A DNA stretch of 64,000 bases from positions 496,001 to 560,000 of the forward strand of contig NZ_CP091138.1 in NCBI RefSeq assembly GCF_021582875.1, given 5' to 3'. The notes under the pieces are model-generated. The model saw only the letters and a program-made list of their open reading frames with translations. It made no database searches and was not told where the DNA came from. Each line of letters starts with the position of its first letter. Position 1 is the first letter of the stretch. Shown here piece after piece: positions 1 through 64,000 of the stretch. The position numbers were made by a program, and so were the translations under genes. The stretch is from Microbacterium sp. KUDC0406. GTDB taxonomy: Bacteria > Actinomycetota > Actinomycetes > Actinomycetales > Microbacteriaceae.

Positions 1-1
1 G

Positions 2-148
2 CAGAACACCTTCAGCGCGATCGGCACGCCTGTGCCCGGCGAGTTCCTGCTCATGCTGCCCTACGTGGTCACGCTGATCGCCGTGGTCGGCTTCGTCGGG
101 CAGATCAAGGCGCCTGCCGCTGACGGCAAGCCGTACATCAAGTCGTAG
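2..148 (+). CDS. Nucleoside ABC transporter permease, C-terminal fragment
   Basis: Only the last 48 residues lie in the window; the gene enters from the left edge in frame 2. They contain one hydrophobic segment around LLMLPYVVTLIAVVGFVG followed by a short polar tail ending KPYIKS. This resembles the last membrane helix of BmpC/YufQ-type permeases of basic-membrane-protein nucleoside uptake systems, but the fragment is too short to prove the family. The stop lies 14 bases before cdd, and its codon forms part of the AGGAGG ribosome site of cdd, so the genes are very probably one operon. Nucleoside import next to cdd, deoA and add makes sense as uptake plus salvage. The family call rests mainly on context. 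Confidence 0.6.
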   Translation, partial: QNTFSAIGTPVPGEFLLMLPYVVTLIAVVGFVGQIKAPAADGKPYIKS

Positions 149-162
149 GAGGACGGAACGAG

Positions 163-557
163 ATGACCGACATCGACTGGGACGAGCTCCGCCAGGTCGC
201 CACCGAGGCGACGGCGCACGCGTATGTGCCGTACTCCCGATACCGGGTGGGGGCGGCGGCGCTCGTCGACGACGGCCGGATCGTCGCCGGCTGCAACGTC
301 GAGAACGCCTCGTACGGGGTGACGCTGTGCGCGGAGTGCGCGATGGTGGGTGATCTGCACATGTCCGGCGGCGGCAAGCTCGTCGCGTTCGTCTGCGTGA
401 ACGGCGAGGGCAAGACGATCATGCCGTGCGGCCGGTGCCGTCAGCTGCTGTTCGAGCACGCCACCCCCGGAATGCTGCTCGAGACGGTCTCGGGCATCCG
501 AACGATCGACGAGGTGCTGCCGGACGCGTTCGGTCCGAGAGACCTGGAGGACGCCCG

Positions 558-561
<4 letters not shown>
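163..561 (+). CDS. cdd: Cytidine deaminase
   Basis: 132 residues, the usual length of tetrameric cytidine deaminases, which convert (deoxy)cytidine to (deoxy)uridine and ammonia in the cytosol. The zinc site is complete: C56-A-E58 within YGVTLCAEC and C89/C92 in PCGRCRQ. The substrate-binding NVENASYG motif lies near residues 45-52. The start has an AGGAGG sequence about 10 bases upstream. The stop overlaps the deoA start (ATGA at 558-561), so the two are translationally coupled. Together with deoA it feeds pyrimidine nucleosides into salvage and sugar-phosphate catabolism. Confidence 0.95.
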
Positions 562-1853
<1,292 letters not shown>

Positions 1854-1893
1854 ACCCACGTCTCTCTGAACTGAACGCACACCTGGAGGACCG

Positions 1894-3009
1894 ATGACCA
1901 TCGACCAGAACGGCGACGTCCGCGTGCAGGGCGCCTCGCTGCGCGGCCTGCCCAAGGTTTCGCTGCACGACCACCTCGACGGCGGTGTGCGTCCGGAGAC
2001 GATCCTCGAGCTGGCGGATGCGCACGGCGTGAACACTCCCGCATCGGATCCCGCCGCTCTGCGTCGCTGGATCGCCAAGCAGAGTGACTCCGGCTCGCTG
2101 CCGAAGTACCTCGAGACGTTCTCGCTGACCACCGCGGTGATGCAGAGCGCCGATGCGCTGGCGCGCGTGGCGCGCGAGTTCGTCGCCGACCTGGCGGCCG
2201 ACGGCGTGATCTACGGGGAGGTGCGCTGGGCGCCGGAGCAGCATCTGGCCGGCGGCCTGTCCCTGAGCGACGCGGTCGACGCCGTGCAGCGCGGCATTGA
2301 GGAGGGCGAGGACGAGGCGGATGCCGCAGGCCGCAGCATCCGCGTCAGCCAGATCCTGTCTGCGATGCGCCACGATGACCGCACTCGCGAGATCGCCGAG
2401 CTCGCGGTGTCGTACCGGGGTCGCGGCGTGGTCGGGTTCGACATCGCCGGCCCGGAGGACGGCTTCCTGCCGGCCGCGCACCGTGAGGCCTTCGACTACC
2501 TGGCCGGGGAGTTCTTCCCGGTGACCGTGCACGCCGGCGAAGCGGCAGGTCCGGCATCCATCCGGTCCGCGCTGCTGGATGGGCGCGCACTGCGTCTCGG
2601 GCACGGCGTTCGGATCGCCGAGGACCTGCAGATCATCGACCACGAGGGCGACGAGGTGCAGGTGCAGTTCGGCGACCTCGCGCGCTGGGTGCGCGATCGG
2701 GAGATCCCGCTCGAGCTGTCGCCGTCGTCGAACCTGCAGACCGGTGCCTCCGCGCTGTGGGGCGACGACCTCACCGATCACCCATTCGACCTGCTCTACC
2801 AGCTGGGCTTCGCGGTGACGGTGAACACCGACAACCGCACCATGAGCGGCACCTCGCTGACCCGGGAACTGGCTCTCCTGGTGGACGCGTTCGGGTACGA
2901 CCTGGAGGACCTGGAGACGTTCCAGTTCAACGCCGCCTCGGCCGCGTTCCTCCCTGTCGAGGAGCGCGAGGAGCTCGTTGAGATCATCGCGGAGGGCTTC
3001 GAGCGGTAG
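1894..3009 (+). CDS. add: Adenosine deaminase
   Basis: 371 residues, typical length. The metal ligands of the amidohydrolase fold are visible: H25 and H27 in SLHDHLDGG, a histidine in TVHAGEAAG (about residue 212), and the catalytic aspartates in VNTDNRTMSGTSL near the C-terminus. Converts adenosine and deoxyadenosine to inosine forms. An AGGAGG sequence sits just before the ATG. It starts 40 bases after deoA in the same direction and closes the salvage operon. The resulting inosine is a substrate for the purine nucleoside phosphorylase at 12.3-13.1 kb. Confidence 0.94.
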   Translation: MTIDQNGDVRVQGASLRGLPKVSLHDHLDGGVRPETILELADAHGVNTPASDPAALRRWIAKQSDSGSLPKYLETFSLTTAVMQSADALARVAREFVADLAADGVIYGEVRWAPEQHLAGGLSLSDAVDAVQRGIEEGEDEADAAGRSIRVSQILSAMRHDDRTREIAELAVSYRGRGVVGFDIAGPEDGFLPAAHREAFDYLAGEFFPVTVHAGEAAGPASIRSALLDGRALRLGHGVRIAEDLQIIDHEGDEVQVQFGDLARWVRDREIPLELSPSSNLQTGASALWGDDLTDHPFDLLYQLGFAVTVNTDNRTMSGTSLTRELALLVDAFGYDLEDLETFQFNAASAAFLPVEEREELVEIIAEGFER

Positions 3010-3039
3010 GGGCGAACACCACCTCCGCCCGGTCGCGCA

Positions 3040-3071
3040 CGGCCCCGGTGACGCTTCGGTCACAGGGGCCG
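3040..3071. terminator. GC-rich hairpin between convergent genes
   Basis: CGGCCCC..GTGAC pairs with GTCAC..GGGGCCG around a six-base GCTTCG loop, with small mismatches inside the stem. It lies between the ends of add and the metallophosphoesterase gene, which converge here. There is no clear T run, as is common for actinobacterial terminators. It could serve both strands. Confidence 0.6.
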
Positions 3072-3087
3072 GGCGCTGTGGATGCGC

Positions 3088-4761
3088 TCAGTCGTCCTGA
3101 CCGGCGACGAACCTGACCGTCTTCGTCTCCGAGCGGTTGCCGTACATGTCGACAGCTGTCACGTCGGCGATGTACTCGGCGCCCTTCGTGAGCGTCAGCA
3201 GCGGGGCATCCGCCTGCCGCCCGTTGCGGATCGCGAGGGGGATGTCGAGGATGCTCGGCCGAGGGGCCATCTGGAAGTCGGCGAGCACCTTGGCGCCGGC
3301 GCGGATCGGCAGGGCCGCTGCACCGGTGGCGGCGTCGCGCACGCGCACGTCGTAGCCGTAGACCGACTCGTCGTCGGTCGCGGCGGTGACGCGCAGCACA
3401 TCGCGGCCGCCCGCGTTCACCACGTGCTTCGGCTTCCGCGTGAGCACGGGCGCCACGGTGTCGCGGGCGGCGGCGGTGTAGGCGAAGTTCGCACGCACCT
3501 CGTCGGCGGTGTCGCCCTCGAGGCGCACCGTCCAAGTGGGGCCGGCGAGCGTGCCGGCGCTGATGAACGGGAAGGCGGACTGGTACGTGCCCCATTTCCC
3601 GTTCGTGTACGTGCGCTCGTTCTCGGCGGCGAAGTCGATGCGCTCGATCTCGGTGCGGTCGCCGTAGACCTCGACGTGCAGTGCCTGCGCTGTGGGGATG
3701 GTGTACTCGTCCCACAGCGCGTCGCCGTAGATCTGATAGGCGTCGTGCGGGGTCTCGGTGTACGACATCGAGCCGTCGTTGACCGCGGTGAACGTGCCCT
3801 GCCAGACCGAGCGCTCGTCGTTCAGGTTCAGGTGCGAGTGACCCGAGAAGTACACGACCTGCGGGTGCCCTGCGAGGTCGGCGGTGAGCGCGGAGTTCGA
3901 CGACTGGGCGCCGTCGTGCACGGTGCCCGCGGTGGGGCGGTGCCCGATGACGAAGACCGGCTTGCGGAGCGCGTCCGGGCGCGCCGACAACTCGGTGAGG
4001 CGAGTCCGCAGCCACTCACGCTGTGCGCCCGAGTACCGCTCGGTGTCGATCACGAGGAAGGTGTGGTCGCCGATGGTGCGCTCGTAATACCCGCCGGTGG
4101 AATTGGGGAACCACTCGCCGTAGTACTGCGCCATGTCGGCGTTGCCCACATCGTGGTTGCCGTGCGACATGAGCACCGGGGTGTCCTCGATGCCGAGACG
4201 GGTCATGTTCTCGTCGAAGATCGTCTTCACGACCCGGTGGTCGGGTGCCGTGTTGCCGTAGTTGTCGTTGATCTGGTCGCCGTTGGAGACGATCAGGTCG
4301 GGATCGGGGTCGATCGCCGCGAGCGTGTCGAAATGGCTCGCCCAGATTCCGCGGTTCTTGTCGCTGAGTGACGAGGTGTGCACGTCGCTCATCACGAAGA
4401 ACGACAGCAGCGGCTTCTCCTCGCTCTTGACGATGTATCCCTCGATCTCAGCGGGCGAGACGCGGTCGCCCCGGAGCGTGACGGCGGCGAGATCGGTCGT
4501 CTCGTCGATGACGATCGGCGTCCTGTACAGCGGGCTCTGGCGGGTGGGTGTCGATCCATCGAGCGTGTACCGGATCTGCGTTCCGGCCGGGGCAGTGAGT
4601 TCGACGGTGGTGGGTCCGGTGAACCGGCCGCCGTGCTGGCTGAACACGGGCGCCGGCAGGTCTTCGGCGGTACCGGCGACGCTCGCATCGGCGGCGGGCA
4701 GGGCCACGGCCGTGGCGACGGCGGCCAGGGCGCACGCCCCGGCGATCTTTCGCTTCATCAC
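3088..4761 (-). CDS. Secreted calcineurin-like metallophosphoesterase with N-terminal hexosaminidase-like beta domain
   Basis: 557 residues. The N-terminus MMKRKIAGACALAAV plus Ala-rich stretch ending PAADASVAG is a signal peptide with a likely cleavage after ADA or nearby. Residues about 40-105 (GTQIRYTLDGSTPTRQSPLY) match the chitobiase/hexosaminidase C-terminal (FN3-like) repeat. The phosphoesterase core follows with its metal motifs in order: SDVHTSS (DxH), SNGDQIND (GD), SHGNHDVG (GNHD), VIGHRP and FSGHSHLN (GHxH). The C-terminal third is another beta-rich region, probably FN3-like. The substrate is unknown; phosphodiester or nucleotide hydrolysis outside the cell is likely. It could provide nucleosides for the neighbouring salvage operon, but that is inference. 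Confidence 0.88.
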   Translation of the reverse strand: MMKRKIAGACALAAVATAVALPAADASVAGTAEDLPAPVFSQHGGRFTGPTTVELTAPAGTQIRYTLDGSTPTRQSPLYRTPIVIDETTDLAAVTLRGDRVSPAEIEGYIVKSEEKPLLSFFVMSDVHTSSLSDKNRGIWASHFDTLAAIDPDPDLIVSNGDQINDNYGNTAPDHRVVKTIFDENMTRLGIEDTPVLMSHGNHDVGNADMAQYYGEWFPNSTGGYYERTIGDHTFLVIDTERYSGAQREWLRTRLTELSARPDALRKPVFVIGHRPTAGTVHDGAQSSNSALTADLAGHPQVVYFSGHSHLNLNDERSVWQGTFTAVNDGSMSYTETPHDAYQIYGDALWDEYTIPTAQALHVEVYGDRTEIERIDFAAENERTYTNGKWGTYQSAFPFISAGTLAGPTWTVRLEGDTADEVRANFAYTAAARDTVAPVLTRKPKHVVNAGGRDVLRVTAATDDESVYGYDVRVRDAATGAAALPIRAGAKVLADFQMAPRPSILDIPLAIRNGRQADAPLLTLTKGAEYIADVTAVDMYGNRSETKTVRFVAGQDD

Positions 4762-4969
4762 TTCTCTCCAAGTTGTCTATCTATGTAGCCCGAGAATGGG
4801 CGTGATAGGCACACTCGGCATCCGACGGGACCGAGCAGGGACGAAGAAGAGAACACCAGGAGAACAAGCTGTGCAGGCACGGGTGATCGCGGGCGCGGAG
4901 TTGTGAAGACAAGGTGAACGACGGCACTTCCGTGAGGGGTGCGCTGGGCGGATGCGCCAGAATCGAGGG

Positions 4970-5824
4970 ATGCATCAGATCTCCATCGTCGGCGCCGTCT
5001 CCTGGAACACCCTCGTGCTGCTCGATGAGCTGCCGGCTCCCGTGCCGCACATGCAGTACGCGCAGGACGACTGGCAGACCCTTGGCGGCACCAGCGCGGG
5101 CAAGGCGCTCGCGCTGACGGCACTGGGCGACCGGGTGCGGCTGCGTGCGGGCGTCGGGGCGGACGCTGAGGGGGAGCGGATCCGCATGGCGCTCACGGGC
5201 GCCGGCATCGACCCGTCCGACCTCGTGGTCGCTGACCGCTCGGAACGACACCTGAACCTGATGACGCCGGCAGGGGAACGGGTCTCGCTGTATCTGGCGA
5301 GCCCGGAGACCGCCGCCGAGGAGGACCGTGCTCTCGACGAGTTCTTCGCCGGCGCCGAGGTGCTCGTGGTGGATCTCTCGGCCGCGGGCCTCGCCGCGCT
5401 TCCCGCCGCGCAGCGCTCCGGCCGGCCGATCTGGGTCGACGTGCACGACTACGACGGCAAGGCGGAGTTCCACCGGCCGTTCCTGGCGACGGCGGATGCG
5501 GTGTTCTGCAACGCCGACCGGCTGGCGGACCCGGTCGGCTTTCTGCGCTCACGTGTCGACGCGGGTGCGTCGCTCGCCGTCTGCACGCTCGGCGCCGAGG
5601 GCGCGGTCGCGGTGGACGCCGCAGGCGAGGTTCACCGGGTCGCGGCCATGCCCGTCGAGGTGCTCGACACCAACGGCGCCGGCGACGCGTTCCTGGCGGG
5701 AGTGCTGCACGCGCATCTCGACCGCGCGGCGCTCCCTGAAGCGCTGGCCGCGGGCGCACGCTCCGCATCATCGGTGCTGAGCACTCGTCACCTGCATCCG
5801 CTGCTGGACGACGTGCTCGGCTGA
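4970..5824 (+). CDS. PfkB-family carbohydrate kinase
   Basis: 284 residues from the ATG at 4970 (MHQISIVG), preferred over an in-frame ATG six codons upstream because the GAGGGA ribosome site lies just before it. Both PfkB signatures are present: an N-terminal GGTSAGKALALTALGDRV (about residues 39-56) and the C-terminal catalytic LDTNGAGDAFLAGVL (about residues 229-243) with the base aspartate and anion-hole glycines. Such enzymes phosphorylate ribose, other sugars or nucleosides using ATP. A ribokinase- or nucleoside-kinase-like role is plausible beside a nucleoside salvage operon, but the exact substrate cannot be told from sequence. Confidence 0.88.
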   Translation: MHQISIVGAVSWNTLVLLDELPAPVPHMQYAQDDWQTLGGTSAGKALALTALGDRVRLRAGVGADAEGERIRMALTGAGIDPSDLVVADRSERHLNLMTPAGERVSLYLASPETAAEEDRALDEFFAGAEVLVVDLSAAGLAALPAAQRSGRPIWVDVHDYDGKAEFHRPFLATADAVFCNADRLADPVGFLRSRVDAGASLAVCTLGAEGAVAVDAAGEVHRVAAMPVEVLDTNGAGDAFLAGVLHAHLDRAALPEALAAGARSASSVLSTRHLHPLLDDVLG

Positions 5825-5846
5825 ACACGAACGGCGTGAGCGCCGC

Positions 5847-6595
5847 TCAGCGCAGGGCGTCGGCGAACGACCTGATGTGCTCGGTCAGCTGCGCGCGCAT
5901 GTCCTCGTCCGAGATCGTCGGGGTGCCGTCGCCGGCCTGCGGACCGTAGTCACCGAACGACGCGTGCGAGGCACCGGCGATCTCCACCATCTCCGCGTCG
6001 GAGGGCAGCAGGTGCCGGGCATCCGCGATCTTCTTCGGCGTGGACAGACCGTCCTCGCTGCCGGACAGGCTCAGCACCGGCAGCCCGGACTCCGCCAGAT
6101 CGTTCGCGCAGTACGAGGCGAACAGCACCAGGGCGTCGGCGTCCTCCGCCAGCTGGCACGAGCGCACTCCGCCGAGCGAATGCCCGCCGACCATCCACGC
6201 GTCCACGTCGGGCGCGGCGGATGTGAAGGCATCCATTCCTCGGAGGTCGAAGAAGGCCAGGTTCAGCCAGGGACGGGTGATCACGACGGTGATGCCGTCC
6301 TCTGCGGTGAGGTCCTGCAGCTTCGCGATGTACGCCTCCGGCTGCACCTTCGCGCCGGGGACGAACACCAGGCCCAGGTCGGAGCCGCCGTCCGCGGGGA
6401 GAGCACGATGCCCTCCGCGGTGTCGTCGTCGATCGTCAGACCGGGGTTCTGCTCGGCTTCCGCGAGCGGCCCCGGCTCGGCGGCCATCACACCGACCTGG
6501 CTCCAGATCAGAGTCCCGCCGACGATCAGCACGACGACGGCGAGCAGGCTCCACAGCACCCAGCGGAGGACCCGCCTCCCGCGCTTCTCAGGCAT
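5847..6595 (-). CDS. Membrane-anchored alpha/beta hydrolase (apparent frameshift)
   Basis: Two overlapping frames form one protein. The first (from ATG at 6595) begins MPEKRGRRVLRW, then a membrane anchor WSLLAVVVLIVGGTLIW, and runs through EGIVLSPR. The second continues at DGGSDLGLVFVPGAKVQPEAY to the stop at 5847. The switch lies at a run of four G on the plus strand (6396-6399); one extra base would restore a frame reading LSPADGGSDLG. The hydrolase part has the nucleophile elbow GGHSLGG, a late acid in SLSGSEDG and a histidine in GASHASFGDYG. The fold is related to dienelactone-hydrolase-like proteins; the substrate is unknown. About 249 residues if restored. Confidence 0.75.
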
Positions 6596-6604
6596 GGTTT
6601 CAGG

Positions 6605-7552
6605 CTATCGTCGCGCGACGCCCGGATGCGTGCGCAGGTACTCCTCGAACGCCTCGTGCGTGCTCAGCGCGGGGGTGTATCCGAAGTCGCGCTTCAGCCG
6701 CTCGTTCGCGAGCACAGGACGCCAGCGCAGGAAGGGGACCTTCTCCGGGCCGTGCTCGGTCAGGCGCAGCATCCGTCCGATCCGCAGTCCGGCCGACAGC
6801 GCCCAGGCCGGGATCGTGAGCATCCCCTTGCCGAGCCTGGTGGCGATCTCGGGCACGGTCATCCGGCCGTCGCCCGCGACGTTGTAGACACCGGCGGGGC
6901 CGCCGGTCGCCGCCAGCACCATCGCGCCCGCCACGTCGTCGACCCAGACGAACACGAAGGGCGAGTCGGAACCGGCGATGCGCAGCAGCCGGTCGCCGTC
7001 CCAGAGCGCGGTGATCTGGTTGTGCACGGCCGGCCCGAGGATGGTGCCGATCCGGAAGATGACCTGTTCGAGTTCCGGATGCGCGGTGCGGGCATCCGCC
7101 AGCATCTCCTCGACCAGGCGCTTGTGCCGCGAGTAGGGGAACGCATCGTTGCCGCGCAGCGGCTGGTCCTCGCTGATCCACTCAGGGTTGTCAGCGTGAT
7201 AACCATAGGCGGCGCCGGACGACGAGACGACCAGCCGGCGCACGCCTGCCTCGACGCAGGCCGCCAGCACGTTGGCGGAGCCGTCCACGTCGACGCGGTA
7301 CTCCAGGGCGACGTCGCGACCGGGATTCACGATCGCGGCCAGATGCACGACGGTGTCGATCTCGTGCCTGCGCAGAGCGGGGGCGAGCGAGGACGGATCC
7401 GTCACGTCGAAGGGCTCCGACTCGACGCCAGGGACCTCCGACGCGCGCAGGTCGCCGCTGACGACGAGCTCCACTTCAGGGTGCGCGGCGAGCAGACGGG
7501 TGACGTGGGAGCCGAGGAAGCCTGCGCCGCCGGTGACGAGGACGCGGGTCAT
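6605..7552 (-). CDS. NAD-dependent epimerase/dehydratase (extended SDR)
   Basis: 315 residues. The N-terminal Rossmann motif GGAGFLG, the DVTD and HLAAIVNPG segments, the catalytic serines in VVSSSGAAYG and the YSRHK catalytic pair (YxxxK) place it in the extended short-chain dehydrogenase family, NAD(P)-dependent epimerase type. The start overlaps the stop of the BASS transporter gene (ATGA), so it is the last gene of a three-gene leftward operon with the transporter and the flavin monooxygenase. It may oxidise or reduce the product of the monooxygenase. The substrate is unknown. Confidence 0.85.
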   Translation of the reverse strand: MTRVLVTGGAGFLGSHVTRLLAAHPEVELVVSGDLRASEVPGVESEPFDVTDPSSLAPALRRHEIDTVVHLAAIVNPGRDVALEYRVDVDGSANVLAACVEAGVRRLVVSSSGAAYGYHADNPEWISEDQPLRGNDAFPYSRHKRLVEEMLADARTAHPELEQVIFRIGTILGPAVHNQITALWDGDRLLRIAGSDSPFVFVWVDDVAGAMVLAATGGPAGVYNVAGDGRMTVPEIATRLGKGMLTIPAWALSAGLRIGRMLRLTEHGPEKVPFLRWRPVLANERLKRDFGYTPALSTHEAFEEYLRTHPGVARR

Positions 7553-8508
7553 GCGGGATCTCCCGTCGTCGTGAGGGCGTACCGAGAGGCGTCACCGGTC
7601 GCGGCCCCGGTGCGGCGCCTGGTGTGCGCTGCCCAGAGCGTGGCCACGATGAGGCCGGCGATGATGTCCCACACACCCCACCAGCCGGCCACGACCGCCA
7701 TGCCACCCAGCCCGCCGAAGAACGTGAACACCAGCCCCAGCCCGAGACCGGCGTTGCGGATGCCCACCTCGAACGTCATCGCCTTGCGCTCACGGGTGCC
7801 GAGGCCGCCGAGCACCGCGGTGCCGTAGCCGAGGCCGAGCGCCACCGCATCGTGTGCAGCGACGACGAGCAGCACCGTGCCCAGCACGCTGATGAACACG
7901 GCCCAGTTGCCCACCAGCGCGCCGACGATGAAGCCGATCAGGGCGATCAGGCTGAACCAGCGCACGAACGGCTGCACCCTGGCGGCGAAGCGCGGCGCCT
8001 TGGCGCGCAGAAGCAGGCCGACCACGAACGGCAGGCCGATGATCAGCACGATCTCCAGCAGCATCTGCCACGGGTTCAGCTCGACCGCGTGCAGCAGGGT
8101 GCGCGCCTTCGGGTGCAGCGAGCCCCAGAAGGCGATGCTGAGCGGCATCGCGACGATGTAGATGAGGTTGCCGACCGCCGTCAGCGACACCGACAGTGCG
8201 ACGTTGCCGCCGGAGCGGTGCGTGAGCACCTGCGAGATGTTCCCTGGTGGGCAGCAGGCCACCAGCAGCATGCCGAGCGCCATCGACGGCGTCACGGGCA
8301 GCACCAGCGTCAGGACGAACGTCACGACCGGCAGCAGGAGCAGCTGCGCGAGGATCGCGATCACGAACGGTTTCGGATGCTTGGCCACGACCCGGAAGTC
8401 TCGCGGCGCGGTGTCCAGCGCGATGCCGAACATGATGAGTCCCAGCACGACGTTGAGGATCATCAGAGTGCCGGGAGTGAAGTTCAGGACCACCTCGTCG
8501 ATGTTCAT
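7549..8508 (-). CDS. Bile acid:sodium symporter family (BASS) membrane transporter
   Basis: 319 residues with about nine to ten hydrophobic segments. Features of the BASS fold include an early LGLIMFGIAL segment, the LLVACCPPGNISQVLTHRSGGNVALSVSLTA crossover region (Pro-Gly-Asn then SGGN) and MTFEVGIRNAGLGLGLVF near residues 245-262, matching the conserved E-x-G-x-x-N-A motif. These proteins move organic anions, often with sodium. It is translationally coupled on both sides (ATGA overlaps at 8505-8508 and 7549-7552), so it probably imports or exports the compound handled by the monooxygenase and epimerase. Confidence 0.88.
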   Translation of the reverse strand: MNIDEVVLNFTPGTLMILNVVLGLIMFGIALDTAPRDFRVVAKHPKPFVIAILAQLLLLPVVTFVLTLVLPVTPSMALGMLLVACCPPGNISQVLTHRSGGNVALSVSLTAVGNLIYIVAMPLSIAFWGSLHPKARTLLHAVELNPWQMLLEIVLIIGLPFVVGLLLRAKAPRFAARVQPFVRWFSLIALIGFIVGALVGNWAVFISVLGTVLLVVAAHDAVALGLGYGTAVLGGLGTRERKAMTFEVGIRNAGLGLGLVFTFFGGLGGMAVVAGWWGVWDIIAGLIVATLWAAHTRRRTGAATGDASRYALTTTGDPA

Positions 8509-9788
8509 GCCTTCTCCAGGATGCTCTTCTGCTTGCGCACCGCGGTGCGGTAGGCGTGCTTGTTCACGTAGTAAGACATCCGGTCGAGCCCGAGGTAGTG
8601 GTACCCGCCGGTGAGGTCCGGCCAGGGCGATCCGGTGACGCGCTCGCGGAACCGGCGGGCGCGCTCGGGGGAGCGCTCCTCGGCGGCGAGGTAGGCGGCG
8701 ACCAGCTCGGCCTGCTCGTAGCGGCCCTGCCAGCCGATGCCGGATGCCTCGATCATGCCCATCACGTACAGCCCGTTGAACGACGGAGGGAAGACGTTGA
8801 GGAACAGTTCCGGCGCCGGACCCTGCCAGTGCAGATGCTCGCGGTCGACGAAGGGATAGTCCAGCGTGTACCCGGTGGCGAGCAGGATCAGGTCGTAGTC
8901 GCCGGAGGTGCCGTCGGCGAAGTGCACGGTGTCGCCGTCGAAGCGGTCGATCCCCAGACGGACGCGGAGGTCGCCCTGCCCGAGGTGGTTCAGGATCAGC
9001 GTGTTCACGATCGGGTGCGACTCGTAGATCCGGTAGTCCGGCTTCGGGAACCCGAAGTGCACCGGGTCGCCGGTGAAGGCCTTCAGGACCCGGGTGTCGA
9101 TCGCCTGCTTGATGCGGGCGGGCAGCGGACGCCCCTGGTTCAGCAGATCGCTGGGCCGGCCGAACAGGTAGCGCGGCACGAAGTAGTAGCCGCGGCGCAC
9201 GCTCATGTCGACGGATGCCGCATGGTGCACGGCGTCCACGGCGATGTCGCATCCGGAATTGCCTGCGCCGATGATGAGCACCCGCTTCCTGGCGAGCTGC
9301 GCCGCGCTCTTGTAGGCGCTGGTGTGCATGATCTCGCCGGCGAACTCGCCGGGGAACGTCGGGATCTGCGGTTCGGCGAGGGTGCCATTGGCGAGGATGA
9401 CGCCGTCGTAGCGAACGGGATCCCGCCCGGCGGCGTAGAGCATCCACCCGCTGTCGGCGACGGGCTCGAGGCGTTCGACCTTCGTGTCGAACCGGAACAG
9501 CTCCCGGAGGCCGAACTCGTCCGCATACGCCCCGAAATAGTCCTTGAGCACCCGGTGCCCGGGGTAGTCGACGTCGGAGTCCATGGGGAACTCGGTGAAC
9601 TCGGTCGTGGTGCGCGACGAGATCAGATGCGCGGACTCGTACATCGTGCTGCGCGGGTTGCTGATGTCCCACAGGCCGCCGACGTCGTGTGAGGCCTCGT
9701 AGCCCTCGACGGCGATGCCCTGTGCCTGCAGCGCTCTGGCTGCTGCGAGTCCGGAGGGGCCGGCGCCGATGACGGCGTATCTCTTCAT
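8505..9788 (-). CDS. Flavin-containing monooxygenase
   Basis: 427 residues starting MKRYAVIGAGPSG. The FAD Rossmann motif GAGPSG lies at residues 8-13 and the NADPH motif GAGNSGCD near 170. Between them FAGEIMHTSAY exactly fits the FMO fingerprint FxGxxxHxxxY, and LATGYTLDYPF gives the second ATG-type motif. The chosen ATG at 9788 removes a long out-of-family extension that is read through the neighbouring gene on the same strand. First gene of the leftward operon with a BASS transporter and an epimerase. It adds oxygen to a soft nucleophile (N or S) or does a Baeyer-Villiger reaction; the substrate is unknown. Confidence 0.9.
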   Translation of the reverse strand: MKRYAVIGAGPSGLAAARALQAQGIAVEGYEASHDVGGLWDISNPRSTMYESAHLISSRTTTEFTEFPMDSDVDYPGHRVLKDYFGAYADEFGLRELFRFDTKVERLEPVADSGWMLYAAGRDPVRYDGVILANGTLAEPQIPTFPGEFAGEIMHTSAYKSAAQLARKRVLIIGAGNSGCDIAVDAVHHAASVDMSVRRGYYFVPRYLFGRPSDLLNQGRPLPARIKQAIDTRVLKAFTGDPVHFGFPKPDYRIYESHPIVNTLILNHLGQGDLRVRLGIDRFDGDTVHFADGTSGDYDLILLATGYTLDYPFVDREHLHWQGPAPELFLNVFPPSFNGLYVMGMIEASGIGWQGRYEQAELVAAYLAAEERSPERARRFRERVTGSPWPDLTGGYHYLGLDRMSYYVNKHAYRTAVRKQKSILEKA

Positions 9789-9889
9789 TCTCTCCCGCAC
9801 GACGACGTGCTGCGTTCTGTCGCCCCCCGGTCTCAGCGATCCTAACCCGGCTGGAATCCGGTTCCGAAACCGGTGGCATTCGGAACAGG

Positions 9890-10612
9890 TCAGGAGAACA
9901 GCGCCACGACGCCGCGGATCAGCACGACGACCGTCCCCGCCCAGGCGCACAGCAGCATGATCCGGCGCGCCAGCGCGACCGGAACCAGGCGGACGAGCCA
10001 CCCGCCCAGCAGCATTCCCGCCGCCGTGCACACACCCAGCAGGACGAGTTCGGCGGGCGGCGACGAGGGCAGACCGCAGAGCGCCACCGAGACCAGCCCG
10101 TAGCCCAGGAAGATCACCTGGGCGCTCGCGGCGAAGCGTCGCTGCGGCCAATCGTCGCCCAGCGCGTACGACGCCAGCGCCGGACCGGACAGGCCGCTCG
10201 AGGCGTGCATGAAGCCGGCCAGCGCCCCGGCGCCGATTGCGCCGCCTCGCCCGCGAAGATGCCGCGCGACGCCGCCGAACCACTGCGCGCTCAGCGCGAG
10301 CAGGCCCATCGCACCGATGAGCAGCAGCAGCGCGGCATCCGGTAGCAGCAGCGCGGTCAGCGCGCCGAGAGGAGCCGCCACGACGCCGGCGCCGAGCAGC
10401 CACCGAGTGGGCGGCCAGTCCACCTCGCGCCAGGCACCCGGAAGCGCGAAGAGCGAGGCGATCACGGCGAGCAGCACGGCGATCGTCACGCCCTCGACGG
10501 GACCGTAGACGAGGACGACAGGGCCGATCAGCACGAGCACGAAGGCCAGCCCCGTGACACGCTGGATGACCGCGGCGATCACGGTGACCGCCGCGGTCAG
10601 GACGAGCAGCAC
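9890..10612 (-). CDS. TauE/SafE-family membrane permease
   Basis: 240 residues, starting with a GTG that overlaps the stop of the phosphosugar mutase gene by one base. It has about seven to eight hydrophobic segments and the two-repeat layout typical of the TauE/SafE (DUF81) family, including GAGALAGFMHASSGLSGPALASYAL in the middle. The family includes putative sulfite or organosulfonate exporters. The specific cargo is not predictable. The tight coupling to the mutase and nucleoside phosphorylase genes may be only co-transcription. Confidence 0.8.
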   Translation of the reverse strand: MLLVLTAAVTVIAAVIQRVTGLAFVLVLIGPVVLVYGPVEGVTIAVLLAVIASLFALPGAWREVDWPPTRWLLGAGVVAAPLGALTALLLPDAALLLLIGAMGLLALSAQWFGGVARHLRGRGGAIGAGALAGFMHASSGLSGPALASYALGDDWPQRRFAASAQVIFLGYGLVSVALCGLPSSPPAELVLLGVCTAAGMLLGGWLVRLVPVALARRIMLLCAWAGTVVVLIRGVVALFS

Positions 10613-12279
10613 TACGAGCGCTCCTCCAGCAGGGCACGGACGGCGGCTTCGAGCTCGGCGACGGCGGTGCGTGCAGCATCCGCGTCGTCGGCCCTGGCGT
10701 CGATGTACACCTTGAGCTTCGGCTCGGTGCCGCTGGGGCGCACGATCACACGCGACCCGTCGGCGAGGCGGTAGCGCAGCACGTCACCCGCGGGCATGCC
10801 GGATGCCCCGGCGGCGAGGTCCTCGGCTGATGCCACGGACCGCTGTCCGAATGCTGCGGGCGGCGTCCGCCGCAGCGATGCCATGAGCCCCGCGATCACG
10901 GAGAGGTCGTCCACGCGGATCGACACCTGACCGCTCGCGAACCAGCCGATCTGCTCGGCGAGCTCGTCCAGGAGCCCGGCGATCGTCGTGCCGCGCACGC
11001 GGGCGTCGGCCGCGAGACCCAGCAGTGCGACGGCGGCGGAGATGCCGTCCTTGTCGCGCACGGTGTCGGGGTTCACCAGGTAGCCCAGCGCCTCCTCGAA
11101 ACCGAAGGCGATGCCCGGGGCGCGGGAGATCCACTTGAATCCGGTCAGGGTCTCGTGGAAGTCCAGGCCGTGGGCTGCGGCGATCGCTCCGAGACCGGGG
11201 AGGAGACCAGCGAGCACGCCAGCGACGCCCCCGCTGTGCCCTGGGCGGCCTTCGCGGCGCGCAGACCCAGCAGCAGCCCGACCTCGTTGCCGGTCAGGCG
11301 GCGCCAGCCGCCCTCGGACGCGGCATCCGGGATCGCTACCGCGAGGCGATCCGCATCCGGGTCGTTCGCGATGACGAACTCGGCATCCGGCGGCGCGGGC
11401 GCGCTCGAACGCGAGGTCCATGGCGCCGGGCTCCTCAGGATTCGGGAACGACACCGTGCGGAACGTGGGATCGGGCTCGCGCTGCTCGTCGACGACGCGC
11501 GGAGCCGGGTAGCCGGCCTTCTTCACCACGCGCGAGAAGGTCTCCCAGCCCACGCCGTGCATCGCCGTGTACACCCAGCGCATCTCCTGCACGCCCAGCG
11601 GCGCCGGGGCGACGGCGGCGGTGGCGACGACGTACGCCTCGACCAGGTCCTCGCCCGCGGTCTCGTAGGCGTCCGAGCGCGGCAGTACGGAGACGTCACC
11701 GGCATCCGCGACCCGCTGGATCTCGGCGGCGATCTCGGCGTCGGCGGGTGCGACGATCTGCGATCCGTGGTCGGCGCCGCCGAGGTACACCTTGTAGCCG
11801 TTGTCGTTCGGCGGGTTGTGGCTGGCGGTGACCATCACCCCGGCATCCGCGCCCAGGTGCCGCACCGCGAAGGCGAGCACCGGGGTCGGCAGCAGGCGGG
11901 GGAGCAGGATCGCACGCAGACCGGCGCCCGCGAACAGCTCGGCGGAGTCGAGAGCGAATCGGCGCGAGTTGCGGCGGCCGTCGTAGCCGATCACCACGGT
12001 GGGTGTGCCGGTCGAGCGGTTCTTCAGGTAGGCGGCGAAGCCGGCCGCCGCCTGCGACACCAGCACCCGATTCATCCGGTTGCTGCCGGCGCCGAGGGCG
12101 CCGCGCAGACCGGCGGTGCCGAAGGCGAGCCTGCCGGCGAACCGGTCCGAGAGGTCAGCGACCGCGGCGGCGTCGCCGGAGGCTGCGCGCGTGATCACGC
12201 CGGCGAGCTCGTCTCGCGTCTCCGAGTCCGGGTCCTGCCGAAGCCAGGCGCGGGCCGTGGCCAGCAGTTCGGCGTTCAC
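10612..12279 (-). CDS. Phosphoglucomutase/phosphopentomutase-type phosphosugar mutase (two compensating frameshifts)
   Basis: About 555 residues. The N-terminal half is a clear alpha-D-phosphohexomutase: the active-site serine in VTASHNPPNDNGYKVY and a C-terminal phosphate-binding VIVRPSGTEPKLKVY. Between about 11,198 and 11,392 the open frame is wrong: it reads a Cys/Arg-rich stretch, while the shifted frame gives EFVIANDPDADRLAVAIPDA, which holds the magnesium loop DPDADR. One shift is at GGGG 11197-11200 (one base missing), the other near 11388-11394 (one extra, or two missing). They cancel, so the frame stays open but the metal site is lost as written. Sequencing error is the simplest reading. 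It lies next to the nucleoside phosphorylase (ATGA overlap), so pentose-phosphate interconversion in nucleoside breakdown fits. Confidence 0.85.
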   Translation of the reverse strand: MNAELLATARAWLRQDPDSETRDELAGVITRAASGDAAAVADLSDRFAGRLAFGTAGLRGALGAGSNRMNRVLVSQAAAGFAAYLKNRSTGTPTVVIGYDGRRNSRRFALDSAELFAGAGLRAILLPRLLPTPVLAFAVRHLGADAGVMVTASHNPPNDNGYKVYLGGADHGSQIVAPADAEIAAEIQRVADAGDVSVLPRSDAYETAGEDLVEAYVVATAAVAPAPLGVQEMRWVYTAMHGVGWETFSRVVKKAGYPAPRVVDEQREPDPTFRTVSFPNPEEPGAMDLAFERARAAGCRVRHRERPGCGSPRGSDPGCRVRGRLAPPDRQRGRAAAGSARREGRPGHSGGVAGVLAGLLPGLGAIAAAHGLDFHETLTGFKWISRAPGIAFGFEEALGYLVNPDTVRDKDGISAAVALLGLAADARVRGTTIAGLLDELAEQIGWFASGQVSIRVDDLSVIAGLMASLRRTPPAAFGQRSVASAEDLAAGASGMPAGDVLRYRLADGSRVIVRPSGTEPKLKVYIDARADDADAARTAVAELEAAVRALLEERS

Positions 12280-13109
12280 AGCGCCTCGATCACTCGGGCC
12301 AGCAGCGCCGAGATCACCGGCTCTGCGGCCTGGCCGGCCTCGATCACCTCGGCGTGGCTGAGCGGCGTCTTCTGGATGCCGGCGGCGAGGTTGGTGATCA
12401 GCGAGAAGCCGAGGATCTCCATGCCCGCCTCACGGGCCGCGATGGCCTCGAGTGCGGTGGACATGCCGACGATGTGCCCGCCGATGGCCTTCGCCATCTG
12501 CACCTCGGCCGGGGTCTCGTAGTGCGGTCCGCGGAACTGCGTGTACACGCCCTCGTCCAGCGAGGGGTCGACCGTGCGTGCGACGTCGCGGAGACGCCGC
12601 GAGTACAGGTCGGTGAGGTCGATGAAGGTCGCGCCCTCGAGGGGCGAGTCGGCCGTGAGGTTGATGTGGTCGCTGATCAGCACCGGCTGCCCGGGCTTCC
12701 AGGTCTCCCGCACACCGCCGGCACCGTTGGTGAGGACCATGATCTTCGCGCCGGTGGCCGCGGCAGTGCGCACCGAGTGCGCGACCCGGCGCACGCCGTG
12801 GTCCTCGTAGTAGTGCGTGCGTGCGCCGATCACGAGCACGTTCTTGCCGTCGGGAGTGCGGATGCTGCGCAGCGTCCCGACGTGGCCCTCCAGGGCGGGC
12901 TTCGAGAAACCGGTGACCTCGGTCGCCGGAACGGTCGCGACGGTCTCGCCGATGAGCTCGGCGGCCTTGCCCCAGCCTGATCCGAGCGTGAGGGCGATGT
13001 CGTGGTGAGAGACCCCTGTCAGCCGCGCGATGTCGGCTGCGGCCTGAGCGGCGACCTCGAACGGGTTCGCGTTCGGGTCGTCGAGGGGGTTGGTGAGAGT
13101 GTCTGGCAT
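12276..13109 (-). CDS. punA: Purine nucleoside phosphorylase (trimeric family)
   Basis: 277 residues. Family motifs of trimeric PNP/MTAP-type enzymes are present: TLGSGWG phosphate loop, LTNGAGGVRETWKPGQPVLISDHINL in the base/ribose site region, and GPHYETPAEVQMAK. It splits inosine and guanosine (with phosphate) into base and ribose-1-phosphate. It lies upstream of and overlaps the phosphosugar mutase gene, so the pair can convert nucleosides to ribose-5-phosphate. Adenosine deaminase at 1.9 kb supplies inosine. The start is 83 bases from the divergent lpdA-like gene, so the promoter must lie in that gap. Confidence 0.93.
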   Translation of the reverse strand: MPDTLTNPLDDPNANPFEVAAQAAADIARLTGVSHHDIALTLGSGWGKAAELIGETVATVPATEVTGFSKPALEGHVGTLRSIRTPDGKNVLVIGARTHYYEDHGVRRVAHSVRTAAATGAKIMVLTNGAGGVRETWKPGQPVLISDHINLTADSPLEGATFIDLTDLYSRRLRDVARTVDPSLDEGVYTQFRGPHYETPAEVQMAKAIGGHIVGMSTALEAIAAREAGMEILGFSLITNLAAGIQKTPLSHAEVIEAGQAAEPVISALLARVIEAL

Positions 13110-13192
13110 GAGTCCACTCTAGGAATGTGCGGGCCGCGCTGCCAGCTTCCGGCTGTGTGCGGGCTCTCCCGCGTACTGCGAGAATGGTACTC

Positions 13193-14632
13193 ATGGCTCA
13201 TTCCCCCTTCGCGAACAGGCAGAGCGTCGCCGTCCTCGGCGGCGGCCCCGGTGGTTACGAGGCAGCGCTCGCCGCAGCCCAGCTGGGGGCCGACGTCACC
13301 CTTGTCGAGCGGGTGGGAGTCGGCGGCTCCGCCGTCCTCACCGACGTGGTGCCCTCGAAGAGCCTGATCGCCACCGCCGACGCCGCAGTCGCGATCTCCG
13401 AGGCATCCGATCTGGGCGTGCAGTTCTACGCGAAGGGCGAGCGCGGCAAGCCGCTCAAGCCCGAGATCGCGATCAACCTCGCCGCGGTCAACAAGAGGCT
13501 GATGGCGCTCGCCGGGCAGCAGTCCGAGGACATGCGCACGGCTCTGCTGGATGCCGGGGTGAAGATCCTCTCCGGTCACGGGCGCCTCGACGGGCACAAC
13601 GCGATCGTCGTCTCGACGGCGGTGGGCGGCACGGACTTCGACCGTGTCGAGGCCGACACGATCGTGGTGGCTGTCGGCGCCGCACCGCGCGAGCTGGACT
13701 CGGCCAAGCCGGACGGCAAGCGCATCCTCACCTGGACCCAGCTGTACGACATGAAGGCGCTCCCCGAGCACCTCATCGTGGTGGGCTCGGGCGTCACCGG
13801 TGCCGAGTTCGCCTCGGCCTACATGAACCTGGGTGCGAAGGTGACGCTGATCTCCAGCCGCGACCAGGTGCTGCCGGGTGAGGACCAGGACGCCGCTGCG
13901 GTGCTGGAGCGGGTGTTCAAGCGCGGCGGCATGCAGGTGCTCTCCAAGTCGCGCGCCGACAAGGTCGAGAAGTCCGAGGACGGCGTGGTGGTCACGCTCT
14001 CGGATGGTCGCACCGTCGAGGGCAGCCATTGCCTGCTCGCCGTCGGGTCGATCCCGAACACGCGCGGCATCGGGCTGGAGGAGGCGGGCGTCGAGCTCAC
14101 CGAGTCCGGGCACATCCGGGTGAACAAGGTGGCTCGCACCGCCGTGTCGAACATCTACGCGGCCGGCGACTGCACGAACTTCTTCCCGCTCGCGTCCGTG
14201 GCCTCGATGCAGGGCCGCACCGCGGTCTTCCACGCACTCGGTGACATCGTGATCCCGCTCGAGCAGCGCAGGATCACGGCGAACATCTTCACCGCCCCCG
14301 AGATCGCGACGGTCGGCTACTCCGAGAAGGACGTGCAGGACGGCGTGATCGAGGGCATCGTGCACAAGCTGCCGCTCGCCGCCAACCCGCGGGCGAAGAT
14401 GATGGGCATCAGGGACGGCTTCGTGAAGCTGATCGCCCGGCGAGGATCCGGCACGATCATCGGCGGTGTGATCGTCGCGCCGAAGGCATCCGAGCTGATC
14501 TACCCGATCGCCGTGGCGGTCGAGCGCCGGCTCACCGCCGACCAGGTGTCGCGCGTGTTCGCCGCGTACCCGTCTCTTTCGGGCAGCATCACCGACGCCA
14601 CGCGGGCGATGCACCAGGTCGCGACGTCCTGA
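13193..14632 (+). CDS. lpdA: NAD(P)H-quinone dehydrogenase, LpdA-like flavoprotein
   Basis: 479 residues of the pyridine nucleotide-disulfide oxidoreductase fold: GGGPGGYEAA FAD motif at about 15-24, VVGSGVTGAEFA NAD(P) motif at about 197-208, YAAGDCTN second FAD motif. The redox disulfide that defines dihydrolipoamide dehydrogenases is missing: the segment reads VGGSAVLTDVVPSKSL with no cysteine pair. The C-terminal HxxxxE pair is also not present. This is the pattern of mycobacterial Rv3303c (LpdA), which reduces quinones. The ATG at 13193 was chosen over upstream in-frame codons because the protein then begins directly before the FAD motif. Confidence 0.87.
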   Translation: MAHSPFANRQSVAVLGGGPGGYEAALAAAQLGADVTLVERVGVGGSAVLTDVVPSKSLIATADAAVAISEASDLGVQFYAKGERGKPLKPEIAINLAAVNKRLMALAGQQSEDMRTALLDAGVKILSGHGRLDGHNAIVVSTAVGGTDFDRVEADTIVVAVGAAPRELDSAKPDGKRILTWTQLYDMKALPEHLIVVGSGVTGAEFASAYMNLGAKVTLISSRDQVLPGEDQDAAAVLERVFKRGGMQVLSKSRADKVEKSEDGVVVTLSDGRTVEGSHCLLAVGSIPNTRGIGLEEAGVELTESGHIRVNKVARTAVSNIYAAGDCTNFFPLASVASMQGRTAVFHALGDIVIPLEQRRITANIFTAPEIATVGYSEKDVQDGVIEGIVHKLPLAANPRAKMMGIRDGFVKLIARRGSGTIIGGVIVAPKASELIYPIAVAVERRLTADQVSRVFAAYPSLSGSITDATRAMHQVATS

Positions 14633-14640
14633 CCTCGACG

Positions 14641-14690
14641 CTTCGACAGGCTCAGCGACCCAGGTGGTCGGGTCCCTGAGCCTGTCGAAG
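14641..14690. repeat. Inverted pair of the CCCTGAGCCTGTCGAAGGG-type repeat
   Basis: CTTCGACAGGCTCAG at 14641-14655 is answered by CTGAGCCTGTCGAAG at 14676-14690, giving a long hairpin between the convergent lpdA-like and carboxylase alpha genes. The 15-base arms are perfect. It belongs to a repeat family found at four other places in the window and may act here as a bidirectional terminator. Confidence 0.8.
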
Positions 14691-14692
14691 GG

Positions 14693-16459
14693 TCAGCTGA
14701 TGGTGAGCAGCTGGTGCCCGGCGGCGACCGTGGCGCCTGCGTCGGCGCTGATGTTGCCGATCACGCCGTCCTTGTGGGCCTGCAGCGGCTGCTCCATCTT
14801 CATGGCCTCGAGCACCACGACCAGGTCGCCCTTGACGACCTGCTGTCCGTCCTCGACCGCGATCTTGACGACGGTGGCCTGCATCGGCGACTTCACCGCG
14901 TCGCCGGAGGCACCGGAGTTCGCCGTGGTGGCGTGGCTGCGGCGCGACGGGGGCACGGCCGGCGGGCGCCCGGCGGTGCCGGATGCCACGGCGACGCGGT
15001 CGGGCAGGCTGACCTCGAGGCGCTTGCCGCCGACCTCGACGACCACCGTGTGGCGCCCCGGAGCGGGCGCCGGGTCATCGAGCTCGCCGTCCCAGGCGGG
15101 AATGTCGTTGACGAACTCGGTCTCGATCCAGCGCGTGTACACGCCGAACTCACCGTTCTCGGCGGTGAAGGCGGGGTCGCGCACGACCTTGCGGTGGAAC
15201 GGCAGCACGGTCGGCATGCCGGAGACCTCGAACTCGTCGAGGGCGCGGCGAGCGCGCTCGAGCGCCTCTGCACGGTCGCGGCCGGTCACGATGATCTTCG
15301 CCAGCAGCGAGTCGAAGGCGCCGGAGACCTGGTCGCCGGCGGTCACGCCGGAGTCGAGCCGGATGCCGGGGCCGCCGAAGGTCTTGAAGACGTGGATGGG
15401 GCCCGGCTGGGGCAGGAATCCGCGACCCGGATCCTCGCCGTTGATGCGGAACTCGAAGGAGTGTCCCTGCGGCTCGGGGTCGGCGTAGTCGATGGTGCCG
15501 CCGGCGGCGATGCGGAACTGCTCGCGCACCAGGTCGATGCCGGTGACCTCCTCGGACACCGGGTGCTCGACCTGCAGGCGGGTGTTGACCTCGAGGAACG
15601 ACACCGTGCCGTCGGCGCCGATGAGGAACTCGCAGGTGCCGGCTCCGACGTAGCCGACCTCCTTGAGGATGGCCTTGGAGGCCGCGTACAGCAGGTCGTT
15701 CTGCTCCTCCGTCAGGAACGGCGCTGGGGCCTCTTCGACGAGCTTCTGGTGCCGGCGCTGCAGCGAGCAGTCGCGGGTGGAGATGACGACCACGTTGCCC
15801 TCGGCGTCGGCCAGGCACTGCGTCTCGACGTGCCGGGGCTTGTCGAGGTACTTCTCGACGAAGCACTCTCCGCGTCCGAAGGCGGCGACCGCCTCGCGGG
15901 TGGCGGACTCGAACTGCTCGGCGACCTCGTCCAGCCGGCGGGCGACCTTCAGGCCGCGACCGCCGCCGCCGTAGGCGGCCTTGATGGCGATGGGAAGGCC
16001 GTGCTGCTGCGCGAACGCGATGACCTCGTCGGCGCCGTCGACGGGCCCCGGGGTGCCGGGGGCGAGGGGAGCGCCGACCTTCTCGGCCACGTGGCGGGCC
16101 GTGACCTTGTCTCCCAGTGCCTCGATGGCCTCGGGAGACGGGCCGATCCAGATCATGCCGGCGCCGATGACGGCGCGGGCGAACTCGGCGTTCTCGGCGA
16201 GGAAGCCGTAGCCGGGATGTACCGCGTCGGCTCCCGCTCGGCGGGCGACCGAGAGGATCTTGTCGATCTGCAGGTAGGTCTCCGCGCTCGTGGACCCGTC
16301 GAGGGCGTAGGCCTCGTCGGCGAGTCGCACGTGCATGGCGTCCCTGTCCTGGTCGGCGTACACGGCGACGGAGGAGATCCCGGAGTCCCGGGCGGCGCGG
16401 ATGATGCGTACGGCGATCTCGCCGCGGTTCGCGATGAGCACCTTGGCGATATCAGGCAT
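14693..16459 (-). CDS. Acyl-CoA carboxylase alpha subunit (biotin carboxylase + biotin carrier)
   Basis: 588 residues from the ATG at 16459 ([19 protein letters not shown]). Order: biotin carboxylase N-domain, ATP-grasp with the glycine-rich [12 protein letters not shown] loop, catalytic region ending [17 protein letters not shown], a linker, then the biotinyl domain with the attachment lysine in VLEAMKMEQ about 35 residues from the end. It carboxylates its own biotin, and the carboxyl group is passed to acetyl- or propionyl-CoA by a beta subunit. The matching beta and epsilon subunits are at 21.7-23.5 kb. It is the AccA3-like shared alpha chain used for malonyl- and methylmalonyl-CoA in actinobacteria (inference). 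Confidence 0.93.
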
Positions 16460-16558
16460 GGGTTTCAGCCTAGCGAGTGTCACCCCGATCCATTTGACGA
16501 CTCTCCACAAGAAAACGTGGAATTCGTGTCGGGATGCCTTCAAACGGCCCGGCAGGGC

Positions 16559-17215
16559 TCATGCGGGGTCGGCCGCGTTCCACAGGTCGGTCCACACCAC
16601 TCCGAGCTCCGCGGCCAGCCGGCGCAGGGTCGACAGCGACATCCCGACCACCGTGGAGGGGTCGCCCTCCACGCGCGTGATGAACGGGCCGCCGAGACTG
16701 TCCACGGTGAAGGCGCCGGCGACGTGCAGAGGCTCGCCGGAGGCGATGTACGCGTCGAGCTCGGCATCCGTGACATCCGCGGCGAAGGTGACCGCCGCCT
16801 CGGCCACCGCATGCGCCTCGGCCGGTTCGTCGCCGGGCCGCACCCGGAACACCGAGTGCCCGGAGTGCAGCACGCCGGTCTCACCGCGCATGCCCTGCCA
16901 GCGACGACGCGCCTCCTCCGGCGTGTGGGGCTTGCCGTACACCTGCCCGCCGAGCGCGAACATCGAGTCGCCGCCGATCACGAGGCCGTCGAAGCCCGGG
17001 TCCTCCTCCCTCAGCCGACGCACGACATCGGCCGCCTTCGCGCGGCCCAGCAGCAGCACGAGCTCGTCCGGTGCGAGCGGAGCGCCGCGCTCGGCCTCGG
17101 CCGCTGCGGCGACGGCATCCTCGTCGACACCGGGGGAGCGGGTCTCCGGTTCGATGCCCGCCTGTCGCAGCAGCATGAGGCGGGCGGGGGATGTCGAGGC
17201 CAGGCAGACGCGCAT
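16559..17215 (-). CDS. maf: Maf-like nucleoside triphosphate pyrophosphatase
   Basis: 218 residues starting MRVCLASTSPARLMLLRQAGI, with the Maf motifs ASxSPxR at the N-terminus, GGDSMFALGGQVYGKP (GxD metal site) around residue 81, and DAYIASGEPLHVAGAF...DSLGGPFI in the C-terminal half. Maf proteins hydrolyse non-standard or modified nucleotides such as m5UTP or dTTP/UTP. The start was set at this ATG because a much longer frame reads antisense through the next gene. It ends 99 bases before the carboxylase alpha start on the same strand. Confidence 0.88.
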   Translation of the reverse strand: MRVCLASTSPARLMLLRQAGIEPETRSPGVDEDAVAAAAEAERGAPLAPDELVLLLGRAKAADVVRRLREEDPGFDGLVIGGDSMFALGGQVYGKPHTPEEARRRWQGMRGETGVLHSGHSVFRVRPGDEPAEAHAVAEAAVTFAADVTDAELDAYIASGEPLHVAGAFTVDSLGGPFITRVEGDPSTVVGMSLSTLRRLAAELGVVWTDLWNAADPA

Positions 17216-17245
17216 GCCCTCCACGGTATCTGGGAAGATCGAGGG

Positions 17246-18475
17246 ATGACCTCCTCCGCGGGCGACCTGCTCGATCTCGACATCACCGGTTTCGCGCACG
17301 GCGGCACCGCCATCGCCCGCCATGAGGGCCGAGTCGTGTTCGTCGCGGACGCGATTCCCGGAGAACGGGTGCGGGCACGGATCACCGAGGCGTCGAAGCC
17401 GTCGTTCTGGCGCGCCGACGCCGTCGAGGTGCTCGAGGCGTCGCCGCACCGCCGCGCGCACATCTGGCCGGAGGCGGACATCTCGCGCGACCCCGCAGAC
17501 CGGGTCGGCGGCGCAGACCTCGGTCACATCGACCTCGGCCACCAGCGGGTGCTCAAGCGCCAGGTGCTGCAGGAGGCGCTGGACAAGTTCGCCGGTGCGG
17601 GCCTGCAGGCGCCAGAGGTCACGGGCCTCGATGAGGGCGACGGCACCGGATGGCGCACGCGCATGACCCTGCACGTCGATGACGCCGGACGCGTGGGGCC
17701 GTACGCCGCCCGCAGCCACCGCGTGATCGAGGTCGACTCGCTGCCGCTGGCCCGGCCCGAGCTCGCCGAGGCCGCTGGCGCCCTGGTCGGCACGCCCTCC
17801 GCCGGACGCATCCTGTTCATCGAGCCGGCGGACGGCCGCGCACGCGTGCTGCCTCGACCTGACCGTCAGGTCCGTTCGCGGCGCGGTGCACGCGCCCATC
17901 GCGCCGAGCCCGAGGTCATCGTAGAGCGCGTCGGCTCGCGGGAGTTCCGCCTCGACGTGGACGGCTTCTGGCAGGTGCATCCGCTCGCCGCCGCCACGCT
18001 CGACGCCGAGGTGCGCGCCGCTCTCGAGGAGCGCGTCGATCCGGATGCCACGCACTTCGACCTCTACGGCGGTGTCGGCCTGTTCGCCGCCGCGCTCGCC
18101 GACCTCGGCGCCGCAGACGTCGTGACCGTGGAATCCGATGCCCGTGCGACCGCGCATGCCGAGCAGAACCTGGCGCCGCTGGACGTGCAGGCGGTCACCG
18201 CCCGTGTCGACCGCTTCCTGGCATCCGTCCCCTCCGGCAGCCGGGCAGGCACGATCGTGCTCGATCCGCCGCGCTCCGGAGCGGGGAAGGCCGTCGTCGA
18301 GGGCGTGCACGGTCTCGCGCCGGAGGCCGTCGTGTACGTCGCCTGCGACCCGGTCGCGCTCGCCCGGGACCTCGGAACGTTCCGTTCCCTGGGCTGGCAG
18401 GCCGATCGTCTGCGGGCCTTCGATCTGTTCCCGCATTCGCACCACTTCGAGACCGTGGTTCGTCTGACGCGCTGA
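17246..18475 (+). CDS. TrmA/RumA-type RNA (uracil-5-)methyltransferase
   Basis: 409 residues. An N-terminal TRAM-like beta domain (DLDITGFAHGGTAIARHEGRVVFV...ERVRARI) occupies residues 8-60. The C-terminal methyltransferase has FDLYGGVGLFAAALA (SAM motif I), LDPPRSGAG (motif IV) and the catalytic cysteine in VYVACDPVALARDL (near residue 372). No cluster of four cysteines for an iron-sulfur centre is visible, unlike E. coli RlmD. It methylates uracil in rRNA or tRNA; which site is unknown. It is divergent from maf with a short shared gap. Confidence 0.87.
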   Translation: MTSSAGDLLDLDITGFAHGGTAIARHEGRVVFVADAIPGERVRARITEASKPSFWRADAVEVLEASPHRRAHIWPEADISRDPADRVGGADLGHIDLGHQRVLKRQVLQEALDKFAGAGLQAPEVTGLDEGDGTGWRTRMTLHVDDAGRVGPYAARSHRVIEVDSLPLARPELAEAAGALVGTPSAGRILFIEPADGRARVLPRPDRQVRSRRGARAHRAEPEVIVERVGSREFRLDVDGFWQVHPLAAATLDAEVRAALEERVDPDATHFDLYGGVGLFAAALADLGAADVVTVESDARATAHAEQNLAPLDVQAVTARVDRFLASVPSGSRAGTIVLDPPRSGAGKAVVEGVHGLAPEAVVYVACDPVALARDLGTFRSLGWQADRLRAFDLFPHSHHFETVVRLTR

Positions 18476-18505
18476 AGCGCGTGGCGCCCTGAGTATTCTG
18501 ATTCC

Positions 18506-19168
18506 ATGAGCACCGTTGCCCTCATCGACGATCACGAGTCGGTACGTCTGGGCCTCGAGGCCGCCTGTCTGCGCGACGGGGAGCAGCAGGTCGTGTTCTC
18601 CGGCGGAACCGTGAAGGACTATCTGCTGTGGCGGACGTCGGCCGGAGCGCCGCCCGTCGACGTCGTCGTACTCGACCTGACGCTCGGCGACGGCACCACC
18701 GTCACCGAGAACGTGGCGACCCTGGTGGCCGACGGCGCGAGCGTGGTGATCCACAGCGTGGCCGACCGTCCGGCATCCGTGCGCGAGGCGCTCGTCGCGG
18801 GCGCGGCGGGCGTGGTGAGCAAGTCTTCGGCCCTCGACGACGTGCTCGACGCGATCCGCACCGTCGCCCGCGGCGACGCCCTGAACAACGTCGAGTGGGC
18901 CAGCGCCGTCGACGGCGACCGCGAGTTCGCCGACGCCCAGCTCTCCACCCGTGAGCGCGAGGTGCTTCGTCTCTATGCCGCCGGGCTCCCGCTGAAGGTC
19001 GTGGCGGAGCGGCTCGGGGTCGCCTACTCCACGGCGAAGGAGAACATCACTCGCATCCGTGTGAAGTACGTCGAGGTCGGGCGTCCGGCGCCGACCAAGG
19101 TCGACCTGCTGCGCCGCGCGATGGAGGACGGCATCGTCGCCCCGGACGGGGCGTCGCGTGGCGGTTGA
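18506..19168 (+). CDS. NarL/LuxR-type response regulator
   Basis: 220 residues. The receiver domain shows the acidic pair in LIDDHESVRLGLE, the phosphate-accepting aspartate in VVVLDLTLGDG (about residue 54), a Ser switch in HSVAD and the conserved lysine in VSKSSALDDV. The C-terminal LuxR helix-turn-helix is LSTREREVLRLYAAGLPLKVVAERLGVAYSTAKENI. It binds DNA when phosphorylated, most likely by the kinase encoded next; the genes overlap by 11 bases. Target genes cannot be inferred. Confidence 0.92.
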   Translation: MSTVALIDDHESVRLGLEAACLRDGEQQVVFSGGTVKDYLLWRTSAGAPPVDVVVLDLTLGDGTTVTENVATLVADGASVVIHSVADRPASVREALVAGAAGVVSKSSALDDVLDAIRTVARGDALNNVEWASAVDGDREFADAQLSTREREVLRLYAAGLPLKVVAERLGVAYSTAKENITRIRVKYVEVGRPAPTKVDLLRRAMEDGIVAPDGASRGG

Positions 19169-20393
19169 CGCGCGCGGCATCCGGGAGGCGTGGAACCAGA
19201 TCCCGTCGCCGGGTGCCGCGGGAGCCGGGCTGGAGCGGTTCACGGGCAACCGGATGGAGCGGATCCTCCAGATCGTGATCGCCCTGGGCTCCGCCGCGCT
19301 GGGCGCACAGGCATTCCTCGGAGCCATCAGCACGCTCTCGAGGCTGGACGCCGCGCATCTGGCGATCCTGATCCTGGTCTTCCTGCCGCTGGCGGCCATG
19401 ATCGTCGCGTGCCTGGTCGGCCGGTTCGTCCGGGTCGCGTGCGGCAGCTTCGCCATCACCTACATGATCGCGCTGCTGCTCTGGCCGGTCGTGGTGATCT
19501 CGGCGGGCCGGGGAGCCGCCGACCAGCCGTGGATCTTCTTCCTGGTGAACATCGGCGTGGTCGCCGCCGTGGCGGCGTTCCCGTTCGCCCTGCAGTTCGT
19601 GTGGGCGGCAGCGCTGCCGCTGGTCTACGGCTGGGTGCGCCTGGTGCAGGGCGGGTTCTCGAAGGAGTACTGGATCACCACGGCGTTCGACGTGACGTTC
19701 ACCCTCATCCTCGGGATGGTCCTCGTGTCACTGGCCTGGATGTTCCGCTCGGTCGCCGCCGGCGTCGACGAGGCGCGGGCGAAGGCCGTCGACACCTACG
19801 CGTCGGCCGCGGCAGCCACGGCGGCGGAGGAGGAGCGCGTCGCGCTCGCCGCGCTCATGCATGACAGTGTGCTGGCGGCCCTGATCGCCGCGGCGCGGGC
19901 CGAGAGCGACCGGGAGCAGGATCTGGCCGTCGGGATGGCGCGGGAGGCGCTCACGCGGCTCGCGAACACCGAGGCGTCGGTGGCGCAGGAGGGCACTGAT
20001 GAGCCGGTGAGCACCACCGGCATCGTGGCCGAGCTGCGCCGCACGCTCTCGGAGCAGGGCGCCGACGCCGTCGTCGAGGAGCGCGGAGAGCCGGGCAGCG
20101 TTCCGGGCCGGGTCGCCCGTGCGCTGGTGCTGGCGGCGCGGCAGGCGATCGGCAACGCACTGACGCACGCGGCCGGCCGGGGACTGCACGTGATCGTCGA
20201 CGCCGAGAGCGGGACGGGTGTCCGCGTGGTCGTCAGCGACGCGGGGCCGGGATTCGATCCGGAGAGCATCGGTGAGGACCGGCTCGGCATCCGCGCCTCG
20301 ATCCTCGCCCGCATGGCCGCGGTGGCCGGCACCGCCGACATCGATTCCGGGGATCAGGGCACGGTCGTCACGCTCGGATGGGAGAGTGCATGA
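19158..20393 (+). CDS. Membrane sensor histidine kinase
   Basis: 411 residues from a GTG overlapping the regulator gene. Residues about 35-205 form five to six membrane helices with no large external domain, so it probably senses a membrane or small-molecule signal. After a helical linker comes VALAALMHDSVLAAL, which takes the place of the usual LHDxxxQ dimerisation histidine. The ATPase domain follows with AIGNALTHA (N box), VSDAGPGFDPESI (G1) and RLGIRASILARM. It is the likely partner of the upstream regulator. The stop overlaps the start of the next gene (ATGA). Confidence 0.87.
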   Translation: MAVDARGIREAWNQIPSPGAAGAGLERFTGNRMERILQIVIALGSAALGAQAFLGAISTLSRLDAAHLAILILVFLPLAAMIVACLVGRFVRVACGSFAITYMIALLLWPVVVISAGRGAADQPWIFFLVNIGVVAAVAAFPFALQFVWAAALPLVYGWVRLVQGGFSKEYWITTAFDVTFTLILGMVLVSLAWMFRSVAAGVDEARAKAVDTYASAAAATAAEEERVALAALMHDSVLAALIAAARAESDREQDLAVGMAREALTRLANTEASVAQEGTDEPVSTTGIVAELRRTLSEQGADAVVEERGEPGSVPGRVARALVLAARQAIGNALTHAAGRGLHVIVDAESGTGVRVVVSDAGPGFDPESIGEDRLGIRASILARMAAVAGTADIDSGDQGTVVTLGWESA

Positions 20394-21403
20394 GGCTCAC
20401 CGTCCGCAGCATGGCCACCGGTCTCGCACTCGGTTTTGCCGTCTACTTCGCGGCCCGGGGCGTCTGGTGGACGCCCGTGCAGCCGGAAGTGCCGCTGTTC
20501 ATGGTCGCGGCGATCGGGCTCTACATCGCCACCATCCTCACCGCGGTGCTGGCCGGCACTGATCGGCAGGTGCGGATGCCGCTGTGGTGCGGCATCCTCG
20601 CCGTCGTGACCGCGGTGGCGGTGCCGTACCTGGTGTCGGTGTCGCTCATCGACGTCGACCGGGTGGCGCCGTTCGCCACGTGGTACATCGGAGCCACCGG
20701 TCTGCTGGGAGTGGTGTGCATCGTGCGTCGCCGATTCCTGATCGGCTGGCTGATCCTGCTGATCCTGGGGGTCTCCGCCTGCGCGTACATGGGACCGGGG
20801 AACGCCTTCACGCTCGGACTGGTCGGCTCGATCACCTGGGTGACCGTGGCGCAGCTACTGGTGCTGTTCTGGGACCGCGCGGTGCGCGACACCGAGCGCC
20901 TCGCCGACATCCAGCAGGCGGTGTCGGCCTGGCACGCCACGCAGCAGGTGCGCCAGCGCGAGCGGCGGATGCGGGTGCAGCTGGCACTGGCGGTCGCGGG
21001 GCCTCTCCTGGCCAGGACGGTCGCCGCACACGGCGCGCTGGACGCGGATGAGAAGAAGCGGGCCCGCATCGCCGAAGGGCGGCTGCGCGACGAGCTGCGC
21101 GGCGCGAGCCTGCTCAACGACGCCGTGCGCGAGGCCATCGCCGATGCGCGCAGCCGCGGCGTCGCCGTGACCGTGTTCGACGAGGGTGGCCTGGACAACG
21201 TCGGCGAGCAGCGCAGGGACGAGATCCGTGATGAGCTCGCCGGTGTGCTCGCGCAGGTCAGCACCGACCGTGTGATCATCCGTGCGGGCAGTGACGAGGT
21301 CATCGCTGTGACGGTGGTGGGCCGCGGCGGCGCCGGCGGATCACGTGACGAGGACGAGGTCGACCTCTGGCACGAGATCCCGCGCGAGGCGCCGAAGCAC
21401 TGA
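20390..21403 (+). CDS. Membrane protein resembling a histidine kinase without catalytic domain
   Basis: 337 residues from the ATG overlapping the kinase stop. Five to six membrane segments lie in residues 8-165, matching the layout of the upstream kinase. A helical region follows (SAWHATQQVRQRERRMRVQL, then LLARTVAAHGALDADEKKRARIAEGRLRDELRG) where a kinase would have its dimerisation helices. The C-terminal part has short beta-like stretches (GVAVTVFDEGG, DRVIIRAGSDEVIAVTVVG) but no N, G1 or G2 box. It could be a degenerate kinase that forms heteromers with its neighbour and tunes its output. No known family is certain. Confidence 0.6.
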   Translation: MRLTVRSMATGLALGFAVYFAARGVWWTPVQPEVPLFMVAAIGLYIATILTAVLAGTDRQVRMPLWCGILAVVTAVAVPYLVSVSLIDVDRVAPFATWYIGATGLLGVVCIVRRRFLIGWLILLILGVSACAYMGPGNAFTLGLVGSITWVTVAQLLVLFWDRAVRDTERLADIQQAVSAWHATQQVRQRERRMRVQLALAVAGPLLARTVAAHGALDADEKKRARIAEGRLRDELRGASLLNDAVREAIADARSRGVAVTVFDEGGLDNVGEQRRDEIRDELAGVLAQVSTDRVIIRAGSDEVIAVTVVGRGGAGGSRDEDEVDLWHEIPREAPKH

Positions 21404-21442
21404 GCCGGCCGAAGCACTGAGCCGGCCGAAGCACTGAGCCGA
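21392..21442. repeat. Three tandem 17-bp repeats over a stop codon
   Basis: The unit CCGAAGCACTGAGCCGG occurs at 21392-21408 and 21409-21425, and with one change in the last base at 21426-21442. The first copy contains the last codons and TGA stop of the kinase-like membrane protein. Copies two and three also contain the KH-stop codons. It looks like recent slippage duplication. Confidence 0.95.
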
Positions 21443-21474
21443 ACGGCTCGGACCGATCGGTCCGGGAAGAGAAA

Positions 21475-21507
21475 GGGCGAGGGGCGGCGAAGCCGCCCGC
21501 CCTCGCC
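21475..21507 (+). terminator. Strong GC hairpin after the two-component operon
   Basis: GGGCGAGGGGCGGC pairs with GCCGCCCGCCCTCGCC around a GAA loop, with a small bulge. It stands about 70 bases after the last gene of the regulator/kinase operon. A second palindrome, GGACCGATCGGTCC, lies just before it at 21450-21463. No T run follows. Confidence 0.65.
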
Positions 21508-21692
21508 AACGCGGACGAGTTACCCGAAAACTGTCCGCATGTGGACGGTCGATCGCTTGCCTACCCTGGGACAAGGGGACCGTCTAACGCGAAGCGTTGC
21601 ATCAAGTCTCTCGGCTGGAAACATCCCTGTCTGTAGGTATTTCGGGGGACAAATCCGGAGAATCTCGGCGGATCGGCGTCGAATCGGAGGAA

Positions 21693-21917
21693 CTACCCCG
21701 AGAACCGGCCCCAGGGGATGTCCCGGCGCAGGGGTGCGCGCATCGGCCGGCGCGTGCTCATCCACGCCGATATGTGCTTCTCCTCGGCGACGGCGCCCGC
21801 GACCTCGGTCGTGTACGCCTCGCTGACGAGCGCGACGAGAGCGGCGAGCTCCTCGTCGGTCGGGTTCCCCCGCACGACCTCGACGATGGGTGCGTCTGGC
21901 TGCTGCTGCTCGGTCAC
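21693..21917 (-). CDS. accE: Acyl-CoA carboxylase epsilon subunit
   Basis: 74 residues. The core [20 protein letters not shown] is the hallmark of the small actinobacterial acyl-CoA carboxylase epsilon chain, and the C-terminal basic/aromatic [11 protein letters not shown] tail fits too. It stabilises or activates the alpha-beta carboxylase complex. The start overlaps the stop of the beta-subunit gene (ATGA at 21914-21917), so stoichiometric translation is likely. Gene order beta-epsilon is the common arrangement. Confidence 0.9.
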
Positions 21918-23527
21918 AGCGGGATGTTCCCGTGCTTCTTGGGCGGCAGATCGGCCCGCTTGCCCTTGAGGGCGCGGAGCGCCTTCGCGATGGCGACGCG
22001 GGTGTTCGCCGGCTCGATGACTCCGTCGATCTCACCGCGCTCGGCGGCCAGGAACGGACTCGTCACGCTGTAGGTGTACTCGTTCGCGAGGCGGGTGCGG
22101 ACGGCTGCGACATCCTCGCCGGCCTCCTCGGCGCGCTTGATCTCGCCGCGATACAGGATGTTCACCGCGCCCTGCCCGCCCATCACCGCGATCTCCGCGG
22201 TCGGCCAGGCGAGGTTGACGTCGGCGCCGAGCTGCTTGGAGCCCATCACGATGTAGGCGCCACCGTACGCCTTGCGCAGGATGACGGTGACGAGCGGCAC
22301 CGTGGCCTCGGCATAGGCGTAGATGAGCTTCGCGCCTCGGCGGATCACGCCGGTCCACTCCTGGTCGGTGCCCGGCAGATATCCGGGCACGTCCACGAGG
22401 GTGACGATCGGGATGGAGAACGAGTCGCAGAAGCGCACGAACCGGCTGGCCTTCTCGCCCGCCTCGATGTTGAGGGTTCCGGCCATCTGCGAGGGCTGGT
22501 TGGCGATGATGCCCACGGAGCGCCCCTCGACGCGGCCGAAGCCGATGAGGATGTTCGGGGCGAACAGCGGCTGCACCTCGAGGAACTCGCCGTTGGCCTG
22601 CCCTGAGCCCGTCGAAGGGTCGACGATGCGCTCGATGACGGAGTGCATGTCGTAGGGCTGGTTGGGGGAGTCCGGGATGATCGCGTTCAGTGCACGATCC
22701 GCGTCTGTGGTCTCGAACTCGAAAGCCGTGTCGTAGCCGGGTATCTCCGCCATGTTGTTGTCCGGCAGGAAGCCGAGCAGCGTGCGGGCGTAGTCGATCG
22801 CGTCGTCCTCGTCCTCTGCGAGGTAGTGCGCGACGCCGGATCGGGTGTTGTGCGTGTAGGCGCCGCCGAGCTCCTCCATGCCGACGTCCTCGCCGGTGAC
22901 CGTCTTGATCACGTCGGGACCGGTCACGAACATCTGGCTGGTCTTGTCGACCATGATCACGAAGTCGGTGAGGGCGGGGCCGTACACGGCGCCGCCGGCG
23001 GCCGGGCCCATGATGATGGAGATCTGCGGGATGACGCCGGAGGAGCGGGTGTTCATCTTGAAGATCTCGCCGTACTTCGACAGCGCCAGCACGCCTTCCT
23101 GGATGCGGGCGCCGCCGGAGTCGAGGATGCCGATCACCGGCATGCCGCTGGTGAGGGCGAACTCCATGATCTTGATGATCTTGTCGCCGGAGACCTCGCC
23201 GAGCGAGCCGCCGAAGGTGGTGAAGTCCTGCGAGTAGACGGCGACGGTGCGGCCGTGGATGGTGCCGATGCCGGTGACCACCGAGTCGCCGTACGGGCGG
23301 TTGCGGTCCATGCCGAACGCCGTGGTGCGGTGCCGCACGTACTCGTCGAACTCGACGAAGCTGCCGGGATCGACGAGAAGCTCGATGCGCTCGCGGGCGG
23401 TCATCTTGCCCTTGGCGTGCTGCTTCTCCTGGGCTTTCTTCTCGGCGTCGACGACGGCTTCGGTGTAGCGGGCGCGGAGGTCCGCGATCTTGGCTGCGGT
23501 CGTCGAGAGGTCAGGCGTGTCCGTCAC
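21914..23527 (-). CDS. Acyl-CoA (propionyl/acetyl-CoA) carboxylase beta subunit
   Basis: 537 residues, AccD5/PccB-like carboxyltransferase. The N-terminal half has the acyl-CoA site ([31 protein letters not shown]) and the C-terminal half the carboxybiotin site ([46 protein letters not shown]). Transfers the carboxyl group from biotin on the alpha chain to propionyl- or acetyl-CoA. Odd point: residues DPSTGSGQ after ERIV are encoded by a copy of the genome's CCCTGAGCCCGTCGAAGGG repeat (22601-22619) inserted in frame in the linker between the two halves. Confidence 0.94.
22601..22619. repeat. CCCTGAGCCCGTCGAAGGG repeat inside the carboxylase beta gene
   Basis: A full 19-base copy of the dispersed repeat lies within the coding sequence and adds about eight residues (DPSTGSGQ, read on the minus strand) to a surface linker. 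The reading frame is kept. Confidence 0.85.
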
Positions 23528-23636
23528 GTTTCCACACTAGTGCCGGCGCATGAAGGGCCGTTGGATGCTCGCCACAACGGATTCGTGGATCCTTTGGGGG
23601 TTCGGTCCCTCCGCGTGCAGCTGCGCCCGGCCAGGA

Positions 23637-23939
23637 TCACACCACGAACCGCCAGACGTACTCCAGGCCGTCGTCGGGACGGAACCAGGCGAGGGTGACC
23701 ACGACGTCGTCGAGATCGGTGGCGCACAGGCACAGCTCCACTCTCTCGGACGGCAGCACCTGACCCCACAGGTCGGTGACGATCCCGGCATCCGGATCGT
23801 CGTGGAAGACGCGCACGAAGTCGACCGGCTCGTCGCCGCCGTTCAGGACGAGCGGGTGCGCGCGGTCGGTGCGCAGTACGCGCCAGGGCACGCGGTACGC
23901 GGGAGCGGATGACGGGAGCTGAGGGAGTCCGAGAGGCAT
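23637..23939 (-). CDS. Small hypothetical protein
   Basis: 100 residues, not a family I can name. It begins MPLGLPQLPSSAPAYRVPWRVLRTDRAHPLVL and has alternating hydrophobic strands (PVDFVRVFHDD, RVELCLCATDLDDVVVTLAWFRPD, YVWRFVV), suggesting a compact beta-rich soluble fold. Codon use is like the neighbours. It lies between the carboxylase beta gene and the EcsC gene, all leftward. The shadow frames here are Arg-rich and not credible, which supports this frame. Confidence 0.65.
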   Translation of the reverse strand: MPLGLPQLPSSAPAYRVPWRVLRTDRAHPLVLNGGDEPVDFVRVFHDDPDAGIVTDLWGQVLPSERVELCLCATDLDDVVVTLAWFRPDDGLEYVWRFVV

Positions 23940-24017
23940 GCCGTCACGCTAGGAACGGCTTCCGACAGGGTCGCCGATGCGCCGGCATCCGCCGCCGGGC
24001 CTGTGCAGGACCGTGTG

Positions 24018-24984
24018 TCACTCGTCGGCTGTGGAGAGCATCTCGACCTCGAGATCGGTCTCCTCGGCTGCCGGATCGATCGCCGGCCTCCGGCGGACGG
24101 CGTCGGTGACCCTGCGGCCGGCCCAGCCCACCCCGCGCACCGCGGTCCCCGCCGCGCTCGCCGCAGCCGAACCCACGAGGCGCGCGCCGTGCAGCATCCG
24201 GACCTCCAGCTTCTGCGCTCCGGGGATGGGTTCGAGCTCGGCGGGAAGCTCTGCCGGCGGCCGGCCGAACGCCTTCCGCGACGAGGTCAGCACCCGTCTG
24301 CCGAGCACGTGGTTTCCGGCACCGCCGATCGCGGCGCCGATGCCGAACGGCAGCGCCTTGCCCAGGAACGAGGCTCCTCCGTTCACCGCGAACTGCTTGA
24401 TGAACATGCTCTTCAGCCGATCCACCAGAGGTCCGACGGCCGCACGCGGCAGCGACTTCGTCACCAGCTCGCCCCAGTACGCGGAGCGTGTGCCGCCCTT
24501 GCCCACGGCCTGCTTGGCCAGCTGCGAGACCAGATCCACGCCCTCCTTGCCGAGCATGAGCGTCATCACCAGAGCCCGGGCGCGATCGGGGTTCTCGACC
24601 GGGATGCCGTGCACCTCGGCCACCGACTGCGCGAACAGCGCCGTGGACTCCACGAACCCCAGCGTCTCCACGCCCGACAGCGCGAGCGTCACTCCGGTGC
24701 CGATTCCGGGCACCACCGCGGTCGCGCCGACCGCGGCTCCGCCTGCGGTCACCGGCGGCGAGATAACGGAGCTCCAGGATGCGCACGATCTCGGCCGGCG
24801 TCGCGCGCGGGCTGCGCAGACGGATGCTGCGGATGTGTGCGACCACCAGGGGTCGCTGCACCGCGAGCACCCGGTCGACACCGCGGATCACGAACGGATG
24901 CTCGTCGGAGCCCACCGGCGGCAGACCGGTGTCCCAAACGGAGTCCGCGGGGAGCGAATGGATCTTGTGCACCTTTTCGCGCAT
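24018..24984 (-). CDS. EcsC-family protein (apparent frameshift)
   Basis: The protein begins at ATG 24984 (MREKVHKIHSLPADSVWDTG) and runs in that frame to RILELRYLAA; it then continues in another frame at VTAGGAAVGATAVVPGIGTGVTLALSG to the stop at 24018. The switch is within CACCGGCGGCG at about 24752-24759 (one base extra, or two missing). The restored protein has about 320 residues. The glycine-rich membrane-like hairpin GGAAVGATAVVPGIGTG and the region GVDLVSQLAKQAVGKG...VGPLVDRLKSMFIKQFAVNGG fit the EcsC family, whose role is poorly known. The C-terminus is acidic. Confidence 0.75.
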
Positions 24985-25051
24985 GCGCCGATCCTATGCA
25001 TCTGTGCCTGCGAATCGCCTTCGGCGGGACCCGGGAAGGTCTCCGTCGGAC

Positions 25052-25105
25052 GCAAGGAGGATTCTGCAGCTCCCGCACCTGCCAGAGCGGTGAAAACCTC
25101 CTTGC
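25052..25105. repeat. 54-bp palindrome-ended unit, copy 1
   Basis: Begins GCAAGGAGGA and ends GAAAACCTCCTTGC, so the outer nine bases are perfect inverted repeats (GCAAGGAGG/CCTCCTTGC) around a 36-base centre. A second unit of exactly the same length with nearly the same ends lies 83 bases downstream. The centres differ. It lies in the gap between the EcsC and nucleotidyltransferase genes. Confidence 0.85.
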
Positions 25106-25134
25106 ATCGGTGGGCCTCACTCGCGGCGTCCGGC

Positions 25135-25188
25135 GCAAGGAGGAAAACGTCGATCCGAGGCGGGCTGCGGCGGCGAAAAGCTCCTTGC
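25135..25188. repeat. 54-bp palindrome-ended unit, copy 2
   Basis: Begins GCAAGGAGGA and ends GCGAAAAGCTCCTTGC. It is the same length as copy 1 and shares about ten bases at the left end and most of the last sixteen at the right end, with a different GC-rich centre. The outer eight bases are inverted repeats. Confidence 0.85.
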
Positions 25189-25236
25189 CCACTGTGTGCT
25201 CGGCCGCGGCAAAGACGTACTCGCCGAGGGAAAGCT

Positions 25237-25269
25237 GAGAGCCCGGCTCCGCAAGGGAACCGGGCTCTC
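25237..25269 (-). terminator. Hairpin terminator of the nucleotidyltransferase gene
   Basis: GAGAGCCCGG and CCGGGCTCTC form a perfect ten-base stem around a 13-base loop, 13 bases after the nucleotidyltransferase stop (minus strand). On the minus strand the hairpin is followed by AGCTTTCCC, a short T run. Confidence 0.75.
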
Positions 25270-25281
25270 GAAAGCGGCGGG

Positions 25282-25974
25282 TCAGACGAACAGGTTGGCC
25301 CGCTCGAGGTCCTCGGCGAAGTCGATCTCGACCGCATACAGATCAGAGACGTCCATCGGCTCGATGAGCACGCCGTCCTCGGCGATCGCCAGCTCGAGGC
25401 CGCGCTCGAAGTAGTCCTGGTCGTCGACGCGCTGCAGCTGGCGCATGAACGCCTTCTTGTGCGCGGAGGAGATGTAGTTGATGCCGACGGCCTCGCCGAG
25501 ACCGCCCTTGACGGTCTTGGACAGCTCCTTGATGAAGCCCTCCGGGCTGACGGTGTACTTCACCTCTTCGTCGCTGACCTTCGAGGTGTTGACGGTGACG
25601 AACGACTGGTCGCGTTCGATGAGTTCGATCGCACGACCGAGGATGCGCGGGTCGAACACGACGTCGCCGTTCATCCAGAGCACGCCACCGCGGCCGGTGA
25701 CGCCGAGTGCGCGCAGCAGGCTCTTCGAGGTGTTGGTGACGTCGTAGCGCTCGTTGTGCACGTAGTTCACCTGCGGGAACGACTCGATGATCGTCTCGGC
25801 GCGGTAGCCCACGACGGTCGTGATGCGGGCGTCGCCTCCGAAGGCGGCGCGGATGTTCTCGTGCTGCTGCTGCATGATGCTGCGGCCGTCGTTCAGCTCG
25901 GTGAGCGGCTTGGGGAGGGCGCGCCCGAGGCGCGAGCCCATGCCGGCGGCCAGGATGACGGTCTGAAGAGTCAC
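25282..25974 (-). CDS. Sugar/choline-phosphate nucleotidyltransferase family protein
   Basis: 230 residues, GT-A-like nucleotidyltransferase. The N-terminus TVILAAGMGSRLGRALPKPLTEL is the nucleotide-binding signature (GxGxRxxxxxPKxL), and VLWMNGDVVFDP holds the metal aspartate. Sequences such as YNVTNTSKSLL-like YDVTNTSKSLLRAL and DQDYFERGLELAI are like LicC-type phosphocholine cytidylyltransferases or related actinobacterial NTP transferases. It makes an activated alcohol or sugar for cell-surface polymers. The exact substrate is uncertain. No partner glycosyltransferase is in the window. Confidence 0.8.
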   Translation of the reverse strand: MTLQTVILAAGMGSRLGRALPKPLTELNDGRSIMQQQHENIRAAFGGDARITTVVGYRAETIIESFPQVNYVHNERYDVTNTSKSLLRALGVTGRGGVLWMNGDVVFDPRILGRAIELIERDQSFVTVNTSKVSDEEVKYTVSPEGFIKELSKTVKGGLGEAVGINYISSAHKKAFMRQLQRVDDQDYFERGLELAIAEDGVLIEPMDVSDLYAVEIDFAEDLERANLFV

Positions 25975-26197
25975 GAATGCTCCTGAAAAGTATCTGTGTT
26001 CACTGTCGATTCATCGACGAGACACCTCTTCGTGCCGGTCCCATGCTAGCGAAGCGGCCTGAGAGAGCCCCTGGCGGGGAGGCGGCGTTGCCGTTTCGTG
26101 ATCGAGTACACACCGGACACTCAGGATCGGTCATGGCGCGAAATACCGCGGCTCGCGGACCCCGGGAAGCTCAGGGACGGTTGATAGCGTAATAGAT

Positions 26198-28038
26198 GTG
26201 ACTGCTTCCTCCCCCACACCCGGCGACGACCCCGTGAAGGCCCCAGCTGCGGCGGAGGATGCCTCCGCGACAGCGAAGAAGCCCGCCGCGAAGAGGTCGA
26301 CGGCAGCATCCGGGTCCGCCGCTCAGGATGAGAAGGCCAAGGCCAGGAAGGACGCCGCGACGCAGGCGGCGGCGAAGACCGCGGCCGTGAAGACGGCGGC
26401 TCGCAAGACGACGGCGGCGAAGACCGCGGCGGCGAAGAAGACGTCCGGCGCGGCGGCGGCCAAGACCGCCGCGGCGAAGACCGCGGCGGCGAAGACCGTC
26501 GGCATCCAAGTCGGCGGCGAGGACGACCGCATCGCAGACCGCTGCGAAGAGGACCGCCGCGGCCAGGACCGCGGCGACGGCACGTGACGAGGAGGCGGCC
26601 GCGACCACGGCCGCCGCGAAGCCCGCCACGACGAAGGCTCCGGCGAAGAAGACCGCTGCAAAGACGGCTGCGACGAAGACCCCGGCGACGAAGACGGCTG
26701 CGACGAAGGCCCCGGCGACGAAGACGGCTGCGACGAAGGCCGCGGCGACGAAGACGGCTGCGACGAAGGCCGCAGCGGCGCGGACGACGGCCGCGAAGAG
26801 CTCTGAGACTCCCGCGACGAAGGCGGCTGCCAAGAAGGCTCCTGCCAAGAAGGCTCCGGCACCCACGACCTCCGCAGCGACGGCCGCAGCGGCGGCCTCC
26901 GTGGATGTCGGGGCCGCGTCCGCCATCACGAAGAAGCCTGCGGCGAAGAAGCCCGCCGTGACGACACGCCCCGGCGCGAGGACCGCAGCGGCGGCCGCAG
27001 CGGCCGGCGTGGTGGAGACTGTGGCTGCAGACGCCGTGACGACGGGTTCTGGGGAACCCGCTGTGAAGGAGGTCATCGTGCCCGAGGAGACTCCGCAGGC
27101 CGAGGCGCCACCGCGGGACGACACCGTCGTCCTCCCCGCCGGAGGCCCCGGCGGTCGCCGTCGCGCCAGAGCCGGAACCTGAATCCGTGCCGCAGAGCCG
27201 GCCCGCCGGCGAGGCGGCCGAGGCGCCGGCAGCGGAGGAGAAGACGCCAGAGCCGGACCCCGCCTCCGATGACGAGGCGGTGCCCGCGGTCATGATCCGC
27301 GGCCTGGTCAAGCACTTCGGCGACACCCGTGCGGTGGACGGAGTCGACCTTACCGTCCCCGCCGGCACCTTCTACGGCATCGTCGGGCCGAACGGCGCGG
27401 GCAAGACGACCACGCTGTCCATGGTGGCGGGACTCCTGCGCCCGGACAGCGGGAACATCATCATCGGAGGGGTGGACCAGAAGGCCGAGCCGGTCGCGGC
27501 GAAGCGGGCCCTCGGCGTGCTCCCCGACAGGCTGCGCACCTTCGACCGGCTCACCGGCCGTCAGCTGCTCGACTACTACGGACTGCTGCGCGGGCTCGAC
27601 TCCGGCGTCATCGAGAAGCGAGCGGCCGACCTGGCGCGGGCGTTCGACCTCACCGAGGCCCTCAGCCGAGTGGTCTCCGACTACTCCGCGGGGATGACCA
27701 AGAAGGTCATGCTCGCCGGTGCCATGATCCACTCGCCGCGCGTGCTGGTGCTCGATGAGCCGTTCGAGTCGGTGGATCCGGTCTCGTCGGGCGTCATCCT
27801 CGAGATCCTGCGCGCCTACGTCGACCACGGCGGCACGGTGATCCTGTCCAGCCACGGGATGGACCTCGTCGAGCGGGTCTGCTCGCGCGTGGCGATCATC
27901 GTCGGCGGTGAGGTCCTCGCCGAGGGCACGATCGACGAGGTCCGCGGCGGGCAGTCGCTCGAGGCGCGTTTCGTCGAACTGTCCGGCGGCAGCGCCGAGG
28001 TGGAGGGGCTCGAGTGGTTGCACACGTTCTCCGCCTGA
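26198..28038 (+). CDS. ABC transporter ATPase with histone-H1-like Ala/Lys-rich N-terminal tail (two apparent frameshifts)
   Basis: Three consecutive frames read as one protein. Frame A starts at ATG 26198 (MTASSPTPGDDPVKAP) and is Ala/Lys-rich. It shifts near 26,500 to a second Ala/Lys/Thr frame with 10-residue repeats, then near 27,115 to the frame reading EAPAVAVAPEPEPES and on into the ATPase. Both shifts look like one extra base (or two missing). The ATPase (from about 27,290) has Walker A GPNGAGKTT, a degenerate signature YSAGMTKK, Walker B VLVLDEP and an H-loop SSHGMD. It pairs with the membrane protein that follows. If the shifts are real, the ATPase could start alone at GTG 27187 or ATG 27292. 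The tail, about 350 residues, may bind DNA or anionic polymers. Confidence 0.75.
26661..26780 (+). repeat. Four 30-bp tandem repeats coding KTAATKxPAT-like units
   Basis: The 30-base unit starting AAGACGGCTGCGACGAAG occurs at 26661, 26691, 26721 and 26751 with one to a few substitutions in the last third. It codes KTAATKTPAT, KTAATKAPAT, KTAATKAAAT and KTAATKAAAA in the tail of the ABC ATPase. Expansion by slippage is likely, and length may vary between strains. Confidence 0.92.
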
Positions 28039-29579
28039 GGCTCGCCCTCCTGGCGGGATCGCTGCGCACCGGGCGTCCGGTGCGCACGATCCTGGGTCTG
28101 CTGGTCGTCGCCGCGCTGACCGCCGCCACCTGCGCGGCCGTGCTCAGCCTGGGTGACGGGCCGCTGGACACCGCACGATCGGTGATCGTGCTCGGCGGCG
28201 CGGCCGTCTTCCTCGCGTTCCTGCTCGGACCCGTGCTCATCGGCACGAACGACCAGCTCGACCCGCGCAAGTTCGCGGTGTTCGGCGTCGACGAGCGGCG
28301 GATGCCGTGGACGCTGGGCCTCGCATCGGCGATCAGCGTTCCGAGCGCGGCGCTGCTCGCCGTCGGCGTGTGCGTCATGATCGTCGGCATCGGGTTCGGC
28401 GTGCCCTGGCCCGTCGCCGTCCTCTCGACTCTGCTCGGTGTCGCGGTGACCATGGTCGCCGCGCGGATCGGGATGGCGGTGAGCGCGCTGCTGCTTCCGG
28501 AGCGGCGGTCCCGCGAGCTGACCGCGCTGTTCGCGCTGGCACTGATCGTCATCGCCTTCCCGGTCGCGGTGTTCTTCGCCTCGATGGCGTGGGACGGCGC
28601 CGTGCCGACGGCCGTCGCCACCGCGACCGCGATCGTCGGCATGACCCCGCTCGGCGCGGCGCAGGGCTTCCTGTTCTCCGTCGCATCCGGCGACGGTGCC
28701 GGCGCCTGGGCGAGCGCGACCGTGGGGGTCCTGACCGCCGCGGGAGCCGCCCTGCTCTGGACCTGGCTCGTGCGACGGCTGCTGACGACGGTGGAGCGTC
28801 CGGTCGCGGCGCGCGAGCGGTCCGGTCTGGGCTGGTTCGCGGTGCTGCCCTCGAACGCCTTCGGCGCCGTCGCCGCACGCAGTCTGGTGTACTGGCTGCG
28901 CGACCGCCGCTACATCGTGAACGTCGTGGTGGTGCCGGTGGCCGGCATCCTCACCGTGCTGCCGCTGGTCGTCGCCGGCGTGCCGCTCGAGCTCGCCGCG
29001 CTGATGCCGGCGCCCCTGATCGCGCTGTTCCTCGGCTGGCTGCCGCACAATGACGTCGCCTACGACTCGACCGCGATCTGGGTGCACATCGCGAGCGGGA
29101 TGAAGGGCGTCTCGGACCGGCTCGGCCGCCTGGTGCCCATGGTGCTGCTCGCGCTGCCGCTGCTGGCCGTCGCCGTGTCGATCACCCTCGCCGTCGTCGG
29201 CGACTGGTCGCTGCTGATGCCGTTCACCGGGGTCGTGGCATGCCTGTTCCTCAGCGCCCTGGGGATGTCGAGCGTCTCCTCCGTCGTCGCGCCCTATGCG
29301 GTCTCGCGGCCCGGCGACAGCCCGTTCCAGCAGCCGCAGCGCTCCGCGTCGTACGGATCCTACGGTGCGGCGGGAGCGCTGCTGGCGGCCCTGCTGCTCA
29401 CGGTCCCGGCCGGCTGGCTGTTCGTGCAGACGCTGGTGGAGGGAGACCAGCACGGACCCGCGACGTTCTGGACCGGCATCGTCGTCGGCGTGATCGCGCT
29501 CGCCGCTGGGGTGAGCGTCGGCGGGCGGATCTTCGAGCACAGCGGTGAGCGGCTGATGGAGTTCGCGGAGACGACCTGA
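28014..29579 (+). CDS. ABC transporter membrane (permease) protein
   Basis: 521 residues from a GTG overlapping the ATPase gene by 25 bases. It has about 12 hydrophobic segments, with stretches like LGLLVVAALTAATCAAVLSL, ALFALALIVIAFPVAVFFASMAW and VALIVFPV-like helices in both halves. There are no signs of a solute-binding domain. It forms an exporter or membrane complex with the ATPase just upstream. Cargo is unknown; related actinobacterial pairs are annotated only as ABC-2-like exporters. Confidence 0.85.
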   Translation: MVAHVLRLRLALLAGSLRTGRPVRTILGLLVVAALTAATCAAVLSLGDGPLDTARSVIVLGGAAVFLAFLLGPVLIGTNDQLDPRKFAVFGVDERRMPWTLGLASAISVPSAALLAVGVCVMIVGIGFGVPWPVAVLSTLLGVAVTMVAARIGMAVSALLLPERRSRELTALFALALIVIAFPVAVFFASMAWDGAVPTAVATATAIVGMTPLGAAQGFLFSVASGDGAGAWASATVGVLTAAGAALLWTWLVRRLLTTVERPVAARERSGLGWFAVLPSNAFGAVAARSLVYWLRDRRYIVNVVVVPVAGILTVLPLVVAGVPLELAALMPAPLIALFLGWLPHNDVAYDSTAIWVHIASGMKGVSDRLGRLVPMVLLALPLLAVAVSITLAVVGDWSLLMPFTGVVACLFLSALGMSSVSSVVAPYAVSRPGDSPFQQPQRSASYGSYGAAGALLAALLLTVPAGWLFVQTLVEGDQHGPATFWTGIVVGVIALAAGVSVGGRIFEHSGERLMEFAETT

Positions 29580-29628
29580 TCGGCATCCGCACGCCCTCGG
29601 GGCTGCGACGGCGATTAGACTCACGGTC

Positions 29629-29895
29629 ATGAGTACTCCGCTGGACAGCCCCGATCAGGGCGGCGTGGCAACGCTTGATCGCGAACTCGAGGAACTCCTC
29701 AAGGAAGAGCACTTCGAGCCGGGCGACCATGAGCGCTTCTCGCACTACGTGAAGAAGGAGAAGATCCTCGAGTCCGCGATCACCGGCAAGCCGGTGCGAG
29801 CTCTGTGCGGCAAGAAGTGGACCCCGGGTCGCGACCCGGAGAAGTTCCCGATCTGCCCCACCTGCAAGGAGATCTACGAGTCGATGGTCGGCTGA
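29629..29895 (+). CDS. DUF3039 domain protein
   Basis: 88 residues, typical size for this actinobacterial family. The conserved segment FSHYVKKEKILESAITGKPVRALCGKKW is followed by GRDPEKFPICPTCKEIYE. A histidine plus CGK, and a CPTC pair, could hold a zinc ion. Function is unknown. The start ATG is preceded by GACTCACGGTC with weak ribosome pairing. It ends just before two copies of the dispersed CTTCGACAGGCTCAGGGACC repeat. Confidence 0.88.
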   Translation: MSTPLDSPDQGGVATLDRELEELLKEEHFEPGDHERFSHYVKKEKILESAITGKPVRALCGKKWTPGRDPEKFPICPTCKEIYESMVG

Positions 29896-29900
29896 ACCGG

Positions 29901-29944
29901 CCCTTCGACAGGCTCAGGGACCCGATAGGCAGGCTCAGGGACCC
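29901..29944. repeat. Two copies of the dispersed STGSG repeat after the DUF3039 gene
   Basis: CCCTTCGACAGGCTCAGGG at 29901-29919 is the reverse complement form of the repeat. A partial copy, GGCAGGCTCAGGGACCC, follows at 29928-29944. They lie between the DUF3039 gene and the end of pncB (convergent). Confidence 0.8.
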
Positions 29945-29949
29945 GGGAT

Positions 29950-31275
29950 TCAGACCGCGTCGACCCAGAGCGTCGGGATCGCAGGGTCGGACTTGCTGAG
30001 TGCCAGCGCGCGGATCGGCAGTTCCTCGCGCACTCGCAGATGATGTGCACGAGCGGATGCGGTGCCCTGCGTACCCTCGAACGAGGTGTCGATGTCGCCG
30101 CGCTCGACGAGCACGACCTGCAGCGGCCTGGCATCCGGGTGCTCCGCCGGCACGTCGACTTCGTCGAAGCCCGCGGAGACGGCGATCGTCTCCGCCGTCG
30201 CCGTGCCGTCGGCGAGCGCGCGGAAGGCGGCCTTCCTGCCGCCCTTCGACGCCTTGTCCGCCGAGGCCTTCGCCACCGGCACCCAGGATCCCGCCGCATC
30301 CTGCCTGGCGACGAGCTTGTACACCATGCTCGCGGTGGGGTAGCCCGAGCCGGTCACGACAGAGGTGCCCACGCCGTAGGCGTCGACGGGAGACGCGGCC
30401 AGCGCGGCGATCGCGTACTCGTCCAGGTCGCTGGTGACCGTGATCCGGGTGCCGGTGGCGCCCAGCTCGTCGAGCTGCGCGCGCACCTCAGCGGCCACGA
30501 TGGGCAGGTCGCCGGAGTCGATGCGCACACCGCCCAGGGAGGTGCCCGCGACGCGGATCGCGAGATCGACACCGGCGCGGATGTCGTACGTGTCCACGAG
30601 CAGCGTGGTGTCGGTGCCGAGCGCGTCGATCTGCGACCGGAAGGCCGACTCCTCGTCGTCGTGCAGCAGCGTCCAGGAGTGCGCGGCGGTTCCCATGGTC
30701 GGGATGCCCCAGCGGCGGCCGGCCTCGAGGTTGCTGGTGGCGCCGAAGCCGGCGATGTACGCGGCCCGGGCGGCCGCGATGGCGGAGTGCTCCGCCGCGC
30801 GGCGCGACCCCATCTCGGCGAGTGGCCGCTCGCCGGCCGCGATGCTCATCCGGGACGCCGCGGTCGCCACCGCCGAGTCGTGGTTGAGCACGCTCAGGGC
30901 CAGGGTCTCGAGCACGACGGCGTCGGCGAAGGTGCCCTCGACGGTGAGGATGGGGGATCCGGGGAAGTACAGCTCGCCTTCGCGGTATCCGCGGATGGTG
31001 CCGCCGAAGCGATAGCCCTCGAGGAAGGCGAGCGTGGCGGCATCCACCACGTCGCCGTCGCGCAGGAATCGCAGTTCTTCCTCGCCGAAGCGGAAATCGC
31101 GCAGCAGGGCCAGCAGTCGTCCGGTTCCGGCGACGACGCCGAACCGCCGCCCGCCGGAGAGGCGTCGCGAGAAGAGCTCGAACACGCAGGGCCGGGAAGC
31201 GGTGCCGTCGCGGAGCGCTGCGGCGAGCATGGTCAGTTCATAGCGATCGGTGTACAGCGCCGTCGACGTCGTCAT
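29950..31275 (-). CDS. pncB: Nicotinate phosphoribosyltransferase
   Basis: 441 residues from the ATG at 31275 (MTTSTALYTDRYELTMLAAAL), the usual N-terminus of the enzyme; an upstream in-frame ATG gives an extension without family likeness. The autophosphorylated histidine lies in MGTAAHSWTLLH, and VRIDSGDLP and GYGVGTSVVTG-like segments (YGVGTSVVTGSGYP) form the phosphoribosyl site. It converts nicotinate, PRPP and ATP to nicotinate mononucleotide for NAD salvage. It shares a 139-base divergent gap with the glycosidase gene. Confidence 0.93.
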   Translation of the reverse strand: MTTSTALYTDRYELTMLAAALRDGTASRPCVFELFSRRLSGGRRFGVVAGTGRLLALLRDFRFGEEELRFLRDGDVVDAATLAFLEGYRFGGTIRGYREGELYFPGSPILTVEGTFADAVVLETLALSVLNHDSAVATAASRMSIAAGERPLAEMGSRRAAEHSAIAAARAAYIAGFGATSNLEAGRRWGIPTMGTAAHSWTLLHDDEESAFRSQIDALGTDTTLLVDTYDIRAGVDLAIRVAGTSLGGVRIDSGDLPIVAAEVRAQLDELGATGTRITVTSDLDEYAIAALAASPVDAYGVGTSVVTGSGYPTASMVYKLVARQDAAGSWVPVAKASADKASKGGRKAAFRALADGTATAETIAVSAGFDEVDVPAEHPDARPLQVVLVERGDIDTSFEGTQGTASARAHHLRVREELPIRALALSKSDPAIPTLWVDAV

Positions 31276-31414
31276 GAGGTCGAGCTTACTGACGGCGCCC
31301 GGCGTCGTTCGTGGAACAGTCGCGTTCGGCCGCATCCCGCGCCAGTACACTGAATCGGCCGGATCGAACACGCCGCAGCCCTGGCGACCACCCGGATCCG
31401 GCGGAGGAGTGCGC

Positions 31415-32881
31415 GTGGACGACCTGACCAGGCTCGCGAACGGCGTCGTGTGGCCCGGTTTCCTGGGCGACGATGTGCCGCGATGGCTCGAATCCGAGCT
31501 GCGGGGCGGCCTCGCCGGCGTCGTCTACTTCGCGCAGAACCTGCAGGGCGACACCGCCGCGCTGAGCGCGCGCATCCACGAGATCGCCCCGCACGCCCTG
31601 ATCGGCATCGACGAGGAGGGCGGCAGCGTCACACGCCTCGAGACCTCGACGGGGTCGACCGTGCCCTCGGCAGCGCAGCTCGGCATGCTCGACGACCTGG
31701 ATGCCACATACGACACCGCGGCGGAGATCGCTCGGCGATGCGCGGCGGTCGGCGTGGACGTCGTGCTCGCCCCCGTCGCCGACGTGAACACCGATCCGCG
31801 CAACCCGGTGATCGGAACGCGCGCTTTCGGCAGCGACACCGCGCTGGTCTCGCGTCATGTGGCCGCGGCCGTGCAGGGCATCCAGGACACCGGCATCGCC
31901 GCCTGCGCGAAGCACTTCCCGGGGCATGGCGACACGCACACCGATTCCCATCACGATCTTCCCCGCGTGGACGCGACGGCGGCGGAGATGGCGGAGATCC
32001 ACCTGCCGCCGTTCACCGCGGCGGTGCGTGCCGGGGTGCGCGCGATCATGACGGCGCACATCAGCGTGCCGGCATGGGGTGAGATTCCGGCGACGCTGAA
32101 CTCCGCCGTGCTCGGGCTGCTCCGCGAGGACGGGTTCGATGGGGTCATCGTCACCGATGCGCTCGACATGGCCGCGATCCGCGAGACCGTGGGGATCGGC
32201 GGCGGCGCCGTCCGGGCACTCGCCGCAGGAGCCGACCTGCTCTGCGTCGGCAATCCCACGAACCCGGGGCCCGCGATGATGCCGGACCAGGACGAGCGCG
32301 ACTTCCGCGCGGCCCGCGACGCCATCGTCGCCGCGCTGCGCTCGGGGGAGCTCAGCCGCGAGCGGGTCGAAGAGGCCGCCCGAAGGGTCGCGGCGATGGC
32401 CGCGCAGACCGCCGACGCGCGGGGGACGGGGCAGGAGGGCGCGCTGGACGCCGAGGGCGTCGTGCGTCGAGCGATGGTCGTCCGCGGCGAGGTCGTCGCC
32501 TACCCGGACGGACCTGCCACCGTCGTCGACATCCGCCGTCCCTCGTCGCTGGCCGTGGACAGCGCGGCGGGGCATGTCGCCACTGCCCTCGCCGCCGGCG
32601 GGCCCGTGATCCGGCGCGACGCCGAGACCGCCGACGGCGAGGCCGTGGCGGAGATCGTGGCAGGTGCACGCACGAGGCGCAGCATCCTGCTGGTCGACCG
32701 CCTCGACGAGACCTCCGCGCAGCGCGCCGTGGCCACCGCCGTCTCCGGCGGGGCGCCGGACACCGCGATCGTCAACGTCGGCGTGCCGAGCGCCGGGGTG
32801 CCGGGAGCGACGGTGCTCGAGGTCGCCGCCGCGAGTCTCGTCGCCGCGCAGGTCGCCCGGCGCATCCTCATCGGGAACTGA
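31415..32881 (+). CDS. Glycoside hydrolase family 3 (NagZ-like beta-N-acetylglucosaminidase)
   Basis: 488 residues from GTG 31415 ([18 protein letters not shown]), chosen because GCGGAGGAG lies 5-14 bases upstream; earlier ATGs lie inside the promoter region of pncB. The GH3 core has [12 protein letters not shown], the motif [18 protein letters not shown] (the His/Asp loop typical of NagZ) and the nucleophile aspartate in VIVTDALDM. It removes GlcNAc from muropeptide or chitobiose-like substrates. The next gene is murQ, so the pair fits cell-wall recycling in the cytosol. No signal peptide is seen. Confidence 0.9.
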
Positions 32882-32895
32882 AGAAAGGGACGCAC

Positions 32896-33825
32896 ATGAC
32901 GCGCGACGACGATCTCCGCGAGAAGCTGGGGACGCTCTCCACAGAGGCCGTGGACCCGGTCTACGCCGAACTCGACCTCCTCGACACCGAGGGCCAGGTC
33001 GAGCTCATGCTCCGTCAGGGCGTGCAGGCCGCCGAGGCCGTCGCGCGGCAGGGCGACGCCATCGCGCGCGCCGTCGACGGCATCGTCGGGAGGCGTTCGA
33101 CGGGCGGACGGCTGATCTACATCGGCGCAGGCACGGCGGGGCGGATGGGCGTGCTCGACGCGAGCGAGATCCCGCCCACCTACGGGACCGCCCCCGACGA
33201 GGTGATCGGTCTCATCGCCGGCGGCGACGTGGCGGTGCGCGCCGCCGTCGAGAACGCGGAGGACGACGATGTCGCCGGACGAGCTGCGGTCGACGGCATC
33301 GGACTCACCGCCGCCGACGCCATCGTCGGCGTCTCGGCGTCGGGACGCACGCCCTACGTATCGGGCGCGCTGGCGCGTGCGCAGGAGATCGGCGCGTTCA
33401 CGATCAGCCTGGCGGGCAACGCCGGAGCGGTGATCTCGCGCGGAGTGGATGTCGCGATCGAGGTCGACGCCGGTCCCGAGATCGTCGCCGGCTCCACCCG
33501 GCTCAAGGCCGGAACCGTGCAGAAGCTCGTGCTGAACGCGCTGTCCACGCTGGTCATGGTGCAGGAGGGCAAGGTCCTCGGCAACCTCATGGTCGATGTG
33601 CAGGCCACGAACGAGAAGCTCCGTGTGCGTGCGCAGCGCATCGTCATGAACGCGACCGGATGCGATCTCGGCACCGCGGCCTCGGCGCTCGAGGCGGCCG
33701 GCGGGTCGGCGAAGGTCGCGATCGCGATCGCTGCGAGCGGCGCGGATGCCCCGGCGGCGCGCGCCGCCCTGGAAGAGGCCGGTGGCCGGCTCCGTCCTGC
33801 GTTGGAGTCGCTCGCCGCGGGCTAG
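32896..33825 (+). CDS. murQ: N-acetylmuramic acid 6-phosphate etherase
   Basis: 309 residues. The SIS-type sugar phosphate site shows [21 protein letters not shown] and [11 protein letters not shown], and the conserved [19 protein letters not shown] lies in the C-terminal half; these are the MurQ marks. It splits the D-lactyl ether of MurNAc-6-phosphate to GlcNAc-6-phosphate. An AAGAAAGGG sequence precedes the ATG, 14 bases after the glycosidase stop. With NagZ-like and MurI neighbours it belongs to a wall recycling/building cluster. Confidence 0.94.
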
Positions 33826-33836
33826 GCTGGATCATC

Positions 33837-34679
33837 ATGAACGACGCTCCGATCGGCATCTTCGATTCCGGGGTCGGCGGACTCACCGTCGCGCGGGCGA
33901 TCCGGGCCCAGCTGCCGCAGGAGTCGATGGTCTACATCGGCGACACCGCGCACTCGCCGTACGGACCGAAGCCGATCGCAGACGTCCGCCGATACGGCCT
34001 CGAAGTGCTCGACACCCTCGTCGAGCAGGGCGTCAAGATGCTCGTGATCGCCTGCAACACGGCATCCTCGGCCATGCTCCGCGACGCGAGGGAGCGCTAC
34101 GACGTCCCCGTCGTCGAGGTGATCGGCCCCGCGGTGCGCCGCGCCGTCTCGACCACGCGCAACGGCCGGATCGGCGTGATCGGCACCGTCGGCACGATCG
34201 GCTCGCGCGCCTATCAGGACATGCTCGAGGTGAACGAGCGGCTCGAGGTGTTCGCCGCCGCGTGCCCGCGGTTCGTCGAGTTCGTCGAGGCCGGGATCAC
34301 CGGCACACCGGAGGTGCTCGCCACCGCCGAGGAGTACCTCGCGCCGCTGCGCGAGGCCGGCGTCGACACGCTCGTGCTCGGATGCACGCACTACCCGTTC
34401 CTGCGCGGCGCGATCAGCTACGTGATGGGCGACGGCGTCAGCCTCGTCTCCAGCGATGACGAGACCGCCGCCGACGTCTACCGGCAGCTGGTCGCCGGCG
34501 ACCTGCTCGCCTCATCCGACGCCCAGCCCACCCACGTCTACGAGGCCACCGGCGACTCCGCCGACGACTTCACCGCGCTGGCGAACCGCCTGATGGGGCG
34601 TGAGGTGCGCGACGTGCAGCTCGTGCAGACCGGCGTCATCACGCTCCCTCATCTGTCCCTGGAAGGAAACAATGTCTGA
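33837..34679 (+). CDS. murI: Glutamate racemase
   Basis: 280 residues. Both catalytic cysteines are visible in [12 protein letters not shown] and [11 protein letters not shown], and the N-terminus [17 protein letters not shown] is typical. It makes D-glutamate for peptidoglycan. The ATG at 33837 lies 11 bases after the murQ stop. A larger open frame upstream is Arg-rich read-through and not real. The stop overlaps the start of rph by eight bases, so the cluster continues. Confidence 0.95.
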
Positions 34680-35415
34680 CATCACCCGCGCCGACGGCCG
34701 CACTCCCGATCAGCTCCGCGAGATCACGATCGAACGAGGGTGGAGCGCGAACGCCGAGGGCTCGGCACTGATCAGCTTCGGCGGCACGAAGGTGCTGTGC
34801 ACGGCGTCCTTCACCAACGGCGTGCCGCGCTGGCTCACCGGGAAGGGCAAGGGCTGGGTCACCGCCGAGTACGCGATGCTGCCGCGCGCGACGAACAGCC
34901 GGAACGATCGCGAGAGCGTCAAGGGTCGCATCGGCGGACGCACGCACGAGATCTCCCGGCTGATCGGGCGTGCGCTGCGCGCCGTCGTCGACACCAAGGC
35001 TCTCGGCGAGAACACCATCGTCATCGACTGCGATGTGCTGCAGGCCGACGGCGGCACGCGCACCGCGGCGATCACGGGGGCGTACGTCGCGCTCGCCGAC
35101 GCTATCGAGTGGGGCGCGAGAAGAAGTTCATCGGCAGGAACTCCACGCCGCTGCTGGACTCGGTCGCCGCCGGTGTCGGTCGGCATCATCGACGGAGCGC
35201 CCATGCTCGACCTGGCGTACGTCGAGGACGTGCGCGCCGAGACCGACATGAACGTCGTCGTCACCGGTCGCGGCCTGTTCGTCGAGGTGCAGGGCACCGC
35301 CGAGGGCGCGCCGTTCGACAAGCGCGAGCTCGACGCGCTGCTCGACCTGGGCGTCGCCGGGTGCGGCGAACTGAAGGAGCTGCAGCTGAAGGCGCTGGCG
35401 GAGGAGCGGGCGTGA
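34672..35415 (+). CDS. rph: Ribonuclease PH (two compensating frameshifts)
   Basis: 247 residues. The N-terminal half is normal ([42 protein letters not shown]) and the C-terminal end too ([30 protein letters not shown]). Between them about 20 residues are wrong as written; the alternative frame gives [19 protein letters not shown]. The first shift lies at GGGG 35111-35114 (one base missing), the second near 35167-35173 in a GCCGCCGG word (one extra). As they cancel, the gene stays open. The enzyme trims tRNA 3' ends by phosphorolysis. It is placed between murI and rdgB, a common actinobacterial order. Confidence 0.9.
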
Positions 35416-36001
35416 GGATCGTCCTCGCGACGCACAACGCGCACAAGGTCGCGGAGTTCGGCGGCATCGTCGCGGCGACCCGCCCCGACCTCGAGGTCGT
35501 CGGGTACGAAGGACCGGAGCCGGTCGAGGACGGCGTCACCTTCGAGGAGAACGCGCTGATCAAGGCCCGTGCCGCCGCACGGCACACGGGGACCCCCGCG
35601 CTCGCCGACGACTCCGGCATCGCCGTGGACGTGCTGGGCGGATCGCCTGGCGTCTTCTCCGCATACTGGGCGGGGCAGAAGAAGGACGACGTCGCGAACC
35701 GGGAGCTGCTGCTGGATCAGCTGCGCGACATCGCGGATCCTCACCGCGCCGCCCGCTTCGTCAGCGTGATCGCCCTGGCGCACCCGGACGGACGCGAGTG
35801 GACGGTGCGGGGGGAGTGGCCCGGGCGTCTCGCGCATCAGGCGGCGGGTGCCGGCGGGTTCGGCTACGATCCGGTGTTCGTGCCGGACGGGCAGACGGCG
35901 CCCGAACGGACGGTGGGGAGTTCACCGCGCAGGAGAAGCAGTCGGAGTCGCACCGCGCCCGTGCCTTCGCCGAGCTCGTCCCGCTGCTCGCCGCCCTCTG
36001 A
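35412..36001 (+). CDS. rdgB: XTP/dITP diphosphatase, RdgB/HAM1 (frameshift near the end)
   Basis: GTG start overlapping the rph stop. Motifs: [13 protein letters not shown] at the N-terminus, [22 protein letters not shown] and [13 protein letters not shown]. As written the frame leaves the family after PERTVG and runs on into a Ser/Arg-rich tail past the next intergenic region. The shifted frame gives [27 protein letters not shown] and stops at 36001, as expected for a protein of about 196 residues. The shift is at GGGG 35915-35918 (one G missing). It removes inosine and xanthosine triphosphates from the pool. Confidence 0.9.
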
Positions 36002-36101
36002 TCCGCCGGCGCGGCGGAGTGCGTCGCGAATGATTCTCATCCCCATTCCCGACTGGGCGAAAAGGCGCTTCACCAGGGACTTCCCGTCCTACGCTTGAGG
36101 C

Positions 36102-37016
36102 ATGCACGATCACGCTCCGACCGACCTCCGTTCGTCGAGCAACCGCCGACTGCTGACGATCTCGCTGTGCCTGACGGCCACGGTGATGATCGTTCAGGTG
36201 ATCGGCGCCATCCTCAGCGGCTCGCTCGCCCTGCTGGCCGACGCCGCGCACATGTTCACCGACTCCTCAGCACTGGTGGTCGCGCTGATCGCGAGTGCGG
36301 TCGCCGCCCGGCCCGCCGACGACCGGCGCACGTTCGGCTATCAGCGTGCCGAGGTCTTCGGCGCGCTGATCAACGCGATCATTCTCATCGTGCTGATGGT
36401 GGTGGTCGCGCTGCAGGGCATCTCCCGGTTGATCGAGCCCGGCGAGGTCGAGGTCGCCGGCCCGCTGATGCTGACCGTGGCCGTGATCGGCATGATCGCC
36501 AACGCGATCTCGATGTGGCTGCTCAGCTCGGCCCAGAAGCACAGCATCAACGTGCGCGGCGCCTACCTCGAGGTGATGGGCGACCTGATCGGCTCGGTGA
36601 TGGTGATCATCGCCGCCATCGTCATCGTGACGACCGGCTGGATGCCGGCAGACGCGATCGCGTCGCTGGTGATCGCGGTCATGATCCTGCCGCGCGCGAT
36701 CTCGCTGCTGCGCGAGGTCTTCTCCGTGCTCGCCGAGTCGGCGCCGAAGGGTACCCAGGTCAGCGAGATCCGCGAGCATCTGCGCGGCTACGACGGCGTC
36801 GTCGACGTGCACGACGTGCACGTCTGGCAGCTCACCCGCAGCGCGCCGGTGTTCACCGCGCACGTGCGCGTCGAGCCCGACGTGCTCATGGACGGACGCG
36901 CGGCGACTCTCCTCGACGAGTTCCACACCTGCCTGTCCGATCACTTCGACGTGGAGCACTCCACGTTCCAGCTCGAGCCGGCCGATCGCTCCGAGTGCGA
37001 GGCCGCTCACGACTGA
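36102..37016 (+). CDS. Cation diffusion facilitator (zinc or related metal exporter)
   Basis: 304 residues with six membrane helices and a C-terminal cytoplasmic domain ending in VHDVHVWQL...HVEVEP-like strands. The first metal motif is intact: DAAHMFTDSSALVV (HxxxD), followed by RTFGYQRAEVFGALIN. In helix V the expected HxxxD reads EVMGD (AYLEVMGDLIGSVMV), a His-to-Glu change also known in many actinobacterial CDF proteins. Metal preference may therefore differ from classic zinc exporters. It is exchanged for protons. No regulator is adjacent. Confidence 0.88.
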   Translation: MHDHAPTDLRSSSNRRLLTISLCLTATVMIVQVIGAILSGSLALLADAAHMFTDSSALVVALIASAVAARPADDRRTFGYQRAEVFGALINAIILIVLMVVVALQGISRLIEPGEVEVAGPLMLTVAVIGMIANAISMWLLSSAQKHSINVRGAYLEVMGDLIGSVMVIIAAIVIVTTGWMPADAIASLVIAVMILPRAISLLREVFSVLAESAPKGTQVSEIREHLRGYDGVVDVHDVHVWQLTRSAPVFTAHVRVEPDVLMDGRAATLLDEFHTCLSDHFDVEHSTFQLEPADRSECEAAHD

Positions 37017-37022
37017 CCCCGG

Positions 37023-39433
37023 TCAGTCCTCGATGCGGATCTCGGCGACCGACTTGTCCGGCCGCAGGCCCCGCCAGCGGGCGTGGCGCAGGATGCCGCC
37101 CGGCGTCCAGTTGCCGAACTCCACCTCGCCCACGAGTTCCGGACGGACCCAGAGCGCGTCCGAAGCCTCCGGGGCGGGCACCTCGACCGGCGCAGTGCGT
37201 ACGCGCAGCGGCGTGAGCCTGGCGTGCAGGTCGCGCAGCATCCGGTCGGTGAATCCCGTGCCGACGCGGCCGGCATAGCGCAATCGCTGGGTTCCTGAGC
37301 CTGTCGAAGGGTCCGGCACGGCGAGTAGCAGTGAGCCGAACGTGCCCGCCCGATCTCCGTGGCCCGGCCTCATGCCGATGATCGCCGCCTCCTGGGTGCG
37401 GGTGAGCTTCAGCTTGAGCCAGGCGGACGAGCGCCGTCCCGGGCGGTAGAGCGAATCCGGGTCTTTGGCGACCACCCCCTCCAGCCCGTGCTCCTGGCTG
37501 GTCGCCAGCGCGTCGTCCACGTCGTCGAAGACGGGCGTCACCTGCACCGGGGCGTCGAGGCCCTCGGCGAGCTGCTCGAGCAGCTCGCGGCGCTGCCGCA
37601 GCGGCACGCCGGTGAGGTCGTGACCGTTCAGGCGCAGCAGGTCGAACAGCAGGTAGACCACCGGCGTGCGCACCACCTCGCGCTCGATCTCGCGGGCCTT
37701 CGTGAGATGCATCCGGTCCTGGAGCCGGCTGAAACTCGGATGGCCCGCAGCGTCGAAGGCGACGATCTCACCGTCCACGACTGCGTCCTCGGCCGGCAGA
37801 TGCGGCGCGCCGTCCGCGGTGAGCTCGGGGTAGCGGGCAGTGATGTCGGTGCCGCTGCGGGCGTGCAGCCGCATGCGTTCCCCTGACCAGGTGCCCAGCG
37901 CACGGATGCCGTCCCACTTGATCTCGGCCCAGCCGCGTGCGCGCGCCATGCCCGGCGTGCCGTTCTCGGCGAGCATGGGCCGCGGGGCATCCGTCGTGGC
38001 ATCCTCGCTCGGCAGAGGAGCAGGGCGCGCGGGCGGCGGATGCCGGTGCGCTCCGCCCTCCTTCATCCGGTGCAGCAGCCACTGTGACTTCTCGCCCTCC
38101 CCGGAGGTGCGGATCAGCGCGAGCCGCACGGTGCCGAGGCGTCCGCCCGGTCGCCCGGTGAATGTGCCGATGACCTCGTCGTCACGCCACTTCTCCAGGT
38201 CGACCGTGCCGGTGTCCCAGATCGTCATGCCACCGGCGCCGTACTCCCCGTGCGGAATGGTGCCCTCGAACGTGAGGTACTCGAGGGGATGAGGCTCGGT
38301 CATCACCGCCAGGTGGTTGCGTGCGGGCGTCTCCGGAACGCCCTTCGGCACCGCCCAGCTGATCAGCACCCCGTCGCGTTCGATGCGCAGGTCGTGATGC
38401 AGGCTGCTGGCGTGGTGCTCCTGGATCACGAAGCGCGTCAGGGGGATCCGCCGGCGGCGGATCCGGGCATGGGCTCGGGGGTCTTCGCCGCATCGCGCTT
38501 GGCGAGGTAGGGCGCGAGCGCAGTGGGGATCGGCGCGAGGGCGGCGAACGGATCGATCCCGGCCTCCACCCTGGCGAGCACCTCGTCGAACTCGAGCTGG
38601 GCGAGGTCTGGGTCGTCCAGCTCCTCCCAGGAACGCGGCGCCGCCACCCATGGCCGTGCCCGGCCGCGCAGCGAGTACGGCGCGATCGTCGTCTTGGACG
38701 CGTTGTTCTGGCTCCAGTCGATGAAGACCTTTCCGGGGCGCAGCGCCTTCGACATCACGCTGGTCGCGAGATCGGGATGTTCGGCCTCGATCGTGCGCGC
38801 CAGCTCCTTCGCGACCGCGGAGATCTGATCGCTGGTCTGCGCGCCGGTGCCGTCGTCGTCGACGGGCAGCGCGGCGTAGAGGTGGATGCCCTTGCTGCCG
38901 CTGGTCACCGGCACCGGGTCCAGGCCCATGCCGGTGAGGATGCCGCGTGCGCTGCGTGCGATCTCGGCGCACTCCGCGAGGCCCGCTCCCGGGCCGGGAT
39001 CGAGATCGAGCACGAGCCGGTCGGGGCGCCCGCGTCCGCCGGAGGAGGTGAACCGCCACTGCGGCACGTGCAGCTCGAGGGCCGCGACCTGCGCCAGCCA
39101 GACCAGCGTCGGCACGTCCTCGGCCAGCGGATACTCCTTGGTGCCCTCGGAGTGCTCGATCGGCATCCGCCGGATCCATTCCGGTGCGCCCTGTTCCAGC
39201 TGCTTCGTGAAGAAGGACGACTCCGGGGCATCCGCCGTTCCCACGCCCTCTACCCAGCGCTTGCGGGTGACCGGCCGTCCGCGCAGATGCGGCAGCATCA
39301 CGGGGGCGACCCGGGTGACGTAGTCGATGATCTCGCCCTTGGTGGTGCCGGTGGACGGATAGACGATCTTGTCGAGGTTGGTGATGCGCAGACGGCGGCC
39401 GTCGATCTGCACGACCTGCCCGCCCGAAGCCAT
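37023..39433 (-). CDS. ligD: LigD-type ATP-dependent DNA ligase with polymerase and phosphoesterase domains (apparent frameshift)
   Basis: Two frames together make one protein of about 800 residues. From ATG 39433: polymerase/primase domain (VLDLDPGPGAGLAECAEIA, TSGSKGIHLYAALP) to EPMPGSAAGGSP. Then, after a shift at GGGGG 38442-38446 on the plus strand (one base missing): 3'-phosphoesterase (RFVIQEHHASSLHHDLRIERDG, GTIPHGEYGAGGMTIWD) and ligase with the adenylated lysine in EIKWDGIRALG. The order POL-PE-LIG matches LigD. It repairs double-strand breaks with Ku, encoded divergently. Oddity: DPSTGSGTQ in the ligase part is coded by a copy of the dispersed repeat (37290-37312). Confidence 0.88.
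37290..37312. repeat. Dispersed STGSG repeat inside ligD
   Basis: GGTTCCTGAGCCTGTCGAAGG, a close variant of the CCCTGAGCCTGTCGAAGGG family, is inserted in frame in the OB-fold part of the ligase domain and codes DPSTGSGTQ on the minus strand, between LLLAVP and RLRYAGRV. Confidence 0.85.
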
Positions 39434-39516
39434 GGGGAAAGGCTAGGGCACATCGACTGCGGCCGGTATGTCAAGGGGGCTGGCCCGGGCGTGCACCCCT
39501 GGTGTGTACTGGTGCC

Positions 39517-40326
39517 ATGAGGACGATCTGGAAGGGCGCCCTGACCTTCGGGCTGGTGAACGTGCCGGTGAAGGTGTACTCGGCCACGGAGGACCACGAC
39601 GTGTCGCTGCACCAGGTGCACGACGAGGACGGCGGGCGCATCCGGTATCAGCGCGTCTGCGAGGTGTGCGGAAAGGTGATCCCCTACGCGGACATCGACC
39701 GCGCGTACGTCGACGACGACGGGCAGACCGTCGTCCTCACCAAGGACGATCTGGCGGCACTGCCGGCGGAGAAGAGCCGGGAGATCGACGTGCTGGAGTT
39801 CGTGCCCACCGAGCAGGTCGACCTGCTCACGCTCGACAAGGCGTACTACCTGGAGCCGGACTCGAAGTCGCCGAAGGCGTACGTGCTGCTGCGGAGGACG
39901 CTCGAGCAGACCGATCGCACGGCGATCGTGCAGTTCACGCTGCGGCAGAAGACCCGGCTCGCCGCGCTGCGCGTGCGCGGCGACGTGCTGGTGCTGCAGA
40001 CACTGCTGTGGGCCGACGAGGTGCGCGAGGCCGCGTTCGCATCGCTCGACGAGGACGTGAGGATCAGTAAGAAGGAGCTCGAGCTGTCGGCATCGCTGGT
40101 GGACAGCTATTCCAGCGACTTCGATCCGGAGGAGTACGTCGACGAGTACCAGCGGGAGCTGCGCACGCTCATCGACGCGAAGATCGAGGCCGGCGAGGGG
40201 TTCGACGTCGCGGAGACGTTCGCCGAGGAGGGGGCGGCCGAGGGCGGCGAGGTCATCGACCTCATGGCGGCGCTGCGCGCGAGCGTCGAGCGCTCGAAGG
40301 CCGAGCGCAAGAAGGATGCCGGGTAG
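39517..40326 (+). CDS. ku: DNA end-binding protein Ku
   Basis: 269 residues starting MRTIWKGALTFGLVNVPVKVYSATEDHDV, the standard bacterial Ku N-terminus. The motif RIRYQRVCEVCGK(V)IPYADI contains the CxxC of Ku, and the beta-barrel core residues AYYLEPDSKSPKAYVLLRRTL follow. The C-terminus is acidic then Lys/Arg-rich (RASVERSKAERKKDAG), a typical LigD-recruiting tail. It forms a homodimer at broken ends. It is divergent from ligD with 83 bases between the starts. Confidence 0.95.
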   Translation: MRTIWKGALTFGLVNVPVKVYSATEDHDVSLHQVHDEDGGRIRYQRVCEVCGKVIPYADIDRAYVDDDGQTVVLTKDDLAALPAEKSREIDVLEFVPTEQVDLLTLDKAYYLEPDSKSPKAYVLLRRTLEQTDRTAIVQFTLRQKTRLAALRVRGDVLVLQTLLWADEVREAAFASLDEDVRISKKELELSASLVDSYSSDFDPEEYVDEYQRELRTLIDAKIEAGEGFDVAETFAEEGAAEGGEVIDLMAALRASVERSKAERKKDAG

Positions 40327-40335
40327 CGCTGCTCG

Positions 40336-41094
40336 CTAGTGCTTGCCGTCGCCGTCGAAGTCGGGCGCGCGGTCGAACACCTCGGGGTCCAGGACGAGGG
40401 CGGACGTCTCCGGCGCGGAGGTGCCGGCCGCCTTCTGCTGTTCGGCTTCGCGGCGCACCTTGCGACGCTCGGACAGGTAGTGCCAGACGGTGACCAGGGC
40501 CGTTCCGCCGACTGCGGCGAGCAGGATCAGGTCGATGTACTCCTGCACGAAGTGGCTGAGCCACGGGATGTACGCGATGACGTAGCCGAACATCGTCAGC
40601 CCGAAGCCCCAGAGCAGCGCACCGATGAGGTTGTACAGCGAGTAGCGCTTCCACGGCATGTGCCCGACGCCGGCGGCCACCGGCGCGAAGGTGCGCACGA
40701 TCGGCACGAATCGCGCGAGCACGACGGTCAGCCCGCCGAAGCGGTCGAAGAACGCGTTCGTGCGCTCGACGTTCTTCTTGCTGAACAGCCCGGAGTCCTT
40801 GCGCTCGAAGACCGCCGGTCCGCCCTTGTGCCCGATGTAGTAGCCGACCTCGCCGCCGATGAACGCCGCAAGGGCGATCAGGAGCGACACCACCCAGATG
40901 TTCAGTCCGAAGATGTCGCTAGTGTGGGTGAGCAGGCCGGCGATCACCAGGAGGGTGTCGCCGGGGAGCAGGAATCCGACCAGCAGGCCCGTCTCGGCGA
41001 AGATGATGAAACACACCACCAGGAGCGCCCAGGGGCCCGCGCCGTCGATGATCGTGGCGGGGTCGAGCCAGGGGATGAGTCCGGCGTGGTGCAA
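40336..41094 (-). CDS. DedA-family membrane protein
   Basis: 252 residues from TTG 41094 (read HHAGLIPWLDPATIIDGAGPW), which is preferred because a GGGAG sequence lies about 8 bases upstream; longer in-frame readings run into the tRNA region. Four or more membrane segments, with the SNARE-associated/DedA core FAETGLLVGFLLPGDTLLVIAGLL, GGEVGYYIGHKGG, and RFVPIVRTFAPVAAGVGHMPWKRY. These proteins act as lipid flippases (undecaprenyl-phosphate or phospholipid) or affect membrane potential. The C-terminus is a charged tail. Confidence 0.88.
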   Translation of the reverse strand: MHHAGLIPWLDPATIIDGAGPWALLVVCFIIFAETGLLVGFLLPGDTLLVIAGLLTHTSDIFGLNIWVVSLLIALAAFIGGEVGYYIGHKGGPAVFERKDSGLFSKKNVERTNAFFDRFGGLTVVLARFVPIVRTFAPVAAGVGHMPWKRYSLYNLIGALLWGFGLTMFGYVIAYIPWLSHFVQEYIDLILLAAVGGTALVTVWHYLSERRKVRREAEQQKAAGTSAPETSALVLDPEVFDRAPDFDGDGKH

Positions 41095-41420
41095 GAGAGG
41101 CTCCCGTCGAATGGCGGTGGAACGGGCATGCGGGAATGACGAGAGAACGGCACCCCTGCCCGCGTTCCAGCATAGGGGCGCGAGGTGCTGCGCAGCCTGT
41201 GACTCTGCCTGATTCGATGCGGGGTGACGCGTGTTGTGCGGAAGGTGGGACTCGAGTCCCTCCGGCGCCCTCCACCCGCCGCAACCCGTCGAAAAGGTCG
41301 CTTTGCGCGAATCGGGCGGCGCGCGGAGCCTCCGCGCCGGTGGGGCCCGGTTGTCCAAGGGGCCTGACTTCCGCGCTTTCGGGCCCGAGACCGGACCTCC
41401 GGCCCGGCCTCGGCCCGAAG
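41095..41420. other. Gene-free stretch between dedA and tRNA-Leu
   Basis: Apart from the 20-base tRNA copy at 41236, I see no gene here. The frames are Arg/Ser-rich and unlike any family. It includes the palindrome-rich segment after 41251 (GGGACTCGAGTCCC, a perfect 14-base palindrome at 41247-41260). The dedA promoter must lie in its left part. Confidence 0.6.
41236..41255. repeat. 20-bp copy of the tRNA-Leu 3' end
   Basis: GTGCGGAAGGTGGGACTCGA here is identical to 41420-41439, which covers the 3' acceptor arm and half of the T arm of tRNA-Leu (minus strand). The two copies are 184 bases apart in the same orientation. No other part of a tRNA can be folded around the left copy. It may be a vestige of an attachment site or of a lost tRNA gene. 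Confidence 0.7.
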
Positions 41421-41502
41421 TGCGGAAGGTGGGACTCGAACCCACACGCCCGAAGGCACAGGAACCTAAATCCTGCGTGTCTACCGATTTCACCACTCCC
41501 GC
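41421..41502 (-). tRNA. tRNA-Leu (anticodon UAG)
   Basis: On the minus strand the acceptor stem GCGGGAG pairs with CTTCCGC, followed by discriminator A and no encoded CCA. The D region is TGGTGAAATCGGTAGACACGC, the anticodon stem CAGGA/TCCTG holds the loop TTTAGGT with anticodon TAG, a long variable arm TGCCTTCGGGCGT follows, and the T arm is GTGGGTTCGAGTCCCAC. The long variable arm and the GGT...AGAC D loop are typical of leucine tRNAs. It reads CUA (and CUN) codons. Confidence 0.95.
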
Positions 41503-41582
41503 GCGGCGTCAGTCAGTCTACTGTCGGGCCTTCCTGTGGATAACTTTCGAGGCCGGTTCGCGATTTCTGACACGATGCCCAC

Positions 41583-42725
41583 GTGAGTCATCCGTCCGTC
41601 GTCGTCGCCGAGCGCGTCAGGCGGCGACTGCGCCTGGAGAACACCGATCCGTCCACCGCTCCCGAAGAGGCTCGGCGCATCGCGCAGGCCGAGGTCCGGC
41701 GGCACAACGACCGGGCGCTCGCCCGCGGCGAGATGTTCATCGACGACGAACCGGCCCTGGTGCGCGACGTGCTGGCATCCGTGTCCGGCTTCGGACCGCT
41801 GCAGCCGCTGCTCGACGATCCCGAGATCGAGGAGATCCTCATCAACGCGCCGGACCGGATCTTCGTGATCCGCGACGGCGAGAAGACCCGCCTCGATCTG
41901 CGCCTCACCGATGCGATCGTGCGCGATCTCGTCGAGCGGATGCTGCATTCGACAGGGCGCCGGGTCGACATCAGCCAGCCGTTCGTCGATGCCTCCCTTC
42001 CGGACGGATCACGACTGCACGTCGCCATCGCGGACGTCGTCCGCGGCTCGTGGGCGGTGAACATCCGCAAGTTCCTTCCGCAGCATCGCACTCTGGACTC
42101 ACTGGTGGCAGGCGGATCCCTGCCGCCCGATGTCGGACGGATGCTGCGCGCGGCTGTCTCCGAGGGGCGGAGCATCATCGTGTCGGGGGCCACGCACGCC
42201 GGCAAGACGACCCTGCTCGGCGCGCTGCTGGCATCCTGCGCCGACGAGCAGCGCATCGTCACGGTCGAGGAGACCTTCGAGCTCGCCGTCGAGGGGCCCG
42301 ACGTCGTCGCGTTGCAGGGCCGGCAGGCCAGCCTCGAGGGCAGCGGCGAGATCACCCTCCGCAGGCTGGTCAAGGAAGCGCTCCGCATGCGGCCGGAGCG
42401 GCTCGTCGTCGGTGAGGTGCGCGATGCCGAGGCCCTCGATCTCGTGCTCGCGCTGAACACCGGCGTCCCCGCCGCGGGAACGATCCATGCGAACTCGGCG
42501 ACGGAAGCGCTCGACAAGCTCTGCCTGCTTCCCCTGCTGGCGGGGCGCAACATCGACCGCGCGTTCATCGCGCCGGCGCTCGCCGCGTCCGTGTCCCTCG
42601 TCGTGCACGTCGTCCGCGAGCCGGACGGGCGGCGCAGGGTCACCGAGATCCTCGCACCGACCGGTGAGGTCGCCGGCGGACGCATCCTCACCCGTCCCGT
42701 CTACCGGGCGGAGGCGCTCTCATGA
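41583..42725 (+). CDS. tadA: Tad/Flp pilus assembly ATPase (CpaF/TadA)
   Basis: 380 residues from a GTG start. It has the secretion-ATPase layout: N-terminal domain, then Walker A SGATHAGKTTLL (the usual GxxGxGKT is GATHAGKT here), Asp box TVEETFELAV, Walker B RPERLVVGEVRDAEALDLV and His box AGTIHANSA. It powers assembly of Flp pili from the inner side of the membrane. The stop and tadB start overlap (ATGA at 42722). First gene of the Tad locus here; no TadZ/CpaE-like gene lies upstream in the window. Confidence 0.92.
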   Translation: MSHPSVVVAERVRRRLRLENTDPSTAPEEARRIAQAEVRRHNDRALARGEMFIDDEPALVRDVLASVSGFGPLQPLLDDPEIEEILINAPDRIFVIRDGEKTRLDLRLTDAIVRDLVERMLHSTGRRVDISQPFVDASLPDGSRLHVAIADVVRGSWAVNIRKFLPQHRTLDSLVAGGSLPPDVGRMLRAAVSEGRSIIVSGATHAGKTTLLGALLASCADEQRIVTVEETFELAVEGPDVVALQGRQASLEGSGEITLRRLVKEALRMRPERLVVGEVRDAEALDLVLALNTGVPAAGTIHANSATEALDKLCLLPLLAGRNIDRAFIAPALAASVSLVVHVVREPDGRRRVTEILAPTGEVAGGRILTRPVYRAEALS

Positions 42726-43580
42726 CGCTGCTTCTCGGCGGGATGCTCGCCGCCGGACTCGTGCTCGTGGCGTCGCCCTGGCTCTGGCCCGGCGGTGCGC
42801 GGGCCGAGCGCCCGGCACGGGATGGCGCGCTCACTCGCCTGCTCGGGGAGTCCGGGCACGGACGCACCTCGCCGAGCACACTGATCGCCGTGATGGTCGC
42901 GGCCGCGCTCGGAGCGGCCGCGATCGCCTGGCTGCTCACATCGCTGCCCGTGCTCGGCGTGCTCGCCGCGCTCGCGGGCGCCGCCGCGCCGGTGCTCTAT
43001 CTCCGCGGACGGCGGCTGCGTCTGCGCAAAGCGCGCAGGCAGCTGTGGCCCGACGTCTGCGACCTGCTCGTCGCGGCGATCCGGGTCGGGCTCTCCCTAC
43101 CAGACGCGGTCGCCTCGCTGGCCGACAGCGCACCGCAGGCGGTGCGTCCCGCGTTCGCCGTGTTCGCCAGGGATCTGCGTGCGACGGGCCGCTTCGAGAC
43201 CAGTCTGGATCGGCTGAAGGCGACCCTGGCCGACCCGATCGCCGATCGCATCGTCGAGACCCTGCGCATGGCGCGTCAGGTCGGCGGCACGGAGCTCACC
43301 GGCGTGCTGCGCGCACTGTCGTCGTCGGTGCGCGCCGACGCCGCGCTGCGCGGCGAGGTCGAGGCGCGGCAGTCCTGGATCCGACGGGGCCGCCGTGCTC
43401 GGCAGCATCGCCCCGTGGGTGATCCTGGCGCTGCTCGCCATGCGCCCCGAGGGCGCGCGAGCCTACTCGACGCCAGAGGGTGTGCTCGTGATCTGCGTGG
43501 GGGCGGCCGTGTCGGTGGTGGCGTACCGGGTCATGCTGCGCATCGGCCGCCTTCCCGAGCCGGGGCGGTGGTTCGGATGA
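42722..43580 (+). CDS. tadB: Flp pilus assembly protein TadB (apparent frameshift)
   Basis: Membrane platform protein of the T2SF family. It opens MTLLLGGMLAAGLVLVASPWLWPGG, has further helices around VAAALGAAAIAWLL, and the T2SF core (LLVAAIRVGLSLPDAVASLAD, RQVGGTELTGVLRALSSSVRAD). After QSWIR the frame shifts at GGGG 43386-43389 (one extra base, or two missing) and continues VLGSIAPWVILALLAMRPEGARAYSTPEG to the stop at 43580. The restored protein has about 285 residues. As written the frame runs on into tadC and would fuse the two, which is not credible. Its end overlaps the tadC start. Confidence 0.85.
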
Positions 43581-44514
43581 GCGCCGTCACCGACGCCGCG
43601 ATCGCGGTGCTGCTCGGCGGTGCCCTCGGTGCGGGCCTGATCTCGATCCTCTTCGCGCTCCCGCGCTGGCGCGCACTCCCGCTCGATCGGCGCATCGCCC
43701 CGTACGTGCGCGACGTCGTCCCCGATGAGCTGCTCCCCGCCGGGGTGCTGCCCAGTTCCGGGCTGCTCCCGGTGAGTGGACGCCGGCTGCGCGATCGACT
43801 GCAGACGGGCTTCGAACGGATGCTGGGCGGTGGCGACGCACTGCGGCAGCGGCTGTCCCAGGCGGGCAGTGCTCAGGAGCCGTCGACCTTCCGCGCCCGC
43901 CAGCTCGGCTGGGCACTCGCCGGTCTCCTCGCCGGTTCGGTCGCGGTCGTCGCGCTCGCGATGTCGGGACGTCTCAGCGTGCCGACCGCGCTGCTGCCGG
44001 TCATCGGCGCCGCCGTCGGCTCGATCGGATACGACGCCCAGCTGACCGCGCGCGCGAAGGCTCGCCGGGCGCGGCTCGCCGATGAGCTGCCCACCATGCT
44101 GGAGTTCCTCGCGCTGTGCCTGGCCGCGGGGAGTCGCTGCCCGACGCCCTGAAGCGGGTGTCCGCCATCGGCACCGGAGAGCTCACCGAGGAGCTGCGCA
44201 GGGTCGTGCTGGCCGTGAACACCGGCTCACCGCTCGCCGACGCGCTCGCCGAGATGTCTGGACGCCTGCAGCTTCCGGCGCTCAGCCGCGCGGTGGACCA
44301 GCTGACTGCGGCCCTGGAGCACGGTGCCCCGCTGGCCGGGGTGCTCCAGGCCCAGGCGGGCGATGCCCGCGAGGAGGCCAAACGCGTGCTCATCGAGCAG
44401 GCCGGCCGGAAGGAGATCCTCATGCTCCTTCCCCTCGTGTTCCTCATCCTGCCGCTCTCGGTGCTGTTCGCGATCTATCCGGGGATGTTCATACTGCGGC
44501 TCGGCCTCGGCTGA
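43577..44514 (+). CDS. tadC: Flp pilus assembly protein TadC (apparent frameshift)
   Basis: Second T2SF-domain membrane protein: MSAVTDAAIAVLLGGALGAGLISILF helix, then RRARLADELPTMLEFLALCLAAG. One G is missing in GGGG 44128-44131, so the frame stops early at 44152; with it restored the protein continues ESLPDALKRVSAIGTGELTEELRRVV and ends with the helices ILMLLPLVFLILPLSVLFAIYPGMFIL at 44514, about 312 residues. With TadB it forms the inner-membrane base on which TadA acts. An interrupted pilin gene follows. Confidence 0.86.
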
Positions 44515-44533
44515 GTCAGATCGGAGGAGACAC

Positions 44534-44656
44534 ATGACCACCATCAAGAGCTTGTTCCGCGGCGCACGCGAACTCGCCGCCGACGAGCGCGGCGATGTGC
44601 CGGGCTGGGTGCTCGTCACGTTGATGACGGCCGGCCTACCAGCCGTAACAGCCTGA
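44534..44656 (+). pseudogene. Flp-type pilin, 5' part (gene interrupted by the element)
   Basis: ATG 44534 with GGAGGAG upstream. It codes MTTIKSLFRGARELAADERGDVPGWVLVTLMTAGL, that is a basic leader, a short acidic region and the start of a hydrophobic segment, as in small Flp-like pilins between TadC and TadE. After position 44637 the sequence is that of the mobile element, which adds PAVTA and a stop. Joining base 44637 to 52587 restores an in-frame LVVLIWAVAGPALTNLFEQAMS continuation. The intact gene would code 62 residues. Confidence 0.8.
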
Positions 44657-44757
44657 GCCTATTTAGCCGGTATCGCCGCGTCGTTGCTGGGCTCGCGAGC
44701 CGCGCGCTTCGTCGTGTCGTGCGCGGGCCTGCGATCTATGTTGACGGGAAGGCTGTG

Positions 44758-45924
44758 CTACCGGTTGCCCTTCGCGCGATTGTGCGGGACGCACAGCATC
44801 TCGCAGTTGGCCAGATCAGTTGCGCCACCCTTCGACCACGCGGCGACGTGATCGGCATCCATTTCGGCGCGAGCGTAGATGCGAGCCTTGTTGGCGTTGT
44901 TCCCGACGGCGCACAGCGGGCAGTTCGAAGCACCGGCTGCCTTAGCCTTTGCGGTCTGCTGCGTGTAGGCGAGATTCTTCGTCTTCTCGTCGAACAGGCG
45001 GATGTCGAGCAATTGCGGTTCTTTCTCGCCACCGAGCAGATACTCGTAAATGCCCTTTCGGCTGTTGACGCCAGGGTCTCCCCGCAGCTCCTCAAGCCGA
45101 GCCTCCATCTTCGAGGCGCTGTACGACTGCGAATGAAAGCGCTCGTACATCGCGCCCCAGTCGAGACCGCGCATCTCCTTGTCCGGCGGACGAATGAACA
45201 CACTCCCGACCCAATCGATGACGGACGTGAAGTAGGTTCGGAGGCCGTTGATATCAGCATCCAAGCGATGCGCGCCGAGGTAGCCATCTACGGTCTTGGC
45301 TTCGGATGAAGCGACCCAGTCCAAGGCTTCGGCGAGGATGTCCTGACGCTTGGGATCACCCGAGATGTACGACTGCCACTTCTGCATGTTGGCGTTGTGC
45401 GAGTTGCTGTACTCCGCCTTGGCCTTCGTGACGAACGGGCCAGAGTAGATGGCGTTCAGCAGCTCTTGCTTGTTCAGCGGGACACCGGCGATGTTGATCG
45501 TCTGGAACCACTGCTTGATCTCGTCTTCGTCGCCGTCGCACTCGTAGATGTCGAGCTTCGTGTCCAGAATCTTCTGCTGCAGGTTCTTCGGGAGTGACGA
45601 GAAGGTTTGCTCCTTGCCATCGACCTTGATGGCGAACTTGCCGGTGACGAAGCGACCCACGCTCGTGATGCGCTGCTGGCCGTCGAGCACTTCGAGTGTC
45701 GGGCCTTCGACGTTGAAATAGATCAGCCCGAGCGGATAGCCCTTGAGCAGCGAGTCGATGACCGCCGCATCGCGCTTACCGTCGTTGTAGATGTAGTTGC
45801 GCTGGTACTCGGGCTGAATGACCAGCTTGCCGTCGAGGCCAAACAGGCCCTTGCCTTCGAGCTCGTTGTAGACGAAGCCCTTGAGCACCTCGCCGACCGT
45901 GTAATGCTGAAGCTCGGTCTTCAC
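44758..45924 (-). CDS. DUF262 + HNH endonuclease protein
   Basis: 388 residues, GTG start overlapping the methyltransferase stop (45921-45924). The N-terminal DUF262 (GmrS/SspE-type) domain shows PEYQRNY at 38-44 and the diagnostic [11 protein letters not shown] at 79-89; in related proteins this motif binds or hydrolyses nucleotide. The C-terminal HNH nuclease has CPLC 335-338, DADHVAAW with the catalytic DH at 358-359, N373, LC 377-378 and HNRAKG near the end, so it looks complete. Likely an NTP-dependent DNA nuclease. The tight pairing with an adenine methyltransferase suggests restriction or defence; specificity is unknown. Confidence 0.85.
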
Positions 45925-47117
45925 TGGTCGACCTTTCGGTGGCGAATGAACAGACGCTGGTACATGCAGTGCGCCGCACCATCGTCATCCGTCAAGTACG
46001 CGATCTGTACCCGCCACGTCCGGTCGTTGGCGCGATGCTTGGCTTGGACTTCAGTCGAAGGTGGTGTGAAGAAGCCGCACTCGTCGGACTGTGCCCATTC
46101 GAGATGGTGACTGCGCCCCAATATCTCAAACTGGTCGGGGTTGTACTTGTCAAGAAAAGTGATGGGGACGCCCATCACGCCCTCGTAATCACTGGGGATC
46201 GAGTCCGTGTATGAGACTTCGATCGCGTCGTAATTCTCGTACTTTCGGTACTCGCCACCCTTCAAGTCCTTATGCCGGCTGAACCGCAGGTTGTCGGCGA
46301 CCGTCATCATCTGCATGGGCTCGTGACGCCGACCGTGGTCGATGTTCGTGAACCAGCATGAGTTGCCCAGACGCGTGAAGTCGTAATCGTCGGTGGGCGG
46401 ATATCCCAAGCGCTCAGCTTTGCGCCTGTCGGCCTCGCTGACTTGTGCACCCTTCGGCACCCCGAACACCATGTCGGTTGTGTTCCCCGTCGCGCCTTTC
46501 CACAGCTCATTGCCCTGAAGCCTCGGGAAGATCTCCCTGTAGGTCACTGCGTTGTTGTTGCCGATAACGGAGAACTTCTTTCCTCCGGCGAACAGCCAAT
46601 TGACGAACTCGCGGAACAGACTGAACGGCGGGTTGGTGATCACGACATCCGCCTCATCGCGCAGAGCGGTGACTTCGGCGCTCAGAAAGTCGCCGTTCCC
46701 GTCGAGGTACTCCCACTGGAGGTCGTCGATGTTGATCACGCCGTCTCCGGAGATGTCGTCGGACTCCAGAACAAACTTCTTGCCGTTCAGCCGCGTCTTC
46801 GTCGCGTCGAACTTCGGGTCTGCGGTCTCGAACAAGGTGGGCGCATAGAACTGGCCGGCCGGGTTGCTGTCCGGCGCGAAGGAAGTTGAGATCAGCTTCT
46901 TCAGTCCGAAATCTACGAAGTGGAGCGCGAAGTACTTCGCGAAGTTGCTCCACTCGGGGTCGTCGCACGGGAGCAGAACGATCTTGTCCCGGAACACATC
47001 GGGGTCGAACTCCAAGTAGGCGTTCATCTCGCGCTCGATGTCCGCCCACTGCGTGTAGAACTCATCGTTCTTCGCGCTCTTCGCCGCCGACAGATTGCTG
47101 TTCGCTGCGATCGTCAT
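45921..47117 (-). CDS. EcoRI-family adenine-specific DNA methyltransferase
   Basis: 398 residues from ATG 47117 ([30 protein letters not shown]). The early KNDEFYTQ and the segment [16 protein letters not shown] (about 48-63) are hallmarks of the M.EcoRI family, and [18 protein letters not shown] contains the N6-adenine catalytic NPPF (162-165). It methylates adenine in duplex DNA using SAM. It sits first in a two-gene leftward unit: the DUF262/HNH gene begins inside its stop. The target need not be GAATTC. No classic EcoRI endonuclease is adjacent, which makes the partner gene the candidate nuclease. Confidence 0.88.
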
Positions 47118-47222
47118 CGTCCTCGCCCTTCCGTTCTGCCGCCGAGAACGGGGCCCGCTCCACATGGTAGCGGCGAGCTCGGACAGTGTCGCGCACCGAG
47201 ACCCGAGGTGTGTCCGAATCGC

Positions 47223-48101
47223 CTACAGTGTCACTCCGACGAGCCGCGCGACCTGCTGTCGGAGCGAGTCGCGGTCGCCCGCGTGGTTCCACGCCGTGCC
47301 GTCGCTCCGACCGCGAGCCTGCGACCACGGGCGGATGCCGTCGAGGTCGAGCGTGCCGGGGACACGACGGCGGATGGCGCGGTCGGGGTCGATGAAGGCC
47401 ACGAAGGCGTCGTACCAGCCGCCGCCGTCGCGCTTGGTGATCCAGCACGTCACGCAGAGCCCGTCCCCGGGCCATGCCTCGCTCTTGCGGCGTCCGTGTG
47501 CGCTCGTCGTGCCGCACCATGCGCATGGTCCGCCGTCGAGAGCGCGGCTCGGGCGCATGTCAACGCTCACGTCCACGAGGCCGCGCTGGCAGTCGCGGAT
47601 GACGAACGGATCGACAGCCGACCAGCGTTCGCGTGCTGACTGCTTGGTCGTCGCGTCGGGGAGCCAGGTGGGTGAGAAGCGGCGCGAGTACGCGGCGAGA
47701 GCGCCTGGGATGCTGAGACGGTGCACGAGCGCCGACAGCTGTGGGCCGCTCACGCTCGCGTCCGGGATCGGCGCGCCGAGCGCGGACAGCGCGTAGAGCG
47801 CGCACTGGACACGCCAGGTCGCGACCGACCCGAGGGAGGCCCGAAGGTGGCGATGCACCGTGGCGATGCTCTGGGCGGTGCTGTCGAGCGCGCGGCAGTC
47901 GTCGCACGTCGGGAGGCTCGTGCTCGCGCCGTCCTGCATGGTTTCACTCCGCTCACCGCCAGGGGTCGCGTGGAGGCGGCTGAGCACCGGGTAGTCGGTC
48001 AGGTGCTCGGGCGCTGTGGCGATGCCGCAGACGGCGCACGGCAGGAGTCCTTCGGGTGTCGCTCGGAGCCCGATGGGCGAAAGGTCACTGGTCATGGGCA
48101 T
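47223..48101 (-). CDS. Hypothetical zinc-finger-like protein of the element
   Basis: 292 residues. Cysteine pairs are spaced as in zinc ribbons: CAVC (22-25), CDDC (66-69), CAWC (193-196) and CVTC (216-219). The middle part (SIATVHRHLRASLGSVATWRVQCALYALSALGAPI) is helical. No family recognised. It may bind DNA or act in control of replication. It overlaps the end of the preceding gene in the leftward chain. An ATG two codons later is an equal start candidate. Confidence 0.65.
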   Translation of the reverse strand: MPMTSDLSPIGLRATPEGLLPCAVCGIATAPEHLTDYPVLSRLHATPGGERSETMQDGASTSLPTCDDCRALDSTAQSIATVHRHLRASLGSVATWRVQCALYALSALGAPIPDASVSGPQLSALVHRLSIPGALAAYSRRFSPTWLPDATTKQSARERWSAVDPFVIRDCQRGLVDVSVDMRPSRALDGGPCAWCGTTSAHGRRKSEAWPGDGLCVTCWITKRDGGGWYDAFVAFIDPDRAIRRRVPGTLDLDGIRPWSQARGRSDGTAWNHAGDRDSLRQQVARLVGVTL

Positions 48102-48381
48102 GGGGTTCCTCCTCGACGGCCACGGAGTAGAACGAGGCCGGGTTCTCGTAGCGCCAACGACGTGATCGTGGCGGCTCTGGTGCCGGTGCCGCTGGTGCGG
48201 GCTCCGGTCGGATGGTGTGTTCAGCGGCGACGAGCACGGGGGTGGCGCGGGTTTCAGCAGCGCGAATGCGGGCGGCGCGCTGACGCTCGGCCTCGGCGGC
48301 TTCGGCTCGTTGTCGCTCTTGGGCGGCGGCGAGGTCGCGACGTATGTTCTCGGTCTGCCAGGACTCGCCCGGATACTTCAT
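48085..48381 (-). CDS. Small helical protein of the element
   Basis: 98 residues. Residues 8-47 are a strongly charged helix (IRRDLAAAQERQRAEAAEAERQRAARIRAAE), likely a coiled coil, followed by a Pro/Ala-rich linker and a basic RSRRWRYENPASFY stretch. Function unknown. The start overlaps the stop of the preceding gene (ATGA at 48378-48381). Confidence 0.6.
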   Translation of the reverse strand: MKYPGESWQTENIRRDLAAAQERQRAEAAEAERQRAARIRAAETRATPVLVAAEHTIRPEPAPAAPAPEPPRSRRWRYENPASFYSVAVEEEPHAHDQ

Positions 48382-48710
48382 GGGACGATTCCGATGTTCA
48401 TCCGCCTGGTGATGCGGTCGCCGCAGACGCCGTGCGCACCTCGGAAGCAGTAGGCACCCGGCTGGGCATCGTGCACGGTGCAGGCGATTGCCAGCGTCCC
48501 AGGCATGACAGCATCACGGGCGATCTGCGATGCCACGAGCGCGACGACGGCGGGGTCAGCGACCGGGTGGTCGTCCCACACGTCGCGGTCGTCGCGGCGG
48601 GACTCGCGGGTGCGGAACTCCCGATCCATCACCCTGTCGGCCGTCTCGGGATCGAGGCCACCGTGCTGGGCTGATCGGATGCGATGAGAATCATCAATGC
48701 GGTGTGTCAT
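48378..48710 (-). CDS. Small hypothetical protein of the element
   Basis: 110 residues from ATG 48710, chosen because it overlaps the upstream stop (ATGA), the rule in this cluster. The N-terminal half is rich in Asp/Arg, and the C-terminal IACTVHDAQPGAYCFRGAHGVCGDRI has three cysteines and two histidines in a compact stretch, like small zinc-binding proteins of actinophages. Unknown role. Confidence 0.6.
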   Translation of the reverse strand: MTHRIDDSHRIRSAQHGGLDPETADRVMDREFRTRESRRDDRDVWDDHPVADPAVVALVASQIARDAVMPGTLAIACTVHDAQPGAYCFRGAHGVCGDRITRRMNIGIVP

Positions 48711-49006
48711 GTCGGGCTCCACTCGAACTCGGGATGCTGGTCGGGGATCGCGGCGAGGAGGTCAGCGCGTCGTGCCTGCTCCATCCGCGTGATGTCGGAT
48801 CGGTACGGAGCCAGTCGGCGGGTGCGTTCAGCAGCGGCGGCGAGCGGATCGACGGGCGCGGGCTCCGGGTGGTCGCTGAGTGCGTCGAGGCGAGCGCGAG
48901 CGCTAGCGGCACGAGCACGGGCCACGGCGGCGGCGTCGGCACGCTTGCGGCGCTCGGTGGACTCGCGCATGCCGCGCAGGATCGCGGCCTTGCTCATGGC
49001 GGTCAT
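48707..49006 (-). CDS. Small helical protein of the element
   Basis: 99 residues, Ala/Arg-rich and mostly helical (MSKAAILRGMRESTERRKRADAAAVARARA), with a second helical part DITRMEQARRADLLAAIPDQHP. No recognisable family. The start overlaps the stop of the HTH gene upstream in the chain. Confidence 0.55.
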   Translation of the reverse strand: MTAMSKAAILRGMRESTERRKRADAAAVARARAASARARLDALSDHPEPAPVDPLAAAAERTRRLAPYRSDITRMEQARRADLLAAIPDQHPEFEWSPT

Positions 49007-49410
49007 CGTCGTTCCCCGCTCATGGTGGCGACGAGGCGGTCGAACTCGGCTTCGAAACGCTCGCGGTATTCGACGGTCACGAGGGTGATGTCCTGCTGAG
49101 TGTCAAGGCCCATGAGCCTCGCACGGCGAGCGCTGAGCCGGATCAGCGTGTCGATGGCTCGTGCGTTGCCCGATAGCGCCTGAGGCCACAGAGCCGCCTG
49201 CATCGCGTCGAGGCGTGCGGACTCGATCTGCCGCAAGCTGTCCACGGCCTCGACGGTGTTCGCGGCCAGCGCCTCCATGACGAGCTGGTGGGCGCGTCCG
49301 ACGCTCACATCGAGTTGGCGAGCGATGGAGCGGTACGGCGCGCCAGCCTCGCGGAGGCGGACGGCGAGCGCTCGGTTCTCAGCGATGCGGGTGCGGTCAC
49401 GAGTGCTCAT
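49003..49410 (-). CDS. HTH protein, similar to phage terminase small subunit or helix-turn-helix regulators
   Basis: 135 residues. The helix-turn-helix LREAGAPYRSIARQLDVSVGRAHQLVMEAL lies at residues 20-49. A helical middle (ESARLDAMQAALWPQALSGNARAIDTLIRLSARRARLMGLD) follows and looks like the dimerisation part of terminase small subunits or small DNA-binding phage proteins. It could bind the element's origin, or packaging sites of a helper phage if the element is a satellite. Confidence 0.7.
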   Translation of the reverse strand: MSTRDRTRIAENRALAVRLREAGAPYRSIARQLDVSVGRAHQLVMEALAANTVEAVDSLRQIESARLDAMQAALWPQALSGNARAIDTLIRLSARRARLMGLDTQQDITLVTVEYRERFEAEFDRLVATMSGERR

Positions 49411-49651
49411 GTTCAGTCCCCTGGTTCAGCAGAATCGGCCTGAACGGTGCCGGAGTCTGCCCGCCGAACGCGTTGCGGCGGTGCTCTTGCGCCATGGCGA
49501 TGAGCGTGGCCCGCAGGCTCTCTGTGGTCGCGTTCGGGTCGGGCTTGACACCCTCGGGCAGCCCCCGGCGCTTCATCGCCAACAGGATGCCGATGAGGAC
49601 CTCGCGGCGTGCGCGATCCAGCGGGTCAGTGGGTGGAGTGGGTCGGGGCAT
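49397..49651 (-). CDS. Small hypothetical protein of the element
   Basis: 84 residues with a helical core LDRARREVLIGILLAMKRRGLPEG and a second helix ESLRATLIAMAQEHRRNAFGG. Unknown. Overlaps its neighbours in the leftward chain on both sides (the HTH gene starts inside it). Confidence 0.55.
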   Translation of the reverse strand: MPRPTPPTDPLDRARREVLIGILLAMKRRGLPEGVKPDPNATTESLRATLIAMAQEHRRNAFGGQTPAPFRPILLNQGTEHEHS

Positions 49652-49736
49652 GGCTCTCCTCGGGCATGTCGAACAGCGCAGGCAGCTTGAGATGTGGTGC
49701 CGCCCGTACCTGACGACGCGGTTTTGAGCGCCTCAT
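49626..49736 (-). CDS. 36-residue basic peptide of the element
   Basis: ATG 49736 overlaps the stop of the zinc-finger-like gene upstream (ATGA), and the end overlaps the next gene. It codes a short basic peptide (MRRSKPRRQVRAAPHLKLPAL then an acidic/His tail). Reading as a gene rests on its position in the overlapping chain; it is too short for other evidence. Confidence 0.45.
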   Translation of the reverse strand: MRRSKPRRQVRAAPHLKLPALFDMPEESHAPTHSTH

Positions 49737-50017
49737 GTCCACTCCTCGGGCACGTGGCTGAAGTCGCACGACGGATGGACAGTGAAGCCCTCCGCGATGA
49801 CTGCGGGGTGCAACGGCAGACGACATACTGCGCACGGACGGGCGCTCGCCGGATCGGCACCGAGCGCGAGATACCAGCACGTGACGCAGATCAGGCACAC
49901 ACCCTCAGGCGTGGTCTCCTCGTCGTGCTCAGCACAGCGGGCGGCAGGAGCTCCGGTCGAGAGGTCTAGCACCCACAGGTACGGCTGACCGGGGACGCGG
50001 GTAGGCCAGAGCATCAT
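49733..50017 (-). CDS. Small zinc-ribbon-like protein of the element
   Basis: 94 residues with cysteine pairs CLICVTC (41-47) and PCAVC (61-65), then HPSC at 81-84, a double zinc-ribbon or LIM-like spacing. Similar CAVC/CxxC proteins are common among small actinophage genes. Unknown role. The start overlaps the stop of the replication-like gene. Confidence 0.6.
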   Translation of the reverse strand: MMLWPTRVPGQPYLWVLDLSTGAPAARCAEHDEETTPEGVCLICVTCWYLALGADPASARPCAVCRLPLHPAVIAEGFTVHPSCDFSHVPEEWT

Positions 50018-50544
50018 CGCGGCGCTCCCCAGTTGCTCCGAACCGCGTCAACGACGGCAACACTTGGTGCGAGGACGTCGTTTTTCTCGCTCTCGACTCT
50101 TGGCCCTGCCTTAGCTGGTTTGGTTTGGTCTTGTCTTATTTCCGGGGTACGCGCTACTGACGCATCACTAACGCCGTTAGCCGCCTGAGCCTCCGCTTTG
50201 AGGTTGGCCTGGAACTTGCGCTGACGTTCTCGGCCCTGCTTGCGGGTTCGCTCCATCTGCGCCTTCGTTGTCTGCGTCTCGGCCCAATCCACGATCTGGA
50301 AGCCGGTGGCGGTCGTCGTCCACACCGCGTTCTCGATCAGACCCGCCACGACTTCATCGAGCGCGCAGTCCGCCGGCAGGAGCAGACGTAGCGCTTTCGT
50401 TGGGATGAGCCCGTCCGTCTCGTGCTCGATGCCGAACATGAGAGCTCGGGCGTGAGTGGCGAACTCGCACGCGGAAAGGTCTGCCATCGTGGGGTCGGTG
50501 AGCCAGCGAGTCGGCAAGCTCGCGTTCCACCCGCGCTTGCTCAT
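50014..50544 (-). CDS. Phage-type replication initiation (replisome organiser-like) protein
   Basis: 176 residues from ATG 50544 (MSKRGWNASLPTRWLTDPTMADLS), overlapping the upstream stop. The layout resembles actinophage replication proteins: an N-terminal winged-helix-like region (LTDPTMADLSACEFATHARALMFGIEHETDGLIPTKALRLLLP then DEVVAGLIENAVWTTTATGFQIVDWAETQTTKAQMERTRKQGRERQRKF) and a disordered, charged tail. It would bind an origin and load host helicase. The family is inferred from this pattern only. Confidence 0.65.
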   Translation of the reverse strand: MSKRGWNASLPTRWLTDPTMADLSACEFATHARALMFGIEHETDGLIPTKALRLLLPADCALDEVVAGLIENAVWTTTATGFQIVDWAETQTTKAQMERTRKQGRERQRKFQANLKAEAQAANGVSDASVARTPEIRQDQTKPAKAGPRVESEKNDVLAPSVAVVDAVRSNWGAPR

Positions 50545-50750
50545 GCCACGCGCCTCAGCATGGCGGCGAGGCGTTCGCACTGCTCGTCTGTGAGCGGGGG
50601 AGCCTCAGCCAGCGCGCGCTCGATGGCCGCAGCGATGTTCGCGGCGGCGAGGTCGGCGCGACGCTCGGCGATAACTCCGGGCGGGCTCTTGCGCTGGTAG
50701 GCGTGGCCCAGATCGGAGCGGGCCTTGCGTGGTGTCGGGAACGAGTCCAA
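50541..50750 (-). CDS. First small gene of the element's leftward operon
   Basis: 69 residues from TTG 50750 with AAGGA about 9 bases upstream. It is rich in helices (VIAERRADLAAANIAAAIERALAEAPPLTDEQCERLAAMLRRVA); the end is a typical helical dimer motif. Similar C-termini (LTDEQCERLAALLR) are common in small phage proteins next to replication genes. Unknown role. First of ten overlapping genes. Confidence 0.6.
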   Translation of the reverse strand: MDSFPTPRKARSDLGHAYQRKSPPGVIAERRADLAAANIAAAIERALAEAPPLTDEQCERLAAMLRRVA

Positions 50751-51087
50751 CTGGTAGATCCTTCAACGAAAGCGCTGGTGCCCGAGCGCGAGCCGGGACT
50801 GCCTTTCGTTGGGGGTGTTCAGTTGGTATTCACTTGTTGGGACGTGTGCCTGACGGCTCAAGCGTAAGCATGCGAGCCACCAGCACGCAAGGGGAGATTT
50901 CACTCATGACCTGGGGTTGTTGTACATCTCACGTGTACAAGCGAGGCGAATCTGCGCGCTCATCGGCTCATTCACCGGCACGATTGGCGCGAGCGGCCCC
51001 ACGTGCCGCGCTGGGCCGCGATCAGCAGCAGTTCCGTGTCGTCGGGTCGATTCGCGGGGTCAGCGCCTCAGCGGGGCGCACAGCGAC
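50751..51087. promoter_or_regulatory. Control region between the recombinase gene and the small-gene operon
   Basis: No convincing gene. Two inverted repeats stand out: CAACGAAAG (50764-50772) with CTTTCGTTG (50803-50811), directly upstream of the operon start, and TTGTACA (50920-50926) with TGTACAA (50934-50940), a 21-base operator-like palindrome with a 7-base centre. Both are AT-richer than the surroundings. The leftward operon promoter and regulator binding sites should lie here. The restored recombinase gene ends at its right edge (51088). Confidence 0.55.
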
Positions 51088-52550
51088 TTACGTCCAGGCG
51101 AGCACGATGCGCCGGAGATCGGGCAGGCGCTCGCCGTCTGGGCCGAGCGCACGGCGTCCGGGACGGCCCTTGGTGATCGTGATGACGAGCCCCAGTTCTT
51201 CGATGACGCGCCGTTGCCCGAGCACGCCCAACCGCTTCCACTTCGTCGGCACCGCACGGGCCAGCGCGATGTCGGTGAGGGGGACTTGCGGCGCATCGTG
51301 GTCAAGCGCTTCTGCGCGGCATCGATCTTCGCCTGGAGCCCTTGTGCGCGCTCGCGGGCGGCGCTCTTGTTCAACAGGCCGTCAGCGACGAGGCCGACGA
51401 GGGTGGCCTCGCGGTCGCGGAGTTCTTTGAGCTCAGCCTGGACGGGTGCGATGTCGGGGGTCTGGCGTAGGGCTGAGACGATGCGCCGATCCTGGAGCCG
51501 CCCGAGCACTACGCCCTCGATGTACGGCTCCACGTCGCGCGCGAGGATCGAGACGCACCAGTTGGTCGTGCACTGGTACGACTGCTGGGTGCGCCGCGAG
51601 CCGTCCGGGTTCTTCCGGTACTCGGGCCGTGCGAGCATGCGGCCACCGCACACGCCGCAGACGAGCATGCCGCTCAGGAGGTGCTTCGTGGCCGTTGACC
51701 ACGAGCCCGGGCGCGTGCGGCCCTCGCGCGTCGCGATGTAGTCGTCCCAGGTGCGAGCGTCGATCAGAGGCTCCCACGTCGGCTCAGCCTCGACGCGCTC
51801 GCCCAGGTAGGTGACGTGACCGGCGTAGTGCGAGTTGCGGAGCAACTGCTGAACGCGGCGCATCGACCAGACGGTGCGCTCGCCCTCGGGTGCGTTCGTG
51901 TCGTGCGTCGGGATGCCGCGCGCGTTCCAATCGTTGGCGATGGCGTACTGGCTCTCGCCGTCGATGTAGCGCCGGTAGCCCTCGCGCACGATGTCGGCCT
52001 CGTCGGGGACGACGACGATGGAGCCGTTCACGCGGTCATAACCGAACGGGCGGCGGGAGAACTGCCAGTGGCCCTTGTGCGCGCGTTGCTCGTTCGCCTC
52101 CCACTGCCGGATCGCCTTCTGCTCGCCTTCGTACTGGCTCCACGCGGCGACTGTGCGAGCGACAGCGCGACCGGCTGGCGTCGCGAGGTCGAGCCCGCCC
52201 TTGTACGACTCCACGAAGTGCACGTCGATGCCGAGGTCGATGACCTTCTCCAGGTCGCTCGTGAGGCGTAGGAGGCGGTCTTGATGCCACGCGATGATGA
52301 CCTCGGGCCTCGACGCGATCATGGCCTCGAACTCGGGCCGCGTCTTGCCGCTCGTGGCGCTGATGTCGTTGTCCACGTAGACGTGCGTCACCTCCAGCCC
52401 GAGGCGCGCGGCGAGCGCGCGGCACTTCGGCTCCTGGCGCTCCACGCCCAGCATCTCGCCCGTGCGGTCTTGCGAGATGCGGCAGTAGATCACCGCCGTC
52501 TCGGGGCCGAGAGTGTCCAGTGCGCTGAGCCGTCTACGTCGTGTCGCCAT
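51088..52550 (-). CDS. Large serine recombinase (integrase), apparent frameshift near the C-terminus
   Basis: About 487 residues if restored. Resolvase domain with catalytic serine S26 in IYCRISQDRTG, then the recombinase domain (RRPFGYDR...VREGYRRYIDGESQYAIANDWNARGIPT, RRVQQLLRNSHYAGHV), a zinc ribbon (LVCGVCGGRM ... YQCTTNWC) and a coiled coil (QAELKELRDREATLVGLVADGLL). After KRLTT the written frame goes Ser/Arg-rich; one added base near 51296-51301 gives DAPQVPLTDIALARAVPTKWKRLGVLGQRRVIEELGL and a natural end at 51088. It catalyses integration in the pilin gene; the start is 35 bases from the right end, the usual place. Confidence 0.88.
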
Positions 52551-52585
52551 GCTCGCATAATACGCTCATGGCGTTATGAGCGGGT

Positions 52586-52671
52586 TGGTCGTCCTGATCT
52601 GGGCCGTCGCCGGCCCGGCGCTCACGAACCTCTTCGAGCAGGCGATGTCCAGCGTCTCGGGCATCGGCTGA
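52586..52671 (+). pseudogene. Flp-type pilin, 3' part
   Basis: Codes the rest of the pilin: (L)VVLIWAVAGPALTNLFEQAMSSVSGIG followed by TGA. It continues exactly in frame from the left fragment once the element is removed. It has no start of its own with a ribosome site in the pilin frame; the ATG in 52576-52578 lies inside the element end and is not supported. Confidence 0.8.
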
Positions 52672-52677
52672 GCACAC

Positions 52678-53082
52678 GTGCGGACGCAGGAGCGGTCGCC
52701 GGCGGACGAGCGCGGGTCGAGTCCCGTCGAGTTCGTGCTCGTCGGTGCGCTGCTGACCGCGCTGACGCTCGCCGTCCTGCAGCTGGGTTTCGCCGTGTAC
52801 GTGCGCAACGTCGTGCATGACGCGGCCGTCGAGGGCGCGCACTACGCCGCACTCGCCGACACCTCGCTTCGCGCGGGAGCGGCGCGCACGGAACAGGTGA
52901 TCGCGCGGGCGGTCGGCACCGGCTTCGCGGAGGACGTCGCGGTCGGCGAGAGCGGACGCCTCGGGCATCCGACCGTCGTCGTGCGCGTGCGCGCCACCCT
53001 GCCGGTGATCGGCCTGATCGGCATCCCGTACGCGATGGAGGTGGAAGCGCATGCGCCGGTGGAGACCCTGGGCGACGGATGA
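52678..53082 (+). CDS. TadE-like pilus minor pilin
   Basis: 134 residues, GTG start six bases after the pilin stop. After a short charged head (ERSPADERGSSPVEFVLVGALLTALTLAVLQLGFAVYVRN) comes the single N-terminal membrane helix and then an extracytoplasmic domain, the TadE family plan. It belongs to the Tad operon and would be exported and processed with the pilin. Its stop overlaps the next gene by 32 bases. Confidence 0.85.
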   Translation: MRTQERSPADERGSSPVEFVLVGALLTALTLAVLQLGFAVYVRNVVHDAAVEGAHYAALADTSLRAGAARTEQVIARAVGTGFAEDVAVGESGRLGHPTVVVRVRATLPVIGLIGIPYAMEVEAHAPVETLGDG

Positions 53083-53500
53083 TGAGGGATCGGCAGCCCT
53101 CGAGTTCATCACCGCGGGCATCCTGCTGCTCGTCCCGCTGGTGTACCTGGTGATCGCCCTGGGCTCCGTGCAGGAGCAGACGCTCGGCGCGGAGGCGGCA
53201 GCCAGGCACACAGCACGCGCCATCGGCCAGGCACCCGACTCCTCGGCGGCCACGGCGCGCGCCGATGCGGTGCTGGCCAGCGTACGGGAGGAGTACGGCA
53301 TGGACGACGTCGACGTCGCGCTGAACTGCGTGCCGGCGGGCGGCCCCTGTCCCCGCGCCGGGGCGACCGTCGTCGTGACGGTGTCGACGCGTCTGACCCT
53401 GCCGTTCATGCCGCCGATCGCCGGGCTCGACGAGATCACGGCGATTCCCATCGAGGCGTCGGCCGCTCAGAAGACCTCCCGGCTGTGGGGTGCGCAGTGA
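53051..53500 (+). CDS. TadF/TadE-like pseudopilin
   Basis: 149 residues. The N-terminus RRWRPWATDDEGSAALEFITAGILLLVPLVYLVIALGSVQEQTLG has the acidic-glycine-S-x-x-E(F) TadE processing-site pattern followed by a membrane helix. The remainder is a soluble exported domain with one disulfide-like Cys pair (CVPAGGPC). Pilus minor subunit or anchor. Ends in an ATGA-type (GTGA) overlap with the next gene. Confidence 0.82.
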   Translation: MRRWRPWATDDEGSAALEFITAGILLLVPLVYLVIALGSVQEQTLGAEAAARHTARAIGQAPDSSAATARADAVLASVREEYGMDDVDVALNCVPAGGPCPRAGATVVVTVSTRLTLPFMPPIAGLDEITAIPIEASAAQKTSRLWGAQ

Positions 53501-53934
53501 GCCGCACGGCCTGCATCCGCCGCGCCCTCGCCGAAGACGAGGACGGCAGCATCCTCCCGCTCATCCTGGGCTACACGCTGCTCGCGATCGCCGTGCTCTT
53601 CGTCTGCGTCTGCGCGACCGACTTGTACATCGCGCAGAAGCGACTCGACGCTCTCGCCGACGCCGCCGCGCTCGCCGGTGCCGACGGCTTCAGCCTGACC
53701 GCCGAGGGCGATGGTGTGCGTGCGGAACTGACGGACGATCTCATCCGCGAGCAGGCCGCGGCGATCGTCGCGGCGACGGCGCCGGATGCCGCACTCGTGT
53801 CGGCCTCCAGCCCGGACGGGGTCTCGGCTCGCGTCACGGTGGCTGCGGCGTGGCATCCGCCACTGTTCTCGCCTTTCGTCCCCGACGGTGTCCCCCTGGA
53901 GGCGACGGCGACGAGCCGCACGGCTCTGCAGTGA
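53497..53934 (+). CDS. TadG-like pilus protein
   Basis: 145 residues from a GTG inside the preceding stop. It has the head DEDGSILPLILGYTLLAIAVLFVCVCATDLYIAQKRLDALADAAALAGADG, a typical TadG N-terminal helix followed by the ALADAAALAGA motif of the family. Shorter than full TadG, so the tail domain is missing, as in many actinobacterial Tad loci. Probably anchors the pilus at the membrane. Last gene of the locus. Confidence 0.82.
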   Translation: MSRTACIRRALAEDEDGSILPLILGYTLLAIAVLFVCVCATDLYIAQKRLDALADAAALAGADGFSLTAEGDGVRAELTDDLIREQAAAIVAATAPDAALVSASSPDGVSARVTVAAAWHPPLFSPFVPDGVPLEATATSRTALQ

Positions 53935-53946
53935 CCGCCGGCGTGA

Positions 53947-55212
53947 CTAATCCGTCGGTCGCGGCACGAACCGCGGGATCCACCGGATGAAGCCGGCAGC
54001 GCCGAGCAGGCCGACCACCCCCATCGCGGCCGCCGCGAGCGGCAGCGCGAACAGCGCAGTGATCGCCGACACCAGCAGCGGGGCGATCGCACCGCCGGCA
54101 TCCGTCAGCGTGCGCCACGAGCCGAGATACGCCGCTGGGTCGCGCTGCGGAGCGGTGTCAGCGCCGAGCGTCAGCAGGATGCCGCTGGAGAGGCCGTTGC
54201 CCACGCCGAGCACCGCCGCCAGCATGCCGAACCACAGCGTCGCGGAGTCCAGGTCGTGGGTCAGCGAGAGCACGAGGAACCCGCAGCCCATCAGGATCAT
54301 CGCGGGCATCGCCGCCCACAGTCGGCCGAACCGGTCCATCACCTGCCCGCTGGCGTAGAACAGCGCGAAGTCGATCGCTCCCGAGACGCCGACCACCAGC
54401 GCGATCGTCTGCGCGTCCAGGCCGAGCGACACACCCCACAGCGGCAGCACCACCTGACGTGTGGATCGGACGGCCGACAGGGCGGCCGCGGCGAGCCCGA
54501 GACGACCCAGCACGCCGCGGTTCTCCCACATCGTGCGGAAGACGCCGCCGGCCGCCGTGGGAATCGAGCCGGTCACGGCCTCGCCGGTGTCCTCGAGCAT
54601 CCGCGAATCCGCCACCGGAAGCGGGGCGAACTCCTTCTCCGGATCCGGGCCGAACGTGACCAGCACGACCATCGCGATGAGGCAGACGAGGAAGAACCAG
54701 ATCGCGGCGTACTCGGTGCGGAACACTCCCAGCAGGCCAGCGGCGACGAAAGGACCGATGAAGACGCCGAGCCGGTAACTGCCGCCCAGCAGGGACAGCG
54801 CCCTCGCCCGGAACTCCAGTGGCACCCGCGTCGTCATGAACGCGTGCCTGGCCAGCCCGAACGCCGCAGCGCAGAAGCCCAGCAGGAACACGGATGCCGT
54901 GAATCCCCACAGCACGGGCGACAGCAGCATCCCCGCGGCGGCGCCCATCGACACGATGCCGGCGATCACCATGGTCCACCGCTCGCCGAGCTTCGCGACG
55001 GCCCAGCCGGCCGGAAGATTGCCGCAGAGCTGACCGACGACCAGCGCGGAGGCGACCAGAGCTGCGAACGCGACGTCGGCGCCCAGCCGGGAGGCGATGA
55101 CCGGGATGAGGGGGATCACGGCGCCCTCGCCCAGCGAGAACAGCAGCGTCGGCGCGTACACCATCGGTCCGAACTGCCTCAGGACCGTGGATGCGCTGCT
55201 CACCTGATCCAC
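53947..55212 (-). CDS. MFS transporter
   Basis: 421 residues from GTG 55212 with twelve membrane helices. The loop between helices 2 and 3 has GWAVAKLGERWTMV, a version of the MFS motif A (GxLaDrxGrkx), and helix 5 GSYRLGVFIGPFVAAGLLG gives the antiporter-like motif C pattern. It is a drug or metabolite exporter of the family 12-helix type; the substrate is unknown. Convergent with the Tad locus. Confidence 0.9.
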   Translation of the reverse strand: MDQVSSASTVLRQFGPMVYAPTLLFSLGEGAVIPLIPVIASRLGADVAFAALVASALVVGQLCGNLPAGWAVAKLGERWTMVIAGIVSMGAAAGMLLSPVLWGFTASVFLLGFCAAAFGLARHAFMTTRVPLEFRARALSLLGGSYRLGVFIGPFVAAGLLGVFRTEYAAIWFFLVCLIAMVVLVTFGPDPEKEFAPLPVADSRMLEDTGEAVTGSIPTAAGGVFRTMWENRGVLGRLGLAAAALSAVRSTRQVVLPLWGVSLGLDAQTIALVVGVSGAIDFALFYASGQVMDRFGRLWAAMPAMILMGCGFLVLSLTHDLDSATLWFGMLAAVLGVGNGLSSGILLTLGADTAPQRDPAAYLGSWRTLTDAGGAIAPLLVSAITALFALPLAAAAMGVVGLLGAAGFIRWIPRFVPRPTD

Positions 55213-55248
55213 GCTACTGCCGTCGCGAGCCCCCGATCACACGAACTC

Positions 55249-56052
55249 TCAGCAGCGCTCGAGCAGGTAGCCCTTCTCGCCGGGGGCGACGAGCAGGCGA
55301 TCGCGCAGCACCGTGCGCTCGGGGAGGATGCCCGCGGCGCAGGTGCCGGGGAAGTCGCCCTGTGTGTCCGGATACTCGATGTCGATCACGTTCTCGCCGT
55401 AGACGTCGGCGTAGGCGGAGCACTCCTCGAAGGCCGCGCACTCCTCGGCGATCGCGAAGTCGAATCCGGCCTCCTCGCGCATCCGAGACGAGTGCTCGGC
55501 GGCGTTCTTCTGCCCGGCCAGCAGTCCCGCATCGTGCGCCACGCCGACCAGTGTCGTCGCCGTCTGCACCGCCGCGTCGGCGTCGAACGCCCCGCCCGAA
55601 CGGGTGAAGCTGTCGAGGTTGTCCAGCTCCACGGCGTCGAATCCGCGCTCGCCGCAGCCCCGGATCCAGCCGCCGACGTGTTCGACGACGAGGTGCCGTG
55701 CACCGGCGTCGCCGAGGTCGAGGAGGACTTCGTCCGGCCAGTCCGGATCACGCACGGTCTCTCCATCGGACCGCAGCAGAGTATCGGCCGGCCAGTCCCC
55801 GAGCTCGCCGGGCTGGGTCTGGAAGGCGTTGATGTAGCAGATCGAGAACGTGTCGGGTTCCGGAGGGGCAAGTCGGTCTCTGGCGACGATCGCCGTGCCC
55901 GACGGCGCGTCGTACGGTGTGCCGAGCTGGTAGTCGACGCCGCCAGCAGGCAGAAGATCCGTCGGTGCGGCCGACGTGCACCCGGCCAGGGCGACCGCCA
56001 CGGCCAGCAGCGCCGCGCAGCTGAGCCGGGCACGGACCGTAGGGGAGCACAC
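55249..56052 (-). CDS. Lipoprotein with GH114-like endo-alpha-1,4-polygalactosaminidase domain
   Basis: 267 residues from GTG 56052. The N-terminus ends in a lipobox LAGC (about residue 25), so it is a lipoprotein on the outer face of the membrane. The enzyme part has VDYQLGTPYDAP, FSICYINAFQTQPG, GFDAVELDNLDSF (the acidic catalytic pair typical of GH114) and AEECAAFEECSAY. The family cleaves galactosamine polymers in biofilms or cell walls. Substrate in this organism is unknown. Confidence 0.85.
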   Translation of the reverse strand: MCSPTVRARLSCAALLAVAVALAGCTSAAPTDLLPAGGVDYQLGTPYDAPSGTAIVARDRLAPPEPDTFSICYINAFQTQPGELGDWPADTLLRSDGETVRDPDWPDEVLLDLGDAGARHLVVEHVGGWIRGCGERGFDAVELDNLDSFTRSGGAFDADAAVQTATTLVGVAHDAGLLAGQKNAAEHSSRMREEAGFDFAIAEECAAFEECSAYADVYGENVIDIEYPDTQGDFPGTCAAGILPERTVLRDRLLVAPGEKGYLLERC

Positions 56053-56110
56053 GGTTCAGACTAACCGCGCAGATCGGCGGAGCACCGCGCGGCGGTAGGC
56101 TGGTGGGACC

Positions 56111-57223
56111 ATGCTCGAACTCGATCTCTCCGCCGACATCCAGGCCCTGCGACTCACCTTCGGCGACATCCGTGAGGTCGTCGACGTCTCCCGACTGCGC
56201 GACGAGATCGCGCGACTCAGCGACGAGGCCGGCGCCCCCGACCTCTGGGACGACACCGAGCGCGCCCAGAAGGTCACCAGCGCGCTCAGCCACCGGCAGT
56301 CCGAACTCGCGCGCATCGAGGGCATCGCCCAGCGGCTCGACGACCTCGAGGTGCTCGTCGACCTCGCCAACGAGATGGGCGACGAGGACTCCGCACAGGA
56401 GGCCCGTGCCGAGCTCGCGGTGCTGACCGACACGATCAACCAGCTCGAGGTGCAGACGCTGCTCGACGGCGAGTACGACGAGCGCGCCGCGATCGTGACG
56501 ATCCGCTCCGGCGCCGGCGGCGACGACGCCACCGACTTCGCCGAGATGCTCATGCGCATGTACCTGCGCTGGGCCGAGAGGCACAAGTACCCCGTCAAGG
56601 TGATGGACACCTCCTACGCCGAGGGCGCCGGCATCAAGTCCGCGACCTTCGAGATCGACGCGCCCTACGCCTTCGGCACCGTCTCGGTCGAGGCCGGCAC
56701 GCACCGCCTGGCGCGGATCAGCCCGTTCGGCTCCGCCGACAAGCGCCAGACCTCCTTCGCCGCGGTCGAGGTCATCCCGCTCATGGAGGAGGCCACCGAG
56801 GTGGACATCCCCGAGGGCGACATCCGCGTCGACGTGTTCCGCTCGTCCGGTCCCGGCGGCCAGTCCGTCAACACCACCGACTCGGCGGTGCGCATCACGC
56901 ACATCCCGACCGGCATCGTCGTCTCGATGCAGAACGAGAAGTCGCAGATCCAGAACCGCGCCGCCGCCATGCGCGTGCTGCAGACCCGCCTCCTGCTGCT
57001 GCAGAAGGAGGAGGAGGCCGCGAAGAAGAAGGAGCTCGCGGGCAACATCACGGCCAGCTGGGGCGACCAGATGCGCTCCTACTTCCTCTACGGACAGCAG
57101 CTGGTCAAGGACCTGCGCACCGGCTACGAGTCCGGCAACCCGGCGAACGTCTTCGACGGCGACCTCGACGGCTTCATCTCGGCCGGCATCCGGTGGCGCA
57201 AGCGTCGCGACGACGACGACTGA
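56111..57223 (+). CDS. prfB: Peptide chain release factor 2
   Basis: 370 residues. The stop-codon tripeptide SPF is in [16 protein letters not shown] (RF2 type, reads UGA/UAA) and the GGQ motif in [19 protein letters not shown]. The reading frame is continuous from the ATG: there is no internal UGA frameshift site near codon 25, unlike in E. coli. Encoded upstream of ftsE/X and smpB as in many actinobacteria. Followed by a strong terminator. Confidence 0.96.
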
Positions 57224-57231
57224 GTCTTCAG

Positions 57232-57279
57232 CCGACACGACGAAGGGCCCGGTGCGAACCGGGCCCTTCGTCGTGTCGG
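57232..57279. terminator. 22-bp-stem terminator between prfB and the DUF2510 gene
   Basis: CCGACACGACGAAGGGCCCG... pairs perfectly with ...CGGGCCCTTCGTCGTGTCGG around a four-base GCGA loop. It lies 8 bases after the prfB stop and just before the stop of the convergent DUF2510 gene, so it serves both directions. Confidence 0.92.
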
Positions 57280-57287
57280 TGCGAGAC

Positions 57288-58151
57288 TCAGCGCAGAGCG
57301 CAGGTCGGCGCCGCGTCCATCAGCTCCTGGCCGAAGGCGGACAGGGCCTCTGCATCGCTGAGGGCCGGCTCGCCCGAGGCGATCACCTGCAGCACATCGT
57401 CTGGGATGTCCGACGCGACGAACTCCTCGCCGAAGCACTGCAGCTGGGAGTCGGTGAAGCTTTCGGAGCTGGCGGTCGCCTCGGCGATCGTCCGGATGCC
57501 CGTCGCGACCTCGTCGGCGCTGGGGCGCTCACCCGAAGTCGACGAGTCGGTGCTCTCATCCTGGGTGTCGGAGGAGCTGCTCGACGAGCCCTCGTAGGTG
57601 CGGGCGTTGTTCGCGAGATAGACGATGCCGACGATGATCAGGATCGAGACGATGAGTCCGATCACGGCGGCCACCAGCCCCACGATGCCCGGCCACTTGG
57701 CGCCCTTCAGGAACAGCGCGATGATCGAGAGGACGAGGCCCACGAACGGCAGGAATGCGCCGACGAACGGGATCCAGCACAGCAGCAGACCCAGCAGAGC
57801 GACACCGAAGGCGATCCAGGAGAGCACCGACACCTTCTTCTTCGGGGCGCCGTCACCGGGGACGCCGCCGACCGGGTAGGCGCTCGGCGTGTAGGCGCCG
57901 GGATACGCCGCTCCTGGTGCCTGGCCTGCAACCGGGTACCCGTCTGCGGTGACGCCCGGTCCCGGCTGCCCGGCGGCCTCGGGCACGCCGGCCGCCGCGA
58001 GCTCCGCCGACAGCGTCTGCTCCGGCGAGGCCGCCGATGTCGGCGCCCCGCCTTCGAACTGCTCCGGTGCGAACTGGTCGGTCCACTGGGCACCGTCCCA
58101 CCAGCGCTGCCGGCCGGAGCCGTCGTCGTACCAACCTGCGGGAATGCTCAT
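57288..58151 (-). CDS. DUF2510 membrane protein
   Basis: 287 residues. The N-terminal DUF2510 motif IPAGWYDDGSGRQRWWDGAQWTDQF is clear. Then a Pro/Gly/Tyr-rich linker, and two membrane helices (VLSWIAFGVALLGLLLCWIPFVGAFLPFVGLVLSIIAL; WPGIVGLVAAVIGLIVSILIIVGIVY), then a Ser/Thr-rich exported part SSSSSSDTQDESTDSSTSGE and a helical C-terminal domain with two cysteines. Unknown role, perhaps envelope sensing. Not in an operon with prfB (convergent). Confidence 0.82.
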   Translation of the reverse strand: MSIPAGWYDDGSGRQRWWDGAQWTDQFAPEQFEGGAPTSAASPEQTLSAELAAAGVPEAAGQPGPGVTADGYPVAGQAPGAAYPGAYTPSAYPVGGVPGDGAPKKKVSVLSWIAFGVALLGLLLCWIPFVGAFLPFVGLVLSIIALFLKGAKWPGIVGLVAAVIGLIVSILIIVGIVYLANNARTYEGSSSSSSDTQDESTDSSTSGERPSADEVATGIRTIAEATASSESFTDSQLQCFGEEFVASDIPDDVLQVIASGEPALSDAEALSAFGQELMDAAPTCALR

Positions 58152-58338
58152 GATGCTCCTCGTCGCGCCGATGATGCGGCGCCGATCCTCCGTGACGGGC
58201 GGAATCGCCCCGTGTACGTGTATATCAGCAGCGGGGACGGCGGACCATGGGGAGCGATGCCCATGCGCACGCAGCGGTCCGTCCGCGGGGAGTGTCGCTC
58301 AGGGCCCTGGCCCGCCGCCCGCTTAGGCTCAAGAGGCC

Positions 58339-59373
58339 ATGATCCGATTCGAGAACGTCACCAAACGGTACCGCGGCACCAAGCGTCCCGCCCTGGACGA
58401 GGTCGACTTCGAGGTGGAGCGGGGCGAGTTCGTCTTCCTCGTGGGCGCCTCGGGGTCGGGCAAGTCCACCTGCCTCCGCCTCATCCTGCGCGAGGACGTG
58501 CCCACCACGGGCCGCGTCGCCGTGCTGGGCCGGGACCTGCGATCGCTCGCCAACCGCAAGGTGCCCTACTTCCGGCGCAACATCGGTTCGGTGTTCCAGG
58601 ACTTCCGCCTGCTGCCGTCGAAGACCGTCTACCAGAACGTCGCCTTCTCGCTGCAGGTGATCGGCTCCTCGCGCGGATTCATCCAGCAGGCGGTCCCCGA
58701 GGCGCTCGCGCTGGTGGGCCTCGCCGGCAAGGAGAAGCGGATGCCGCACGAGCTCTCCGGCGGCGAGCAGCAGCGTGTCGCGATCGCCCGCGCGCTGGTC
58801 AACCGGCCGCAGGTCCTGCTCGCGGACGAGCCCACCGGAAACCTCGACCCGGCCACATCCGTCGGCATCATGCAGCTTCTCGCTCGGGTGAACGCGGGCG
58901 GCACCACGGTGCTGATGGCCACCCACGAGGCCGGATTCGTCGACCAGATGCAGCGTCGCGTCATCGAGCTGAAGGACGGCGTGATGATCCGTGACGAGAC
59001 CGGCGGCGGATACGGCGACACCTCGAACATCCCGCGGCTCACGCCCGAGGTGCTGCGCGGTGCGGCCGCGACGGCCGCGCTCACGGCGGTGCAGGAGGTG
59101 CAGCGGCAGACCGAGGCGGTCCCCGTGGTCGTGCCGGATGCCTCGGAGGCCCCGCCCGCGCCGCTCCCGGCACCGGAACCGGCGCCGGCTGCCGATGCGG
59201 CACCGCCGCAGTCCGCCGCATCGGAGCCCACGGCACCCGCGCTCCCACCCGACGGGCACCAGCCCCGCACGCATCCGATCGTCCTGCCCGAGGTCGACGT
59301 CGCCGAGCTCGGCGTCGCCGACCGACTCGGGCTGAGTGACGACGACGACGAGGAAGTGGGACCCACCTCGTGA
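58339..59373 (+). CDS. ftsE: Cell division ATPase FtsE with long C-terminal extension
   Basis: 344 residues; the ABC part is normal: Walker A GASGSGKST (about 36-44), signature LSGGEQQRV (about 139), Walker B VLLADEPTGNLD and H loop ATHEAG. It forms a complex with FtsX at the divisome and controls a periplasmic wall hydrolase. After residue about 225 follows a 120-residue Pro/Ala-rich tail ending in DVAELGVADRLGLSDDDDEEVG. FtsE is normally about 220-230 residues, so this tail is unusual. The ftsX start overlaps its stop (59370-59373). Confidence 0.93.
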   Translation: MIRFENVTKRYRGTKRPALDEVDFEVERGEFVFLVGASGSGKSTCLRLILREDVPTTGRVAVLGRDLRSLANRKVPYFRRNIGSVFQDFRLLPSKTVYQNVAFSLQVIGSSRGFIQQAVPEALALVGLAGKEKRMPHELSGGEQQRVAIARALVNRPQVLLADEPTGNLDPATSVGIMQLLARVNAGGTTVLMATHEAGFVDQMQRRVIELKDGVMIRDETGGGYGDTSNIPRLTPEVLRGAAATAALTAVQEVQRQTEAVPVVVPDASEAPPAPLPAPEPAPAADAAPPQSAASEPTAPALPPDGHQPRTHPIVLPEVDVAELGVADRLGLSDDDDEEVGPTS

Positions 59374-60284
59374 ACTTCGGACTCATCCTCAAGGAGGCCC
59401 TCGGCGGTCTCCGCCGCAATCTGTCGATGGTGATCTCGGTCATCCTCGTCACCTTCGTGTCGCTGACGTTCGTCGGCGCCGCGATCCTCATGCAGACGCA
59501 GATCAGCACCATGAAGGCGTTCTGGGGCGAGCGTGCCGAGGTCACGGTGTACCTGTGCTCGCCGCTGTCGACCACGGACGGATGCTCCGCCGGCGCCGCC
59601 TCCCAGGACCAGATCGACGCCGTCAAGGCGCAGCTGGAGGGAGACGCTCTCAAGCCGCTGATCAGCGAGCTGCGCTTCGAGACGAAGGAAGAGGCGTTCA
59701 AGGACTTCGTGGATCAGTTCGGCCAGGAGCAGGCCGACGTCTATGGCGTCGACGCGATGTCCGAGTCGTTCCGGGTGACTCTGAAGGACCCGTCGAAGTC
59801 CGACGTGATCACCGAGGCGGTCGGCGGCATGAGCGGTGTCGACGAGGTCAACGATCAGCGGAAGCTGCTCGACCCGCTTTTCTCGGCGCTCACCGTCGCG
59901 ACGTACATCGCGGTCGGCATCGCCGTGCTGATGCTCATCGCCGCGGTGCTGCTGATCGCCACCACGATCCGGTTGTCCGCCTACGCGCGGCGCAAGGAGA
60001 TCGGGATCATGCGTCTGGTCGGCGCCTCCAACCGGGCCATTCAGACGCCGTTCGTGCTCGAGGGCGTGTTCTCGGCGTTCATCGGCTCGGTGCTCGCCGG
60101 CATCGCCGTGCTCGCGGGGGTGAAGTTCGGTGTCGAGGGATATCTCGCGGAGCGGGTGCCGTTCATGCGACCCCTGGTGGACATGCAGGACGCGATCTTC
60201 GTCGTCCCCGTGCTCATCGGCATCGGCGTGCTGCTGGCGGCGCTGTCGGCCGGGTTCGCGATCCGGCGCTGGCTGCGCACCTGA
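59370..60284 (+). CDS. ftsX: Cell division protein FtsX
   Basis: 304 residues with the FtsX plan: helix 1 VISVILVTFVSLTFVGAAILM, a large external domain (about 60-175) with a Cys pair (CSPLSTTDGC) and three C-terminal helices containing TIRLSAYARRKEIGIMRLVGASNRAI, the MacB/FtsX motif. It partners with FtsE and passes the signal to a peptidoglycan hydrolase (RipC-like in actinobacteria, not in the window). Followed by three dispersed repeats, then smpB. Confidence 0.94.
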   Translation: MNFGLILKEALGGLRRNLSMVISVILVTFVSLTFVGAAILMQTQISTMKAFWGERAEVTVYLCSPLSTTDGCSAGAASQDQIDAVKAQLEGDALKPLISELRFETKEEAFKDFVDQFGQEQADVYGVDAMSESFRVTLKDPSKSDVITEAVGGMSGVDEVNDQRKLLDPLFSALTVATYIAVGIAVLMLIAAVLLIATTIRLSAYARRKEIGIMRLVGASNRAIQTPFVLEGVFSAFIGSVLAGIAVLAGVKFGVEGYLAERVPFMRPLVDMQDAIFVVPVLIGIGVLLAALSAGFAIRRWLRT

Positions 60285-60290
60285 CCGTTC

Positions 60291-60350
60291 GGGTCCCTGA
60301 GCTCGTTTGGGTCCCTGAGCCCGTTTGGGTCCCTGAGCCCGTCGAAGGGT
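60291..60350. repeat. Three tandem 18-24-bp copies of the CCCTGAGCCYGT repeat
   Basis: GGGTCCCTGAGCTCGTTT (60291-60308), GGGTCCCTGAGCCCGTTT (60309-60326) and a full copy ending in GTCGAAGGGT (60327-60350) lie in tandem between ftsX and smpB. The third has the complete palindrome-forming end. They precede the smpB ribosome site by about 25 bases. Confidence 0.9.
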
Positions 60351-60384
60351 AGGCTGAAGGGCTGTCTGTCGTCAGGAGAAGAAC

Positions 60385-60861
60385 ATGCCCAGGGAACGCG
60401 GTGAGAAGGTCATCGCGACCAACCGTCGCGCACGCCACGACTACAACCTCGAGAAGTCGTATGAGGCGGGCCTCGTGCTCACCGGCACAGAGGTGAAGTC
60501 GCTGCGCCAGGGGCGCGCGAACCTCACCGACGGCTACGCGTTCATCAAGGGCGGTGAGGCGTACCTCGATGCCGTGCACATCCCCGAGTACTCGCAGGGG
60601 CACTGGACGAACCACTCGGCCAAGCGCATCCGGAAGCTGCTGCTGCATCGCGAGGAGATCGCCAAGCTCGAGCATGCCGTGTCCGCCGGCGGGTACACGC
60701 TCATCCCGCTGCGGCTGTACTTCTCGGACGGGCGTGCCAAGGTCGAGATCGCTCTGGCGAAGGGCAAGCGCGAGTTCGACAAGCGGCAGACCCTGCGCGA
60801 GCGGCAGGACAACCGCGAGGCCGAGCGGGCGATGCGCATGCGCAACCGGATGGGCGAGTAG
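60385..60861 (+). CDS. smpB: SsrA-binding protein SmpB
   Basis: 158 residues. Typical motifs: NRRARHDYNLEKSYEAGLVLTGTEVKSLRQGRANLTDGYA, the tmRNA-binding core, and DKRQTLRERQDNREAERAMR in the basic C-terminal tail that enters the ribosome A site. It works with tmRNA in rescuing stalled ribosomes. CAGGAGAAGAAC lies before the ATG. No ssrA gene is visible in this window. Confidence 0.95.
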   Translation: MPRERGEKVIATNRRARHDYNLEKSYEAGLVLTGTEVKSLRQGRANLTDGYAFIKGGEAYLDAVHIPEYSQGHWTNHSAKRIRKLLLHREEIAKLEHAVSAGGYTLIPLRLYFSDGRAKVEIALAKGKREFDKRQTLRERQDNREAERAMRMRNRMGE

Positions 60862-60870
60862 CGGCCCTTC

Positions 60871-62727
60871 TCAGTTCGGGGTGAATCCGAACGTCCGGCC
60901 CAGGAAGGCCAGCTCTGCCTCGAATGCGGCGATGATGTTCTCGGCACGCCGGAAGCCGTGCCCCTCACCGGGGAACAGCACGTACTCGTGCGGGATGCCG
61001 CGTGCGGCGAGGGCATCGCGGATCGCCTCGGACTGGTTCGGCGGCACGACCTTGTCGTCCGCGCCCTGCAGCAGCAGCACGGGAACGTAGATCCGGTCGG
61101 GATGCGTGAGCGGCGACCGCTCGATGTACGTCTGCTCCGCCTCTGGAAGCGGGCCCACCAGCCCGGTGAGGTAGTTCTTCTCGAAGTCGTGGGTGTCCGA
61201 TGCCAGCATCCGCAGGTCCGCGACGCCGTACCTGCTGATCCCGGCGCCGAAGGCGCCCCCGCGCACGAGCGCGCAGAGCACGGTCCAGCCGCCCGCCGAG
61301 CCGCCGCGGATGGCGATGCGGTCGGGGTCCGAGGCGCCGGAGGCCGCGAGGCCGCGTGCGGCCGCGATCACGTCGTCCACGTCGGCCACGCCCCACTGGC
61401 CGTTCAGGCGTTCGCGGTAGGCGCGGCCGTAGCCCGTGGATCCGCCGTAGTTCACGTCGAGCACGCCGATGCCGCGGCTGGTCCAGTACGTGTAGGCGGT
61501 GGATGCCGCTCCGCCGACGTGCGCGGTCGGGCCGCCGTGCACCATGACGATGTACGGCGGCAGCTCGCCGTCCGGGGCTGCGGCTGAGGGGTTCGTCGGC
61601 GGGTAGTCGAACGCGTGCACGGGCCCGTGCGGTCCGTCGAAGGTCACCGGTCGTGGCACCGCCACCCAGTTCCGATCGATCGGGACGCCGCCCCGCACCG
61701 CGAACGCCTGACCGGTCAGGGTGTCCAGCACCCACAGACCGCGATCGACCGTCGCTCCGGCCCCTGAGACCAGGATGCGTCCACCCGCGGCGTCGTCGAT
61801 GCTCGCTTCGCTCGTGACGGGGAGGGACAGGTGCGTGCTCGTGCCGTCCGGCTCGATCAGGACGAGCTCGTCCGCGCCGTTCGTGCGCACGGCCGCGATC
61901 CGACCGTCGTCCAGAGGCCGGTACCAGCGGTTGCCGAGCACCCACAGCCCGCCGCCGGTGTCGGCGTCGGACGGGAAGGCCCGACGGGAGACGACGTGCA
62001 GTCCGTCCAGCTCGACGCGCTCCAGGTTCCAGCGCCCGGACGGGTCGTCCAGGAACAGCAGCTCGTGATCAGACACCCATTCCGGCTGCAGGGCGGTGCT
62101 CGTGCCGATCGTGGCGAGGTCGTCGGTGCCGACGGCCGCGACGTGCAGGAGACACTGCTCCCACGGCATCCGGACCGTGTTCCACTGCACCCACGCGATG
62201 CGGGTGCCGTCGGGGGAGAGGGCCGGATGCGCGACGAAGCCGCTGGTCGAGACGAACACGCGCACGGCCGACTCGTCGTCGGCTGCTGAGCCGTCGGCGG
62301 GGATCTCCACGATCGCGCGGCGGTGCTGCTCGGACCGCAGGTCCTCGCGCACCGCGAGCAGACGCCCCTGCTGCACCGACAGGCCGCCGTACTGGGGCCC
62401 CGGCGCCGTGAGCGGCTCGGGCTCACCGCCCCGCAGCGTCCGGTACACGCGCTGATCGCCGCCGTCGACGAAGAACAGGATCCCCGCCGCATCCGCCGTC
62501 CACGCGCCGCCGCCGTACTCGTGCACGCGGGAGCGGGCGTTCCACGGAGCGGGCAGGATCTCGGCGCCGGTCGAGCTGCGCACGGTGATGCGGCCCCCTT
62601 CCGCGGGGACGGACTCACCCCACCAGATCTCGTCGCCGACGAATCGGGCGCCGTCGATCCGGGGTGTCGCGGCGGCCATGCTCGCGGCGTCGAAGGGGGA
62701 GGGCCAGGTGCCGTACGGGGATGCCAT
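60871..62727 (-). CDS. S9 family peptidase (prolyl oligopeptidase-like)
   Basis: 618 residues from ATG 62727 (MASPYGTWPSPFDA). The first 370 residues form a beta-propeller with repeated W/D-rich segments (ALSPDGTRIAWVQWNT). The C-terminal alpha/beta hydrolase has the catalytic serine in IRGGSAGGWTVL (GxSxGG), an aspartate in LLQGADDKVVPPNQ and a histidine in GEGHGFRRAENI. It cleaves short peptides in the cytosol; no signal peptide is seen. Divergent from metF across about 110 bases. Confidence 0.9.
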   Translation of the reverse strand: MASPYGTWPSPFDAASMAAATPRIDGARFVGDEIWWGESVPAEGGRITVRSSTGAEILPAPWNARSRVHEYGGGAWTADAAGILFFVDGGDQRVYRTLRGGEPEPLTAPGPQYGGLSVQQGRLLAVREDLRSEQHRRAIVEIPADGSAADDESAVRVFVSTSGFVAHPALSPDGTRIAWVQWNTVRMPWEQCLLHVAAVGTDDLATIGTSTALQPEWVSDHELLFLDDPSGRWNLERVELDGLHVVSRRAFPSDADTGGGLWVLGNRWYRPLDDGRIAAVRTNGADELVLIEPDGTSTHLSLPVTSEASIDDAAGGRILVSGAGATVDRGLWVLDTLTGQAFAVRGGVPIDRNWVAVPRPVTFDGPHGPVHAFDYPPTNPSAAAPDGELPPYIVMVHGGPTAHVGGAASTAYTYWTSRGIGVLDVNYGGSTGYGRAYRERLNGQWGVADVDDVIAAARGLAASGASDPDRIAIRGGSAGGWTVLCALVRGGAFGAGISRYGVADLRMLASDTHDFEKNYLTGLVGPLPEAEQTYIERSPLTHPDRIYVPVLLLQGADDKVVPPNQSEAIRDALAARGIPHEYVLFPGEGHGFRRAENIIAAFEAELAFLGRTFGFTPN

Positions 62728-62836
62728 GTCTCGAGCGTAGGGCGTGCGACATACGGCGTCACACAACATGCGACCCGCGCACGGGCTGTTCTACGGTGCT
62801 GAGAACACACCCCCGACGACTGCAGAGGAGAGCCCT

Positions 62837-63781
62837 GTGCCCCGTGTGCCGTTCTCCTTCGAGCTGTATCCGCCGCGCACGTCGACGGGCGCCGATGCGC
62901 TGCACGAGACGATCCAGCGACTCGCCGCGGCGGGCCCCGATTTCGTGTCGGTCACCTACGGTGCCGGCGGGTCGACCGGGGGCCGGTCGCTCGAGGTGCT
63001 GCGCTACATCCGCGAGAACACCGATGTCGAGCCGCTCGCGCACCTCACCTGTGTGGGGAACACCTACGCCGGCGCGACACGTCTCATCCGGGAGTTCCTG
63101 GATGCCGGCATCCTCAGCTTCCTGGCGCTCCGCGGCGATCCGCCCGCGGGGCACACCGAGGGCGAGCCGTTCCTGGGCGATCTGGAGACCTCGGCGCAGC
63201 TCGTGCAGCTGATCGATCGGGTGCAGGCGGAGCGCGCGCCGTACGAGGAGTCGCCGGTCCCCGGCTTCCCCGGCACCGCCAGAGTCGCCCCGCGGCGGAA
63301 GGCGAGCATCGCCGTGGCGGCGTTCCCGAACGGGCATCCGCGCTCGGCCTACAGCACACAGCATGTCGAGGCCCTGCTGGCCAAGCAGGCCGCGGGTGCC
63401 ACGTTCGCGATCACCCAGCTGTTCTTCCACCCCGACGACTACCTCGTCTTCGTCGAGCGGGCCCGCCGCGCAGGCGTGACCATCCCGATCCTGCCCGGCA
63501 TCATGCCGATCACCTCGCCCACGCGCCTGGCACGGGTGCTCGAGCTCACCGGTGAGGAGCTCCCCGGTGAGCTCGTCATCGCGCTCGAGGTCGAGCCGAC
63601 CGCCGAGGGACGCCGGCAGATCGGCATCGAGTGGGCCGCGCGCCTGGCCGCCGAGGTCGTGGCCGGCGGAGCGCCCGGCGTGCACCTGTATGCGTTCAAC
63701 CAGCACGACACCGTGCTCGACGTCCTGGCCGCGGCGGACATCCTGCCGCAGTTCCAGACGTCGTCCACCCCGACACAGTAA
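62837..63781 (+). CDS. metF: Methylenetetrahydrofolate reductase
   Basis: 314 residues from GTG 62837, chosen because GAGGAG lies 8-13 bases before it and the protein then begins VPRVPFSFELYPPRT, the usual MetF N-terminus with the catalytic glutamate. FVSVTYGAGGST, HLTCVGNT, ILSFLALRGDPP and ITQLFF follow as flavin and folate site motifs. It makes 5-methyltetrahydrofolate for methionine synthesis. metE begins 24 bases after its stop, so the two form an operon. Confidence 0.94.
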   Translation: MPRVPFSFELYPPRTSTGADALHETIQRLAAAGPDFVSVTYGAGGSTGGRSLEVLRYIRENTDVEPLAHLTCVGNTYAGATRLIREFLDAGILSFLALRGDPPAGHTEGEPFLGDLETSAQLVQLIDRVQAERAPYEESPVPGFPGTARVAPRRKASIAVAAFPNGHPRSAYSTQHVEALLAKQAAGATFAITQLFFHPDDYLVFVERARRAGVTIPILPGIMPITSPTRLARVLELTGEELPGELVIALEVEPTAEGRRQIGIEWAARLAAEVVAGGAPGVHLYAFNQHDTVLDVLAAADILPQFQTSSTPTQ

Positions 63782-63805
63782 GACCCCAGACAAGTGAGGA
63801 ACCCC

Positions 63806-64000
63806 ATGACCGCTTTCCCCGCAGGCACCGTCCTCGGCTACCCCCGGATCGGTCGCCGACGCGAGCTGAAGAAGGCCGTGGAGGCGTTCTGGGCCGGTCG
63901 CATCTCTGAGCAGGAGCTCGAGCAGACCGCCGCAGAGCTGCGCGCGGCCAACCGTTCGCGCCTGGCCGATCTCGGTCTCGGCCGCGACGACTCGTCCATC
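63806..64000 (+). CDS. metE: Cobalamin-independent methionine synthase, N-terminal part
   Basis: Runs off the right edge; 65 residues visible. [34 protein letters not shown] matches the MetE N-terminus (GxPRIGxxRELKxAxExxW). It transfers a methyl group from polyglutamyl 5-methyltetrahydrofolate to homocysteine. AGTGAGGA lies upstream. The metF-metE pair forms a methionine synthesis unit; no riboswitch is apparent in front of metF. Confidence 0.93.

Follow-up and report, generated by a model that had tools for sequence, protein, structure and literature searches.

Integration of a serine recombinase element into a pilin-position gene of a Tad locus, and recurrent insertions in transformation-linked genes of Microbacterium

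Precise interruption of a gene between tadC and tadE

The window, a stretch of 64,000 nucleotides from Microbacterium sp. KUDC0406, contains a Tad locus with a gene of 62 codons, located between tadC and tadE, that is interrupted by a 7,949-bp element (positions 44,636-52,584). The left piece (44,534-44,656) encodes 40 residues, of which residues 1-34 or 1-35 belong to the pilin-like protein, while the rest are encoded by the element and are followed by a stop codon. The right piece begins with an ATG at 52,576 and its stop codon ends at 52,671; two element-encoded residues and a Gly precede pilin residues 35-62. When the flanks are fused at a Leu codon (44,636-44,638/52,585-52,587), 62 residues are restored in frame and no base is lost. 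Comparison of the joined halves with intact homologues places the 5′ half (residues 1-34) at 44,534-44,635 and the 3′ half (residues 35-62 and the stop codon) at 52,585-52,671, both on the plus strand. The sequence-only reading of this DNA, which described pilin-like halves of 35 and 27 residues joining without base loss across a 7.95-kb element, was correct also in its residue count, the Leu codon at the crossover being countable with either half (34 or 35 left-side pilin residues).

A whole 62-amino acid gene, of the kind that the same reading proposed to look for in related Tad loci, was found in three close relatives (G061, G245 and G320), where it differs from the joined halves by 14-17 synonymous and 8 non-synonymous codons. 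In a first search of 22 relatives from the genus a match was obtained in 17, and the junction was uninterrupted in all 17. Relatives carry the gene uninterrupted at the corresponding place, which rules out chance or an annotation artefact as the origin of the split.

As to the identity of the split gene, no pilin model matched the relatives' whole gene in Pfam (to E of 5) or in NCBIfam (to E of 1), and the fifth position of its GDVPGW motif is W instead of E. For this reason the proposed Flp pilin is referred to here as pilin-like, a name that rests on the position of the gene between tadC and tadE, its small size and a hydrophobic segment judged by eye.

The order of the surrounding genes, all on the plus strand, is kept. 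tadA (41,583-42,725), which encodes the pilus ATPase (PF00437, E = 2.4e-44; TIGR03819, TadA family ATPase), is in a single frame relative to its homologues in relatives. The genes downstream of the element are tadE (52,678-53,082; PF07811, E = 3.3e-10), a tadF-like gene (53,051-53,500), assigned from a weak PF07811 match (E = 0.013) and from relatives, and a TadE/G-like gene (53,485-53,934; PF13400, E = 2.5e-5). Compared with the same three relatives, tadB (42,722-43,580) carries a +1 frameshift at about 43,384, and tadC (43,568-44,514) a -1 frameshift at about 44,127. The claim that the rest of the locus is still present thus stands for gene content and order, while tadB and tadC appear not to be intact, unless their frameshifts are assembly errors.

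Junctions and gene content of the element

The element has a G+C content of 0.655, compared with 0.722 in the tad flanks. Comparison with six other elements located at the same site defined a left junction (attL, 44,636-44,666), in which the Leu codon is followed by an element arm with TAAC, and a right junction (attR, 52,555-52,587), in which an arm with GTTA precedes the Leu codon. The first two bases of this codon, which may be a short junction core, are shared in six of the seven same-site elements; the window has CTA and TTG. A site-specific element does split the gene in the pilin position, as had been read from the sequence.

All genes of the element described below are on the minus strand. 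Next to the right junction lies a gene for a 496-amino acid large serine recombinase (LSR; 51,060-52,550; phrog_95 integrase, E = 5.5e-92), whose Resolvase (PF00239) and Recombinase (PF07508) domains score above cut-off and whose zinc ribbon (PF13408) scores 24.0 bits, below its cut-off of 25 (E = 5e-5). At the opposite end, a type II endonuclease with GmrSD_N and HNH domains (44,758-45,924; PF03235 and PF01844; PADLOC REase_II, E = 1.3e-88) adjoins an EcoRI-type adenine methyltransferase (45,921-47,165; PF13651, E = 4.3e-113; PADLOC MTase_II, E = 2.2e-82). Being adjacent members of known families, they constitute a type II restriction-modification pair, and both Pfam and PADLOC give substance to the putative defence module suggested earlier. 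Between the two ends there are an ORF with no assigned function (47,223-48,101), which had no PHROG match and has relatives in the same-site elements of G218 and G326, a small protein with helix-turn-helix-like matches (49,003-49,410; PF13384, E = 8.8e-5, under its cut-off; phrog_645, E = 8.6e-25), a replication-initiator-like protein (50,014-50,580; phrog_2447, E = 1.7e-13) and a 69-amino acid ORF (50,541-50,750), related forms of which are present in each of the other six elements at this site.

The element has integrase and initiator-like genes, and no capsid match was obtained among the ten proteins scanned; it may be described as phage-satellite-like, resembling the PICI type. Searches of phage records retrieved relatives of the recombinase only, all below 60% identity (1,072 of 1,072 records in one search and 624 of 624 in another). 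A scan of viral contigs gave no match, and a scan of genome contigs gave one, distant and irrelevant.

The junctions bear on the possibility that the insertion is a reversible switch, an idea of the sequence-only reading in which regulated excision restores the pilin when pili are needed, as with the A118-type prophage in comK. For each of the seven elements that use this codon, fusion of the flanks joins LMTAG in frame to LVV, and the 69-amino acid ORF near the recombinase, which recurs in the six others, is a candidate directionality factor. However, conservative site-specific integration within a codon that was already there is expected to give in-frame rejoining anyway, tadB and tadC carry frameshifts in this strain, and a restriction-modification pair, which tends to punish loss of its element, would penalise excision. 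We consider a switch improbable.

Recurrence of insertions across the genus

That the insertion is a unique event is ruled out by insertions in the same gene in other Microbacterium genomes. The earlier comparison with prophages in comK was a good lead towards a competence-gene pattern that involves five genes across the genus.

The genus-wide survey covered flp, tadC and comEC. The flp-position gene is split in 20 of the 315 genomes that gave a match, and in 18 of these an LSR was seen beside one of the halves. The 20 leave out four genomes with the right half only (G196, G077, G080 and G289) and five with short remnants (G220, G145, G261, G270 and G359). The elements responsible range from 7 to 51 kb, several being of prophage size, and belong to at least six LSR groups. 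In tadC the break lies near codon 290 and occurs in 25 of 326 genomes with a match (22 have both parts together with an LSR at one of the ends, and three are probable cases; the remnant G019 and G066 are left out). For comEC the figure is 11 of 360 genomes with a match, the break being near residue 235: nine genomes have both parts, and in two the C part lies next to an LSR. Left out from the 23 genomes inspected for comEC were those of low completeness (G106, G262 and G228), a fragmented (G157), a frameshift-like (G218) and a contig-end (G343) case, G206, which starts at residue 279, G256, and genomes with an intact copy (G002, G324, G085 and G000). From outside this survey come the counts for comM, split in four genomes and probably in a fifth, and for tadA, split in three. 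Taken together, insertions in the five genes affect no fewer than 56 of 366 genomes. In other genera, at least two weak flp matches, which make a split gene a candidate there, were seen in nine genomes (G389, G457, G514, G609, G616, G654, G677, G738 and G739) out of 398 searched, 279 of which had a match.

Each of the five genes has a link to DNA uptake or transformation. Integrase-bearing elements lie inside transformation-linked coding sequences with both parts kept (flp here; tadC, comEC and comM in relatives), and unrelated elements recur in several genes of the pathway, both being features of the competence-gene-disrupting type. The LSRs at Tad sites fall into eight groups at 40% identity; several LSR groups recur in several genes of one pathway. 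In the LSR tree, from which 13 duplicate, very short or tad-duplicate background rows were dropped beforehand, the background label includes actual insertions in tadA (L170, from G115), comM (L034, L043, L171, L040 and L041) and comEC (L174), and G076, with a recombinase directly upstream of tadA, is labelled as a tad row; the numbers of changes on this tree can be taken as approximate only.

The spread over five genes also bears on superinfection exclusion, in which loss of the pilus deprives pilus-dependent phages of their receptor, with further protection from the restriction-modification pair. It would fit the restriction-modification genes of the window element, the proteins with defence-type matches in a sister element in G341, and the prophage size of several insertions. 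However, neither ComEC nor ComM is a surface structure, so insertions in their genes would remove no receptor and the pattern points to lost transformation more than to a lost phage receptor; in addition, the literature titles searched reported no Tad-pilus phage of actinobacteria. Exclusion is very improbable in our view, and both it and the switch are weakened as main explanations.

A stronger alternative is that these genes are convenient targets: conserved coding stretches serve as att sites that fit many hosts, insertions persist in dispensable genes, and loss of uptake is a tolerated side effect. The insertion sites do fall in conserved coding stretches, the flp site being where the gene is most alike between relatives (GDVPGWVLVTLMTAGLVV). 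tadC and flp are both hit in seven genomes compared with 1.4 expected (P of about 1e-4); a second insertion brings no further gain against curing, and the excess suggests relaxed selection. In a sample of 79 genomes, 18 of 95 LSR matches were at the five genes, and the other 77 were not found there, with flanks opened in part. Yet many LSR groups hit five genes of one pathway, and dispensability alone predicts no common function. We regard convenience as an unlikely, though serious, explanation of the whole pattern.

Escape from transformation and known systems

The reading that we prefer, and hold to be fairly probable, is that the elements put the competence apparatus out of action and thereby avoid removal by transformation. 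The window element would have integrated by means of its own LSR at a site inside a Tad pilus subunit gene, cutting it in two, as one case of a genus-wide pattern of unrelated LSR elements and prophages with sites in tadA, tadC, flp, comEC and comM, genes for the import and processing of transforming DNA. The Tad pilus would serve DNA uptake, as in Micrococcus luteus; with uptake blocked, the element would be spared deletion by transformation (chromosomal curing), and integrases with such targets would be favoured. The restriction-modification pair may act as a second lock that punishes loss of the element. Against this reading stand the LSR matches not found at these genes, the excess of double hits in tadC and flp, the conserved coding nature of the sites and the failure of Flp models to recognise the split gene. 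YifB/ComM may also have other roles, which counts against it.

The broader proposition, that the Tad pilus of Microbacteriaceae is a DNA-import pilus and that conflict between transformation and mobile elements drove unrelated LSR elements to sites in these five genes, has in our estimate a slightly better than even chance of being right. On this view, natural transformation via the Tad pilus is predicted for Microbacterium. If true, a census of integrase insertion places alone can point to transformation genes in a lineage whose competence has never been demonstrated, and the element/transformation conflict would extend, with a different kind of pilus, comEC and comM, to a phylum with little-studied competence. 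Literature listings and the beginnings of abstracts gave no earlier account, for Microbacterium or Microbacteriaceae, of elements within tad, comEC or comM genes.

Prophages are known to disrupt competence genes in streptococci, Listeria and some proteobacteria; what is described here is the same pattern in an actinobacterial genus with a Tad pilus. The LSR of the window is akin to the integrases of the R4 group, from Streptomyces phages, with which it shares about 40% identity across 80-83% of the protein, although the window element differs in its size of 8 kb and in having no capsid match among the proteins scanned. The gin-type element in gerE of Bacillus cereus is likewise not a prophage and splits a 225-bp gene; its reported removal during sporulation is a feature of that system (PMC5595907, in part). 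In M. luteus, tad genes are required for transformation (Angelov et al. 2015, PMC4322843, in part); that species needs two tad clusters, and its Flp carries a G/XXXXEY site, whereas the window gene is without that E. The closest parallel is provided by the prophages and islands in comYC, comK, comFA and comM, which in passages of Croucher et al. 2016 (PMC4774983) are explained as escaping removal by transformation and where a cassette in pneumococcal comEC is also mentioned; these passages contain no occurrence of Flp, Actinobacteria or Micrococcus. According to the same passages, those elements likewise bear integrases, insert at constant positions within competence genes, among them comM and the gene for the major pilin, and recur across species, whereas the pattern described here involves an actinobacterial genus, serine recombinases and a Tad-type pilus (tadA, tadC and flp) together with comEC and comM.

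The element and the interrupted pilin-like gene

The 62-codon gene between tadC and tadE is interrupted by 7,949 bp (44,636–52,584) with a G+C content of 0.655, compared with 0.722 in the tad flanks. A large serine recombinase is encoded at the right end (51,060–52,550). Next inward comes a 69-aa ORF, to which related ORFs occur in each of the six other elements at this site. A replication-initiator-like protein and small ORFs follow, one of the latter having helix-turn-helix-like matches, and the far end encodes an EcoRI-type methyltransferase and then a GmrSD_N/HNH endonuclease. No capsid or terminase match was found among the ten element proteins scanned against PHROGs. In sister elements inserted at this codon the recombinase is retained (58–73% identity) but the other contents differ: the one in genome G201 encodes a DnaB-like helicase, the one in G040 an AAA_25/Toprim protein and the one in G341 proteins with an FRG domain or DUF4145 that have defence-type matches. 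The window element and its sisters fit mobile, satellite-like elements whose cargo would be exchangeable. Those recombinase relatives that bear names are largely from Microbacterium.

When joined, the pieces of the gene restore one frame, as the sequence-only reading had claimed, and the intact gene sought in related strains is present, uninterrupted, in three close relatives, from which the joined halves differ by 14–17 synonymous and 8 non-synonymous codons. Out of the first 22 genus relatives searched, 17 gave a match, and in all 17 the junction was read through. All seven elements of the window element's clade have LMTAG-Leu at the left junction and Leu-VV at the right one. In six of these seven, both junctions share the Leu codon's first two bases; the window element has CTA at the left junction and TTG at the right one. 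The element arms have a rough GTTA/TAAC symmetry, as judged by eye.

The tad locus extends from 41,583 to 53,934 of the window, on a complete 3.61-Mb chromosome (completeness 96.12%). The rest of the locus had been described as still present; the genes are indeed there, but tadB and tadC carry single-base frameshifts, at about 43384 and 44127, relative to the three relatives. Since completeness is 96% and a neighbouring long frame likewise has a net shift, around 38,440 where conservation is poor, these shifts are possible assembly errors. If they are not, decay of the locus has begun and excision alone would be insufficient to restore pili. ComEC of this strain is unbroken across the searched domain, inside a 789-residue open frame. 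A tRNA-Leu is predicted by ARAGORN just upstream of tadA (41420–41502, minus strand), and at about 55224–56083 some 860 bp interrupt a minus-strand frame that aligns to a single long frame in G061, one of the three relatives.

Split tad, comEC and comM genes in the genus

An flp match was obtained in 315 of the 366 genus genomes; among the matches listed (the best, down to E 8.9e-22), all span the junction without a stop. A second search, in 37 genomes whose matches were weak or multiple, led to a total of 20 of the 315 in which the flp halves lie apart. Seven belong to the window element's clade (G000, G218, G341, G326, G201, G101 and G040; 7.0–9.4 kb). In G284 and G120 the halves are about 9 kb apart, with recombinases ~23% identical to that of the window. 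The cut lies a few codons earlier in G192, G132 and G168 (halves about 33–51 kb apart) and in G141 (separate contigs), and near PGW in G324, G272, G349 and G373 (9–18 kb); the distance in G319 is about 16 kb, and in G133 and G297 the contigs break at the gene. A recombinase adjoins a flp half in 18 of the 20 genomes; in G133 and G297 the break in flp showed none. Four further genomes (G196, G077, G080 and G289) gave the right half only. In the first three of these (L105–L107, L121–L126), 9–15 kb separate the N-terminal portion of tadA from the right flp half, and neither tadB, tadC nor most of tadA was found in between, a layout that recombination between two insertions might produce. At least two weak flp matches each, resembling split genes, were also seen in nine genomes from other genera of the family (G389, G457, G514, G609, G616, G654, G677, G738 and G739).

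TadC was matched in 326 of the 366 genomes; a repeat search covered 46 that had two matches or scored lower, and 28 loci were opened. In 22 genomes the gene is cut near codon 290, the two parts being 7.7–15.7 kb apart with a recombinase at one end; a split is also probable in G343 (contig break), G373 and G133, for a total of 25. G019 holds a 0.4-kb remnant at tadC, and in G066 the C part is missing. For TadA, a cut with a recombinase next to it was seen in G021 and G078 (C part only) and in G115, where about 104 kb separate the two parts; TadA is cut in G289 too, where no recombinase was found at the cut. In G226 (L295) and G043 (L294) recombinases adjoin TadA-like genes distinct from the main tadA; a second tad cluster is possibly also a target there.

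ComEC was matched in 360 of the 366 genomes and searched again in 23. It is split in nine, the N part ending and the C part starting near residue 235, with the parts 16–95 kb apart or on separate contigs; the opened flanks of each hold a recombinase match, which is weak (42–45 bits) in G107, G303 and G292. In G076 and G099 the C part has a recombinase adjoining. Two genomes, G002 (L278) and G324 (L280), have an intact comEC plus an extra N-terminal copy ~10 kb and ~20 kb upstream, respectively, where an element perhaps supplied a replacement 5′ end. The comM/YifB gene is cut in G022, G011, G020 and G017, each of which has both parts plus a recombinase; G066, where the gene lies at the start of a contig, is a probable further case. 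Pairs of recombinase matches on opposite strands, 3–5 kb apart, recur in G017, G020, G042, G072 and G152, lying within the comM element in the first two. Combined, flp, tadC, tadA, comEC or comM is split in at least 56 of the 366 genomes.

Relationships and placement of the recombinases

The tad-gene recombinases form eight groups (40% identity over 250 residues). Six occur at flp: the window's clade, whose group also includes many tadC recombinases; G284/G120; a prophage group, which includes the tadA recombinase of G078; G319/G324/G349, which includes that at tadA of G021; G373; and G272. The G133/G373 group was considered partly flp; this was dropped and the group assigned to tadC, because the G133 recombinase sits after tadC and before the left flp half. 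In a tree of 80 recombinases, eight switches of target between tad and other genes are needed, at least six of them by well-supported branches; these may be gains or losses, long branches leave some placements unsure, and several rows labelled "other" are tadA, comM or comEC hits.

As a background sample, a PF07508 search of 79 genus genomes gave 95 matches in 44 genomes. At least 18 of the 95 are at the five genes: flp (G000, G120, G272, G319), tadC (G002, G075, G118, G285, G120), tadA (G021, G078, G115), comEC (G076) and comM (G011, G017, G020, G022, G066). The number is a minimum, since the flanks of 30 loci from this search and of 17 from a second, partly overlapping set were opened and the rest were judged from coordinates alone. 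With the five genes estimated at roughly 6 kb of 3.5 Mb, uniform placement would give ~0.2 matches; for site-specific enzymes this null is crude, and recombinases that are related to each other do not count as independent. Outside the 18 are the recombinases by the TadA-like genes of G226 and G043 and, in G076, one immediately upstream of tadA.

A proposed escape from removal by transformation

For Micrococcus luteus, one study states that transformation requires the tad genes and that loss of the Flp complex was always accompanied by lost transformability (PMC4322843). By analogy, we rather favor the view that the large serine recombinase elements disable DNA-uptake genes and would so escape removal by transformation. 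Among the main points against it is the excess of double hits: tadC and flp are both hit in seven genomes versus 1.4 expected (P about 1e-4; 3e-4 if 315 genomes are taken as the base). That the target stretches are conserved also counts against it. Escape from removal by transformation was argued by Croucher et al. for insertion in comYC, comK, comFA and comM (PMC4774983), and a 2025 paper ranks disruption of comYC fourth among the most common prophage sites in pneumococci (PMC12637031). The pattern described here has the same shape as these insertions, with a pilus ATPase, a platform protein, a pilin-like subunit, an import pore and ComM as the targets.
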